Assembly: GCA_016839275.1 (NCBI GenBank)
Contig: JAEOUM010000222.1
Location: forward strand, 1-58,413
Direction of reading: 5' to 3'
DNA length: 58,413 bases
Origin: Candidatus Thorarchaeota archaeon
GTDB lineage: Archaea > Asgardarchaeota > Thorarchaeia > Thorarchaeales > Thorarchaeaceae
The position numbers were made by a program, and so were the translations under genes. The notes beneath the pieces are model-generated. The model did not search any database. It was given only the letters and a program-made list of their open reading frames with translations, and was not told where the DNA came from. Below, piece by piece: positions 1 through 58,413 of the stretch; within the stretch, counting starts at the first letter, position 1; each line of letters opens with the position of its first letter.

Positions 1-2
1 GT

Positions 3-128
3 GGCGTGGAAACATGTGCTAGCTGTAGTGACTACCAATGTGAGAAACTCGAAAAGTTCTTGTCGGATGAACCAGCCGCCAGAGAGTATCTCGAAGAGAC
101 TAGGAAGTCGCTTATTGAGAAGGGCTAG
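3..128 (+). CDS. C-terminal end of a truncated protein, DUF3795-like (CxxC..YxC motif)
   Basis: Frame 3 reads GVETCASCSDYQCEKLEKFLSDEPAAREYLEETRKSLIEKG-stop; gene starts before the window. Confidence 0.45.
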   Translation, partial: GVETCASCSDYQCEKLEKFLSDEPAAREYLEETRKSLIEKG

Positions 129-194
129 GATAGCATACAGGTTTCAAACTAATCATTGAATAGTCAAGTTAATCAAATGCTTGAGAGAGGTATA

Positions 195-920
195 CTAGCT
201 GGCATCCACAACAAGTCGCATGGTGTTTTTCCGTTCCTGAGGAACTTTCCTGAATAATTGAATGTGTGGTATAAGTGCTGTGATAATTTTGTTCTCGGCC
301 TTCTTGAGATGTTCCAAAAAGGTCGTTCTACCTATCTTCTCCTTTGATGCTATGGTCTGAAGATCAGAGCCTCGTGGAAATCTGAAGTAGCCCTGCGCAT
401 AAGCTGTCAGAAGGGCATCGATTTGTTTCTCGGTTAGTCCTGAGAATAGAGTATCTGTTGATAGAGTCAATGAGCTCGCCATGTATCCATCGAATGGTGT
501 CTTCCGGAGAATCTCTACATTGAAACCAACTTGTCTTAATTTTGTGACTAGCTTTGTTATTCCTTCATGTCTGAATGCAATCACTCTGAAATATTCCCAG
601 CCGTTCTCATAGGCTACTGGTGGTATTACAAGAAGGGTCGGATCATTAAGGTAGCTCATAACCGTGCCAGCAACTCCGCATGCGCACATCCTAGTGATAA
701 CATGTACATTAGCACCATTATCTATCTCATCTACAATCTCAACGGATTTTGAAAACTCCTCACGCACTTTATCATAGTCCTCTGGCTTTTGCATAACTAG
801 TTCGATGACATCATGCCGGTCGTTACACCATTGGTACAGCTGTACTGAGGGATTGCTCTCTGTAATCTTGCTGAAGGGATTATCATAGAACGTTCTGAAC
901 ACAAACTCGAATAGTGGCAT
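195..920 (-). CDS. HTH-10 (bacterio-opsin activator-like) transcriptional regulator
   Basis: C-terminal LTEKQIDALLTAYAQGYFRFPRGSDLQTIASKEKIGRTTFLEHLKKAENKI is typical of the Bat-type HTH_10 domain. Confidence 0.8.
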   Translation of the reverse strand: MPLFEFVFRTFYDNPFSKITESNPSVQLYQWCNDRHDVIELVMQKPEDYDKVREEFSKSVEIVDEIDNGANVHVITRMCACGVAGTVMSYLNDPTLLVIPPVAYENGWEYFRVIAFRHEGITKLVTKLRQVGFNVEILRKTPFDGYMASSLTLSTDTLFSGLTEKQIDALLTAYAQGYFRFPRGSDLQTIASKEKIGRTTFLEHLKKAENKIITALIPHIQLFRKVPQERKNTMRLVVDAS

Positions 921-1062
921 GGATTATTATTGTACCCTACTGATATATGAACTCTCCCGACACATGTCGGTAGTACTTTGGCGCACCATTGAAACATGAT
1001 CAATTGTATTTCAAGAAATGCAAGAAGTAATATAATCTCCTGAGTCCTTCGAATTCACATCT

Positions 1063-2607
1063 TTGATAATGGTTATAGGCAGATTTGTTGTTAATACTGA
1101 CGAAATAATCGAGTCATTAGGAAATCGTGAATATACTTCCGGATACTCGAAAGAGAATTCTGCTTGTTATGGAGGCTTAGATAGTATGTTGGATGATACC
1201 TTTAGAGATTTACATTTCTCGAATTCTGCGAAAATTCTTGAAAAACCTCCAGGTCCTCGGTCGAGAGAATTGCTTCAAAAACAAGAACATGCAGAAAGTG
1301 CAGCAGTTTCATACCCCAAAGCGATTCCCGTTGCTTTTAGAGAGGGAAAAGGTGCGACTCTGAAAGATGTTGATGGAAATATCTACATCGATTTCTTTGC
1401 TGGAGCGGGAGTACTGAATGTAGGACATTGCAATCCTGAGGTTGTCGAGGCAGCGAGAGAGCAGATGGCGAAATTGACTCATAATCTAGATTTTCCCACG
1501 CCTATTCGGATGGAACTTGTTGATGAAATACTCTCAATACTTCCAACGAAATTGAAGAACATTGCTAAGTTGCTCTTTGTCGCTCCTACGGGCTCGGATG
1601 CAGTCGAATCAGCAATGAAACTGGCGAAGTTCAATACAGGTCGAATTGGAATGCTCTCCTTTGAAGGAGCTTACCATGGAATGACTGCTGGAGCAATAAC
1701 CTTGACAGCAAATAAGGCGTTGAAACAAAGTCTAATGCCTATGATTCCTGAAGTACACTTTGTGCCCTACGCATATTGTTACCGTTGTGCTTTTGGCAGA
1801 GAATATCCTGAATGCGGTCTTGAATGCGCTAAGTATATCGAACATGTGCTAGAGGATCCAAAGTCTGGAGTTGTTGACCCGGCAGCAATTATCATCGAAG
1901 CTGTTCAAGGAGAAGGAGGGTCACTTCCAGCGCCTGACAAGTTTCTCAAAGAAGTCAAGAGAATTTCAAGCGAGTATTGTGTCCCTCTTATAGTAGATGA
2001 AATTCAAGCGGGTATGTGTAGAACTGGTAAGATGTGGGCTTGTGAGCACTCAGGTATTACTCCTGATATCATGACAATTTCGAAAGGAATTGGGGGTGGG
2101 CTTCCATTGTCTGTCTTGGTATTTGATGAGAAGCTAGATACCTGGGAAAAAGGTGCACACGTAGGAACGTTCAGGGGAAATGTTGTGGCAGTAGCAGCTG
2201 GAGTTGCGACATTGAAATTCATTAAGAAACACAAGCTATGGAAACATGCTGCTAGGCTAGGTGAGGAAGTCTTCCTTCCCCGGCTCAGAGAACTGCAAGA
2301 AGACAGTAGGTTTATTGGGGACACTCGTGGAAAGGGGCTGATGTTAGGGATTGAATTCGTAAAAGATAAAGACAGCAAGAAACCTTGGACTGAATTTGCA
2401 AAGGAGATTCGGAAGGCCTGTTATCAAAAAGGTCTGATTGTTGAGATAGGAGGGCATTTTTCGAATGTCGTTCGATTTATGCCTCCCCTTGTAGTAACAA
2501 AGGAACTAGCAGAAGCCGGACTGGAAATATTCACAGATTCTTTAAGAGAAGTTGAAAAAGCCAATAAGGATGCAGAATTTCCTACAGCATCGTCTCATCT
2601 AGCTTAA
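1063..2607 (+). CDS. Class III pyridoxal-phosphate aminotransferase (4-aminobutyrate/diaminobutyrate type)
   Basis: FFAGAGVLNVGHCNPEVV, APTGSDAVESAMKLAK, PLIVDEIQAGMCRTGKMWACEHSGITPDIMTISKGIGGGLPLS motifs; exact start uncertain. Confidence 0.85.
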   Translation: MIMVIGRFVVNTDEIIESLGNREYTSGYSKENSACYGGLDSMLDDTFRDLHFSNSAKILEKPPGPRSRELLQKQEHAESAAVSYPKAIPVAFREGKGATLKDVDGNIYIDFFAGAGVLNVGHCNPEVVEAAREQMAKLTHNLDFPTPIRMELVDEILSILPTKLKNIAKLLFVAPTGSDAVESAMKLAKFNTGRIGMLSFEGAYHGMTAGAITLTANKALKQSLMPMIPEVHFVPYAYCYRCAFGREYPECGLECAKYIEHVLEDPKSGVVDPAAIIIEAVQGEGGSLPAPDKFLKEVKRISSEYCVPLIVDEIQAGMCRTGKMWACEHSGITPDIMTISKGIGGGLPLSVLVFDEKLDTWEKGAHVGTFRGNVVAVAAGVATLKFIKKHKLWKHAARLGEEVFLPRLRELQEDSRFIGDTRGKGLMLGIEFVKDKDSKKPWTEFAKEIRKACYQKGLIVEIGGHFSNVVRFMPPLVVTKELAEAGLEIFTDSLREVEKANKDAEFPTASSHLA

Positions 2608-4281
2608 GTGAATTTCTGGTTCATTTCTAAGAACCTTTCCTGAGAAAACATCTAACTGTGTTGTATCATCCACAGCAATTTCTCCATTGACGATTACATA
2701 ATGTATTCCAACTGGAAACTGGTGGGGATTGAGAAATGTGGCTTTGTCTTCTATTGTTTTTGAATCGAATACGACTATATCCGCCCAGAATCCATCTCGT
2801 ATCAGCCCTCGTTCTCTAAGTTCCAAGACTTTCGCTGGAAATCCAGTCATTTTCCAGATAGCCTCCTCCAAGGCGAGTAATCCTTCTTCTCTAACATACT
2901 TACGTAAGATTCTTGGATATGTTCCATAGGATCGAGGATGAGGTTTGATATGCCCAAAAGCTCCTGTTGGTGAAACGCCCCACCCATCTGTTCCTATCAT
3001 TGTATACTTGTTTTTCATAATGCGTCGAATATCATCTTCATTCATGCTCTCGACGGTCATGGACATTTCTCCCATCTCATCAAGCAGCATTTGGAAGAGC
3101 AGCGAAAAACTATCTTGATAATCGTATTCCTCTGCTATTTGTCGTAGGCTTTTCCCTTGAATAGCCCTCCACTTATCAGTCTTGGCTGATGCGATGTAGA
3201 TACCTTCCCACCCAACTTCTTTGATTATGTTCTCCCATCCATCAATTCCACCATTGACATCTCTCTTGATTTGTTCCTGAGAGTCGGGTGTTGATAAATG
3301 ATCAAGAATACTCTCCATTCCCCCCTCATGGACCCACGGGGGTAGCACGGAGATTAGTGAAGTCATTCCTCGGTTGTAGGGATACTGATCACATGTAATT
3401 TGAAGGCCTCGTTCATTCGCTTCTGCAATAAGCTTGAGAGTATCTTTGCTTGTTCCCCAATAGGGTTTTCCAGCAACTTTGTGATGTGAAATCTGTCCTC
3501 TTCTACATCCTGACTTTTCTACGATGCGAATTAGCTCCTCAACGGCTTGTACCACTGATGCTCCTTCTCCTCTGATATGAGAAGCGTATATCCCATTGTA
3601 CTCCGCTACGGTCTTAGCTAATTCGATGATTTCGTTAGTCGACGCAAATACTTGAGGAGCATAGAATAATCCAGTACTTAGTCCGAAGGCTCCAGCTTCC
3701 ATCGCCTCAGCTATGGAAGACTTCATACTCACAATCTCCTTCTTTGTAGGTTCTCGATTCTCAAACGCCGGACCTGCCGCGATTCGAACAGTACCAAAAC
3801 CGACAAGTGGAACCAAATTGATTGGTATGGCGATGTTCTCCAAACTTTCAAGATATTCTCTGAAACTACGCCAAGTAATATTCAGTTTTTGACCGGGCGG
3901 CGAGAAGATGTCTAAATCTTTCTGAATCAAATCAAGAGTTTCTTCGTTGATAGGAGCAAGAGAAGAACCACAGTTGCCAATAACTGATGTAACGACTCCC
4001 TGCCGTATCATTGATTCAAGTCTATTATCAAATGGTATGCTACTATCTGAGTGGCTGTGAATGTCAATGAACCCAGGACAAATGGTCAGTCCTCTTGTAT
4101 CGAGGACAACCTTCGCATCCGTGGATTTTTTGTGACCGATGTGAGCTATTCTACCATCATTTATACCTACATCAGCTTTGATGGATTTGCCTCCTGCGCC
4201 ATCCACTATAGTCCCATTCCGAATCAAGAGATCTAACTCTTCAGTCATCCACCATCTCTCCAATATCCTGCTGGATATCAT
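2599..4281 (-). CDS. N-acyl-D-amino-acid deacylase / D-aminoacylase family amidohydrolase
   Basis: LLIRNGTIVDGAGG, GFIDIHSHSD, GLSTGLFYAPQ, TIGTDGWGVSPTGAFGHIKPHPRSYGT. Confidence 0.85.
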   Translation of the reverse strand: MISSRILERWWMTEELDLLIRNGTIVDGAGGKSIKADVGINDGRIAHIGHKKSTDAKVVLDTRGLTICPGFIDIHSHSDSSIPFDNRLESMIRQGVVTSVIGNCGSSLAPINEETLDLIQKDLDIFSPPGQKLNITWRSFREYLESLENIAIPINLVPLVGFGTVRIAAGPAFENREPTKKEIVSMKSSIAEAMEAGAFGLSTGLFYAPQVFASTNEIIELAKTVAEYNGIYASHIRGEGASVVQAVEELIRIVEKSGCRRGQISHHKVAGKPYWGTSKDTLKLIAEANERGLQITCDQYPYNRGMTSLISVLPPWVHEGGMESILDHLSTPDSQEQIKRDVNGGIDGWENIIKEVGWEGIYIASAKTDKWRAIQGKSLRQIAEEYDYQDSFSLLFQMLLDEMGEMSMTVESMNEDDIRRIMKNKYTMIGTDGWGVSPTGAFGHIKPHPRSYGTYPRILRKYVREEGLLALEEAIWKMTGFPAKVLELRERGLIRDGFWADIVVFDSKTIEDKATFLNPHQFPVGIHYVIVNGEIAVDDTTQLDVFSGKVLRNEPEIHLS

Positions 4282-4536
4282 AGGATTGCTGCTCTAATTC
4301 TGCAGTTACTTGTTTCGATTGCTGGATTTATTGATTGAGCCTGTGCTTTCAAGAAAAAAACTAGTTTCCAATCCATACTCAGAGTTTGAGGCTCTTAAAC
4401 ATTATCAAAGGATTATCACACATCTACCGTGTTTAATGGTGTGAAAAAGGAAAATGATCTTGACCAAGCACACCCATTATTCATAATCTCTGCAGAAATT
4501 TCCATATAATCCGCATTCCTGGGAATGTAACAAGCT

Positions 4537-4550
4537 GGAACACGTGTTCC
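4537..4550. promoter_or_regulatory. 14-bp perfect palindrome GGAACACGTGTTCC upstream of the polyprenol-kinase-like gene
   Basis: Intergenic; core GAACACGTGTTC recurs at 38799 and 39261. Confidence 0.4.
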
Positions 4551-4590
4551 AATAGAATCCAAGCAGACTTATAGCCCACTCAGAGCATCA

Positions 4591-5412
4591 TTGACAAATA
4601 ATTCAGGGAGGAAAATAAAATTGGTATTCAATCTCTTAGGTCCTGGTCTAGAACTAGTATGGGACATCGTTGCAACGATAATCTCAATCGTTGCGGTGAT
4701 GATGGTAGTTCTGATTAATGGTGCAATCCAGAAGAGCGGAAAACTCTCATCCGATGTGACACGAAAGATTGTTCATATATTTGCAGCTCCAGTCTTTCTG
4801 GTGACTTGGTGGTTATACTCCGGTACCACATTCAGTCGCTATTTTGCCTTAATAGTACCAATCCTGTTTGTGCTTCTCTTTGTTGGAATCGGTACAGGAA
4901 AGGTCGTGAATGAAGCCTTCGTGGGTTCCATGTCAAGGTCTGGTGATGCACGAGAACTGCTGAAAGGGACTCTCTATTATGCCCTTATCATTTGTATAGT
5001 CACCCTTCTCTGGTTCTATTCTCCAGCAGGAAATCCAACTGCATTTGTGATTCTAGGTTGCCTTGCTGGTGGAGATGGCCTAGCTGATGTCATAGGACGG
5101 AAATATGGAGGTGCAAAGAAGTTTGGTGTTGGCGGTGCTGAGAAGACAATTGCAGGGTCAATTGGCATGTTAATCGGATCTTTCCTGTTTAGCTACATCC
5201 TCATCGCCATCTTCTCAATGGAATATGCAGCTTTTGATCTTGCTCTGTTGTTCCTACCTGTACTTGTGATTTCAATTGTTGCTACGATAGTAGAAGCACT
5301 CACTCCAAAGAATCTCGACAACTGGACCGTCCCAATTGCAGTAGTTTTTGTGATTGCCTTCCTTACTTATCTGGTTCCAGCTTGGTGGCCTTTTGCACTA
5401 CTAACACTCTAG
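4591..5412 (+). CDS. Polyprenol/phytol/dolichol kinase-like (CTP-dependent) integral membrane protein
   Basis: Multi-TM; SSDVTRKIVHIFAAPVF and GGDGLADVIGRKYGGAKKFGVGGAEKTIAGSIGM match the dolichol/phytol kinase family; ATG may be slightly downstream. Confidence 0.75.
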   Translation: MTNNSGRKIKLVFNLLGPGLELVWDIVATIISIVAVMMVVLINGAIQKSGKLSSDVTRKIVHIFAAPVFLVTWWLYSGTTFSRYFALIVPILFVLLFVGIGTGKVVNEAFVGSMSRSGDARELLKGTLYYALIICIVTLLWFYSPAGNPTAFVILGCLAGGDGLADVIGRKYGGAKKFGVGGAEKTIAGSIGMLIGSFLFSYILIAIFSMEYAAFDLALLFLPVLVISIVATIVEALTPKNLDNWTVPIAVVFVIAFLTYLVPAWWPFALLTL

Positions 5413-5434
5413 ACAGTCAGGTGGTCTCTAAACA

Positions 5435-6253
5435 GTGGAGAAAGAGCTCACGGTAATCAAGTTAGGTGGGTCTCTACTAACAGACAAATCAAAGCCATAT
5501 GAGGCAAGAAAATCTGTAATCGAATCCACTGCAACAGAGTTGAGGGAATGTATTGATGAGGGGCTCATAGAGTCGCTCATCATCATTCATGGAGTTGGTT
5601 CTTTTGGGCATCCCCCTGTTTTAGAATACAAACTGCACAAGGGATTTACTGGACCTGAGCAATTCATTCCCCTCTCGAAGACCCAGGGTATTGTCAATGA
5701 GTTCCGCCTGTTGCTTACTAACGTGTTTCAAGAGGCTGGATTGCCAGTGAATCTTCTTCATCCATCATCTATGGTTGTAGCAGAAAAGATGCGAATCAAA
5801 AGCACCTCTTTTGAACCACTGAAGGGGTGGTTAGCCCTAGGAATGATACCATTTCTCGGCGGAGATCTCCTCTATGATACAGCTATGGGTTTTAGTGTTG
5901 GTAGTGGTGACGAGCTTGCGATAGTTCTTACGCGACATCTTGATGCCAAGCGTCTAGTCTTTGCGATGGATGAATCTGGCATCTATGATGATAACCCAAA
6001 GAAGAATCCGGGTGCGAATATTCTAAGAGAAATCAACATCAATGATATTGATGCTGTAATTGAAAATCTGAAAGATGCAGAACAGGTGGATGCGAGTGGA
6101 GCGATGATGGGGAAACTTCTGTCCATCAGAGGTGTAAAGGACCTTATTGAAAGAGGCCTTGAAACTACCCTCCTCTCCATGATGAATTTTGGGAACCTGA
6201 AGGCTCTTCTAAAGGAGCAAGATGTTCAATGTACAAAAATAGTTAGTAAGTAA
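5435..6253 (+). CDS. Isopentenyl phosphate kinase
   Basis: VIKLGGSLLTDKSKPYEAR, IIHGVGSFGHPPVLEYKLHKGF, GGDLLYDTAMGFSVGSGDELA, VDASGAMMGKLLS; GTG start. Confidence 0.85.
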   Translation: MEKELTVIKLGGSLLTDKSKPYEARKSVIESTATELRECIDEGLIESLIIIHGVGSFGHPPVLEYKLHKGFTGPEQFIPLSKTQGIVNEFRLLLTNVFQEAGLPVNLLHPSSMVVAEKMRIKSTSFEPLKGWLALGMIPFLGGDLLYDTAMGFSVGSGDELAIVLTRHLDAKRLVFAMDESGIYDDNPKKNPGANILREININDIDAVIENLKDAEQVDASGAMMGKLLSIRGVKDLIERGLETTLLSMMNFGNLKALLKEQDVQCTKIVSK

Positions 6254-6259
6254 CAATTA

Positions 6260-6281
6260 GTGTGGGACATCCGTTCCACAC
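6260..6281. terminator. Inverted repeat between convergent genes, possible shared terminator
   Basis: GTGTGG-N10-CCACAC lies exactly between the stop codons of the flanking convergent CDSs. Confidence 0.35.
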
Positions 6282-6283
6282 AC

Positions 6284-7504
6284 TCATTCTTTGTGAGTAT
6301 GAACCAACATCGTATAGATATCAACTAAATCATTACTATGTTTTCTGATGTCAAATCGGTCTTCAACAGTTTTCCTAGCATTTTTTCCAAGTAATGTACG
6401 AAGATCGCTATTTTGTAACAACAAACGAATACTGTCTACTAACTCTTTGACATCATCTGGGGCAACCATAAGTCCATCAAAATTATGTGTAAGAATCTCA
6501 CTAGGTCCGTAAACATTCGTTGTCACAACAGGTACAGCACATGCCATGGCCTCAAGAATCGAGAGTCCGAAAGGCTCCTCTCTTGAAGGATATATGAAGA
6601 TATGACTCCGATTAATGAGCTCAGGTATCTTTTCTGCCTCTACAACGCCACGATATTCTACAATATCACTCACTCCAGAACTTTCAAACTGACATAACAG
6701 ATTCTCTCTCAACGACCCCTCCCCTGTCAATAGGAACTTCAGTGTTGGGAAATCCTGCTTAAGCAGTGAAAGCATTTCTGGGAAGAGATCAACTGCTTTC
6801 ATCATCTCAAGGCGTCCCATGAATGCAACATCCCACGTCTTCATCGTTTCTGGTTGTGGTTCGAAAACAGAGAGGTCTATTCCGAGGTATAGTGTACGCA
6901 CTGTGCTGGTCTTTTTGTAATCAGACAGTGTGCTCCTCAATACATCCGTTACATTTTCACTGACGCCAAGAATAAGATCGAATGGGAGAGCATCACAGAA
7001 TTCATCATAGTCTGTTGTCCTTTTACCACTTGGTAGAATCAATGTCTTTGGTCGCCCATGAATCGTTACAAGAATGGGGATATGATTCAACACCCCCTCG
7101 TTTCTCAGACTCATAAGAACACGATTAAAAACAACATAGGTGCTGTGCGCATGAATAATGTCTGGCTTGAACTCTTGGATAATTTCCAGAAGCTGTTCTC
7201 TTAAGGCGTGAATATTCAATTCAAGATCATCATCTCTAAACATGCTGCTTGCTGCTTGTTCTCGTTCTTCATCGGGTAGTGCGTAGAACTTCCATTTTCT
7301 TATTTCAAGAAGATTACCGGGAAGAAATCGCACGCTGTAGTGGTTTCGATTGATACAATCTGGCATATCCTCTCTAGACATCTGCGCGACTACTATCGAC
7401 TCGTGTCCTCTTCTTGATAGTTGCTCTGCTAAGTAGTGGAGGTACGATTCATAACCCCCAAGACCGGCAGGATTAAGGCTGTCGCACAGATGTAGAATCT
7501 TCAT
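6284..7504 (-). CDS. Glycosyltransferase family 4 (GT4)
   Basis: N-terminal LCDSLNPAGLGGYESYLHYLAEQLSRRGHE; C-terminal EEPFGLSILEAMACAVPVVTTNVYGPSEIL. Confidence 0.9.
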   Translation of the reverse strand: MKILHLCDSLNPAGLGGYESYLHYLAEQLSRRGHESIVVAQMSREDMPDCINRNHYSVRFLPGNLLEIRKWKFYALPDEEREQAASSMFRDDDLELNIHALREQLLEIIQEFKPDIIHAHSTYVVFNRVLMSLRNEGVLNHIPILVTIHGRPKTLILPSGKRTTDYDEFCDALPFDLILGVSENVTDVLRSTLSDYKKTSTVRTLYLGIDLSVFEPQPETMKTWDVAFMGRLEMMKAVDLFPEMLSLLKQDFPTLKFLLTGEGSLRENLLCQFESSGVSDIVEYRGVVEAEKIPELINRSHIFIYPSREEPFGLSILEAMACAVPVVTTNVYGPSEILTHNFDGLMVAPDDVKELVDSIRLLLQNSDLRTLLGKNARKTVEDRFDIRKHSNDLVDIYTMLVHTHKE

Positions 7505-7593
7505 CAGTATAGCTCCATAACAAACAAGGCTAGAATATTGTCTTTCTAATCTATATAGCTGTTAGTAAATCCCGATTCCCGAGGTCTGAAGAA

Positions 7594-8643
7594 ATGTCGA
7601 ATCCCGCTGTTGTTGACTTACCTGATCGGGTCCGAAACCGCGATATCTTCAGAGATCACCAGAATCGATTGTTTGTCGTACTTGGTTACATTCAGCCATC
7701 TGACAGAGTTCTCTCCTATCTCAAATATGTTCCAGTCGAAGATGGATTGTGGGAGGCAGGAGGAATAAGATACCGACGCACATTCTGGGGAAGTGTTGAC
7801 TCCACACTTGAAGGAATGGTTATTCTCCCCCAGGACTATATTGCTGAGGATATTCACTTCCAAACACAGCTTGTTGAACCTCCTCGTAGCGCGATAAAAG
7901 ACTATTACAGTCCGGAATTGAGACTAAAGGAGATTCTCAAAGAACCAACGGATAACTTGGAAGAACTAACCAAGAACGCTGCAGAGATTCTATCCGATGC
8001 TCTCGGAATTAGCTTTGACTGTCTTGGAGTTGCAGGCAGCATTCTGTGGAAAGGTCATAATCCTAAACACTCGGACATCAATATGAACATCTATGGTTTT
8101 GCGAGTGCATGGACTCTATTCAATAACTTTGAGGGAATTGACGGATTTCAAAATCATACTAGGCTGAGAACTCTTCCTGAGTGGAGGCATGCAATCGGAC
8201 GTGTGCATGATCGTATTGCAGTCCTTCGACCAAACGATCTCGAAGCCCTCTTTTCGCGTCGAAGAGCTCTGTGTGTTGGCGAGAGGTGCATAGGAATCAC
8301 TCCGGTACTATATCCTGAAGAAGCACCAATTACTCATGGGTCTGAGTCTTATATCACCCAGAGTAACGAACCTGTACGACTCAATGTGACTATTGAGAAC
8401 ACAGACTACAGCATCTTTCACCCGGCAATCTATGAAATAAATCCGATAGAACACAATGAATCTACAATTAATCGAATAATGATCTATGATGGAGCATTTG
8501 GAGGGTTGTTTGAAGAGGGGGACCTCGTTGAAGTGTCAGGAACTCTTCAGAAGGTCACTACACCCAAGAAAGATGCTGATTTCTACCAAGTCATGGTCGG
8601 CACAAAGAGCGGGTCGGGAAAAGAGTACATTCGCTTTCTTTAG
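7594..8643 (+). CDS. Predicted archaeal nucleotidyltransferase (COG1665-like)
   Basis: GVAGSILWKGHNPKHSDINMNIYG resembles an NTase core; overall similar to the archaeal 'predicted nucleotidyltransferase' family. Confidence 0.6.
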   Translation: MSNPAVVDLPDRVRNRDIFRDHQNRLFVVLGYIQPSDRVLSYLKYVPVEDGLWEAGGIRYRRTFWGSVDSTLEGMVILPQDYIAEDIHFQTQLVEPPRSAIKDYYSPELRLKEILKEPTDNLEELTKNAAEILSDALGISFDCLGVAGSILWKGHNPKHSDINMNIYGFASAWTLFNNFEGIDGFQNHTRLRTLPEWRHAIGRVHDRIAVLRPNDLEALFSRRRALCVGERCIGITPVLYPEEAPITHGSESYITQSNEPVRLNVTIENTDYSIFHPAIYEINPIEHNESTINRIMIYDGAFGGLFEEGDLVEVSGTLQKVTTPKKDADFYQVMVGTKSGSGKEYIRFL

Positions 8644-8691
8644 AAACTGCTATCGCAACTATCATAGGTATCTTAGTATGTTCAGAACATA

Positions 8692-9753
8692 ATGTCGTCC
8701 GAAAGGTACTACCTTAGCGTTCCGGTTCGTGATGGAGAGAAAAGTAGGATGGTACTTTCCAATCTTGGATTACTTGATGGTGAGTACAAAATCATCTCAG
8801 AAGATGGTATGCTCTTTCTACCTACAATAACTGAGGTTTCACTCAATCAAATTCAGCTTTACATCACTGATGTTTCTCTTACGACTGGGAAACGATACTT
8901 CGAGGACACAGTCAAAGGACCACGTACGTTGACTGAAGCATTGGAGGGCAAGCTGACGTCTAGTGAATTAGCACTCCTTCCAAGAGCCTATGATCTAGTA
9001 GGCGACATTGCTGTTTTGGAGATTCCTGAGGAAATCGCGCAATACTCTATACTAATCGGTGAAACCTTTCATGATATCCACAGGAATTTCAAGACCGTTC
9101 TTGCAAAGAGCGGCGCTGTTTCGGGCACTACCCGTACTCGAGAATATCGCCTTCTCTCCGGAGAGAATCGTACAAAGACCATTCATACTGAGTACGGATG
9201 CCGCCTAGCTGTCGATATTGAGAAAGCATACTTCAGTCCACGGCTTCTCGAGGAACATAACCGAATTGCGCAACTTGTGGAAACTGGCGAAACTGTCGTG
9301 GACATGTTCTGCGGAGTTGGCCCCTTTGCAATCCATATAGCACGACAGAAACAGGCGTATGTGATTGCTATAGACATCAACCCCTTGGCAATCGAGCTAC
9401 TTCGAGAAAGTCTATCCCTCAATAAGCTCGTCGGATCAATACTTCCAGTTGTTGCTAATGCCCACAACTATGTAAAGAATAATAAACTGGAAGTGGACCG
9501 AGTCATCATGAATCACCCCTCAGGTGCGTACGAGTTTGTCCCTGACGCATGTAGTATTTTGAAGTCTGGAGGCACTCTTCACTACTATGATTTCATTGGA
9601 GGTGATACACCAGAGAGCACCCTGACTGAGAAGATTAGAGAATTAATCGAACAAACTGGTCGTTCGGTGAAGCAGGTTTCTACAATCAGAAGAGTAAGAG
9701 ATAGTGCTCCTTATGAATATCAAATGGTTGCAGACATAATTATTGGTCAATAA
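8692..9753 (+). CDS. trm5: tRNA (guanine37-N1)-methyltransferase Trm5-like (Met-10+ family)
   Basis: ALLPRAYDLVGDIAVLEIP, HTEYGCRLAVDIEKAYFSPRL, VVDMFCGVGPFAIHIAR, NHPSGAYEF. Confidence 0.85.
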   Translation: MSSERYYLSVPVRDGEKSRMVLSNLGLLDGEYKIISEDGMLFLPTITEVSLNQIQLYITDVSLTTGKRYFEDTVKGPRTLTEALEGKLTSSELALLPRAYDLVGDIAVLEIPEEIAQYSILIGETFHDIHRNFKTVLAKSGAVSGTTRTREYRLLSGENRTKTIHTEYGCRLAVDIEKAYFSPRLLEEHNRIAQLVETGETVVDMFCGVGPFAIHIARQKQAYVIAIDINPLAIELLRESLSLNKLVGSILPVVANAHNYVKNNKLEVDRVIMNHPSGAYEFVPDACSILKSGGTLHYYDFIGGDTPESTLTEKIRELIEQTGRSVKQVSTIRRVRDSAPYEYQMVADIIIGQ

Positions 9754-10165
9754 AATGCAATTCACAATTTATCACAGCTCTGCTGTCTTTGAGATTATTG
9801 ACGAATTCTTCACTTAAATCAGAGGCTGCCTTATCAGCATGTACCATGAGTGTTCTCCCACATTGATATGAACTCGTTCTAGCGACCATACTCACAGAAT
9901 CAGAATATGTCAAGCCCGGACCTCCAGTACCGGTAACCTGCTCAATAATACCATTTACTTCCATCACAAGCACTATCTTGGTGGTTTCTAAAACTGCAAG
10001 TTTCTTTATTGCAGAATCGAGATCCGCAAGTGTTTGTGTTGCTTGAATACCGATGATGCATGTACCTTCGCGCGTGAGAAAATTCTCCGATGTAATTTCT
10101 ACTGTAGACTTGTGCTTCCCAACTACATTCTCATGTCCAAAGGCTCTGAATGTTACATAATACAT
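9740..10165 (-). CDS. DUF371 domain protein (archaeal)
   Basis: FRAFGHENVVGKHKSTVEITSENFLTREGTCIIGI matches the conserved N-terminus of the DUF371 family. Confidence 0.75.
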   Translation of the reverse strand: MYYVTFRAFGHENVVGKHKSTVEITSENFLTREGTCIIGIQATQTLADLDSAIKKLAVLETTKIVLVMEVNGIIEQVTGTGGPGLTYSDSVSMVARTSSYQCGRTLMVHADKAASDLSEEFVNNLKDSRAVINCELHFIDQ

Positions 10166-10224
10166 GGTTTAGGACTCTCTCTCAATGCTTTTATGAATGC
10201 ATATCATTTCTTTCTGTGATTTGT

Positions 10225-10914
10225 ATGTCTAGGGACAAGTACAAGAATGCAGTGGATGATTTGATACGTCGTCTACAAAACAGCGGATACCTCTCAACAC
10301 AGGAGATGGAACGTGCAGTACGGACTGTACCGAGAGAGGAGTTTGTACATCCATCAAATAGACAATATGCCTATCGTGATACACCCCTTTCAATTGGCCT
10401 TGGTCAGACTATCTCCGCTCCTCATATGTGCGTAATAATGTGTGAAGGATTGAAGCTCAAACCTGGTCACAAAGTATTGGAGGTTGGAGCAGGATCTGGT
10501 TATCATGCTGCATTATGTGCTGAGATGATTGCACCTGCAGATTCACCAACGCCAGGGCATGTATATACTATTGAGATAGTCAAGGGACTTATTGAATTTG
10601 CAAGGAGCAATCTAGAACGCACAGGGTACTCCGACAGAGTTACGCTCATTCATGGTGATGGTGGCTTAGGTCTTCCTGAGTATGCACCCTTTGATCGAAT
10701 TCTTGTTGCGGCAGCTGCTCCAACGGTACCTGAACCTCTTGTAGACCAGCTCGCACCAGGTGGTGTAATGCTCATACCTATCGGTGGCCGAGGTCTTTTC
10801 CAAGAATTGTTGATGATTGAGAAGGATGAAGACGGCAATATATCTCATCGTAATTGGGGTGGCGTCGCGTTTGTTCCATTGACTGGGAAATATGGTTCTG
10901 GAGGTATGAAATAG
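10225..10914 (+). CDS. pcm: Protein-L-isoaspartate O-methyltransferase
   Basis: VPREEFVHPSNRQYAYRDTPLSIGLGQTISAPHM, VLEVGAGSGYHAAL; start moved from ORF-track 10150 to ATG at 10225. Confidence 0.9.
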   Translation: MSRDKYKNAVDDLIRRLQNSGYLSTQEMERAVRTVPREEFVHPSNRQYAYRDTPLSIGLGQTISAPHMCVIMCEGLKLKPGHKVLEVGAGSGYHAALCAEMIAPADSPTPGHVYTIEIVKGLIEFARSNLERTGYSDRVTLIHGDGGLGLPEYAPFDRILVAAAAPTVPEPLVDQLAPGGVMLIPIGGRGLFQELLMIEKDEDGNISHRNWGGVAFVPLTGKYGSGGMK

Positions 10915-10949
10915 TACCAATCTACCAGCTGGACTACTTCATCAAATCA

Positions 10950-11630
10950 CTATGTGACCATATGAAGAGGTATGACAGTCAATGTTACTTTTGAGTTATC
11001 CTCCATATTCAATGTCTTTCTGATATCAACCGGCGCTACGACTTCAAGGATATCTTCGCTATGATGGGTTCTTTGAGCCATCACTACTGCTGCCTCAATC
11101 TCGTTGTTCACCTTCACGCGATAGCAAATAACGTCACCAAAGGTACGACCCTTGTGACGAAAACCACTGACTACAAGTGGCGGAGTGTTCTTCATTCTAC
11201 CTATGGCTCGTCGAGAGTCATCATCAATCACTTTTACGTTCAATGTGCCCAGGTGCGGCTTAAACCCAAGTGCCTCTCTAAGTTTCGAGGCATATACATC
11301 CACATAGTACGCGCCTTCACCCAATCCGGTGACGAGACGTCCTTCTATGATAATATCATCCGGTATCGGAGTGAATGCCGCCTCTAGGTTTGAAAAGACA
11401 CGAAGAAGTTCATCTCTTCCGGAGCTGGTTATCTGAAGAAGCATGCCATCTGCTGTATGTATCCTGAGGAGATACCCCTCTTCTACACAAAGCGCAATAC
11501 GTCTTGAAGCAGTCTGCTGGCTGACGTTCATTAATTCTCCAAGTTCACTTGTTGTAAGAACAGCCTTGTTGTGAATTGCACCCTTATTTGCGAGTGAGTA
11601 CAAAGTAAACCATATGTCAGGTGTTATCAT
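10950..11630 (-). CDS. ribK: CTP-dependent riboflavin kinase with N-terminal HTH domain (DUF120)
   Basis: N-terminal wHTH (LTTSELGELMNVSQQTASRRI) plus GRLVTGLGEGAYYVDVY..LGFKPHLGTLNVKV. Confidence 0.88.
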   Translation of the reverse strand: MITPDIWFTLYSLANKGAIHNKAVLTTSELGELMNVSQQTASRRIALCVEEGYLLRIHTADGMLLQITSSGRDELLRVFSNLEAAFTPIPDDIIIEGRLVTGLGEGAYYVDVYASKLREALGFKPHLGTLNVKVIDDDSRRAIGRMKNTPPLVVSGFRHKGRTFGDVICYRVKVNNEIEAAVVMAQRTHHSEDILEVVAPVDIRKTLNMEDNSKVTLTVIPLHMVT

Positions 11631-11657
11631 TATTATCCCTCTTGGTGAGCAATCCTC

Positions 11658-12293
11658 TTATTGACCATTCTTCATTCGCTTTTCAAAATCCGATAGCTCC
11701 TTGACAAGCCTACTCTGCCCGACTGCTCTTGTCAGATCGCCTCGTGTACGTTCTACTAAGGATCTCCCCACATCACACTTTCTCCTGAGGTCTGGAATTA
11801 ACGCATTTGGGTAATCAAAGGTCTGGAGTCCGTCTAGAATCTCATCCATGAAACCCAGAAGGTTCTCAGCTCTGAGAACATTATCTTGTCGTAAGGAGTC
11901 TAGTGCAGCTCTCCTTAGTTCCCCAATGACATCTGCCAAGCCTGTAAGGTATGGCCTTGACGGTATCTTGTATTCGTGATTAGATGTGATTTTTCCTTGT
12001 TCTACAATTGATAGGAGATTAGCAGCTTCTGCTAATTCCTGATAAGCTACATCCAGAGACCTTGATTTCATCATAAAATCACTTCCAGACATTTCGCGTT
12101 CAGTGCGTTCTATGATTTCATACACCTCCGAAATCAGCTTGCGCGCATCTTTGTATGATCCTTTGTGAGTTTTTTTAATAGATTCACTGCATTTTCTTAC
12201 AGCTTCTCTGCTGAATGGAAGAATTTTCTCTCGGACCTTATCATCAGCATCAATCTCATCTCTCAAGTCCTGAAGGATAACTGAAAACTCCAT
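11658..12293 (-). CDS. Archaeal translin-family protein (predicted nucleic-acid binding)
   Basis: All-helical; YQELAEAANLLSIVEQG..SRPYLTGLADVIGELRRAALDSLRQ resembles translin. Confidence 0.75.
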   Translation of the reverse strand: MEFSVILQDLRDEIDADDKVREKILPFSREAVRKCSESIKKTHKGSYKDARKLISEVYEIIERTEREMSGSDFMMKSRSLDVAYQELAEAANLLSIVEQGKITSNHEYKIPSRPYLTGLADVIGELRRAALDSLRQDNVLRAENLLGFMDEILDGLQTFDYPNALIPDLRRKCDVGRSLVERTRGDLTRAVGQSRLVKELSDFEKRMKNGQ

Positions 12294-12305
12294 ATCTGTT
12301 CACTC

Positions 12306-13277
12306 TCAATTTACCTGTAGCTTCTTTATGTGTTTATTTTGGGACAGAAGTACAACTCTACTCTCTGTCTGTTCGTCAGCAAGATAGTACCCTGTCAAGT
12401 CCGCTAGCTTCTTGGAGAAAGCTCGTATCTCTCTGTGCGATGGGGCATTGGCACTTCCAAGACGACCTCTTGATGAACCAAGGAACATATACCCTTTGAC
12501 CTCCACAAAGTCTGGCTCGCCTCTCATAATCAGCTCCGAATATGCTCGTGGATTGTTCATATTCTCACCTGCAACCATAGTCAACCTGTTCACAGTTCGG
12601 CAGCTCAGAGACTGTAGCGTATCTTGGCTCTCAAGGATGCCTTTCCATCCATTCATAATCCCCGGTCTGCAAAGCTTCTTGTATGTATCTTCATTCGGGG
12701 CTGCTATCGTCACATAGAGCTGGGTTGGCTCTGACATCTCACGAATGACTCCAGGCTGTGTGCCATTAGTCACCAGGAATGAGGTCATTTTCCTGTTATG
12801 GATTTCATCAATCAAATCACTGATGAGTGGATGAAGCGTTGGTTCACCAGCAAGAGAGATAGCTACATGTTTTGGCTCTCTTGCTTCTAGATACTTTGCC
12901 ATGGTTACATTTGCTCCTGCATCTGGATTGTAACCTCCTAGAGACCGTAGATTTGCCATGAGAACCGCATCCATCAATTCTTCAACTGGGACAACGTCTT
13001 CCACTGAAACATTTACTTGATCCCATGAAACTCCTATATCGCCTGGTGTTATTCGCCAACAGAACAGGCAACTCTGTGTGCACTTGTCTACAACTGGAGT
13101 CATTTGAACACAGCGATGTGATGCTATACCATAGAATTTCTCTTTGTAGCAGACATCACCATGCAGAAGGGACTTTTTTTGCCATTGACATGCCTTGTAT
13201 GCCCCTCTCTTACCAAGTAGGTGATACCCCTGCTTTTTGAGCTTCGTTTCAAGCTCTTTAGGCATGTTGTTACTCAA
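12306..13277 (-). CDS. taw1: tRNA 4-demethylwyosine synthase (Taw1/TYW1-like radical SAM)
   Basis: FYGIASHRCVQMTPVVDKCTQSCLFCWR (CxxxCxxC), HVAISLAGEPTLHPLISDLI, FVEVKGYMFLGSSRGRL. Confidence 0.92.
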   Translation of the reverse strand: MSNNMPKELETKLKKQGYHLLGKRGAYKACQWQKKSLLHGDVCYKEKFYGIASHRCVQMTPVVDKCTQSCLFCWRITPGDIGVSWDQVNVSVEDVVPVEELMDAVLMANLRSLGGYNPDAGANVTMAKYLEAREPKHVAISLAGEPTLHPLISDLIDEIHNRKMTSFLVTNGTQPGVIREMSEPTQLYVTIAAPNEDTYKKLCRPGIMNGWKGILESQDTLQSLSCRTVNRLTMVAGENMNNPRAYSELIMRGEPDFVEVKGYMFLGSSRGRLGSANAPSHREIRAFSKKLADLTGYYLADEQTESRVVLLSQNKHIKKLQVN

Positions 13278-13317
13278 TGTGACTCGAAGGTTGTTTTGCC
13301 ATATGTCTTATCAGCGT

Positions 13318-14604
13318 TTAGCAAGGTCCATCTTTCTTCTTTGATTTCTTGTTTTGCGTCCAAAGGAATTCAGCTAACCTCTCCTGTGCGCTCCATGAAC
13401 CTGTCATCTCTTTTCGTCTAGAAAGTTCCCCCAACCGACGTCTACTCTCTGAGTCCAATTCTCCCGGAGGCATTTCCTCATAGACACTTCCGGGCAATGG
13501 CATGAAGACATGTCCATGGGTCTTTGCGCCCATCTCGACTAGTGTATAGCAGAGCTCGATACTATCACGAAGTTCTTTCTTGGTTTCTCCAGGAAGTCCA
13601 AATATCATATCAACGTGTGGTGTAAAATCCGAGTCAAGTGCTATTCTGACAGCTCTCATACCTTGTTCTACAGTATGATGACGATTTGCAAGGGATAACA
13701 CTCTGTCACTACTTGATTGTAATCCGATTTGCACCGATGTATTTGCTACGTAGCTTCTTAACATCTCTAGGATTGGTTGAGTCACAAACTCTGGCCTAAC
13801 TTCTGAGGGGAACGAACCGAAAAACATCTCATCAAGACCTTCTACTTTGGTACTCTCGCGTAAAAGAGACTCCAATTTCTCTGGTTCTGCCCTCATACCT
13901 TTTCCACCGTATGAAAGTGCATTTGGAGAGAGAAACCACGCCCGAGTGAATCCGCTTTTCTCTACAGCTGCGGTAAGCCACTTGATAACCGATGCGACAG
14001 ATCTGTGTCTCACTTTACAACCGGTTAGAAATGGTGTACAACAAAACTTACACTTGAAAGGGCATCCTCTAGTGATCTCTATAGGTCCCACGATATTCAT
14101 TCCTATGGCGAAAGGAGGATATTTGTCTAGATCAACAATAGGAATCTCTTGAGGCCGCGGCCAGATTTCAGAGGATCTTCCCACAACTCCCTGTATTTTT
14201 AGTGGGTCTTTTCCAGAAAGGAGCGCATCAACTAGTTCAGGGAATGTATTTTCCCCCTCTCCAATTACAGCATAATCAAAACCACTCAGAAACAGGTCTT
14301 TCGGCCTGGCGCTTGCATGAGGCCCCCCGCCAACGATGGTGACTTGCTTTCCAAACTTCTCTCTTATTCGTCTGACCTCTTCGAAAATCCTCTCCGTCTG
14401 AGTACTCATCACCGAATGAGCAATTATTGTTTGTCCTTTTTCGACACTCTTCCGAATATCATCATTCGTTAGATTAGTGGGCGCTCTGATTTCTAGGTCT
14501 AGAAGTCGGGGGTCTGTCTCTATAGCCCCAAGAAGGGCGGCTACGCTATACCGGGACGAGGAATGTGTACTAAAGAAAAGAGAGTTAGAACACAATTGAT
14601 GCAC
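13318..14604 (-). CDS. B12-binding domain/radical SAM protein (MJ1487-like family)
   Basis: N-terminal cobalamin-binding-like domain (VTIVGGGPHASARPKDLF) and GCPFKCKFCCTPFLTG radical SAM cluster motif. Confidence 0.8.
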   Translation of the reverse strand: MHQLCSNSLFFSTHSSSRYSVAALLGAIETDPRLLDLEIRAPTNLTNDDIRKSVEKGQTIIAHSVMSTQTERIFEEVRRIREKFGKQVTIVGGGPHASARPKDLFLSGFDYAVIGEGENTFPELVDALLSGKDPLKIQGVVGRSSEIWPRPQEIPIVDLDKYPPFAIGMNIVGPIEITRGCPFKCKFCCTPFLTGCKVRHRSVASVIKWLTAAVEKSGFTRAWFLSPNALSYGGKGMRAEPEKLESLLRESTKVEGLDEMFFGSFPSEVRPEFVTQPILEMLRSYVANTSVQIGLQSSSDRVLSLANRHHTVEQGMRAVRIALDSDFTPHVDMIFGLPGETKKELRDSIELCYTLVEMGAKTHGHVFMPLPGSVYEEMPPGELDSESRRRLGELSRRKEMTGSWSAQERLAEFLWTQNKKSKKKDGPC

Positions 14605-14609
14605 ACGCT

Positions 14610-15200
14610 TCAGCTGACTACGTGTTCTGCGACACCGGCTTTAGTCACACTCATGACTCTGATGTCGCCTCCAGACTGAATGTCTCGTGCAATACCAGCT
14701 TTGACAGCCTTTATCGCTATCTCTTCAGCCTCTTTGACTGTGATTTCGGGTTTGTAATAATTTTCAAGAACACCATAAGCTGTTCTGTCCCCAGTACCCG
14801 TAGCAGTGATGTCTTCTGGGATGAGGGAACCACCCATATCCAATGAGTACATCTGTGGACCCGTTGAGTCTATACCAATAACAACCGTCTGAACATACAG
14901 AGGTGTCATTCTAATAGAATAGAGTGTGTTTGCAAGCATCTTAGCCAGTGCTTTTACGGTGATGGGCTTTTTCTGGTTTAGTTCGTACAGCTTAATCTGG
15001 GCCTGCAGTCTATTCACAAGCATCTGATAGTCTGATACTAATCCAGCAGAGGCCAATACAATTGTATCTGTGAGTTTGAATGCTTTGATTCCCTTCTCGC
15101 TGAGAACAAGAGTTCCCCAGCTAATCAGCGAATCAGTAGCGACTACAACACCATCAGTGCATTTAATTCCAACAACAGTGGCACCAGTAGGAAATGACAT
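14610..15200 (-). CDS. psmB: Proteasome beta subunit homolog with Thr1 to Ala substitution (predicted inactive)
   Basis: MSFPTG-ATVVGIKCTDGVVVATDSLISWGTLVLSEKGIKAFKL...RDIQSGGDI; start set to ATG at 15200 because the ORF-track start overlaps the divergent gene. Confidence 0.82.
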   Translation of the reverse strand: MSFPTGATVVGIKCTDGVVVATDSLISWGTLVLSEKGIKAFKLTDTIVLASAGLVSDYQMLVNRLQAQIKLYELNQKKPITVKALAKMLANTLYSIRMTPLYVQTVVIGIDSTGPQMYSLDMGGSLIPEDITATGTGDRTAYGVLENYYKPEITVKEAEEIAIKAVKAGIARDIQSGGDIRVMSVTKAGVAEHVVS

Positions 15201-15342
15201 AGTTAATGCGCCTCCAAGTGGGAGTCCGTCTAACTTGGTCACGTCCACTCGTTTTAAAACGTTTGCGAACTGTCCGTAATTATAGATTCTGGAGTGACTT
15301 GAGTTGCGCCGATTAAATCCCTTTGCCAGTATTCCCACAATC

Positions 15343-16359
15343 ATGACTGCAGAGGAGATTATCGAGTTCGCGCATAACAGATCCACGCGGATTAGCATGA
15401 AGAGTTCACTCCGCATGAAGCGAGAAGACCGATCTAGGATTCGTGAGATTACAAGACTACAAGAGTTCTCCAAACAAGTGAAGGCTAAGCTCACTCAGGT
15501 AGTTGAGGAGTTCCCCTCTATCGATAGACTCAATCCATTCTATCTCGAACTCACTGGTATTCTTGTAGGAGTAGACAAACTCAAACAATCACTAGGCGCA
15601 GTTCACAATTGCATTCCTCCCATAGATGAGATTACAGATAAGCACATCATGGCTCTGAAACTGTCTACTGATTTTCGCCAAATGAAGAAGACTCGAAGTG
15701 CTGCGAAGGGTAGAATCTCATCCATACTACGGGCAACAGCGCCCAATCTAGATTTCATTATCGAGGCAAAGAAAGTCCTCTCAAAGTTACCTGGAATTGC
15801 ACCTAACATTCCTTCAATTGTATGTGCAGGATTTCCTAATGTCGGAAAATCAACACTTGTAAAGATGGTTTCTACAGCAGAGCCTGAAATTGCATACTAT
15901 CCCTTCACTACAAGGAAGTTAATCATCGGTCATCTCAAAGTTGGGAATCAGAATGTCCAGATTGTAGATACACCTGGAATTCTAGATAGACCCATGAGTG
16001 AACGAAATGATATAGAACTCCAGGCTGTTGCAGCCTTGAAATATTTGGCAAATGTAATAATTTTCATGATTGACCCCTCCGAGGCATGTGGGTGGACATT
16101 TGATCAGCAGTTGAATCTACTCACTGAAGTACAACGGATGTTTCCACTGAACCCTCTCTTCATTGCACTCAATAAAATCGATATTACCCCCGACAGTCAA
16201 CTTGAGATTGCAAGAGCTCGGCTCCCGAATGCATACGAGATTATAGCTGTCAACCGGATAGGTGTAGACCAGCTTCTACAGGATGCGATAAAAGAGGTTG
16301 ACCTAAAACCAATGCAAGAGTCTATCGATGACTATCTTAAGACTCTCTCAGGAGAGTAA
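15343..16359 (+). CDS. NOG1-like GTPase (Obg/HflX superfamily)
   Basis: VCAGFPNVGKSTLVKMVSTAEPEIAYYPFTTRKLIIGH, VDTPGILDRP, ALNKID; ATG at 15343 preferred over TTG at 15304. Confidence 0.9.
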   Translation: MTAEEIIEFAHNRSTRISMKSSLRMKREDRSRIREITRLQEFSKQVKAKLTQVVEEFPSIDRLNPFYLELTGILVGVDKLKQSLGAVHNCIPPIDEITDKHIMALKLSTDFRQMKKTRSAAKGRISSILRATAPNLDFIIEAKKVLSKLPGIAPNIPSIVCAGFPNVGKSTLVKMVSTAEPEIAYYPFTTRKLIIGHLKVGNQNVQIVDTPGILDRPMSERNDIELQAVAALKYLANVIIFMIDPSEACGWTFDQQLNLLTEVQRMFPLNPLFIALNKIDITPDSQLEIARARLPNAYEIIAVNRIGVDQLLQDAIKEVDLKPMQESIDDYLKTLSGE

Positions 16360-17409
16360 TCCCTGTCCAAATACCCTTACAACTCCGGATTCTCCAATAT
16401 CACCCTCGATTTCTATTCTTGTCCCAAGAATCTTCTTGATAGTCCAAATATTTGTTATCAAATGTGAGGTGATTTTTGTCACCCCAATCTCACTCATTCC
16501 GTCTGCAACTGCCAAATATGGTACTAGCATGTCACAAAGATGAGAGTCTATAGCTTTTCCAGTCGAGATTTCATCGACAAGTTGTAATGCAGCTTTTGTG
16601 CCCACTAATTCTGCGCGCTCTCTTTTTTCGCCTAGTCTATCTGTTCCTAACACAGAGCTGTTTTCAGATATTGCCCAAAGCACTATACCACTCCCGGGGC
16701 TAAGATGAGGGTCATTACTCTTGGGATATGACTCTGTATGAATTGCTGCTTTGATTCCGAGTTTATCATGAAGTACTTCTATTGCTAATGATGCCTGTCG
16801 TGTTGCTACATGTTCAGGCAGACGCACACAATGGGATATTCCCGAAATTTCTCTCACTTCACCGAAATCAACTGATTTGATACTATTCAGATGTTGAACA
16901 GGTATCACTCGACAAAGCACCTCTCCACCGCCTCGTGGATAGTGACCTCGTCTGATCTGTTGAATCTCTATCGATGGACCGAGTTTTGATAACACACGTG
17001 CAAATACTTCTCTCAGGTAATCGATAGGAGGGCTCCAGTTCACATCAGTGCCTCCCCGTAACTTGAACGTGATAGGATTTGGTGCAAGCGTTGCAGGAAG
17101 TAGTGCAGCCTGAAGAAGAAGGGAGATTGAACCAGCTGTACCTACATCCAGTGTAAATTCGCCCCCGTACCTTTCTTGGGGCTGAAATATGACCTCGGTA
17201 CTTCCTATCCTCAGACCATCCACTTTGGCATTCACAAGTCTTGCTGTTAACTCAACGCCACCAAGATGCTGTTTCTTGAGGCCTGGTTGCGGGCGATTGG
17301 CGCGAATGTTTGCTACCCTTACTGGTTTTAATGTGAGGGCAGACAATGAAACAGAAGTGCGCAGAATTTGTCCTCCGCCTTCTCCATAGGAGCCATCAAT
17401 CTCGATCAT
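16348..17409 (-). CDS. rtcA: RNA 3'-terminal phosphate cyclase
   Basis: IDGSYGEGGGQILRTSVSLSALTLKPVRVANIRANRPQPGLKKQHL, HYPRGGGEV. Confidence 0.93.
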   Translation of the reverse strand: MIEIDGSYGEGGGQILRTSVSLSALTLKPVRVANIRANRPQPGLKKQHLGGVELTARLVNAKVDGLRIGSTEVIFQPQERYGGEFTLDVGTAGSISLLLQAALLPATLAPNPITFKLRGGTDVNWSPPIDYLREVFARVLSKLGPSIEIQQIRRGHYPRGGGEVLCRVIPVQHLNSIKSVDFGEVREISGISHCVRLPEHVATRQASLAIEVLHDKLGIKAAIHTESYPKSNDPHLSPGSGIVLWAISENSSVLGTDRLGEKRERAELVGTKAALQLVDEISTGKAIDSHLCDMLVPYLAVADGMSEIGVTKITSHLITNIWTIKKILGTRIEIEGDIGESGVVRVFGQGLLS

Positions 17410-17525
17410 TCACGCTACCTATCTTTTACACTTGTTCTCTTGTTAAGAACTTCCCCGTTTCTTGATTCTGTGTCAGATTGCTAATCCTTATTTGATTGAC
17501 AGACTCACTAAAAGGGCTGGTTACA

Positions 17526-18050
17526 ATGAAGTCGTTGTTCATTGGGCGCTTTCAGCCCATACATAAAGGTCACATTCATACAATCAAACAGATTCTTGGA
17601 AAGGATGAGGACATCATCATTGTTGTGGGGAGCGCACAACACTCCCACACTCCAGACAATCCCTTCTCAGGGGGTGAGCGTGTTATGTTCATCAAGCGCG
17701 CTCTAGTCGATGAAGAACTTCCACTTGCAAGAATCGATATAGTGCCGGTCACAGACATCAATATACACCCTCTTTGGGTAAGTCATATGCGATCCTATGT
17801 TCCCTACTTCGACAAAGCATATAGTCACAATCCACTTGTCAAGAGACTTCTTGAGGACGGAGGTATCGTTACCGACTCTACAAAGTTACTGGAACGGACA
17901 ACCTATAGCGGAAAGCATGTCCGTGATCTTATCCGCTGGAAAAATAGTGAGTGGGAAAAACTTGTACCAACTGGCGTGGTCGAATTAATCAAAAAATACA
18001 AGATGGACATACGAATCCAAGAGATTGGGGACACGACCACTAAACAATAG
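17526..18050 (+). CDS. Nicotinamide-nucleotide adenylyltransferase (archaeal type)
   Basis: SLFIGRFQPIHKGHIHTI, VGSAQHSHTPDNPFSGGERVMFI, YSGKHVRDLI. Confidence 0.9.
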   Translation: MKSLFIGRFQPIHKGHIHTIKQILGKDEDIIIVVGSAQHSHTPDNPFSGGERVMFIKRALVDEELPLARIDIVPVTDINIHPLWVSHMRSYVPYFDKAYSHNPLVKRLLEDGGIVTDSTKLLERTTYSGKHVRDLIRWKNSEWEKLVPTGVVELIKKYKMDIRIQEIGDTTTKQ

Positions 18051-18209
18051 TCGTCAACTGGCTTGAAGGTAGACTTTAAATAAGAACATCACTGACAAAA
18101 TCTTGGTGAACGTATAATGCTAGGTGAGCGCGTTCCGTATTATCACTAGACAACTAATTCTTTATCCTAGCCAGTACCATGAACTTCAATCAGAACAGAG
18201 GAGAATATC

Positions 18210-19688
18210 ATGAGCGGGAAAGATGAACAACCACGAAGTACCATTTTTGACATTGATAAGACAAACAACTTTCCTGATTGGTTCGGTGAGATTTGTAGAG
18301 TTGCAGAACTTGCTGACATCAGGTATGGTGTAAAGGGATTCACTCCATTTCCTCCATGGAGCCTGATGACAATGGATAACATGTTCGATATCCTAGAGGA
18401 AGTTCTACAGCGCAAAGATCATCTTCCCATGTTATTCCCTACGGTCATTCCCGAGAGTAACCTGACAAAGGAAGCTCAACACGTTGAGGGATTTGTACCC
18501 CAGGTGTTCTGGATTCAAGATACTGGTGAAGGAGGAAAACTTGAAGAAAGGTTGGCCCTCAGGCCTACCAGTGAAACTGCCATCTATCCAATGTACTCAT
18601 TATGGGTTCGGAGCTGGCGCGATCTGCCCATGAAGCGGTACCAGCGTTGTTCCGTTTTCAGGTCCGAGATCAAGAGCACTAGACCGTTTCTCAGAGGAAG
18701 AGAGTTTCTTTGGATTGAGAGCCATAATGTCTTCGCAACACACGATGAAGTCAAGGCTCAGGTACAGGAGGATCTTGAAACAACCAAGGAAGTAGTGACC
18801 GATAACTTTGGGATTCCTGTAATGGTTTTTCGCAGGACACAGTGGGATAAGTTCCCAGGCGGTCTGAACACATATGCTGCAGACACACTCATGCCTGATG
18901 GCAAAGTACTACAACTCCCATCAACCCATGATCTTGGTGACAATTTCGCTAGAGCCTTCGATGTAAAGTTTCTGAATGAGAACAATGAAACTGTGTATGC
19001 TTGGCAGACATGTTACGGACCTGCAATCTCGAGGATTTTTGGAGCGATGATCTCAGTGCACGGGGATAACAAGGGTCTACGTCTCCCCTTCAAGATTGCA
19101 CCATATCAGGTGGTTGTGATTCCCATCTATAAGGGAAAAGATGCTGAGATGGTGTTGGAGTATGGTAAGAACATTCTGAAGAATCTTCGAAAGGCCGGCT
19201 TCAGGGTATATATCGATAATAGCGACAATACACCAGGCTGGAAATACAACTTTTGGGAGATGAAAGGAGTACCAATCCGGGTTGAGATAGGTCCTCGTGA
19301 TATCAGAGATAACAAAGCTGTCTTGTTCCGGCGTGATACAATGAAGCGAGAATCCATAGATGTCAAAGATCTAAAGAGGGAGATAACAAATCTTGGAAAG
19401 GAGATTGATGCCAACCTTCTTGCTGAAGCAGAGTCTAAATTCGTAGATCTAATCATCGATGCTGACAGCATTGGTACCATTGAGGATGCACTGGATAAAG
19501 GAAAGATTGCACGAATCCCCTTCTGTACTACTGAGATGGAAGGAAAACCCTGTGCTGACGAAATCAAGGACAGGACGGGCGGCGAAACCCGCGGCACCCG
19601 GATTGATATTGATGAGAAACCAAAAGGGGTATGCACTGTCTGTGGCAAGCCAGCTACTGAGATTGTCTATATAGCACGGTCGTATTAA
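18210..19688 (+). CDS. proS: Prolyl-tRNA synthetase (archaeal/eukaryotic type)
   Basis: WFGEICRVAELADIRYGVKGFTPFPPWSL, LRPTSETAIYPMYSLWVRSWRDLPMKRYQ, class II motifs. Confidence 0.95.
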   Translation: MSGKDEQPRSTIFDIDKTNNFPDWFGEICRVAELADIRYGVKGFTPFPPWSLMTMDNMFDILEEVLQRKDHLPMLFPTVIPESNLTKEAQHVEGFVPQVFWIQDTGEGGKLEERLALRPTSETAIYPMYSLWVRSWRDLPMKRYQRCSVFRSEIKSTRPFLRGREFLWIESHNVFATHDEVKAQVQEDLETTKEVVTDNFGIPVMVFRRTQWDKFPGGLNTYAADTLMPDGKVLQLPSTHDLGDNFARAFDVKFLNENNETVYAWQTCYGPAISRIFGAMISVHGDNKGLRLPFKIAPYQVVVIPIYKGKDAEMVLEYGKNILKNLRKAGFRVYIDNSDNTPGWKYNFWEMKGVPIRVEIGPRDIRDNKAVLFRRDTMKRESIDVKDLKREITNLGKEIDANLLAEAESKFVDLIIDADSIGTIEDALDKGKIARIPFCTTEMEGKPCADEIKDRTGGETRGTRIDIDEKPKGVCTVCGKPATEIVYIARSY

Positions 19689-20732
19689 TTGGAATTACCC
19701 AAGGGCTCAATAGGGTCCTTGGGAATCATTTCTTTGGATGTGGATAGATTGAAAGTACTGGTTTCCTCGAGAAATGAAAAAGTCGGGATAATCCGCGAGA
19801 TTCTCAGTGATACTGCGGAGGTAGTCGTGACTGATGGAACGCTAGAATCCATGCTGGATTTAGGTAGAGACGCAGATGTCCTAGCTGCGAATCGTGTTTC
19901 TCGCGAGTTCATAGAGGCGGCTCCAAAATTAAGAATGATACAGACTTTTACAGCGGGCGTAGAGAATATTGACCATGATGCAGTTAAAGAACGTGGAAAC
20001 ATCATTCTTTGCAACTCTCACATTAATGCTGCAGAGGTAGCAGAATACGCAATCACCCTTCTATTCACAGTAGCAAAGAATATCATTCAAAATGATAGAG
20101 AGCTTCGGAAGGGTGATTGGATCTATGCCTTCGGAGGCCCACGTCCAAATATAGAGATCCGTCACAAGACCTGTTTCATATTGGGGCTTGGGAACATTGG
20201 TGGTGAGATTGCTAAGCGGTTGAGAGCATTTGATGTCACGATTTATGCAGCCACACGGAGTGGAAGTTCACAACATAGTGATTTAGTCGATAAACTGGTC
20301 AGGATTGATGAGGCTCGCCCTCTTATCGAGGTTTCCGATTTCATTATTCTATCCCTACCTTTGACTCCTGAGTCCCAAGGGCTTGTTGGTAGTACCTTCA
20401 TCTCTTGGATGAAACCTACCTCAATCCTTGTGAATATCTCTCGAGGTCCAATCATAAACGAAAAAGCTCTCTTTGACGCACTGAAAGAAAATCGAATTCG
20501 TGGAGCAGGGCTTGATGTTTGGTGGAGGTACCCCCCTAAGTGGGGTGGAAAAAGCACACCTCCCTCAGACATGCCGTTTCAGGATCTCGATAATGTAGTT
20601 ATTTCTCCTCACCGAGCAGGATACTCAGAAAACACTGAACTTGAGTATTTTCAGTTTGCAGGAGAAAATATCCTTCGATTCATCCGCAAGGAAAGCCCGA
20701 TTAATGTTGTAGATCTCACCCGTGGCTACTAG
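19689..20732 (+). CDS. D-isomer-specific 2-hydroxyacid dehydrogenase (phosphoglycerate dehydrogenase-like)
   Basis: GLGNIGGEIAKRLRAFDVTIYA (NAD binding), LVNISRGPIINEKALFDALKENRIRGAGLDVW; start codon uncertain. Confidence 0.88.
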   Translation: MELPKGSIGSLGIISLDVDRLKVLVSSRNEKVGIIREILSDTAEVVVTDGTLESMLDLGRDADVLAANRVSREFIEAAPKLRMIQTFTAGVENIDHDAVKERGNIILCNSHINAAEVAEYAITLLFTVAKNIIQNDRELRKGDWIYAFGGPRPNIEIRHKTCFILGLGNIGGEIAKRLRAFDVTIYAATRSGSSQHSDLVDKLVRIDEARPLIEVSDFIILSLPLTPESQGLVGSTFISWMKPTSILVNISRGPIINEKALFDALKENRIRGAGLDVWWRYPPKWGGKSTPPSDMPFQDLDNVVISPHRAGYSENTELEYFQFAGENILRFIRKESPINVVDLTRGY

Positions 20733-20820
20733 TCAGGATTTGTGAAACCCCTCTGTTTTCTGCAGGGTCGCTTAACAATCCCTAAAAGTACATGTCAATC
20801 GGTTGAAACGATGTTGAGAT

Positions 20821-21684
20821 ATGAAAAAGAATACTGCTGCATTAATCGCCATACTTGGCGGCCTATTTGTCTTCACTATCAAGCTCTTTGCATATTTCAT
20901 ATCTAACTCTGTAGCCCTGTTATCAGACGCTCTCGAGTCGATTGTCAACATTCTTGCATCAGGGATGATGCTCTTTTCTATCTATGTTTCTGAAAAACCA
21001 GCAGATGATACGCACAAATACGGTCATCAGAAAATAGAGGACATCTCAAGTGCATTTGAGGGAATTCTCATTATTGCAGCAGCACTCTTGATTATCAATG
21101 CTGCAGTTGGGCGGCTCTTTGTGTCTGTTCAGCTTCTTGAGGTTAATCTCGCCATTGCTATCTCCGCTGGAGCCACAGGAATAAATCTCAGCATATCCCG
21201 AGTGTTGACACGTACAGCAAGATCGAGCGGCTCAATGGCATTAGAAGGAGACGCAAAGCATCTTCTATCTGATGTGATATCAACGGTAGGTGTTTGGATT
21301 GGATTGTTCATAGTACAAGCAACAGGTTGGCAATTCATGGACTCCCTGCTTGCATTCGTTGTGGCGGCGCTGATAGCACGAATGGGTGTCGGATTGATAG
21401 TTAAATCTACACGTCGTTTAATGGACCAATCCTGTATCGAGGAAGAGGAACTGATAATATCCGTACTTAAGAAGCAAAATCCAACTATTATCGAGTTCCA
21501 CGATTTGAAAACTCGTCGGCAAGGCAACGATGTACTTGCTGAGATTCATCTAACAGTGAGCGATTCCATGAGTGTAAGGATGGCACACGATATTATAGAC
21601 CGATTTGAGAAAGACGTGAATAAGGAAGCCCCCCACATCAAATTGACTGTGCATATAGATCCTGAGACCGAACTATCTACCTAA
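20821..21684 (+). CDS. Cation diffusion facilitator transporter
   Basis: ALLSDALESIVNILASG, DDTHKYGHQKIEDISSAFEG, GDAKHLLSDVISTVGVWIG. Confidence 0.9.
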   Translation: MKKNTAALIAILGGLFVFTIKLFAYFISNSVALLSDALESIVNILASGMMLFSIYVSEKPADDTHKYGHQKIEDISSAFEGILIIAAALLIINAAVGRLFVSVQLLEVNLAIAISAGATGINLSISRVLTRTARSSGSMALEGDAKHLLSDVISTVGVWIGLFIVQATGWQFMDSLLAFVVAALIARMGVGLIVKSTRRLMDQSCIEEEELIISVLKKQNPTIIEFHDLKTRRQGNDVLAEIHLTVSDSMSVRMAHDIIDRFEKDVNKEAPHIKLTVHIDPETELST

Positions 21685-21786
21685 GTCGCTAAATTGATGA
21701 CCGCCAAAAATATAGCTTGAAAATACAAAATATAGGAGTACTTCAATGCTCTTGTGTAATCAGATTGTATACAGGAGCAATGTTTC

Positions 21787-24072
21787 ATGGCGCGTTCATT
21801 AGACCTCATTGAGTCCGAGAGTCAAGACTTTAAAGAAAGTCTCAATCATCGCAGACTAGATTGTCCTGATTCGGGGGCCGACGATTTGACCATAGAGAAA
21901 CTATCAGAGATACCCGGTGTTGGCGAGAAAGTACAGCAGGCATTAATAGAACACTTCGGAAGTGAAGCAGTCGCCCTCAAGGTGATTCGAGATTCACGAG
22001 TTGATCTTGTAGCTGCAGTGCCAGGCATTGGTTCTAAGCAAGCTGTCAACCTTGTCAAGGGCGCCTTTGAACAGCAGTTTGGTGTAAACTCCAATATGTT
22101 GTTACGAAGTGCTGATATTCGGAAAATCTTTGAGAGCATATTAGAAATCATGCAGGGCTATGCCAACACGACATATGCAAAGGATAAGCTGTTTCTCTAT
22201 TTTCCACTACCACCCGAGAAACTGGATACGATTATCGAGCGACAGAAGTATTTTGCTGATGCTTCGGATATTGCACGTGGGATAACCCCTCAGCAGCGCG
22301 ACACTCTGAAGAGCCTTCTATCGCAGGTACGAGGACTGTATAGACGTGCAAAACCTCGGCGGATTGAAGGACGTGTAATCATCACTAACAACGACAAGGT
22401 CTTTGATAAACTGATTACTGAGGGGGTCGATAAATGGTGTCCCGTCTATGTTCTCTCTGATGGAGAAAGTGGAGCTGACTATGCACAGGGGTATGATCTT
22501 GTTCTCTTCATATCACCACTTGGAGTCTATGACGAGTCTATGGATATGATAGACAACGTTGAGATTCTTGGTAAAGACTGGTCTATCGAGGATGTTCTGC
22601 CAGAGCTGACAGTAAGCTTCTACGCTCGTAATTATCGGGTCATTGATGCTTCATGCAAGCTCGCGGAGATCTTCAGCAGTCTTCCTACGAATAGTTCAAT
22701 GGAGGGATTCGCGGAAGGGCTCGATTTTGAGGCTCTGAGTAAAGTTGGCGAGATTCTCAAGAACTTGGATGAGAACGGTGACCTAGCTCAGGGAATAGAT
22801 TCCGATATCGATAGATATCGAAAAGCTGTGAAGACATTTCCAACTGCTACAGCAGAAACGGAAGCTTGGTTGAATGAAGAAATAACCTCTCGAATATCTA
22901 AAAGTCATGTCACTCTGGGTGGTCAACAGATAATCAGTATTCTCCAATCAGCAGACATGGAGGGTGCTGATGGTGGTGCACTCAGAAATATGTTGCCTGC
23001 GGAGATTGTCGAAACCTTCACAACCACAATTCAGGAGGCAGAGGACAAACTCGCACAAATGCTAGGTCTCACAGCCCGTGAGGCTGATTGGGTAACAGGG
23101 ATAATCAGTGAGGAGATTTCGCTCCCTGTTAAATTGGTCCCCACACAAATCAATGATCTTGAGGATAGATTACGACGGCTCTTTGCAGACAAGCAGTTTA
23201 GCCTGATTAAGAAAATCGCAAACGAGCTCGATAAGACGCGTGATGAGGTCATGAACGCAGTTCAGACTCTTCTTGAGTTTGACCTCTTTCTTGCTGTTGG
23301 ACTATTTGCCCATGACTATGAGCTTCAAACTCCGAACATCTCATTGGAATACACAGGTGTTGGAATTCAAGGCGCGAACAATATATTCCTAGTAGAGAGT
23401 TATCTAAAAGGAAAGCATGGGAAAGTCCAGCCTATTGATTACTCGATTGGCAAGACACCATTTCAACCTCATGGAACAAATGGTGAGAACTGTGCACTGC
23501 TCTCCGGAGCAAATAGTGGTGGAAAAACCACGACAATTCAGACACTGGCACAGATTGTCACAATGGCTCAATCCGGTTTTCCTGTGCCTGCAAAACAGGC
23601 GTATATCCCAGTTTTTGAGGAGCTTTATTTCTTCTACAAGAGCCGAGGGATGGTCAGTGCTGGAGCGTTCGAGACCACGCTGAAGCAATTTGCAGAAATA
23701 GTTGTATCAGAGAAATCAAAGTTAGCGCTCTTTGATGAGGTCGAAGCAATAACAGAACCAGGCAGTGCCGCTAATGTCATTGCTGGCTTAATTGAGATTC
23801 TTCAGAGTGATCCCAAGACCTCAACAGTGATATGTAGTCATCTCGCACGAGAGATTCAAGAGGTCACATCAGTACCCCTCAGGATAGATGGGATTGAAGC
23901 TCGTGGTCTAGATGAGAACCTTGAACTTGTTGTGGATAGAACTCCACGTTTTGGTACCCTGGCAAGGAGCACCCCAGAGCTTATAGTTGAGAGGCTTTCG
24001 AAACTGACAAAGGGCCCTAAGAAAGCTGTATACGAAAAGATTTTGGAGAACCTTAACAGAGTAAGAGACTAA
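21787..24072 (+). CDS. MutS-related (MutS2-like) ATPase with N-terminal helix-hairpin-helix region
   Basis: Tandem HhH (IPGVGEKVQQALIEHFGS; VPGIGSKQAVNLV), Walker A GANSGGKTTTIQTLAQI, FDEVEAITEPGSAANV. Confidence 0.85.
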   Translation: MARSLDLIESESQDFKESLNHRRLDCPDSGADDLTIEKLSEIPGVGEKVQQALIEHFGSEAVALKVIRDSRVDLVAAVPGIGSKQAVNLVKGAFEQQFGVNSNMLLRSADIRKIFESILEIMQGYANTTYAKDKLFLYFPLPPEKLDTIIERQKYFADASDIARGITPQQRDTLKSLLSQVRGLYRRAKPRRIEGRVIITNNDKVFDKLITEGVDKWCPVYVLSDGESGADYAQGYDLVLFISPLGVYDESMDMIDNVEILGKDWSIEDVLPELTVSFYARNYRVIDASCKLAEIFSSLPTNSSMEGFAEGLDFEALSKVGEILKNLDENGDLAQGIDSDIDRYRKAVKTFPTATAETEAWLNEEITSRISKSHVTLGGQQIISILQSADMEGADGGALRNMLPAEIVETFTTTIQEAEDKLAQMLGLTAREADWVTGIISEEISLPVKLVPTQINDLEDRLRRLFADKQFSLIKKIANELDKTRDEVMNAVQTLLEFDLFLAVGLFAHDYELQTPNISLEYTGVGIQGANNIFLVESYLKGKHGKVQPIDYSIGKTPFQPHGTNGENCALLSGANSGGKTTTIQTLAQIVTMAQSGFPVPAKQAYIPVFEELYFFYKSRGMVSAGAFETTLKQFAEIVVSEKSKLALFDEVEAITEPGSAANVIAGLIEILQSDPKTSTVICSHLAREIQEVTSVPLRIDGIEARGLDENLELVVDRTPRFGTLARSTPELIVERLSKLTKGPKKAVYEKILENLNRVRD

Positions 24073-24650
24073 TGCCATACAGAGTTCTGGTACTTGGGGA
24101 TATGCATATTCCAACACGTAGAGATACAATACCTGTTGAGTTCTATCAATACATCAAAGACTCCCAATATGACATGACTCTCATCACTGGCGATCTTGTA
24201 CGAGAGTCTGATATGCGAGCAGTTCTTCCTCCTCTCTCTCGATGCTTTATTGTCGCAGGAAATATGGACTTCGGAAGTTCATACAATTTCCACGAGCAAG
24301 TACAAGTCGACAACTTCAACATTCTTCTTCTGCATGGAACACAACTTCGCCCCCGTGGGAATATTAAACAACTCTGGGAGATTCTCCAACACATAGGAGG
24401 GGATGTTGCAATCCATGGGCATACTCATCAAGCTGCTATTGACCTCTATAATGACAGACTCTTTCTTAATCCTGGAACAATAACAGGTGCAACAGGAGGT
24501 GCAGGCGGTCGTACGAATGCAAGCTTCATCGAGCTTGTTGTGAATGATAACCAAATGCGTGTGATTCTTCACTCTACCGATTGGCGTGTTGTAAAGAGAA
24601 CCGAGATTGAGTATCAGAAACAGAATGAGAGAATCACAAGAATATCATGA
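24072..24650 (+). CDS. YfcE/MJ0936-type metallophosphoesterase
   Basis: LVLGDMHIPTRRDTIP, TLITGDLV, VAGNMD, LLHGTQL, IHGHTHQA, LNPGTIT. Confidence 0.92.
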   Translation: MPYRVLVLGDMHIPTRRDTIPVEFYQYIKDSQYDMTLITGDLVRESDMRAVLPPLSRCFIVAGNMDFGSSYNFHEQVQVDNFNILLLHGTQLRPRGNIKQLWEILQHIGGDVAIHGHTHQAAIDLYNDRLFLNPGTITGATGGAGGRTNASFIELVVNDNQMRVILHSTDWRVVKRTEIEYQKQNERITRIS

Positions 24651-24671
24651 GTATACCCGCAAACCACTGTC

Positions 24672-25295
24672 CTAATATGTTCCCCATGGATCTGGGCTCA
24701 GAAGACGCATATAGAGCTTTTTCAGGACATTTGAGCTCTCTAACAATGCTGCTTTGACTACTTGCTCCTTCTCTACATTAGCTGTCTTTGATTTTGACCC
24801 CACAAGCCGACCAATTCGCCCCTTTGATGAGTCCGGTGTAATGGACACCTTTACAGGGATGATCCTCTTTACATCCTCCTCCGGGAATATGTCGCGCGTA
24901 AACTTCAGGTCACGGAAAAATATTGCCAATGTTTCTTTGACAGCTATCTTCTCAATAGTATCGCTTGGAAGTTTATCTACCATTATAAGACTCCGTCTTC
25001 GTAGATGATCCGAAACAACGGCTTGTACATCTTCAGCTAATTCACGATTCATCGCACAGGCTATTCCTATGTTTATCATAAGAATACGAATTCGATCCAA
25101 CATTATACCAACATCTGCACCAACGAAGGACTTTCCCCTCATAGACACTAACCAATCTTCATACGCCTCACTCACGCTTCGAAGGCCATCTTCATTCTCA
25201 GAAAACCTATCTAATTCTTCAGGAGGTATTAATGTGCACCAGACAGCCATTGATACATGATCTGTTTTATTGGGGGCCATGTGTGCAGCTTGCAC
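24672..25295 (-). CDS. Hypothetical protein
   Basis: Long uninterrupted ORF in a gap of matching size; no family recognised. Confidence 0.6.
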   Translation of the reverse strand: MQAAHMAPNKTDHVSMAVWCTLIPPEELDRFSENEDGLRSVSEAYEDWLVSMRGKSFVGADVGIMLDRIRILMINIGIACAMNRELAEDVQAVVSDHLRRRSLIMVDKLPSDTIEKIAVKETLAIFFRDLKFTRDIFPEEDVKRIIPVKVSITPDSSKGRIGRLVGSKSKTANVEKEQVVKAALLESSNVLKKLYMRLLSPDPWGTY

Positions 25296-25376
25296 TCATC
25301 CGTTTTCAGTATTACTTGTCTGAGTATTGCTCTGAAAAGTTGTTTCTAATACTCAATTGCTGCTACTATCATCATT

Positions 25377-25667
25377 TTGTTGGTGGAACTAATGGCAAGC
25401 TATAAAGTAAGAATTGAGGTAATCGATATTCAGAATCAGGGTGAGTGTTCAATGGGGCAAAAGATTGGCGACATCTACGATTATCCAGAAGATCGAGGCA
25501 AGATGTGTCCAAGCTCGTTCTACATTCTCTACCCCTGGATAATGGTGATGGAGTCTGGAGGCAGCTTTACAGAATCTGGAGATGGAAGCGACTTTATGAC
25601 TGTAGGTTGCAGTGATTATCGCCATCAAGTCGTATACAAAATCTCTCGAAAGTCTATTGAAAAATAG
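25377..25667 (+). CDS. TIGR04076-family small protein
   Basis: YKVRIEVIDIQNQGECSMGQKIGDIYDYPEDRGKMCPSSFYILYPWIMVMESGGSF resembles the family signature. Confidence 0.7.
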   Translation: MLVELMASYKVRIEVIDIQNQGECSMGQKIGDIYDYPEDRGKMCPSSFYILYPWIMVMESGGSFTESGDGSDFMTVGCSDYRHQVVYKISRKSIEK

Positions 25668-25742
25668 TACAATTCGATTCGACCTGCACCGTACTATTTT
25701 TCTATCACTCATTCTGAGCGAGGTGTTGAGGTATATATTGAA

Positions 25743-26222
25743 GTGACACCACACTCCAAGAATTTTCATACTACGCAGAGAGTCGCTCTTACCTTATTAA
25801 TTGGCATTACTCTCTCCTCTCTCATACCAATGAATGTGCTTGCACAAGACACACTCTCACTCTCCATCAATCGGTCTTTTGGTATGGCTTTTGGTGATTA
25901 TATCAGTGGGAGCTTTATTCTACAGGGGAGTGGCCCTGAAACCATCCAAAACCTGACGGTTTATTTCAATGGGGATGAGATATACTTTGCAGCAGGGAAT
26001 AGTGTCAGTTGGCAATTCAATACAGCTGACTATCCTGGGGGACCGACCAATATCACACTGATGGGTATCGACGACCTTGGAGATATATACTTCATCAGTA
26101 GTCATGTTGTATTCATTGCTGAAGGTGTAGGTACTATTATCACCGGAGGAATCATCATTCTTGTTGTGGTTCTTGTGGCTGCAAAGTACCTACCTCGAAT
26201 ACTGCGTATGCGAAGCAAGTAA
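25743..26222 (+). CDS. Predicted secreted/membrane-anchored protein
   Basis: N-terminal hydrophobic segment, beta-rich middle, C-terminal TM (GTIITGGIIILVVVLVAAKYL) then basic tail. Confidence 0.6.
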   Translation: MTPHSKNFHTTQRVALTLLIGITLSSLIPMNVLAQDTLSLSINRSFGMAFGDYISGSFILQGSGPETIQNLTVYFNGDEIYFAAGNSVSWQFNTADYPGGPTNITLMGIDDLGDIYFISSHVVFIAEGVGTIITGGIIILVVVLVAAKYLPRILRMRSK

Positions 26223-26244
26223 TCATTTTCAGGAGGTCTTTTGA

Positions 26245-26619
26245 ATGGACAATCGGGACCGTTATTCAATCAATACTGACATTAAGTTTAGAGGGCTTGA
26301 GCTCATCGACGTATCTGAATTAATTAGAACCTGTGAAAAGAACTGGCAGAACTTCAGTCTCTGCGAGGTCAATGACTCCGTGGTCCGGCTAGGGGTAATT
26401 CATGGTGAGTTTCATTGGCATAAGCATGACAATGAGGATGAATTCTTCTATGTAATTGATGGTCTGCTCAACATCGATTTTAACGACAAGACAGTGAATC
26501 TTACTCCTGGACAAGGCATTATGATACCAAAAGGCGTAGTCCATCGTACAAGAGCACCTGAACGCACAAGTATACTAATGGTAGAGGGAAACACGGTCAC
26601 GCCGACAGGTGATGATTAG
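26245..26619 (+). CDS. Cupin domain protein
   Basis: GEFHWHKHDNEDEFFYVIDGLLNIDF...PGQGIMIPKGVVHRTRAPERTSILMVE. Confidence 0.88.
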   Translation: MDNRDRYSINTDIKFRGLELIDVSELIRTCEKNWQNFSLCEVNDSVVRLGVIHGEFHWHKHDNEDEFFYVIDGLLNIDFNDKTVNLTPGQGIMIPKGVVHRTRAPERTSILMVEGNTVTPTGDD

Positions 26620-26749
26620 CAAGGAGCTGTCTGAAATAGGGAGCTATTGAGATACGTGAATATCAATGTTAATGAGGAAATATTGTCTATAATTTACTGG
26701 GTGATCTATTACGGTAGGAGTAAGATCGTTCCCAAAGATCACGATTTCT

Positions 26750-27832
26750 ATGATTGCTCTTATAGCGGGTTTCTTTCTCATTATGAGCTTTAACTTTGTA
26801 CATACCTATCATTGGATCCCGTACCCTGTTCAGTTATCGGATACTCAAAACAGGATCCTCAGTCAGGACTCGCCTATTTGTCGTCTTAATGTAACAATGG
26901 CTAGTCCCTTCGTAACGATAACCTCCTTGCAGACCAACAGTACGCCAGTGACACTAGTAGTCCGAGGATCCACACAGGTTCAATTCAATGCGACCAACAT
27001 AACCTCTCTAACAATGGTTCCTTTACAGGTTGCACGAGTTGAAGCGGACTTATGGGTAGAAGTAATACGCCAGGAGTCGGATGCAAACATCACAATTGCT
27101 ATAGTCTTTCAAACAGGAGCTACTGCTCCTCCCCCTCCCTCGGTTCCTCCTCCCTCCTTCAATTTAGCTCCCATAATAGGAGCTGTTCTGGTTGTTTTAG
27201 CTCTTGGAATGCTATTCCGTACTACTTCCAGATTCAATTATTATCGAACGGTACGTATTATTCTAATCACAGCAATATTGTTACTCTGCATTGGCACAAG
27301 CCTCTGTTATCCACTACTAAAAGGACAAGCCCAAGGCGATTTCATTCCTGTGCATACAGCTGTGACCTTGCCAGATGAGAACTTTAGCTACATATTGAAC
27401 GAAACAACTCCCTTGTCCTCTCTTGAGCTGTCATCTCTGTATCCTGAAGAGGGAATTGCTACTAATTATAGAGTTCATTCCATATCCTCAGACAGTTACC
27501 CAGTTACCCTAAGAATCTCAGCCGATAATGAATCTGAACTCATACTTGAGGAGGAAAGCCATAACAGTAATTGGTGGCTAACGATTTTCGCTGACCTCAC
27601 AAACTCAACGATAATCAGCTTTGAAAGAGTCGATAGCGACGCAATCGTAAATCTAAGTGTAAGGAGGAACTGTTTGGTCTTGCAGGCAAGGGAGGACGTA
27701 ACCTTACCCGCGTTTTACTTCAATTTGGGAATAGTCTTGATTCTATTGGGACTTGCCTTCGCAGTCGGAGTTGACCTATCCTTAAAATCAGAGGTCCAAA
27801 AATCGATACGGGTAGCGCCTGACATTGAATAA
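26750..27832 (+). CDS. Hypothetical multi-TM protein with extracytoplasmic domains
   Basis: Hydrophobic N-terminus, Pro-rich linker (APPPPSVPPPS), several TM helices. Confidence 0.6.
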   Translation: MIALIAGFFLIMSFNFVHTYHWIPYPVQLSDTQNRILSQDSPICRLNVTMASPFVTITSLQTNSTPVTLVVRGSTQVQFNATNITSLTMVPLQVARVEADLWVEVIRQESDANITIAIVFQTGATAPPPPSVPPPSFNLAPIIGAVLVVLALGMLFRTTSRFNYYRTVRIILITAILLLCIGTSLCYPLLKGQAQGDFIPVHTAVTLPDENFSYILNETTPLSSLELSSLYPEEGIATNYRVHSISSDSYPVTLRISADNESELILEEESHNSNWWLTIFADLTNSTIISFERVDSDAIVNLSVRRNCLVLQAREDVTLPAFYFNLGIVLILLGLAFAVGVDLSLKSEVQKSIRVAPDIE

Positions 27833-27886
27833 GGTCTACGTACACTAAGGACTCCATCTCAGCAAGCACTTAGTTCAAATTCATGA

Positions 27887-28789
27887 TTGATATCATCTCT
27901 CACGCTGGCCTTTATTATGAATATCATTAGACCCCTCAGAAAGTCGGACAGAGAGGATGTCCTAGAGATTGCTAGGCATACTTGGGAAGGTCATGACTAT
28001 ATTCCTTACATATTTGATTCTTGGCTAGAAGACAAAGACTCTCATCCTGTGGGTGTAGAATATAATGATCATATCATTGCTCTAGCAAACCTGCGTGTCA
28101 TTGATGATGGCCGAACAGGATGGATGGAGGCTCTTCGTGTGCATCCTAATCACAGGGGAAAGGGTCTAGCGACAGCCCTTACCCAGTACGTTGTCCGACT
28201 AGCAGAAAATATTCCAGTATATTGCATCCGTTATACAACTTCAGTAGGCAATGAAACATCACTACATCTTGCTGAAGCAGTAGGAATGAAGAGGAAATTC
28301 GACCTTGCTGTTCACTGGCAGGAAAATCCAGCTGAAATCTCATGGCGTGTATCGAGCTTCTTATTGCATGAGGTTTCTGCGAATGAAGTGTACCAAGATC
28401 TGATTAATGCGAAGTTGATTCCATTCAACATCCTTGTCCACGATTGGAAGGCATTTGATGTTACACCGAAGGGCCTTAACAAAATAGGTTTGACAGCAAG
28501 GTTCTGGGTTCGGAAGCATACTGGCAGCCTAGCGTCGTTCTCACTAGGATTCGCTCGTGATGCCAGTTCTGGATTGCAATGGTCTTTTACAATCTACGCG
28601 TCTGATGCAACAGAATTCCTTAACCATCTCTCACATCATGTGGAAATGGCCTTTCAGAGTGGATGTACCTCAATCTTCATGGCATTCGAACCAGATTATG
28701 TAGAAACTTTACACAATCTAGACTGGGTCCGGCTCGAAGAGAATGAAGATGACGAATGGGCTCTGACTCTGCTTGAAAGAATGCTATAA
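27887..28789 (+). CDS. GNAT-family N-acetyltransferase
   Basis: IIRPLRKSDREDVLEIARHTW, MEALRVHPNHRGKGLATALTQYVV; start probably ATG at 27899. Confidence 0.8.
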   Translation: MISSLTLAFIMNIIRPLRKSDREDVLEIARHTWEGHDYIPYIFDSWLEDKDSHPVGVEYNDHIIALANLRVIDDGRTGWMEALRVHPNHRGKGLATALTQYVVRLAENIPVYCIRYTTSVGNETSLHLAEAVGMKRKFDLAVHWQENPAEISWRVSSFLLHEVSANEVYQDLINAKLIPFNILVHDWKAFDVTPKGLNKIGLTARFWVRKHTGSLASFSLGFARDASSGLQWSFTIYASDATEFLNHLSHHVEMAFQSGCTSIFMAFEPDYVETLHNLDWVRLEENEDDEWALTLLERML

Positions 28790-28905
28790 TTCCTATCATG
28801 TTTCACGAGTAACTTCTGTTGAGCACTCATCTTGCAATTGTTATAGTCTTTAGGACGAAACACCAATCTTATCTGGTCATTCAGAGATGTATCACTTGAA
28901 TATTT

Positions 28906-29622
28906 TTGGCTGTGATGTCTATGAGCTATCCTGATGTCATTAGACGAGCGGAGAGTGCTTTGAAGAAAGCAGAGGAAGAGCTTCTATCGGGAAAGGAAGG
29001 TATTGCTGAGCAGTTACTTGTCGGGTTATCAAACAGTGTACTTGCTCCTGATGCAGAAAAAGCGCGTGAGAGAATGCAAAACCTTGACGAGTCCCGTTAT
29101 GTCAAGTGGGAGCGCTGGAAAGAGGATCCTGAGTTTTCAGTACCATTCTGGGAAGATGAGGGTTACCTAAGTATTGATAGTAGTGCACATCAGACTCGGG
29201 ACCCAGATTGGTATGCTAAAATGTCCGGAACAAGCGGATTCGTGGCAGACATGAGAGCCTCCCGAAAGGTCAAGATGCCAACTCTGAACGGGAAACGAGA
29301 TGGCGAACCAACCTCCGTTGGGCAACCGGCTAATACTTGGTTACTTGATTTTGTTGTACTGTCAAGCCTTCGATTATCATTCAAGACGCGATGGGAACAA
29401 CTCGTAAGGGATATTGTCAGGAAACGCCACAGAACTGACTTGGTTTTGGTGGCTGAAACACTTGGTCTGGAATCGCATTACGTTATTGGCATCTGTCAGA
29501 GAATCAAGAATCTTGACGATAAGATTTCCGAGTATGATCCTCTTGATTCCAGCATGAACATGACCTATATCTGCAGAAATCCTGACCCTAGTCTGCAACC
29601 GCTTGTAGATATACAAGATTGA
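28906..29622 (+). CDS. Hypothetical protein
   Basis: ORF of 238 aa filling the intergenic space; no family recognised. Confidence 0.6.
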   Translation: MAVMSMSYPDVIRRAESALKKAEEELLSGKEGIAEQLLVGLSNSVLAPDAEKARERMQNLDESRYVKWERWKEDPEFSVPFWEDEGYLSIDSSAHQTRDPDWYAKMSGTSGFVADMRASRKVKMPTLNGKRDGEPTSVGQPANTWLLDFVVLSSLRLSFKTRWEQLVRDIVRKRHRTDLVLVAETLGLESHYVIGICQRIKNLDDKISEYDPLDSSMNMTYICRNPDPSLQPLVDIQD

Positions 29623-29805
29623 ACCAACACTCTCGGCCCATCACGTATGAAGAAGTGATGCTACTACCAAGGCACTATGACTACTCTCAACTCAAATTCA
29701 TTAGTATCTTCACAACAACTCTGCCGATGATTGTGTTGCATATTTAATGAATCCAAAAGACATTTTATGCAGGAATTTATCTGTTCACCGGTGAAGGGCG
29801 GGTAG

Positions 29806-31461
29806 ATGTCATCGAAGCAATTGCTCACTGGAGTATTCATCATAGTCATTCTGTTAGCTGCTGCACCTGAAATCAAGACAATCAAGAATACTCAGGATAC
29901 AACTTTTGCTGTGTCAAATCAAACAAGAACTCCACATTCACAGATTCTGATATCCTCACCTAGTGATTTCATTGATTTAGGTTTCAGCGGAAATGGCTCT
30001 GAGAGTTTGCCATTTCTAATTGAAGACTTGTCAATCACATCAGTTGGTCAAGATGCATGGGATTCCTCGTGTATCAGAATCTTTGGATGTCCCGGCATTT
30101 ACTACACAATCCGCAACTGCATGGTTTCTGGCAGCCGAGGACCCTGGCTTGAGTATGCAGGAATCTCTCTGGAAAGTGGATTTGCACAAATTGAAGACTG
30201 TGATGTCTTGAACTGCTCTGTGGGTATTGCGACTGGGGGGATACCAGTCACCATTGATAGCTGCAGAATATGGAATTGCAGCGAATTCGCCATTATGGTT
30301 GGAAATTCTAATGATTGCACAATAGCGTTCTCTAGAATTGAGCTATATTACGCCCAAGGACTGAAAATCTCCTATTCTTCTAATATCGACATTCATACGA
30401 ACCTGTTTCTCTGTGATTCACTCAGTACGGGAGAATTAGGATACCATGTGTGGTTTGAGAGATGTGAGAACATTAACTTAGAGGGCAATGAACTTCGAGG
30501 GGGACGTGCAATTGAGATATTGTTCGCTCGATACTGCACCGATTTACTCGTAAAGAACAATAAATTCACATCAGACAGTGATATGGCCTTTAGAGTCGTC
30601 AGTAGCAACAATACCAATGTTCTTGATTGTACATTTGAGCGAGAATCTCCATCAATACATCGTCCGCCTATTTTCCATATTGGAGGAGAACCAGATCATC
30701 AGACTGCCTGGAATGCCTGTGTCAAGAATTGCACATTCACGGACTTTGACGCAGCAAGAATGTGGTTTGTTGAGAATAGCACCATAACCGATTGCCATTT
30801 TTACAACACAACTGCGACTGCCACAGCAGACTCTGCAAAGATTCTGCGCAACAACTTCGTTAATGGAAGCATTTCCATCTTTACTGCAATAGACAGTGTC
30901 GAGGTCGCTCATAATACATTTACGCAGGTCGAAGCTATGGGCATTCAGAACGGCGGAGTCAATAGCTATATCCACAACAACACACTGATTGGAACTGGAT
31001 TAATCGACAGTGTTGGCATAGACCTGAGCAATCGCTCTATCGTTCACATGAACACTGTCAGGAACTTTCACTATGGAATATATGGCCCCGGAAGTCTAAA
31101 TACTGGTTGCACTATCACAAATAACACAATCCAGGAAAATACAATTGGCCTGTATTTTGGGTCGGTTGCAGACGAAAACAAGGTCTACTATAACTACTTC
31201 ATTGACAATGGCAAGGGTGCGGAGGATAACGGCGATAACAACCAGTGGGATGATGGAGTCAGTATGGGTAACTATTGGACCGAAATCCTGTTTCCTGGAG
31301 AGTATAGTATCCCCGGTGATTCACCTGCTGTGGATAGATATGCCCTGCCGTATCGCCCGTTAGTTGAGGTCATCATAGATAATGTAATTGTCCTAGCTTC
31401 TATAGGGATTATCGTTGTTTCTCTGTTTGCAGTTGTTCTTCTTCGAAGAAGAAAATCATGA
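29806..31461 (+). CDS. Right-handed parallel beta-helix (PbH1/NosD-like) surface protein with C-terminal TM anchor
   Basis: Signal-like N-terminus, repeated NxxxxNxF/NNTI turns, C-terminal VLASIGIIVVSLFAVVLLRRRKS. Confidence 0.85.
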   Translation: MSSKQLLTGVFIIVILLAAAPEIKTIKNTQDTTFAVSNQTRTPHSQILISSPSDFIDLGFSGNGSESLPFLIEDLSITSVGQDAWDSSCIRIFGCPGIYYTIRNCMVSGSRGPWLEYAGISLESGFAQIEDCDVLNCSVGIATGGIPVTIDSCRIWNCSEFAIMVGNSNDCTIAFSRIELYYAQGLKISYSSNIDIHTNLFLCDSLSTGELGYHVWFERCENINLEGNELRGGRAIEILFARYCTDLLVKNNKFTSDSDMAFRVVSSNNTNVLDCTFERESPSIHRPPIFHIGGEPDHQTAWNACVKNCTFTDFDAARMWFVENSTITDCHFYNTTATATADSAKILRNNFVNGSISIFTAIDSVEVAHNTFTQVEAMGIQNGGVNSYIHNNTLIGTGLIDSVGIDLSNRSIVHMNTVRNFHYGIYGPGSLNTGCTITNNTIQENTIGLYFGSVADENKVYYNYFIDNGKGAEDNGDNNQWDDGVSMGNYWTEILFPGEYSIPGDSPAVDRYALPYRPLVEVIIDNVIVLASIGIIVVSLFAVVLLRRRKS

Positions 31462-31537
31462 ACAAATCCTCCTCAGAGATGAAAGAATCATCAATACTGA
31501 TCAGTCTAATCACAAAGAAAGTAACCATAGTTAAGAA

Positions 31538-31551
31538 GGCGCCGTCGGGAG
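31538..31551 (-). repeat. tRNA 3'-end direct repeat, copy 1 (distal)
   Basis: ggcgccgtcgggag, identical to the 3' end of the tRNA at 33808-34003 and in the same orientation. Confidence 0.75.
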
Positions 31552-31633
31552 AAAGAAATCACTCAAATAGAAGAAATCCCTTGCAGTATGGTATAAACTC
31601 AGTTCTGATATTTTAGCAAAAGGGGATTGAAGA

Positions 31634-33379
31634 TTGAGTCAAAGTGTTGATACTACGAAATTTGACAGTCATCTAGCGAAAACGCTGGAATTATGGAGAG
31701 CTCCAGGGGTAGCTGTAGTTGCACTAAAGGACAATGAAGTCATTTATTCAAAGGGCTTTGGCTATCGTGATATTGTAAAGAGGCTTTTGATGACTAAAGA
31801 CACCATACATCCTATTGCATCATGTACTAAGTCTTTTACTAGTACTGCAATTGCGATGCTTGTAGATGAAGGAAAACTTGAATGGAATACACCAATCCAG
31901 GAATTCGTTCCACGTTTCAAATTGAAGGATCCTGTTGCGTCAAGCCATGTCACAATTGTGGATATGTTATCACACAGAACAGGCCTACCCAGACACGACT
32001 TTGTTTGGCTAAATGATGAATTCACCTACAACCAGGTGCTAGATAGACTACCTCATTTGGATCTGAGTGCAGATATTCGGACGAAGTTGCAATACTGTAA
32101 TCTCATGTATTTTGCTGCCTCATTGATTATCGAGGAGCTATCAGGAATGAGCTACAACGACTTTGTTGCCAAGAGAATCTTCAAGCCCCTAGGCATGAAG
32201 AACTCGAACTTTTCTATAACTGATATGCAAAAAGCTCCTAACTATACAAAGCCCTACAAGATTGACTATCAGAAAGATGAATTCGATCTGGTTGAATGCA
32301 CATTTGTGCTAAACGACGTCGCAACTGGTGCAGGGTGTATCAACGCAAGTATTGATGATATGGGTAAATGGCTAAGATTTCATCTCAGCAATGGCAAAGC
32401 AGGCAACAGGCAGCTTCTATCACCAGTAAACCTACGAATGACACATGATTCTGTTATAATACAGTCAGCGCAAGGCGTCTTCAGTATGTACGTTCCAGAA
32501 CAGAAGCTATTTCGTATGAATACCTTTGCACTTGGTTGGTTTGGTGTGATGTATCGAGGCCATAGAGTAGTGGCACATAGTGGTGGTATTGATGGTTCAT
32601 CATCACGAATGGCATTTCTACCAGATGAAAACATAGGTGTTATGTCAATTGTAAACCAATCTTCCTCATGTCTTCAGGACGCTACACTGTTCCATTTGAT
32701 TGATGAAATCCTAGGATTGGACCCAGCTGATTGGATTGACTTATTGAAGCCAATAGAGGACAAACAAACCAAGGCAGTCAAGGAGAGTGGAGATCAAGCT
32801 CAAGAGCTACGAAAGACCAACACAAGACCCACTCTCAATCTGCAAGAGTATGCAGGAACATACTACCATCTAGGTTATGGGACCTTCAATATCCGTGCAG
32901 TGGATGAAGAACTCGTAGCGAAATTTGGGACAACTGAGTATCCCCTGACCCATTATCATTATGATACATTTCAATTTGAGGTCAAACGATTCGATTTCAA
33001 AGACCTTCTTACCTTTCAAATAGACTCGAGTGGCGAAATAGTCGGATTCTCCATAAAACTGGAAGATACCGTTCCCCCTATTCACTTTAAGCGGATTCCT
33101 GATGAACATATGCGTGACAAGAGCTTCCTCTCAACGCTTCTTGGAAAATATGATGCTAATGGGCAAATAATAGAAATCTCGCTAAAGGGGAACAATTCCA
33201 TAATATTTGTACCATCCGGACAAGAGGCAGTTGAACTCGAACCTGTAAGAAGGATGAGATTCAAATCAAAGGATTCGGATCTGCTGAGTATTACTTTCAA
33301 GAAGGATGAGTCTGGACAGATAACCGAGTTTGCCTACGTTTCCGGGGGATTCGTGATTCCTGCCAAGAAGATAGAGTAA
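31634..33379 (+). CDS. Serine hydrolase, beta-lactamase/penicillin-binding class C family, with C-terminal extension
   Basis: APGVAVVALKDNEVIYSKGFGYRD, HPIASCTKSFTSTAIAMLVDEGKL (SxxK), QYCNLMYFAASLIIEE (YxN), VVAHSGGIDGSSSRMAF; TTG start. Confidence 0.9.
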   Translation: MSQSVDTTKFDSHLAKTLELWRAPGVAVVALKDNEVIYSKGFGYRDIVKRLLMTKDTIHPIASCTKSFTSTAIAMLVDEGKLEWNTPIQEFVPRFKLKDPVASSHVTIVDMLSHRTGLPRHDFVWLNDEFTYNQVLDRLPHLDLSADIRTKLQYCNLMYFAASLIIEELSGMSYNDFVAKRIFKPLGMKNSNFSITDMQKAPNYTKPYKIDYQKDEFDLVECTFVLNDVATGAGCINASIDDMGKWLRFHLSNGKAGNRQLLSPVNLRMTHDSVIIQSAQGVFSMYVPEQKLFRMNTFALGWFGVMYRGHRVVAHSGGIDGSSSRMAFLPDENIGVMSIVNQSSSCLQDATLFHLIDEILGLDPADWIDLLKPIEDKQTKAVKESGDQAQELRKTNTRPTLNLQEYAGTYYHLGYGTFNIRAVDEELVAKFGTTEYPLTHYHYDTFQFEVKRFDFKDLLTFQIDSSGEIVGFSIKLEDTVPPIHFKRIPDEHMRDKSFLSTLLGKYDANGQIIEISLKGNNSIIFVPSGQEAVELEPVRRMRFKSKDSDLLSITFKKDESGQITEFAYVSGGFVIPAKKIE

Positions 33380-33402
33380 TTAGTAATTAACTATAGTGAA
33401 AA

Positions 33403-33425
33403 ATGAGTGATGGCGCCGTCGGGAG
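33403..33425 (-). repeat. tRNA 3'-end direct repeat, copy 2
   Basis: atgagtgatggcgccgtcgggag, 23/23 identical to 33800-33822; minus strand CTCCCGACGGCGCCA = acceptor 3' strand + discriminator + CCA. Confidence 0.85.
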
Positions 33426-33495
33426 CAAATATTGATGTGCCTTCAAACAGATTCTGCATTGAGGGAAATTCCTTTTCTGAAAATCGTGGGATTGG

Positions 33496-33726
33496 TTGAA
33501 AATGTCGGAGCCTAATAGATACACAACTTTTACCACATGCCCAATATGTGGTGGTCAGATGGAGCATGGATATATTGTTACAAACAACATACTGAGTTGG
33601 TGCGATCATGTTCCTTCAATGTTTTGCAGAGGTGGGGAGCGGCTCCACAAGTCCTTCTGGGGGTGCGCCTTTCTTGAGGGTTATCGTTGTCGAAAGTGTC
33701 AGCTTATCCGCTATATCCGAAATTAA
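33496..33726 (+). CDS. Small zinc-ribbon protein (DUF6487-like)
   Basis: TCPICGGQMEHGYIVTNNILSWC...YRCRKCQLI, four-Cys metal-binding pattern. Confidence 0.75.
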   Translation: MKMSEPNRYTTFTTCPICGGQMEHGYIVTNNILSWCDHVPSMFCRGGERLHKSFWGCAFLEGYRCRKCQLIRYIRN

Positions 33727-33799
33727 TTGCCACGTGTAATTCAATTTGATTTTGATAGATGGTGGGAATAGAACTAGGATGATACCGGTATAGTAGAAT

Positions 33800-33822
33800 A
33801 TGAGTGATGGCGCCGTCGGGAG
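33800..33822 (-). repeat. tRNA 3'-end direct repeat, copy 3 (within the tRNA gene)
   Basis: atgagtgatggcgccgtcgggag; overlaps the acceptor 3' end of the tRNA at 33808-34003. Confidence 0.85.
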
Positions 33823-34003
33823 GGAGCACGTCCAACCTCGCAGGGGGGCTGGATCTCGAACCTCCGACCAACAACTGTCTGGCTCTCAGCTACCTACTGA
33901 GAGGTAACAGGCTTAAGCGGCATGACGCTATCGCGTCTAAGCTGTCGCTTTTGGGGTAAAGTTCTCGAAAGAACATCACACTACCTAGCTGAGCCACGAC
34001 GGC
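33808..34003 (-). tRNA. Heavily interrupted tRNA (or tRNA-like) gene, CCA encoded; anticodon not resolved
   Basis: Minus strand: GCCGTCG TG GCTCAGCTAGGTAG ... GGAGG TTCGAGA ... CCTCC CGACGGC G CCA. Perfect 7-bp acceptor stem and perfect 5-bp T stem if a ~30-nt insertion is removed from the T loop; extra hairpins between D and T arms. Confidence 0.65.
33825..33854 (-). other. Putative T-loop intron/insertion of about 30 nt (boundaries approximate)
   Basis: Removing ATCCAGCCCCCCTGCGAGGTTGGACGTGCT restores GGAGG-TTCGAGC-CCTCC. Confidence 0.5.
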
Positions 34004-34109
34004 TTAGTAGGGGAGTCGGCAGGGAATGCAATATTAACGTTGCTGTTTGCCCGCAGTTGCTATCATGTATATGACGAATTGTATATGTTGCTTTGCTGCT
34101 GTTTGATAG

Positions 34110-34877
34110 TTGAGGTTAGTTATGAAGAACGCATTTGAAGAATCTATATCCATTATAAAAAAAGCAAGAGAGAGAGGAGTTATTCTTCGATTGTTTGGCG
34201 GTTTAGCAGTTAAAGAACACTGCGGCAAAGATGACTTCTGTGAGCGGGAACATGGTGATATAGATCTCATCGGGCTTGCGTATCAATCCTCTGCAATAAT
34301 CGATACTATTCAGGGCTTTGGTTATCACGAGAACACAGACAATACATTTGCCTCTGGTGGAACTCATCTACTCTTTGAAAAGTCTGGCTCAAAAGAGCAT
34401 ATTGATGTCTTTCTTGACAAATTACGAATGGAGCATGAGATTGACCTGAGCGACCGACTTGATATTGAAGAGAATACAATATCCGTTAGTGATATTCTAG
34501 TCTGTAAACTCATTATTGATGATCTAACCGAGAAAGATTATCGAGATATACTAACGCTCGTGAAAGATCTCCCTCTTGGAGAGGACGACCTTCCTAAAAC
34601 AATCAATATCAAGTATATCCAAGAGTTGTGTGCTCAAAATTGGGGACTTTATCAAGACCTTGTTGCATCCCTTGACTCTTGTTTGGATTTCATCAACAAC
34701 TATCAGTTTAAAGACGAAGTTGCACAGGATGTTCGGAAGAAGTTCATAGTGATAAAAACCGCAATTTCAGACCATCCAAAATCTACCAAATGGAAACTCC
34801 GGAGTTATATTGGAAAACGATTAGCATGGAAGAAAAAGGTGGAATTAGAGCGCCGAGAACCAGAATCTCTATTTTGA
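34110..34877 (+). CDS. Putative nucleotidyltransferase-fold protein
   Basis: LRLFGGLAVKEH...REHGDIDLIGLA (GG...DxD) and KEHIDVFLDKL. Confidence 0.65.
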   Translation: MRLVMKNAFEESISIIKKARERGVILRLFGGLAVKEHCGKDDFCEREHGDIDLIGLAYQSSAIIDTIQGFGYHENTDNTFASGGTHLLFEKSGSKEHIDVFLDKLRMEHEIDLSDRLDIEENTISVSDILVCKLIIDDLTEKDYRDILTLVKDLPLGEDDLPKTINIKYIQELCAQNWGLYQDLVASLDSCLDFINNYQFKDEVAQDVRKKFIVIKTAISDHPKSTKWKLRSYIGKRLAWKKKVELERREPESLF

Positions 34878-34924
34878 ACTAAAATTCATGATGCCTTAAA
34901 GAAAGCAAATCCCGAAGGATGTTT

Positions 34925-35722
34925 CTAACCTCCGAATAGAAATGTAAACACATTATCTAGGGACATCATGACAAGGAATCCGACCATCAATCCCCATGTG
35001 GCTAACCGTTCATTTCCGCCAGCATGGCTCTCTGGAACCATCTCGTCCCCTACAACGAAGACCATTGCACCAGCCGCAAAAGCCAGTCCATAGGGCAGGA
35101 GACCTATTGCAAGTGTGACAACAGAAACTCCCAAGAGGCCTCCGATGGGTTCAACTAAACCCGTAAGCAAGGCAAGTACAGCCGCGTACTTTCTCGAATA
35201 GCCTTCCCGTACAAGGGGCGCAGCCACAGCTAGCCCTTCTGGAACGTTCTGTAATCCAATAGCAACAGCAACAGATATGCCGACAATTGTATCCCCTCCG
35301 CCGAAAGACACTCCTACAGCAAGCCCCTCTGGAAAATTATGTATCGTTATTGCAATCACTAAAAGCCAGACCCTTGCCAACCTCGAAGAAGGTCCCTCTG
35401 GTCCCTTCTTGAAATGCTCATGCGGCAAGTACTTGTCTGTCAGGTGGACAAATCCCGCACCAAGTGTGAACCCAAGACCAACAATAGTGAATACACCCAC
35501 CCAACCAGTCGCCATTACGACAGGATCTTCAAAGGCTGGAACAAGTAGACTAAATGCGGAGGCTGCAAGCATTACCCCTGCAGCAAAACCAAGCATCAAA
35601 TCAAGCGTTCTTCTACTGAAGTCCTTCTTGACAAAGATAGGAATAGCCCCAAGTCCTGTAGCTCCACCAGCCAAGAGACTAGCCAAGAGCCCCATGGAGA
35701 ATGGATCAGAGAATAGTTGCAT
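34925..35722 (-). CDS. ZIP-family metal transporter
   Basis: Multi-TM; AITIHNFPEGLAVGVSFGGGD and GLQNVPEGLAVAAPLVREG. Confidence 0.93.
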   Translation of the reverse strand: MQLFSDPFSMGLLASLLAGGATGLGAIPIFVKKDFSRRTLDLMLGFAAGVMLAASAFSLLVPAFEDPVVMATGWVGVFTIVGLGFTLGAGFVHLTDKYLPHEHFKKGPEGPSSRLARVWLLVIAITIHNFPEGLAVGVSFGGGDTIVGISVAVAIGLQNVPEGLAVAAPLVREGYSRKYAAVLALLTGLVEPIGGLLGVSVVTLAIGLLPYGLAFAAGAMVFVVGDEMVPESHAGGNERLATWGLMVGFLVMMSLDNVFTFLFGG

Positions 35723-36053
35723 ACGCGCCTCCTCAAATAGTCAATGTGGTCTATCTTGAGGTATAAGGCAATTGCTGTTGGTGGCTATAGAAACGGAAAT
35801 TAGCTAAAAGGATAGGGTTGGTTTCATTTTTCTATGAGGCCAGAGAAAAGACAAATGAATTGGGGGGTGGATGCGGCATATGTTATTTGATTCTCACCAA
35901 AGTACCTCCAGACACCTTGTCATCACAATATAATCTGAAAGATGCCTTATTAGCTCCTATCTCGGTGAGGAAGAGCTATTTTCATTTTGGAAGGTTCAAT
36001 ATGCATGTTTGTATACTGTTAACACAAGTCTTCTCAATAGGAAGTGACATCTA

Positions 36054-36542
36054 TTGTCAAAAGTGGATCAATCTACACAAAAGGAGAGGTGGCGCAGGGC
36101 TCCCGAGCTGCTTGAGGATGCCTTTTCCGCATGGAGAAAAGCAGATGGCGCTCTTAACCCCAGTTCTGTCGTTGCTACTATTGATGGGGATGGTGCTCCC
36201 CGTCTAGCACCATTCGGTAGTATGCGAGCAGTAACACCAAAACTGCTTCGGTTCATTGCTCATCGGTATCACGATACACTAGCCAATCTGAAACGTGACC
36301 CTCGAATAATGGTGGCTATGATTTGTTCACCAGATATTGCCGTGAGTGTTCGTGGTCGCGCAAGAGTGGTCGAAGAACCATTCTCTCTTGACCAGAACTA
36401 TGCCCTGGTCGAGATTGACATAGATGAGGTGAAGAATGATATGCCGGTCAGAATTGGAATAGATACTGGCATCTCTATCTCACCAAGTGGACCCTTTGTA
36501 GCCTGGTGGAATAATCTTTGGGAGAGAATGGAGAAAGAATAG
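36054..36542 (+). CDS. Pyridoxamine 5'-phosphate oxidase-like flavin-binding protein
   Basis: SSVVATIDGDGAPRLAPFGSMRAV...FIAHRYHDTLANLKRDPRIMVAMI; TTG start. Confidence 0.75.
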   Translation: MSKVDQSTQKERWRRAPELLEDAFSAWRKADGALNPSSVVATIDGDGAPRLAPFGSMRAVTPKLLRFIAHRYHDTLANLKRDPRIMVAMICSPDIAVSVRGRARVVEEPFSLDQNYALVEIDIDEVKNDMPVRIGIDTGISISPSGPFVAWWNNLWERMEKE

Positions 36543-36593
36543 GCAATAAACATACGAGAATGCAAATGAATCGTTCTAGCCTGACGAAATATA

Positions 36594-37142
36594 CTATTCC
36601 GGCACTGATAGCAGCTCTTCATATCGAACAGCAGGTTGACGATCTTTACGTCTAGAACACCAGATTCCAAGAATGCAGATTCCAGTAACCCCGACCACAA
36701 TTCCTACGAAAAATGGCGTGACTATTGACGATTGAACAAACGTGGTGATTTGGGTCTGCGTTGTACCAGTCTGATCAATGTAATATATTTCAGCATGCAG
36801 ATTGTTCGTTGCCGCTGAGATCGTGTTCGAAAAGATGACATACCAGTCATCGTCATAGGGAACTGTGAAATTAAAACTGTGACTAGTATCTTCAATGTGC
36901 TCATATAACAATGGAGTCTGATTATTCAGCCACCTACTGTAGTTGCCGCTGTCACAAATCGCGAACTCCATAGTGATCTCAGCTGAAAAGGTTCCTACAA
37001 TCCTCCAGCCACTGCTTGCATTTCTATGAACTGCATAAAACTGCCCGTAGCCAAGATTCACATCTATATCGTGAGCATGAACCCCCATTGGTAACAGAAA
37101 GAAGACTAACAGGACAACAGCAAGTAATATCCTCTCTTTCAT
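36594..37142 (-). CDS. Secreted, C-terminally membrane-anchored protein
   Basis: Signal peptide ILLAVVLLVFFLLPMGVHA; C-terminal TM FFVGIVVGVTGICILGIWCSRRK. Confidence 0.65.
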   Translation of the reverse strand: MKERILLAVVLLVFFLLPMGVHAHDIDVNLGYGQFYAVHRNASSGWRIVGTFSAEITMEFAICDSGNYSRWLNNQTPLLYEHIEDTSHSFNFTVPYDDDWYVIFSNTISAATNNLHAEIYYIDQTGTTQTQITTFVQSSIVTPFFVGIVVGVTGICILGIWCSRRKDRQPAVRYEELLSVPE

Positions 37143-37304
37143 GAAAGTCCCCCATATACATTCACAATGAAGGATTTCTGGTTTGTCTCCTCGGAATATT
37201 CATCCTACCAGAGTCAAGCCATAAAAGCGTCGTGGACTTTAGGGGACTACTGAGCCTAGGAAGCATCTGCACCTCTTTCGAGCCTTTTCACAGTCGCAAT
37301 GTTT

Positions 37305-37685
37305 CTACTCAAAAGGTCGTTCTGCTGGACGGCGGGATGTTGTACGACCACCACTATCGATTCGTTTCAGTGCATTCCTTATCTCCCTTTCTGCCCATCC
37401 CTCTGCCCCGTTCTCAGCCCCCCAGAAATCCAGACGGAACAATCCCTCTCGTCCACCACTGGCAAGAACAGTCACAACTAATTCTCTCCAAGTAGCTTTG
37501 TGTTCTACGATTACTGTGACTGTCAGAGTCTGTGAATTTCGAAGCATTAGTTTGTCACGGACGAATACACCGATTGTACCTTCTTCAAAATCCCAGACTC
37601 TACTGTACTTATTTGCAAAGCCACTACGCAAGAATTCCAGTAGAGGCATCAGGCAGTAGTCTTCAGCTCGAATCTCAATTGGCAT
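37305..37685 (-). CDS. Hypothetical protein
   Basis: 126-aa ORF with plausible composition; C-terminal boundary and strand uncertain. Confidence 0.4.
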   Translation of the reverse strand: MPIEIRAEDYCLMPLLEFLRSGFANKYSRVWDFEEGTIGVFVRDKLMLRNSQTLTVTVIVEHKATWRELVVTVLASGGREGLFRLDFWGAENGAEGWAEREIRNALKRIDSGGRTTSRRPAERPFE

Positions 37686-37950
37686 CTAAATCTCCCTCTC
37701 ATCACGGTTTCAATCTTGCATTGTGCAGTCTTACGCTCTGACGAATTTCTGCATAGCACGTTTTTCATGAAATCGTCTGAATGAAAGAAGAAAAGGGTTT
37801 GCAGACAAGTCGCTCTATCCAATACAGGTGCACTTTGTAGATACGATGCTGTGCACTAGAAAGTGTTGGGCTCGCAGTAATTTGAGTTCAAAACCAATAG
37901 AGTCGCTTAGAGATCATGAATCAGCTATCCCTCCTTAGAGAAGCCCCTCT

Positions 37951-39204
37951 ATGGTGCAAAAATACAAAAATAAGCTATCTATATTATCAAAGGATTTCGG
38001 GGAGATTATTTTGGTGACCTATGACCTAATTGTTGTCGGCGGAGGTCCAGCAGGTGCTACCTGTGCTCGAAGAGCTGCTCAGATTGGGCTTGAAGTATTA
38101 GTTCTTGAAAAAGCACATCATCCACGGCGAAAGGCTTGTGGTGGGGGTATTACAGTCCGGGTGAGGGATGCCCTAGACTTTGATTTGTTCTCTGTGATTG
38201 AGCGTGAAGTATACGGAGTGAGAATATACTCTCCTGGCGGATTGATTATCGAGCAGTCGTGTTCAGAAGCTTCCGGATTCACTGTTCGTAGAGAAGACTT
38301 TGACTCTCTCCTTCTTGAGAAGGCCAAAGAGGTAGGAGCAGAGGTCATTGAAGGAGCTACGGTCACAGATGTCATAGAGGAGCCTGGTTCAGTCCTTGCA
38401 GTCACAGAGGATACGACTTACAATGGCCGTATACTTGTGGGGGCTGATGGTGTCAACAGTGTTGTTGGAAGGAAAACGGGTATCAACAATGGTTGGCGAG
38501 ATGATGAGGTGGGTCTCTGTATAGAAGCATCAGTCCCCTTGGATTCCTCCGAGATCTCAAGGATTGTGCATGAGAAGTCCATCGTTGAGATTTACTTTGG
38601 GCCAGTTCTCTATGGCTATGCATGGGCTTTTCCCAAGAAGACAGAGCTCAGTCTTGGTATAGGTGTACGCATTAGCAAAATGGAGAATTTCAAGGACGAG
38701 TGGAAGAGGTTTGTTGCTGGTTTTGAAGAGCGTCATTCAGTTAAGTGTGACATGCGTGATGCCACCGCAGCCAGACTACCACTACGCGGTTCAATTAGGA
38801 ACACGTGTTCTAAGAGAGTTATGCTGGTTGGAGATGCAGCAGGATATGTAGCTCCTGTCACCGGTGAGGGAATTATCTACGCGATTGAATCTGGTAAAAT
38901 TGCCGCTGAGGTAGCTGGTGAAGAAGCACCAAAGGCACAGAAAGTAAATGTGTTCTCATATGAACAGAGATGCAAGGCGGCTTTTAACCAGGACCTGGTG
39001 ATTGCTCAGTCATTAGCCAAACTTCTTCTGAAATCAAACAAAAACATGGAGCTGGCATGTCAGGCAGCATATACTGACCAAGCTATGAGGGAGTATGTCA
39101 TGGAACTCGTAATGGGCATAAGACCATACAAAGAGTCACGAGATCGCATTGTCAAACGATTACTCAGAAGACATCCTCTGAAAGCATTGAAACTGATTAC
39201 ATAG
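37951..39204 (+). CDS. Geranylgeranyl reductase family FAD-dependent oxidoreductase
   Basis: YDLIVVGGGPAGATCARRAAQIGLEVLVLEK, RRKACGGGIT, VGADGVNSVVGRK, VGDAAGYVAPVTGEGIIYAIESGKIAAE. Confidence 0.9.
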   Translation: MVQKYKNKLSILSKDFGEIILVTYDLIVVGGGPAGATCARRAAQIGLEVLVLEKAHHPRRKACGGGITVRVRDALDFDLFSVIEREVYGVRIYSPGGLIIEQSCSEASGFTVRREDFDSLLLEKAKEVGAEVIEGATVTDVIEEPGSVLAVTEDTTYNGRILVGADGVNSVVGRKTGINNGWRDDEVGLCIEASVPLDSSEISRIVHEKSIVEIYFGPVLYGYAWAFPKKTELSLGIGVRISKMENFKDEWKRFVAGFEERHSVKCDMRDATAARLPLRGSIRNTCSKRVMLVGDAAGYVAPVTGEGIIYAIESGKIAAEVAGEEAPKAQKVNVFSYEQRCKAAFNQDLVIAQSLAKLLLKSNKNMELACQAAYTDQAMREYVMELVMGIRPYKESRDRIVKRLLRRHPLKALKLIT

Positions 39205-39220
39205 AACTGGCAAACTCAGG

Positions 39221-39250
39221 CTGGTGGTGGTGCGGGGGGCGATTTGAATA
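39221..39250 (-). other. tRNA 3'-end-like remnant
   Basis: Minus strand TATTCAAATCGCCCCCCGCACCACCACCAG resembles T-loop/acceptor/CCA (cf. TTCAAGTCGCCCCGGGCCCACCA of the tRNA at 39911); no matching 5' portion found. Confidence 0.45.
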
Positions 39251-39260
39251 CCAGTCATTA

Positions 39261-39272
39261 GAACACGTGTTC
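39261..39272. promoter_or_regulatory. 12-bp palindrome GAACACGTGTTC
   Basis: Intergenic, between geranylgeranyl-reductase-family gene and 39379 ORF; same core as 4538-4549. Confidence 0.35.
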
Positions 39273-39378
39273 CACATAGTATAAAGGTCAGCAAGGGTAT
39301 CGAATCGATTATCAAAGATGCACACTAGTCAGTCTGCAGAACTCTAGAAACAATGTTAAATCAGAGCACACAGCTGGT

Positions 39379-39906
39379 ATGGATTGTGAAATTACAGTGA
39401 ATAGCCAATCTAATAGCTTCTCTTGGAAAGGACTAGCTGCACTCATAGTAATTCTCATCATTATGAGTATCATCGCTTTCATATTATCCAGCATAGAGGG
39501 CTTTCTTGCAGGTGTTGTTGTCATCTTCATAGGCTTTCTAATCAGCTTCTTCCGAGATGATCTGAAACGAGTTCTTGGGCTCTCAACTCAGCAGAAGGGA
39601 GCAATACCAGTTGCTGAGGCTGAAGAAGATCCGCTTGAAAAACTGGACAAAATGATAAACTTGGAAATGGACAGAAAAATTGTAAAAGGAAGGCAAAACA
39701 TCGCGAAGACAATCGCCAAATATAACGAAAAACCCAAGAAACAGCAAAAGCTCGGTCTTGAGATTGTTAAAGAAGCAACTGCTCTTCTTGCATTACTCGA
39801 TCAAGCAAAATCTCAGGCTATTCAGTCTAGCAAAGCTGATCTGGTTGAACATTACGAGCAAATTGTAGTGGAAATAGAAGGAATCCGTGAGAAATATCGC
39901 CAGTAA
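39379..39906 (+). CDS. Hypothetical membrane protein with charged helical C-terminal domain
   Basis: Two TM helices then Lys/Glu-rich helical region. Confidence 0.65.
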   Translation: MDCEITVNSQSNSFSWKGLAALIVILIIMSIIAFILSSIEGFLAGVVVIFIGFLISFFRDDLKRVLGLSTQQKGAIPVAEAEEDPLEKLDKMINLEMDRKIVKGRQNIAKTIAKYNEKPKKQQKLGLEIVKEATALLALLDQAKSQAIQSSKADLVEHYEQIVVEIEGIREKYRQ

Positions 39907-39910
39907 GATG

Positions 39911-40017
39911 TGGTGGGCCCGGGGCGACTTGAACGCCCGACCTTTCCCCAGCCCAATGGAAGTCATTGGACCTACAGGTTATGAGCCTGCTGCTCTACCA
40001 AGCTGAGCTACGGGCCC
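39911..40017 (-). tRNA. tRNA with CAU anticodon (elongator Met or Ile2), with intron in the variable region
   Basis: GGGCCCG TA GCTCAGCTTGGTAGAGC A GCAGG CTCATAA CCTGT AGGTC..[30 nt]..GGGCG TTCAAGT CGCCC CGGGCCC A CCA. Confidence 0.92.
39939..39968 (-). other. tRNA intron, 30 nt, variable region (placement shiftable by up to about 5 nt)
   Basis: CAATGACTTCCATTGGGCTGGGGAAAGGTC between two AGGTC repeats; contains CCAATG/CATTGG hairpin; removal yields a canonical cloverleaf. Confidence 0.8.
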
Positions 40018-40231
40018 AGGCAGTCACTTGGTAAAGGTTGTGCAAATGATTTGGGATATTAACGTTGCGAATGGAAACCCAAACATAGGAATCGGAGTAA
40101 GTTGTCAGTGAATCAAATGGCGCGCCTCGATTCTAAAAAAATCTACGAGTTCTTTGAGATATAACCACAAGAATTCTCCGACTTTATATTCCCGAAGCAA
40201 AACTACGAGAAAACAATTGGGACTTGCCTAT

Positions 40232-40582
40232 ATGATTCTCCTGTTTACTTCTGATCATTGTGCGTGGTGTGATATACTCAAGAGGATGCTTGATGAGGAG
40301 TCAGACGAGCTTGGTGTCTTTCAACCCATATTCGAGGTAGATGTCGATAAGCACCATCACATAGCAGAGGTATATGGAATCCTTGTTGTCCCAACTCTTG
40401 TTGCAGGTATGCAGAAGATTTCAGGAGTTCCAACGCAATCTGACTTGAGATCTTTTCTCCTCCACATGAATCCTATAACAAGATCTCAATCAGAACGCAC
40501 CACTCCGGGACTAGTAATGCGTGAAGTACGCAACTTGAGAGAATCTCAAGGAGAAGAGAAACCTGTTGTTCGAACAATGTAG
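40232..40582 (+). CDS. Thioredoxin-fold protein
   Basis: MILLFTSDHCAWCDILKRML (CxxC) and cis-Pro region VPTLVAG; ATG at 40232 preferred over ORF-track start. Confidence 0.75.
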   Translation: MILLFTSDHCAWCDILKRMLDEESDELGVFQPIFEVDVDKHHHIAEVYGILVVPTLVAGMQKISGVPTQSDLRSFLLHMNPITRSQSERTTPGLVMREVRNLRESQGEEKPVVRTM

Positions 40583-40659
40583 CAATTGCATATCAGAATC
40601 TCTCTCGTGGTACCCTGCGCAATCTTAATAACTACATGACAAAGTTCGCTGTCCAAATA

Positions 40660-40737
40660 GCCCCGATAGTGTAGTCCGGCCCAGCATCTAGGGTTTTCGA
40701 CCCTATGACCCGGGTTCGAATCCCGGTCGGGGCACCA
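40660..40737 (+). tRNA. tRNA-Glu (anticodon UUC), CCA encoded
   Basis: GCCCCGA TA GTGTAGTCCGGCCCAGCATC TAGGG TTTTCGA CCCTA TGACC CGGG TTCGAAT CCCG GTCGGGGC ACCA. Confidence 0.95.
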
Positions 40738-40757
40738 TCTTTTCTAGCCCAGTAGTA

Positions 40758-41633
40758 TTAGTTCAATGATAAACGTATATTGAAATTAGCAGCATTATAG
40801 GAGTGTGTGAGAGCACCAGAAGAGATGACATCGATTGCATTACGTGCATACTCCCGTATGTTCTCTTCATTAATTCCTCCTGACACTTCAAGAATGACCT
40901 TCTTACGGAGCCCCTCATGTTCGAGAACTTCGATTACACCGCCTACATCCTTTGGTTTGAAGTTATCCAAGAGAATGATATCTGCTCCAGCTCCGATGGC
41001 TGCCTGCACATCTTGAAGAGTCCGAGCCTCGCAAGATATCTTCTTACTGAAAGAAACCGCTTCCCTTGCAGCACTTACTGCGGCATGAACACTGCCTGCA
41101 GCGGTGACATGATTATTCTTGATAAGCACCATATCATCGAGGGCATAGCGATGTGGGTCGCCACCCCCAATGACAACTGCTCGTTTCTCAAAGTATCGAA
41201 ATCCAGGAGTGGTTTTTCGAGTGCAAGCAACCTTGACTCTAGGATTAACTTCTCTTGCGGCACTCACCATCTTGTAGGTCTTTGTAGCTATCCCACTCAT
41301 TCGCTGGATAATATTCAGGCATACTCGCTCGATAGTTAATAGAGTCCTAGCCTTTCCTTTCAGACGCATCACCGGATCTTGGGGATTCACCCAGTTACCC
41401 TCGAAAGCAAGTATCTCGTACGTGAGTCCCGAGAACTCCGCGATAGCTGCCACCTCTTCAATTCCTGCAAGGACTGCTTTTTCCCTAGCATAAATTGTGG
41501 CTATTGCCATCTTGTCCGCAGGTATTGTTATTTCTGTGGTCAAATCACCAGATCTGACATCCTCTGCAATGAACCTCTTCAGAGTTTTAATAATTTCAGG
41601 AGGTAGATTCATCATATGTTCACCTCGAATCAC
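40758..41633 (-). CDS. nadC: Nicotinate-nucleotide pyrophosphorylase (carboxylating)
   Basis: EDVRSGDLTTEITIP, NIIQRMSGIATKT, ACTRKTTPGFRYFEKRAVVIGGGDPHRYALDDMVLIKNNH, EVSGGINEENI. Confidence 0.95.
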   Translation of the reverse strand: MIRGEHMMNLPPEIIKTLKRFIAEDVRSGDLTTEITIPADKMAIATIYAREKAVLAGIEEVAAIAEFSGLTYEILAFEGNWVNPQDPVMRLKGKARTLLTIERVCLNIIQRMSGIATKTYKMVSAAREVNPRVKVACTRKTTPGFRYFEKRAVVIGGGDPHRYALDDMVLIKNNHVTAAGSVHAAVSAAREAVSFSKKISCEARTLQDVQAAIGAGADIILLDNFKPKDVGGVIEVLEHEGLRKKVILEVSGGINEENIREYARNAIDVISSGALTHSYNAANFNIRLSLN

Positions 41634-42277
41634 ATTCTCGGATGTTTTGGGTTTCTTAGGATATTTCCCCTTGGGTTTTCCTCACCAAATATTTCAGCTT
41701 GAAAGGACATGAACTCTGTCTTTGGGTCCTTCCAAGCATTCACTGGAAGACCTGCCTTGTTACATGTATGCTCCAGAAATTGTTTTGTGTCCCACTTCCA
41801 TTCTACAGGAACCTGCGGCAACAAGAGCCCTCTCCACATTCCACTCACAGCAATGAGCCCATCTCGACCTATCTTTACAAGGTCTAGAAGTTCAAGAGGA
41901 TTTGAATATTCGATTCTTTTTGGTGGGGTAAGAACACTGAGTTCAACTAGAATATTGTCGAGTTCTCTCTTTTCTACGGACGGAAAGCGCGGATCGTTCA
42001 CAGCAGAATCCACTGCTGAATCTATTGTGGCCTCGACGAGTGGTTGAGTTGGGTATGGCCGCCCGATACATCCTCTCAGTGTAACATGCGTTCCAGTTAT
42101 CAAATTTAAGGTGACAAATACACCTGATTTGACGGTGAGTTGTTCTGGAACATCACCTGGGACGTCTGGCTTTATTTTCTTGGTGACATAGTCATCCACT
42201 GTCTGTCTTGCAAGGTTTACAAGAAAGATTCCATCATTATCGGAGTATGCATGCGGCATTTGAATCAACTCGGGCAT
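41630..42277 (-). CDS. AMMECR1 domain protein
   Basis: GVFVTLNLITGTHVTLRGCIGRPYPTQPL, DPRFPSVEKRELDNILVELSVLTPPKRI. Confidence 0.93.
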   Translation of the reverse strand: MPELIQMPHAYSDNDGIFLVNLARQTVDDYVTKKIKPDVPGDVPEQLTVKSGVFVTLNLITGTHVTLRGCIGRPYPTQPLVEATIDSAVDSAVNDPRFPSVEKRELDNILVELSVLTPPKRIEYSNPLELLDLVKIGRDGLIAVSGMWRGLLLPQVPVEWKWDTKQFLEHTCNKAGLPVNAWKDPKTEFMSFQAEIFGEENPRGNILRNPKHPRM

Positions 42278-42312
42278 ATCTGTGGTGATTCACTGTTATT
42301 TGTTTTGAGTTG

Positions 42313-43626
42313 CTATGATTTCCGTACAGGTACGCGGCCTACTATTCCAGGACCAATTATGAAACTCCCGTCATGATACACAATTTCTCCCCCTACAATT
42401 GTAGTAATAAGCCGGGCAAGAACATGTCGTCCTTCAAATGGCGTGATTTTGGCTTTCGAGAAAAACTCCGCGCCTGAGATGTATCGTTCCTGTCTACGGA
42501 CGAGAATGATGTCTGCATCATACCCCTCTGTCAGAATGCCCTTGTTTGGTATTCCAAGTATGGCTGCAGGTCCTGAACAACAACATCTAAGGAAATCTAT
42601 CCATGACAATCTTCCCTCAAAGACTTCTGTTAACATAAGTGGGAGTAGAGTTTCAAGCCCCGGAATTCCTGATGATGCCTCTAAGAATGGTGCATTCTTC
42701 TCCAAGGTTGTGTGTGGTGCATGGTCTGATGCAACACAATCAATGGCACACTTCTGGCAGAGTGCCTGAGCAAGCATCTTCGTGTCGTAGGGAGAACGCA
42801 AAGGTGGAAGCATTTTTGCACGGCCATCGCTGTGAGGAAAATCACCCCCCGAAAGTAACATATGATGTGGAGTCACTTCTGCAGTCAGGGTATGTTCAGC
42901 TCGGTGCTCAAGTATCAATCGAGCAGTCGCAGCACAACTCACATGACAGACATGTAATCTGGCTTCATATTCGATTTTGGCATCCAAGAACATTTGAAGC
43001 GACCTGAGCTCACTCTCACAGCTATGGATATGAAAGAACTCCTCTTGGTTCTTTGCGATATCATTCCTATTCGAAGAATCAGGATGAAGCAGGAGTGGTA
43101 GATTGTGTTTTCTTGCAAGTCCTAAACACGCTTGTATACGTTTCTTGTCATAGATAGTCCCCTTCGTAAGAGGTGAATGTGGATAGACTTTCAATCCAAG
43201 AATGTCCGGTACCATTGAAACCTCAAAACTCTTGATATCTTTCGGAATTCCTGCATAGAATCCAACATTTACAAATCGCTTAGAAACAGCGCTTTTGATT
43301 TTCTTGTCCAATACTTCTCTGGATAGGACCGGGGGATCCGAATTTGGCATGTCCACGACTGTTGTGATACCCCCTGCAGCAGCGGCCATTGTACCCGATT
43401 CGTAGTCCTCCTTATCTGACTGATTCAAATCTCGAAGGTGCACATGCATGTCTATAAGTCCAGGAAGTATGTAGAGCCCTCTACAATCTAGTGTTTTCCT
43501 GCTATCTGGTTCTTTGCCATGCTTGTAAAAACCCTGTATCTTCCCTCTGTCAATAGCTACAGATTGCACTGTTTCTCTATCGTTCACGATCAGTATACCG
43601 TTACTGAGAACCAGATCGACAGTCAT
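42313..43626 (-). CDS. pyrC: Dihydroorotase
   Basis: YILPGLIDMHVHLRDLNQSDKEDYESGTMAAAAGGITTVVDMPNSDPP, CVASDHAPHT. Confidence 0.92.
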   Translation of the reverse strand: MTVDLVLSNGILIVNDRETVQSVAIDRGKIQGFYKHGKEPDSRKTLDCRGLYILPGLIDMHVHLRDLNQSDKEDYESGTMAAAAGGITTVVDMPNSDPPVLSREVLDKKIKSAVSKRFVNVGFYAGIPKDIKSFEVSMVPDILGLKVYPHSPLTKGTIYDKKRIQACLGLARKHNLPLLLHPDSSNRNDIAKNQEEFFHIHSCESELRSLQMFLDAKIEYEARLHVCHVSCAATARLILEHRAEHTLTAEVTPHHMLLSGGDFPHSDGRAKMLPPLRSPYDTKMLAQALCQKCAIDCVASDHAPHTTLEKNAPFLEASSGIPGLETLLPLMLTEVFEGRLSWIDFLRCCCSGPAAILGIPNKGILTEGYDADIILVRRQERYISGAEFFSKAKITPFEGRHVLARLITTIVGGEIVYHDGSFIIGPGIVGRVPVRKS

Positions 43627-43679
43627 ATGACACCCACGCCAGTGCTGCCAGCTCGTTCTGTTGCTGGCAATAGACTAAG

Positions 43680-44537
43680 TTATTCTGATGCACTCTGCAC
43701 CTTAAACTTGTTTGCCACAAAGCGGGTCAAGTCTGTTGCACTAATCATGCCAACTAATCTATTTCCCTTCCCCACAACAGGAAGTGTGTTCAGCTTTGCT
43801 TCAACCATTTTAGCGGCAGCTATCGCAATAGAATCATCAGGGCTAACTAATGGAGGTTGTTGTAGCATAGCATCAACAACACGGATTTGCCTTACCTGAT
43901 TTGATCGATGTTTATCTGGCACTTCTACGGTAAACCTTGCCATTGCCTCAGCAACCATTCTCTCTGTGATAAGTCCCAGTACACGACCTCCATCAGTGAC
44001 AGGAAGTCCAGAAAAACCAGCAGCAAGCATATCTCCTCTAGCCTTGATTAACCTTGAAACTGGGTTGACTTGAAGAATGTCCTTTGTTGTCATGAGTTCC
44101 TTAATCTTCACTTTATCGAATCTATCTACAAGCTTGGCAATCTCACTTTTCGTGATGACTCCCAAAAGTGCACCCTGAGAATCAACAACAGGACACCCAC
44201 TCATCCCTCTGTCCAACATTAGCTGCGCGACATCAGTCACCTCATCATCAGGACCTACTGTTATCACAGTGTCAGTCATTGCACTAGATACATGGAGTCT
44301 CTGGATTGAGAGTGCTACTACCTTGCTCACTCCCAGTCTATCAGCAATATCCGCATATGTCAATATACCTGAAACAACACCATTCTGGACAACTACTAGT
44401 CTATCAACACCTTTCTTCCCAAGTTGTTCAAGTGCGTGCGATAAGCGTTCATCCTTATCAATTGTAACTGGTTCAATCATAATCTGGCTTACTTTCATTA
44501 TATCTTCCTCTTGTATACTATAGTTACTGTTGGACAA
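43680..44537 (-). CDS. Four-CBS-domain protein
   Basis: Four tandem CBS units (IMIEPVTIDKDERLSHAL...; MTDTVITVGPDDEVTDVAQ...; LMTTKDILQVNPVSRL...; MLQQPPLVSPDDSIAIAA...). Confidence 0.92.
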   Translation of the reverse strand: MSNSNYSIQEEDIMKVSQIMIEPVTIDKDERLSHALEQLGKKGVDRLVVVQNGVVSGILTYADIADRLGVSKVVALSIQRLHVSSAMTDTVITVGPDDEVTDVAQLMLDRGMSGCPVVDSQGALLGVITKSEIAKLVDRFDKVKIKELMTTKDILQVNPVSRLIKARGDMLAAGFSGLPVTDGGRVLGLITERMVAEAMARFTVEVPDKHRSNQVRQIRVVDAMLQQPPLVSPDDSIAIAAAKMVEAKLNTLPVVGKGNRLVGMISATDLTRFVANKFKVQSASE

Positions 44538-44547
44538 TTAAAGCTGA

Positions 44548-45135
44548 TTAATCAGCATCTTCCCAGCCCTCACGGCAGGATTCACATAGGTATTCACCAT
44601 TTTCGAGGATTAAATCAGTTGAGTATTCACCGCAACTATCACACTCACCACCATATGTAATGAGATCTTCGTCATTTTCTTCAATCCTGCTTTGTAATGC
44701 TTCGTCATCTTTGAGTCGTAGCGATTCTACAAGGATGTCAATGAGCTCTGGTGACCAACGCAGTAAATCCCTAGATGTGATAATGCCAGCAAGGGAATTG
44801 TTCTTCAATACAGCGACACGTCGAATGTTGCTTTTAGCCATCACCCGCATTGCATCCGTGAGAGGCGTTCCAGGCTCAACATGGATAATTGGCGAAGACA
44901 TTATCTCGGAGGCTAGAGTGGTTTTGGGGTCCCGATCCTGCACAATCACACGTCTGACAATATCTGCCTCTGTAATGATACCCAGAGGTCTATCCTCGTC
45001 CGTAATAATCACTGAACTAATGTCCATTTCTTCCATGGACTTTGCAACATCAAATACGGAGGCATCAAGTGGCATAGTTACTACGTTTACTGCCATGATA
45101 TCCTTTACGAACATTGAATGAGAAGGATCTGACAT
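44548..45135 (-). CDS. Two-CBS-domain protein with C-terminal zinc ribbon
   Basis: CBS pair plus CDSCGEYSTDLILENGEYLCESC. Confidence 0.9.
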   Translation of the reverse strand: MSDPSHSMFVKDIMAVNVVTMPLDASVFDVAKSMEEMDISSVIITDEDRPLGIITEADIVRRVIVQDRDPKTTLASEIMSSPIIHVEPGTPLTDAMRVMAKSNIRRVAVLKNNSLAGIITSRDLLRWSPELIDILVESLRLKDDEALQSRIEENDEDLITYGGECDSCGEYSTDLILENGEYLCESCREGWEDAD

Positions 45136-45287
45136 GAATTTGACCTCAATATACTAGAAATTGACCAAACACTCAAGCAACCCATAGAGAGTCTGTTCAA
45201 GCTGGACTTCTATTGCTTGGATTTTAAATGTGTCTGTACTAATCATATTCCATAAATTTTCCAGAATAGAGCTTTCGACACAGCTAT

Positions 45288-47312
45288 TCAGGATTTAGTT
45301 ACGATTCGTCCTTCTCCTGATGGAAGGACGCGCATCATGTCTTCTTGAGGAATTTGGCCGACAAGGTCTGTTTGGTCTTCAGGCACAAGACGTTTGATAT
45401 GACTCAGTATCTCCTTTACTATTTGCCCCTTCTTTGTGCCACCTGGTTCTATTCTGATGAAATACTCAGTTTGTGACTCTATTGCTCTTGGTGGTCCCGA
45501 TATTGGGATAGCATGTTCCTCTTCAAGAAGAACTCCCACAGATAGCTCCACCGGTACGTTTCGAATATAGTTCTTCGAACCATACAGCATCACGGATCCT
45601 GATGGCAAATATTCTCCTGAAGGCGGTGTGAAGCTGACCTGCTCAGGATTAACCCAGAATGCATCTCCGCTTGAGAGACCGTCTTGCCAAGCTCTAGAAA
45701 AAGTCACTGCGAATTGCGCAGCCTCTTCTAGAGTTCTCTCCCCAGGCGCCTCATCTGGAACCTTAATCAGAGTGTAGGGCGCTCCATGAATTGATGCGTG
45801 GAGAAATACATCATTCAGACTCATCTGGTGCTTTGCCAAGCTCTCATTGCTTTTTGCATCACGCCCTCCAAGAACGAGGAAGCCTTCTGATGATATGAAC
45901 CATCTAAACTTCTCGTACCATCGTTTCTTTCTTGTCTTGATTCGGACTCTCTTAGTTTCTGGTTCTACCAAACTCACTTCTAATCGTTCCATCTTTACCC
46001 TTGTCTTCTCAATTTGCATTCGGGCTCCATTTACCTTGGACTCCGCCTTCTTAGCTTGATCATAGGCTGTTGATGCATTGTCTTGTGCAGTGAGGCGGAT
46101 ATCGAGATTGACAGAAGTTCCATTCAGATTGACGATTATTAGTCCTTGAGAGGGTATTATCCGTTCTATAAGTGTAGCAGATGGGATACCCTTCTTCTTC
46201 CCCTCATTTATTCTTTGGATTATATCATCCCAGGAAACTCCCTCGGTCCTTGCCTTTGTCACAGTTTCAAGGACCTCCTGAATCAAGGTGAAGTATGAAT
46301 AGATGAGTTCACCCGCAGTTCGCATCTTTTCAGCCTTTGATACGAGATTATCAATACCCTCATTCTGCTTGTCGATAATCTTCTGGAGTCGTTTTTGCTC
46401 TTCAGATAATGCGTCTTGGACCTGCTCATCTTCTAACTCACTATCAGAAACCCCAAAAAAGTCATCAATTGCTTGACTAAAGCTATCGAAAATTTGCGTT
46501 GGTAGTTCTTGATAGAGTTTGAACTTAAAGGGCAGAAAGGCGATGTAGCCTAGATCATCCTCGTCGTCAGATGGTTCATCATTTAGTACGACATTCGGGG
46601 AAGAAATACCAGTCTTAAGATGTTGAATAAATTCATTCAGCCCGCCTTCGAGATCCATAAGACTCTGTTTGTCCATATCCGGAACCATCATTTTCGGGGA
46701 AACTAATGAGAGCGCACAAATCTCTTCACAGCTGAGCGAGTCAAGGTTTAGTCTACTCGCAAGTGTGCGCACAACGTTGGCCTTTGAGTCAGCTAGCATG
46801 TTCTCAAATGACTGACTGTCAATATTGAACAAGTCTTCGCCTCTCAGTGGTGGGAACTCATATAGCTCTTTTGGGATAATATTCCGGTCGCGCATTCTCT
46901 TATAGTGCATAGCAATAAAGATGGTATCTTTTGGATCCAAGAGAAGCATGTTTCCCGAGCCAAAAAGCTCTGCGACAAGCTTGTAGGACTCATTCTCATC
47001 ACCCACCTCAATAATTACTATTCTATCCAAGTCGTGTTGCTTGATTGAGATGACTCGTTTTTCTCTCAGATACTTTCTCAATACCGTACAAAAATGGGGA
47101 GGCTGACGAGGAGCTTTACGGTTGTATTCTGTTAGATGAATTCGTCTGCCTGGCTCAATGAGTAACTGAGTATTTCCACCTCCCGATTTGTAAAGTTTGA
47201 TGACAAAGACATTATCATACTGATAGACGTTCTTGATGAAGGCACCCTCTCCTACTTCACGTAGCTCGGGTAGAATGAGGCGAATGTCAATATTGCTCAT
47301 TGAGTCCTTCAT
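45288..47312 (-). CDS. rqcH: Rqc2/NEMF/RqcH family protein (ribosome quality control; NFACT domains)
   Basis: NFACT-N (LPELREVGEGAFIKNVYQ...), coiled coil, NFACT-R (KKRWYEKFRWFISSEGFLVLGGRDAKSNESLAKHQM). Confidence 0.93.
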   Translation of the reverse strand: MKDSMSNIDIRLILPELREVGEGAFIKNVYQYDNVFVIKLYKSGGGNTQLLIEPGRRIHLTEYNRKAPRQPPHFCTVLRKYLREKRVISIKQHDLDRIVIIEVGDENESYKLVAELFGSGNMLLLDPKDTIFIAMHYKRMRDRNIIPKELYEFPPLRGEDLFNIDSQSFENMLADSKANVVRTLASRLNLDSLSCEEICALSLVSPKMMVPDMDKQSLMDLEGGLNEFIQHLKTGISSPNVVLNDEPSDDEDDLGYIAFLPFKFKLYQELPTQIFDSFSQAIDDFFGVSDSELEDEQVQDALSEEQKRLQKIIDKQNEGIDNLVSKAEKMRTAGELIYSYFTLIQEVLETVTKARTEGVSWDDIIQRINEGKKKGIPSATLIERIIPSQGLIIVNLNGTSVNLDIRLTAQDNASTAYDQAKKAESKVNGARMQIEKTRVKMERLEVSLVEPETKRVRIKTRKKRWYEKFRWFISSEGFLVLGGRDAKSNESLAKHQMSLNDVFLHASIHGAPYTLIKVPDEAPGERTLEEAAQFAVTFSRAWQDGLSSGDAFWVNPEQVSFTPPSGEYLPSGSVMLYGSKNYIRNVPVELSVGVLLEEEHAIPISGPPRAIESQTEYFIRIEPGGTKKGQIVKEILSHIKRLVPEDQTDLVGQIPQEDMMRVLPSGEGRIVTKS

Positions 47313-47391
47313 TTCATATCATCTTGCCAACAGACCGACATGATTATAACATAGTCGATTGAACCACCATCTACACGGCTGGTGAGTAAAC

Positions 47392-47742
47392 ATGGAACTA
47401 ACCCCACTAAAGAACTTCTTTAACCGCCTATTTGGCAAATGGGCAAACTCGCCAAACGATCAACAATACTATGTCAAGATGTTCTTTGCAATTATCAGTG
47501 CATTGATTTGTGGGATTGGTGGCCAATTTTTTGCTGGTACTAGGGGTGTCATGCTTGGTTTTCTGATATACATCTTAAGCCTGTTCGTCATCCGATACCT
47601 CTTAGATATTCCACCAGAGAAATTGGGTGGCATGCAGAAAATGATTACGAACTCGCTGTTTTCATACTTGATGCTATGGGTTGTAATCTGGACCATTCTC
47701 TATGCCTTCAGTATTCCCCCAGGAATTATTGACACACTATAG
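47392..47742 (+). CDS. EMC6/Rab5-interacting-family-like small membrane protein
   Basis: AGTRGVMLGFLIYILSLFVIRYLL...NSLFSYLMLWVVIWTILYAF resembles the EMC6 TM pattern. Confidence 0.55.
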   Translation: MELTPLKNFFNRLFGKWANSPNDQQYYVKMFFAIISALICGIGGQFFAGTRGVMLGFLIYILSLFVIRYLLDIPPEKLGGMQKMITNSLFSYLMLWVVIWTILYAFSIPPGIIDTL

Positions 47743-47946
47743 CTCATGAGTCTTGGAACTTGCTGGCAGATATTGAGAAATTCACAGAATTTTCCTGATT
47801 TTCTATCTATTTTAATTCAAAATTTAGTATTCTTCACAATCTTTCATTCTGAAATTGCGAATCACACAAACAAGCCTTAATAGCGTCACTAGGAAAATAG
47901 CTGAATGCGCAGAACTTTCCTAACGGGGAAGGTGATAGTCTAGAAG

Positions 47947-48417
47947 ATGGACGAGTTAGACGAAAAACTGATACGGATCCTTCAGAAAGATGCGAAGAGG
48001 CCATTCACACAAATCGCAGAAGAACTAAACAAGATAGATACAACTATTCACTATAGGGCGAAGCGCTTGGAAACAAATGGAACTATCACTCGATTCTGTG
48101 CGTTGATTCGACCGGAGGCGCTAGGATACAAGACAGGTGCCATTCTCAAGATTGAGATTGGTGGCCATATTCTTCCCGAAATCAGTAAGGATCGGACAAG
48201 AACCTTTGCCAAAGAACTGGCTCAGAATGATTCGTATCTGATGATTGCAGTGGGAGATGAGCCCATGATAATTCATGCATTGATGATGGCTGCAGATGAG
48301 GAAGATTTGAACGAACGGGTCGAAAATATTCGAAAATCACCAGATGTCGTGAACGTTTCAGTAGTCCCGGTGAGCTCTGTTGTCAAGGGATGGGAGATAA
48401 GCGGCAGTCCAGACTAG
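47947..48417 (+). CDS. Lrp/AsnC-family transcriptional regulator
   Basis: MDELDEKLIRILQKDAKRPFTQIAEELNKIDTTIHYRAKRLETNGTITRFCA. Confidence 0.9.
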   Translation: MDELDEKLIRILQKDAKRPFTQIAEELNKIDTTIHYRAKRLETNGTITRFCALIRPEALGYKTGAILKIEIGGHILPEISKDRTRTFAKELAQNDSYLMIAVGDEPMIIHALMMAADEEDLNERVENIRKSPDVVNVSVVPVSSVVKGWEISGSPD

Positions 48418-48432
48418 GGAGGCACACCACTC

Positions 48433-49164
48433 ATGAATCGAGCAAAGACTGGCATCACAGGGTTTGATGAGCTAATCGGGGGCGGTCTCATTGAGGGAAG
48501 TACTGTATTACTTTCGGGCTGCGCTGGTTCCGGAAAGACGATATTTGGACTTCAATTTCTTTTCAATGGAGCCTCGAATTATGCTGAACCCGGGGTTTAT
48601 GTCACTCTAGAAACTCGCCCCAAAGACCTACGGCTTGAAGCTATGCAATTTGGCTGGGACTTTGAACAGCTTGAGAAGAATAAATCGCTGGTTATCATCG
48701 ATGCTGCATCAAGCAAAGCAGGTCTTCCCACCTCCGAGAAGTACGCTCTCCGTAGGGGATTTGATATTGGTTCTTTGGCTGAAGAGATTTATCGGGCTGT
48801 TGATGACGTAAAAGCCCGTCGTTTGGTTTTTGACTGTGTTTCAGCTCTTGGTATGAGATTCGATGATCCCTCAGATGTTAGAAGCGAGTTATTCCGAATC
48901 AGTGCTCTACTCCGTGAGTTGAGGGTCACCTCTCTATTAATCAGCGAAACAGTTGAGCCAACATCCCTCAGTCGAGCTGGTGTTGAGCAATTTGTCACGC
49001 AGGGTCTTATCTCCATGAACCTGACAGAAACTAATGGTATTCTGAAGAGAGATATGCTCATCTGGAAAATGCGACAGACATCACACAGTATGAAGAAACA
49101 CTCCTTCAACATTGGAAAATTCGGAATCGCTGTGGAATCCACCAAGAAGTCCGTAAAAAAATGA
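48433..49164 (+). CDS. KaiC/RadA-like RecA-superfamily ATPase
   Basis: TGITGFDELIGGGLIEGSTVLLSGCAGSGKTIFGLQFL, RLVFDCVSAL. Confidence 0.92.
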   Translation: MNRAKTGITGFDELIGGGLIEGSTVLLSGCAGSGKTIFGLQFLFNGASNYAEPGVYVTLETRPKDLRLEAMQFGWDFEQLEKNKSLVIIDAASSKAGLPTSEKYALRRGFDIGSLAEEIYRAVDDVKARRLVFDCVSALGMRFDDPSDVRSELFRISALLRELRVTSLLISETVEPTSLSRAGVEQFVTQGLISMNLTETNGILKRDMLIWKMRQTSHSMKKHSFNIGKFGIAVESTKKSVKK

Positions 49165-49165
49165 A

Positions 49166-49654
49166 CTAGACCAATGCAAGCAACTGCAAAGCAAGATATG
49201 CTACTAGTATTATTGGGAGGAGTGGAGTGACACTCGGGTTCTCTTGTCGTTGTATATATGTAGAGAACGCGAAGGCGACAAGCAGAACAGCCATTAATAA
49301 TAGTCCTGACGCAATAATACCTTCTAGTATGGGTTGAGACCAATCACCGAACTCGATTCCAGGGCTTAAAATGGCAATTGTCACAACAGCCTTTACATCA
49401 GCTCCTCCAAATGCACCTACTCGGAAGAGCATGTACGCCACAGCAGCCATGAATATGCCAGCTGTTAGATGTAAAAGAGCATGCTCGACCAGATGTCCTG
49501 TGAGAATGACTATGCCCAGACCTACCATACCACCAGTGATCGTCACACGGTTGGGAACACGTCGTGAACGTAAGTCAAGTATTGCATAGATTAGTAGTAG
49601 CAGCGTCGTTGCAATAAAGGACAGAGTTGATGCGATTGTGAATTCTAGAGCCAT
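49166..49654 (-). CDS. A24-type prepilin/archaellin peptidase
   Basis: LDLRSRRVPNRVT and GAFGGADVKAVVTIAIL aspartate motifs in multi-TM protein. Confidence 0.85.
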   Translation of the reverse strand: MALEFTIASTLSFIATTLLLLIYAILDLRSRRVPNRVTITGGMVGLGIVILTGHLVEHALLHLTAGIFMAAVAYMLFRVGAFGGADVKAVVTIAILSPGIEFGDWSQPILEGIIASGLLLMAVLLVAFAFSTYIQRQENPSVTPLLPIILVAYLALQLLALV

Positions 49655-49756
49655 TCAACACTCAGCTCCTATCATACAATAGTATAATCTACCGTATATA
49701 GTCGCCGTGGAGCTACAGTAACACAGATTAACTACCCTGCCGAAGAACGATGCGTA

Positions 49757-50695
49757 ATGGGGAACAGATCAAGGAACCCCATATACTATGGTTCGGAAGT
49801 TGATTGCATGCAAGATCCATACCAAGTAATTCATGATACAACTTATCGTCTACTCGCGAAGGCTGCCACAGAACTCCCTAAGGATGTGAAAGAGGCTCTA
49901 AAGGCAGCTACAAAGCGCGAAAAGAACGAAACCGCGAAGACTCAGTTATCTGCAATTCTCACCAATCTCGATATTGCTAAGACTGGTGTCCCTATGTGCC
50001 AAGATACAGGAATCATAATATTCTATGTCAAGGTCGGGGATAAATTTCCCTATATTGGTGAGATTAAGAAGGCACTAACTAAGGCGACTGAGAAAGCAAC
50101 AGCTGAGGTCCCACTTCGACCCAATGCAGTTAATCCAATCGTTGGTGGAAATTCTGGTAATAATACTGGCATCAAGATTCCATGGATAAACTGGGATATA
50201 GTAGAAGGTGACTCACTGGAATTGATTGTTTTTCCAAAGGGTGGTGGAAGTGAGAATGTCTCCATTGTTGGAATGCTTAAGCCTGGAGTCGGGCTCAAGG
50301 GTGTAAAGAAACTTGTAGTAGACAATGCGATAAGCTACATGGGTGCTGCCTGTGCGCCAAATATCATTGGTGTTGGAATTGGTGGTGGTGCTGATATTGC
50401 CATCAAGATAGCTAAAGAGCAGCTTCTCCGCCCCTTGAATGACAAACATCCAGAACCTGAAGTAGCAAAGATTGAGGAAGAACTCATGGAAGCAATCAAC
50501 ACCTCTGGTATCGGTGCGATGGGATTAGGTGGGGATACAACTGTATTAGGCGTGAAGGTGGGATATGCCATGCGCCATCCCGCCAGTCTACCTGTAGGCG
50601 TGGCTGTCCAGTGCTGGGCGGCACGACATAGCAAGGCAATAATCTCGAAAGATTTGAAGGTCACATACGTGACACATCCATTGGAGGGGAACTAA
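49757..50695 (+). CDS. fumA: Class I fumarate hydratase, alpha subunit
   Basis: TGVPMCQDTGIIIFYVKVG, RPNAVNPIVGGNSGNNTG, GIGAMGLGGDTTVLGVKVG; ATG at 49809 also possible. Confidence 0.93.
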   Translation: MGNRSRNPIYYGSEVDCMQDPYQVIHDTTYRLLAKAATELPKDVKEALKAATKREKNETAKTQLSAILTNLDIAKTGVPMCQDTGIIIFYVKVGDKFPYIGEIKKALTKATEKATAEVPLRPNAVNPIVGGNSGNNTGIKIPWINWDIVEGDSLELIVFPKGGGSENVSIVGMLKPGVGLKGVKKLVVDNAISYMGAACAPNIIGVGIGGGADIAIKIAKEQLLRPLNDKHPEPEVAKIEEELMEAINTSGIGAMGLGGDTTVLGVKVGYAMRHPASLPVGVAVQCWAARHSKAIISKDLKVTYVTHPLEGN

Positions 50696-50696
50696 A

Positions 50697-51302
50697 GTGA
50701 CTGAATATCATTTGACTACACCAATTACAGAGGCTGATGCACGAAAGCTCAAGGTTGGGGACGTCGTCTATGTATCAGGAAAGCATGTGTATACTGCTCG
50801 TGATGAGGCTCATGAGCGAGCTCTTAAGATGTTCGAGAAAGGTGAGAAACCCCCTGTTGATTTTGAAGGCAGTGTAGTGTATCATGTTGGCCCAGTAGCC
50901 TGGCAGAAGGATGGCAAGTGGGTGATTGTGTCAGCTGGTCCCACCACAAGTGGTAGGATGGAATTATTCGAGGATGAATTTCTCAAAAAGTACAAGGCTC
51001 GGATCATTGTTGGTAAAGGAGGAATGGGTCCCAAGACTCTTGGTGCATTGAAAGAAGTCGGAGCTGTCTACTGCAGTTACACAGGAGGTTGCGGGGCACT
51101 AGCTGCTAAGGGATTGAAGGAAGTCACTGCTTATCTCTGGGATGATTTAGGAATGCCAGAAGCTCTCTGGGTGATCACAGCAGAGGAATTCGGACCACTC
51201 CTTGTCACAATGGATTCTCATGGAAATAGTATACATGCTGATATGGACAAGCTCATTGCTAGTCGAAAAGCTGAGGTCTATGCAAAGATCGGTATCAAGT
51301 AG
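50697..51302 (+). CDS. fumB: Class I fumarate hydratase, beta subunit
   Basis: GDVVYVSGKHVYTARDEAHERAL, GPVAWQKDGKWVIVSAGPTTSGRMELFE, GKGGMG. Confidence 0.93.
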   Translation: MTEYHLTTPITEADARKLKVGDVVYVSGKHVYTARDEAHERALKMFEKGEKPPVDFEGSVVYHVGPVAWQKDGKWVIVSAGPTTSGRMELFEDEFLKKYKARIIVGKGGMGPKTLGALKEVGAVYCSYTGGCGALAAKGLKEVTAYLWDDLGMPEALWVITAEEFGPLLVTMDSHGNSIHADMDKLIASRKAEVYAKIGIK

Positions 51303-51502
51303 TGAATGGATTGGGGTTTGAAGAACCCCTTTCCAATTTCCATTTCAGTTATGTCATGAAGAAGACTAGAATCTAGTATGCTTCACTTAATAGAAGTGCC
51401 ATAAGTATCTACACATCACCTCCGCCCTCAATAGTAACTCTTAAACGGAGCATGCAAGCTCGACGGTTCACCAATGGAGAGCTGTCTACTGGAGGTCCGT
51501 AG

Positions 51503-53191
51503 TTGGATTATAAGACAATTATGTGCGATGTACTCGTTGTAGGTGCTGGCGGAGCTGGGTGCCGTGCTGCAATAGAGGCTGCAGAACATAACCTTGACGT
51601 TATTATGCTTAGCAAAGAGCTCCTCGGCAAAGCTCATACCGCGATGGCCGAGGGTGGATATAATGTATCCTTGGGGAATGTCGACCCAGACGACAATCCA
51701 GAGACCCACTTCAAGGATACAATCGTTGGTGGTAACTACCTTAACAATCAGAAGCTAGCAGAGGTTCTAGTCAATCAAGCTGCGCAGAGAGTCTTCGACC
51801 TTGAGGACATGGGCGCAGTCTTTGATAGAACTCCAGAGGGTAAAATCGCTCAGAGAACCTTTGGAAAGCAGAGTTGGCGGAGAACTGCATATGCTTCTGA
51901 TCGAACAGGCTCTGAGATTATGGTCACTTTGACTGAGGGAATTAGGAAGACATCCGTAAGAGTCTTTGATGAGGTCTTTGCTACAAAGCTTCTCGTCACA
52001 AATGGAACAATCTCAGGTGTTTGCGCAGTGGACTTGAAATATGGTGATTATTTGGTCTTTCGTGCAAAATCTGTGGTCATGGCTACGGGTGGTGCAGGAC
52101 GCATTTTCAAGGTCACAAGTAACGCACAGCTGGATGTGGGCGATGGTTATGGCATGGCCTATGAAGCAGGTTGTGACATGGTTGATATGGAGATGGTTCA
52201 GTTTCACCCGACTGGAATGGTTAAACCAGAGTCTGCGAAGGGTAGACTAGTCACAGAGGCTGTCCGAGGAGAAGGTGGGATACTTCTCAATAACAAAGGC
52301 GAGCGTTTCATGAACCGATATTACCCAGAAGTGATGGAACTCGCTGGACGCGACCAAGTTGCACGGTCAATAATGACCGAAGTCTTGGAAGGGAGAGGAT
52401 CTCCTGACGGTGGTGTCTATCTGAGCATCGCGCACCTCCCCAAATCCATAGTGGACTTTCGTCTTGAGAGCATGGTCGAACAATTTGAAGATGCTGGAAT
52501 CGATATTCGTAATGAGCCTATGCAAGTATCTCCAACTGCTCACCATTTCATGGGTGGCATAAAAATCGATGAGCATGCAGGAACGACAATTCCAGGATTA
52601 TATGCAGCTGGTGAGTGTACAGGAGGGGTTCATGGTGGGAACCGTCTTGGAGGAAATGCTCTTGCGGACACTCAAGTATTTGGTGCGATTTCTGGAGAGA
52701 GCGCTGCTAAGTTTGCAAAGAATGCAAAACATCTTGGCGTGGACCGAGAAGAGATAGTGAATGAGTTTGAGCGCCTCGAAGCAATGCTCAATCGGAAAGA
52801 AGGAATATCTCCCTCAGATGCTAGAAGTGAACTGACTGAACTTATGTGGGAAAAGGTGCAGATCTTCAGGAAGGAGGAGGATATGCAACATGCAGTCAAA
52901 GAACTCCATCGAATAGAGGAGGAAGTAGTGCCCAACATCAAGGTCGATGTTCCTGTAAAGAGATTCAATCCTGGTTGGCACCAAGCCATTGAGTTTGTTC
53001 ACATGGTGACGACTGCAAGGATGGTTGCTGAGGCTGCAGCAATGAGAAAGGGTAGCAGAGGAGCACATTTCCGCGTGGACGCTGACCCGAATGACAAGGG
53101 CTACTATAATATCGTAATCCGTAAGGGCAAGAATGGCAAGATGACACTGCAAAAGGAAGACCTACTGATTACTAAGATTACACCGCCATGA
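51503..53191 (+). CDS. Succinate dehydrogenase/fumarate reductase flavoprotein (TfrA-like)
   Basis: DVLVVGAGGAGCRAAIEAAEH, AEGGYNVSLGNVDPDDNPETHFKDT, MVQFHPTG, GNRLGGNALADTQVFG; TTG start. Confidence 0.92.
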   Translation: MDYKTIMCDVLVVGAGGAGCRAAIEAAEHNLDVIMLSKELLGKAHTAMAEGGYNVSLGNVDPDDNPETHFKDTIVGGNYLNNQKLAEVLVNQAAQRVFDLEDMGAVFDRTPEGKIAQRTFGKQSWRRTAYASDRTGSEIMVTLTEGIRKTSVRVFDEVFATKLLVTNGTISGVCAVDLKYGDYLVFRAKSVVMATGGAGRIFKVTSNAQLDVGDGYGMAYEAGCDMVDMEMVQFHPTGMVKPESAKGRLVTEAVRGEGGILLNNKGERFMNRYYPEVMELAGRDQVARSIMTEVLEGRGSPDGGVYLSIAHLPKSIVDFRLESMVEQFEDAGIDIRNEPMQVSPTAHHFMGGIKIDEHAGTTIPGLYAAGECTGGVHGGNRLGGNALADTQVFGAISGESAAKFAKNAKHLGVDREEIVNEFERLEAMLNRKEGISPSDARSELTELMWEKVQIFRKEEDMQHAVKELHRIEEEVVPNIKVDVPVKRFNPGWHQAIEFVHMVTTARMVAEAAAMRKGSRGAHFRVDADPNDKGYYNIVIRKGKNGKMTLQKEDLLITKITPP

Positions 53192-53204
53192 GGAGGTTGA
53201 TATA

Positions 53205-54764
53205 ATGACAAAGACATTCAAAACAACTGTGTTCAGATACAACCCCGATAATGATGATGAACCCTATTTTCAAGAGTTTGATGTAGATTATGAACCTGGA
53301 ATGACAGTCCTTGATACATTGCTATTCATCCAAGACAAATATGACTCAAGCTTGGCTTTTAGATGGGAATGTAGAGGTGGTCAATGTGGTTCGTGTGCAG
53401 TAAGAGTCAATAAGACGGCACGAATCGCCTGTAGGACCAAAGTTGAACCAAATGCTAAACTCGTACTTGAGCCCCTTGAAAAGATGCCTGTTATCAAAGA
53501 CCTTGTCACTGATATGTCACAGGTCACCTACCGTCTTCGAAGAATCAGACCATATGTGGCTCGTGACAAACCAGTTCAGCATCCTGAAATTATTCACTCC
53601 GAACAGATTGAGAAGCTCCGTGAGATTCGAAAGTGTATAGAATGTAGTGCCTGCCTGTCAAACTGCCCAATTGTACACGAAACTTGGGACTACCCCGGCC
53701 CAATGATTATTCGTCAGCTGGCTCGATTGGAACTTGACCCTCGGGACGTAGAGGATCGTGTTGCAATGGCAATGAACGAGATGGTCTATACCTGTACCAC
53801 CTGTAAGATGTGCGAGGACATTTGCCCGAAAAGCATTAAGATTCCATCACTTGCTGTAGAGCTTCTCCGAGCAAAAGCTGTTGAAGCCGGTTATCCCCTT
53901 GCTGAGGGTCAGCAGGCTTTCGTTGACCAAATCAAGGCAACTGGACGTTCCGTACCTGAGAAAGACAAGTCGCTTCTTAGTGAGGTATCCTCTGAAGAAT
54001 TTCTAGTTGAGAAACCACGTGGTAGAGTCGCCTTCTTCACCGGATGTCTAATCGACTACAGAATGCAGAGCACTGGAAAAGCTCTGATTGAAGTCCTGAA
54101 TCGGAACAACATCGATGTGATTGTCCCCAAAGAGCAATGGTGCTGTGCTAGTCCAGCTTTTAGAACTGGTGACCTCAACACAGCTCATGCTGCCGCAGAA
54201 AGGGTCACTGAAATCTTCGAGCAAGTCATGGAAAAATACAACCTTGATACGGTCGTGGTTGCATGTGCAGGCTGTGGAAAGACCCTTCGTGAGGATCATA
54301 GACCCCTTATTGAGGAAAAACGTGGTGAACCTCCAAAGTTTAAGGTCTATGACCTGGCGGAGTATATGCTGGATGTGATAGGAAAAGAGAACATAATTCC
54401 ACCAAAGGGTAGAATTGACCTCAAAGTTACGTACCATGAGCCCTGTCACTTAGGTCGTGGTCAAGGTGTGGTAGATCAGCCGATTGAGCTTCTCAAGATG
54501 ATTCCTGGAGTCGAATATATTGATGACCCTATGAAGAATCGGTGCTGTGGTGCTGGTGGTGGCGTTCGCGCTGGCCAGCGTGAATTGTCACAGAAGATTG
54601 CTAACACCAAAAAGGAGTATATCCTTGCAACAGAGGCTGATATGGTCACGACGGAGTGTCCCTTCTGTACCATCCAAATCAACGATATGATGAAGGAGGA
54701 GAACATGAAGGTGCGCTATATACCTGACCTCCTTGCTGAATCTTACAGAAAGGGCGACCAATGA
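53205..54764 (+). CDS. Fumarate reductase/SDH iron-sulfur subunit fused to CCG (HdrB-like) domain, TfrB-like
   Basis: 2Fe-2S CRGGQCGSC, CIECSACLSNCP and CTTCKMCEDICP clusters, then two CCG-type motifs (CCASPAF...CAGCGKTL; CHLGRG...CCGAGGGVR). Confidence 0.92.
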   Translation: MTKTFKTTVFRYNPDNDDEPYFQEFDVDYEPGMTVLDTLLFIQDKYDSSLAFRWECRGGQCGSCAVRVNKTARIACRTKVEPNAKLVLEPLEKMPVIKDLVTDMSQVTYRLRRIRPYVARDKPVQHPEIIHSEQIEKLREIRKCIECSACLSNCPIVHETWDYPGPMIIRQLARLELDPRDVEDRVAMAMNEMVYTCTTCKMCEDICPKSIKIPSLAVELLRAKAVEAGYPLAEGQQAFVDQIKATGRSVPEKDKSLLSEVSSEEFLVEKPRGRVAFFTGCLIDYRMQSTGKALIEVLNRNNIDVIVPKEQWCCASPAFRTGDLNTAHAAAERVTEIFEQVMEKYNLDTVVVACAGCGKTLREDHRPLIEEKRGEPPKFKVYDLAEYMLDVIGKENIIPPKGRIDLKVTYHEPCHLGRGQGVVDQPIELLKMIPGVEYIDDPMKNRCCGAGGGVRAGQRELSQKIANTKKEYILATEADMVTTECPFCTIQINDMMKEENMKVRYIPDLLAESYRKGDQ

Positions 54765-54810
54765 CCAATCATGAATTTGAGTGAGAGGGGGTTCCCTCTT
54801 CACTCTCTCT

Positions 54811-56082
54811 TTACATGTTCTTCATCTGTTCCCTGAGTAGCCTATGAACCTGCAATGCTGCAAGATTTTCTGGTACAAGTCCATTATCGACCAGACCCCA
54901 AACAGCTTGAGTGAAGATTAATGGGTGTGATGCCTCTATATCCCCTGTGATGGCAGCCATTGCGTACTGCATGGCTCTGATAATCGGCCAGTCCTGTCTG
55001 GTAGAATCTATAATCATATTCTCAAATGTAGATGATTTGAGGCTGTACATTGAATTCCATAATTCTCCATGTTCTACAGAGAACCACTCACTGACTTTCT
55101 TTGAACTTGGCAGGCTTATCTCTGTAGGGAACGTGCTCCAGTCAGTGCCCTCTTGTTTCTTCGCAAGGCTATCCAATGAAAAGTTATCGACACTCTCTAG
55201 CTCTGCTCCAATATTCCTCTGGAGTTTTTCCAATAATCTCCGTATTGTATCGCTATTCACTAACCCTCGGCGTGCAGACTCGGAGATTCTGTGAGCGAAT
55301 ATTGCATTATGTCCTAATGTTCCATACTTGACTACAGCATTCATGAAAAGGTTGGAATTCGGTGATAAATCCGTGGGTTTGGCAAATTTGACTATCTTGT
55401 CATCCATTCCAAATTCATCTGCAGCCTTGGATGGTACCTTTCTTACCAAGAACTCTGTGAGATGCCATAGTGTCGCGATATGTGGCCTGGTGTATTCAGA
55501 AACAGGTAGTTCGGTCACTAAAGATATGGGCATAATGAATGTGTGACCAAGCTTGTCTGGTTCTTCTGCAGCTATCGAGGCTGTTGCACGGATGAGCATA
55601 GTCTGATCTGTTCTCGCTCCTAGCACCGCAGCAGCTTTGAGTGCGCTCATTTGTACTCTCTCTCTAATAGATTGGATGTACACTTGTACCGCATTTCCTC
55701 GTGAGTCTAGCCGAGTTTCAATATCATATCTGGGTCCTTGTTCTAATCGCCAATGGTCTGTATCTGCTAAGTGGTATGCCAATCGCTCAATCAACACCTC
55801 TTGCAGATTTGTCGTTTGCTCAGTTGGAAGATTGATTACACGATTAGCCATTGATTTCTCAGATACAAGTGTTGCATGCTGTCCAAGGCTCTCAATCATT
55901 CTATGGACTGTATACACTGAAATCGTAGCATGAGATGTGTCAAAGGTACGCTCCTCATGCCAAGCTGCTGCGTGCATGATAATAGCCCAGATGGCTGAAG
56001 TTCTAACAGAGGGTAGTAAAGACCGAACAGCTTTCACAGCCTCCCTACCATTAGCATGTAAACACGCTTCAAGAAGGTCCAT
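54811..56082 (-). CDS. Hypothetical protein, 423 aa, largely helical
   Basis: Long ORF; no family recognised. Confidence 0.7.
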   Translation of the reverse strand: MDLLEACLHANGREAVKAVRSLLPSVRTSAIWAIIMHAAAWHEERTFDTSHATISVYTVHRMIESLGQHATLVSEKSMANRVINLPTEQTTNLQEVLIERLAYHLADTDHWRLEQGPRYDIETRLDSRGNAVQVYIQSIRERVQMSALKAAAVLGARTDQTMLIRATASIAAEEPDKLGHTFIMPISLVTELPVSEYTRPHIATLWHLTEFLVRKVPSKAADEFGMDDKIVKFAKPTDLSPNSNLFMNAVVKYGTLGHNAIFAHRISESARRGLVNSDTIRRLLEKLQRNIGAELESVDNFSLDSLAKKQEGTDWSTFPTEISLPSSKKVSEWFSVEHGELWNSMYSLKSSTFENMIIDSTRQDWPIIRAMQYAMAAITGDIEASHPLIFTQAVWGLVDNGLVPENLAALQVHRLLREQMKNM

Positions 56083-56110
56083 GTGGGCATTTCCCCTTAA
56101 CGTACTAATG

Positions 56111-56653
56111 CTACGTTACTATGAAAGACTCTCTACAAACAGAACAAGTGACTGTTTCTCCCTTGACTGCAACCCGTTCCAATTCGGTTCTGCAATATGG
56201 GCATCCATGGATAGTCTTCGGTGCAGGTCCTGTACCAGTTCCTAGAATAAAATCACCCGAATCATGGTCGATCCTTCCTGACAATTCGCGCCCGTCAAGG
56301 AGATCTCCTAGTATCTTTGTGACGTTATGCGCTGAAACGCCCGACTCTTGAGAAATTCTCTCAATCGAGATTTTTCTCATCGATTGGATAGCTCTCTTTA
56401 CTGCAGTGACAGGGTCGACTGTAGCCTTTCTCTCTACAGGGGGAGGATGTAGTTTTGCAGCTTTTAGGTCGGTTGGTTCAATTCTCGGTGTAATTGAAGA
56501 TTCTTGCACGCTTCCTCCAGCTTCCTTCAGCTGCTGTCGCAGTGTGGTCATCTTGGCTCTATACTCATCCTCTGAAACCCATCCGCGCATATAGTCAAGA
56601 TCCAAGTCCTTTATTGCAGCTTCAATTCTTGTTAATTCGTCGTCGTGCTCCAT
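56111..56653 (-). CDS. Protein with helical N-terminus, winged-helix-like region and C-terminal zinc ribbon
   Basis: ISIERISQESGVSAHNVTKILGDLLDGRELSGRID and CPYCRTELERVAVKGETVTCSVC. Confidence 0.7.
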   Translation of the reverse strand: MEHDDELTRIEAAIKDLDLDYMRGWVSEDEYRAKMTTLRQQLKEAGGSVQESSITPRIEPTDLKAAKLHPPPVERKATVDPVTAVKRAIQSMRKISIERISQESGVSAHNVTKILGDLLDGRELSGRIDHDSGDFILGTGTGPAPKTIHGCPYCRTELERVAVKGETVTCSVCRESFIVT

Positions 56654-56744
56654 TTTTGTCAGCTCATGGGTCCAGATTACAAGTATAGTACGGCAGCTTG
56701 AATAATATAAGCTGAGCTATGTCATAGTCCTCTTCAGAATTAAC

Positions 56745-57341
56745 TCAATCTTCTAATCGACGGCCTTCTGGCAGTTCATCAAGAAGTACCCCTTCATCCT
56801 CAGATCTTGCAATAGCCCTCTTAGCCTTCGCTCCGCCTATATTCTCAAGGGCACCAGCCACAGTCTGCCTGACAAAAACAGACTCATCTTGAAGAGAATT
56901 AATTAATGCATCAACAGCGCGCGGATCCTTTCTCTCTCCAAGCTGTGCAGCAGCATGAATTCGCACCATGTGTCGAGAATCAGTCAGTCCTCTAATCAAG
57001 ACCTCAGTTGCTCTAGGGTCTTTCAACTGACTCAATCGTTCTAAAGCACCAAGACAAACCTGTTCGTCGCTATTCTGTAATTCTTTTTCAAGTTCTTTGA
57101 GTATGTGATCATCATCCATGCTAACAGGTTTCTTCTTGGATTTCGTTTTCTTTATTGTTTTCTTCTCGACTGCTTTTTTGACCAATGGTTTCTTTTCTAC
57201 CCCTTTCTTTGCAGTCGTCTTTTCCTTTGCTTTTTGAACTGTGGTCTTCTTTGAGGCTTTTACCTTATCAGAGCTAGGTTTACTAGCTGGCTTCTTTGTT
57301 TCGTCACCTTTCTTTGGGGTTCGTGCGGACTTTGGCAACAC
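56745..57341 (-). CDS. HEAT-repeat (PBS-lyase-like) protein with Lys-rich N-terminal tail
   Basis: DPRATEVLIRGLTDSRHMVRIHAAAQLGERKDPRAVDALINSLQDESVFVRQTVAGALENIG. Confidence 0.85.
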   Translation of the reverse strand: MLPKSARTPKKGDETKKPASKPSSDKVKASKKTTVQKAKEKTTAKKGVEKKPLVKKAVEKKTIKKTKSKKKPVSMDDDHILKELEKELQNSDEQVCLGALERLSQLKDPRATEVLIRGLTDSRHMVRIHAAAQLGERKDPRAVDALINSLQDESVFVRQTVAGALENIGGAKAKRAIARSEDEGVLLDELPEGRRLED

Positions 57342-57470
57342 CCTTTCTCCTCTGTCTCCAAAAGATAGTTATTGCTTTCAACACCGGTTCATATAAAGTG
57401 TCGGGGAGTTCTCTACCATAACAGAAATGCCTTAACAGACTGTAAGACCTAATCAATTGGATGTGAGGAA

Positions 57471-57863
57471 TTGCACGAGTTCTCTGCTGCCTGCTCAATA
57501 GTTGATACCGCCTTGGAAGCTGCAAAGAACAACAATGCTACAAAGGTCAATGTGGTAAATGTTGAACTTGGTGAGTTTACTTTCCTAATCCCAGAACAAT
57601 TGATTTTCAACTTTGAGATTGCAAGCAAAAATACTATACTTGAGGGAGCAGATCTTCGCATTAAAAGTGTAAAAGGTCAACTGAAATGCAATGATTGTGG
57701 TTTTGAAGGTATTTCCAAGATTGATCCAGACCTGCCTCCTCAAATTGCTGTCTTTGCACCAATGAAATGTCCAAAGTGTGGTGGCAGTTCTACACAGATA
57801 ACAGGGGGGAAGGATTTCATCATAACTAACATTGAGGCAGAAATCATAGAACCCTCTGCATGA
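57471..57863 (+). CDS. hypA: Hydrogenase nickel incorporation protein HypA
   Basis: MHEFSAACSIVDTALEAAKNNNATKVNVVNVELGEF and CNDCGF...CPKCGG zinc site; TTG start. Confidence 0.88.
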   Translation: MHEFSAACSIVDTALEAAKNNNATKVNVVNVELGEFTFLIPEQLIFNFEIASKNTILEGADLRIKSVKGQLKCNDCGFEGISKIDPDLPPQIAVFAPMKCPKCGGSSTQITGGKDFIITNIEAEIIEPSA

Positions 57864-57896
57864 CAGAGGTATATGCTAGAGATGACTTGAACTAGG

Positions 57897-58274
57897 TTAA
57901 ATTAGAGTAGCGTTGAGGATGCCATCCTGCCCAGGGCGGCTTGTGACCTTTGCTCGGCCTTTTGTTGTCTTGATAATCGTGCCTCTAGTAATGACTTTTC
58001 TTCTCTGGTAGTCCATATTTGCGGGATTCATCTCAACATCTTGAATTTCTGCACGAAATGTGACTTTCTTGTTTGGGTCAGTCACGTTGACATACTGAAT
58101 TCTATATGCTGGGCTCTTCTTTGACTTGCCCTTACTATCGATTGTTTTCCTCTTTGTTTCACCCATAAGGGTTTCAGTGGGTGTGCGGCCCATTTCATAC
58201 TTCTTCTTGCTTCTGAATCGTTTTAGTCGAGAACCTGTGTTTGTACGATTGGACCTTGTGTGCCAGATGGCCAT
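57897..58274 (-). CDS. rps8e: Small-subunit ribosomal protein eS8
   Basis: MAIWHTRSNRTNTGSRLKRFRSKKKYEMGRTPTETLMG...RGTIIKTTKGRAKVTSRPGQDGILNATLI. Confidence 0.95.
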   Translation of the reverse strand: MAIWHTRSNRTNTGSRLKRFRSKKKYEMGRTPTETLMGETKRKTIDSKGKSKKSPAYRIQYVNVTDPNKKVTFRAEIQDVEMNPANMDYQRRKVITRGTIIKTTKGRAKVTSRPGQDGILNATLI

Positions 58275-58413
58275 TTTGGACTACCTCTTTGTATGTTCAA
58301 TGACGCACCTTGTAGAGTGGTTTTAAATCTTGCTTAGTGGCTAACTTCTAATTTCCCTATGACGTCCGAACAGTCCTCTTCAAATACGTATGAGGACTGT
58401 CTTGACACATAAC

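Follow-up and report, generated by a model that had tools for sequence, protein, structure and literature searches.

A proteasome beta subunit with alanine in place of the catalytic threonine in a Thorarchaeota genome, and the archaeal class around it

The window, a stretch of 58,413 nucleotides covering contig JAEOUM010000222.1 of a Candidatus Thorarchaeota archaeon (assembly GCA_016839275.1), carries on its minus strand a gene for a proteasome beta subunit that has alanine where the catalytic threonine (Thr1) is expected. Thr1 is also the residue with which proteasome beta subunits process themselves. The locus thus raises the question whether the alanine is an error, a sign of decay, or the mark of a subunit that serves the proteasome in a way other than by catalysis. 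The relevant features are the following.

15304..16359, plus strand: NOG1-type GTPase gene, divergently transcribed, genomic context; a neighbour conserved in Asgard archaea and Thermoproteota
14610..15200, minus strand: gene for an Ala1-type (non-catalytic) proteasome beta subunit of 196 amino acids, from profile matches and orthologues
15183..15200, minus strand: leader MSFPTG, six residues; exactly six in all orthologues of the family, counted from the nearest ATG
15180..15182, minus strand: alanine codon GCC at the catalytic Thr1 position, from alignment and orthologues
15132..15134, minus strand: Asp17 codon GAT, retained (alignment)
15084..15086, minus strand: Lys33 codon AAA, retained (alignment); Lys in 160 of 160 rows of the class
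14667..14687, minus strand: RDIQSGG motif (Asp166/Ser169 region), retained (alignment)
13318..14604, minus strand: B12-binding/radical SAM gene (TIGR04013), downstream, genomic context; a neighbour conserved within the family

A conserved beta subunit lacking Thr1

The reading frame is complete, with an ATG at 15200 and a stop at 14610. In three orthologues (L053, L055 and L057) a stop codon lies immediately ahead of the homologous first codon, which fixes the start of the gene. The protein is a member of the proteasome family (PF00227, 1.2e-50, 172 bits against a cut-off of 22.4). With the NCBIfam model for archaeal beta subunits, TIGR03634, it scored 204.3 bits, just under the equivalog cut-off of 224, as expected of a paralogue other than the standard active subunit. 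Of the features expected of an active archaeal beta, Asp17, Lys33 and RDxxSG are present and Thr1 is replaced by alanine (GCC). At the maturation site the sequence is MSFPTG|A1-T-V-V-G5-I-K, and Asp17 and Lys33 align in register. The first-pass annotation had described the replacement of Thr1, its GCC codon on the minus strand and the retention of the Asp17 and Lys33 equivalents and the RDxxSGG region, and alignment confirmed all of these in residue, position and strand.

The position aligned with catalytic Ser129 is occupied by threonine (GTGD) in the window beta. Threonine occurs here in 86 of the 160 rows of the Ala/Gly1 class and in none of 64 Thr1 betas. The Lys33, Gly47 and Asp166 positions are fully conserved in the class that lacks Thr1, and since this conservation persists without catalysis these residues must be kept for folding or for some other activity, a point against the reading proposed below.

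A sequencing or assembly error, or a pseudogene, has only the odd residue itself in its favour. The source genome comprises 239 contigs totalling 2.58 Mb and is 84% complete. Orthologues with 67-92% identity are present in 42 of the 47 genomes of the family, the five genomes without one being 52-87% complete, and every one of the 42 has Ala1. The alanine is encoded by GCA in 23, GCC in 9, GCG in 6 and GCT in 3 of the 41 distinct family sequences. Furthermore, dN/dS was 0.04-0.07, about 0.05, by the NG86 method against near orthologues, the synonymous sites of more distant pairs being near saturation. Together with the intact frame, the conserved gene order and the variety of codons, this refutes an origin of Ala1 by error or decay, to which we give practically no weight. 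The alanine noted in this genome is therefore real. It is not peculiar to the genome, being the rule in the family and found in at least 16 Asgard families.

An active partner and the spread of the class

The source genome contains four PF00227 genes: the window beta, one Thr1 beta and two alpha subunits. The Thr1 beta (C164:156-812) has the boundary STG|TTTIGM, retains Asp17 and Lys33 and is 39% identical to the window beta, so the prediction that an active beta should exist elsewhere in the genome was correct. The two beta genes sit on separate contigs, so the genome offers no physical link between them, which counts against joint assembly. The two alpha subunits (L002:1408-2139 and L003:1393-2139, on contigs C33 and C80 respectively) are 39% identical. 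One keeps the N-terminal YDR motif; the other reads YDM and adjoins genes for SBDS-like and Rrp4-like proteins. Most genomes of the family likewise have four PF00227 genes.

Orthologues with Ala1 came from 16 Asgard families. Four further sampled Asgard families (f15, f17, f21 and f23) yielded a single beta each, of the Thr1 type, which allows loss of the paralogue to be placed on the Asgard tree. For family f21 a hidden, divergent Ala1 beta was considered and rejected: the third match was a divergent alpha-like gene and not a beta. This very divergent gene (MYDSRVPYDKSAAIWSPDGELVQL) lies directly beside the single Thr1 beta (L275, about 805-1476; also in L276 and L277).

When named genomes were scanned with a query headed by Saci0662 of Sulfolobus, 80 loci were returned, nearly all from Thermoproteota or Bathyarchaeota, with Ala at residue 1 in 65, Gly in 13, Ser in one and one truncated sequence. 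Over the whole class (160 rows, 158 of them readable) residue 1 was Ala in 144, Gly in 13, Ser in one and Thr in none. A Thr1 beta was also present in 19 of the 20 searched genomes that were reached through Ala/Gly/Ser1 loci, the exception being a metagenome genome in which a single beta was found. A two-beta proteasome with one active and one dead subunit thus appears to be the ordinary state in much of the Asgard archaea and Thermoproteota, well beyond the Sulfolobales.

Two minor observations concern individual loci. Glycine at residue 1, in the context TGT or PGT, occurs in Caldivirga and some other Thermoproteota (L180, L186, L176, L178, L218 and L232) and is the same residue as in the eukaryotic subunits b3 and b6. 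A contig titled 'Euryarchaeota archaeon' (L165) carries a Sulfolobales-like Ala1 beta with 64% identity to Saci0662 and is probably mislabelled or part of a mixed bin.

Common ancestry with Saci0662 and the proposed role

In a tree of 102 archaeal beta sequences, calculated with residue 1 and everything before it excluded, 54 Ala/Gly/Ser1 betas from Asgard archaea and Thermoproteota, including Saci0662, form one side of a single branch. This branch had a bootstrap support of 100 and an SH-aLRT of 99, and was present in 200 of 200 bootstrap trees. Independent loss of Thr1 in the two phyla is not favoured, as the tree needs one change. Gene order agrees with a common clade of the window beta and Saci0662, since the NOG1-type neighbour is found in both phyla: among Ala1-type loci it is divergently placed at 41 of 42 in the family, 17 of 40 in other Asgard archaea and 24 in Thermoproteota, the latter read over short flanks only. 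We know of no functional link between the NOG1-type GTPase and the proteasome. We take the window beta and Saci0662 of Sulfolobus acidocaldarius to be orthologues. The comparison with the Sulfolobales, originally drawn as an analogy, thereby acquires a basis in descent.

For Sulfolobus the properties of such a subunit have been established. Truncated Saci0662 and the alpha subunit form a 28-subunit 20S barrel that is inactive, whereas the Thr1 subunit Saci0909 alone gives no stable complex with alpha; it joins the ring, at a lower ratio, if Saci0662 is present and then confers activity (PMC4569737). In that work both Sulfolobus betas were taken to have an equivalent threonine, and the truncated Saci0662 was designed to expose the presumed T1 (PMC4569737). 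The residue pattern of the clade suggests that the threonine chosen was Thr2.

An AF2 model of the window beta (pLDDT 89, pTM 0.86) superimposes on the Saci0613/Saci0662 particle (6z46) with an rmsd of 1.5 and a TMt of 0.94. The two proteins share 38% identity over 183 columns, fall in the same clade even with residue 1 excluded, each occur alongside a single Thr1 beta in their respective genomes and have a NOG1-type gene beside many of their relatives. They differ at residue 17, which is Asp in the window beta and Glu in Saci0662, and in alpha subunits, of which the source genome encodes two and S. acidocaldarius a single one. The function of Saci0662 has been measured, whereas the window beta is known from its sequence and predicted fold. 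With the active betas of A. fulgidus, T. acidophilum and P. furiosus (PsmB1 and PsmB2) the window beta shares the fold, Asp/Glu17, Lys33 and RDxxSG, but those subunits have Thr1; in P. furiosus threonine is present in both betas, as T7 and T11 (PMC3605417).

We consider the window gene to encode a non-catalytic 20S beta subunit, orthologous to Saci0662, that co-assembles with the Thr1 beta and the alpha subunits of its own genome and likely has a structural role, with a probability of about 0.88. The observations behind this reading are the sequence, its conservation, the clade, the active partner, the gene order and the predicted fold. The proposal of a structural or regulatory beta paralogue is supported; the clade includes Saci0662, whose 20S particle with alpha is inactive. 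That the subunit co-assembles in this organism, in what ratio, and what becomes of its leader are inferred, as is a scaffold role in the Asgard cell. The Ala1 subunit lacks the nucleophile for peptide cleavage and self-processing. It would stack on the alpha ring, occupy some or most of the positions in the beta ring and let the Thr1 subunit enter, and its share of the ring would set the number of active positions among the 14 beta sites. Since Thr1 is absent, the subunit cannot remove its own leader, and MSFPTG would either stay on or be trimmed by an adjacent active subunit.

The inactive barrel of truncated Saci0662 and alpha, a stable and complete 20S particle (PMC4569737; 6z46), could also be taken as a precedent for an Ala1 subunit that builds its own all-inactive ring, a regulatory or storage barrel apart from the active proteasome. 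We find this unlikely, because Saci0909 needs Saci0662 for a stable complex with alpha and enters mixed rings (PMC4569737), and both beta genes are retained together in nearly every genome. Still less probable is an active subunit in which trimming of the leader and Ala1 exposes Thr2 as the nucleophile. All orthologues of the family have Thr2, and Asp17, Lys33 and the RDxxSG motif are preserved, but the class as a whole does not conserve Thr2, 23 of its 158 members having A, C, V or S instead, and such a shift would displace the geometry of the first strand by one residue, as judged from established structural knowledge. Truncated Saci0662 with an exposed threonine, moreover, gave an inactive particle (PMC4569737). 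The early doubt about Thr2 as a nucleophile is upheld by the variable position 2 and by the inactive Saci0662 20S. A non-catalytic subunit working beside the Thr1 beta remains the preferred reading.

Inactive archaeal betas are already known as a kind from Sulfolobus, and the window beta is a further member. What is added here is the breadth of the inactive class, its descent as one clade and the gene order that recurs in both phyla, for which we claim no priority. MEROPS 2017 noted the expanded Asgard proteasome genes and drew inactive betas speculatively. A search of the openly available literature returned no paper on an inactive beta in Thorarchaeota.

Relation to the inactive eukaryotic subunits

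The Ala1 class offers a testable archaeal candidate source for the non-catalytic eukaryotic betas. The active (b1, b2, b5) and inactive (b3, b4, b6, b7) eukaryotic subunits may have inherited their split from an archaeal Thr1/Ala1 duplication that predates the separation of Asgard archaea and Thermoproteota, the inactive ones then descending from the Ala1 paralogue; the sequence comparisons lead us to hold this only tentatively, as a possibility more doubtful than probable. The eukaryotic set comprised human and yeast b1-b7, checked against PDB chains, with yeast b6 slightly different from its chain. In the best tree b3, b4, b6 and b7 grouped with the archaeal Ala1 class and b1, b2 and b5 with the Thr1 class (support 99/98 with 65 rows and 100/97 with 116 rows), on eukaryotic branches that are very long and among subunits that loss of catalysis may make alike without kinship. 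A single eukaryotic beta clade was not rejected (AU p 0.256 with 65 rows and 0.074 with 116 rows). Once 22 columns at or near catalytic residues had been taken out, the best tree no longer showed this grouping, though it was not rejected either (p 0.45). When the subunits were placed singly b3, b6 and b7 fell on the Ala1 side and b4 on the Thr1 side, with no AU test decisive.

The subunits b3, b4, b6 and b7 are non-catalytic betas that co-assemble with active ones, as is proposed for the Ala1 class, and residue 1 of b3 and b6 is Gly. They differ from the Ala1 class in their very long branches, and b4 scores nearer the Thr1 profile. In the profile comparison b1, b2 and b5 were clearly Thr1-like, b3 and b6 weakly Ala1-like, b7 near zero and b4 Thr1-like.
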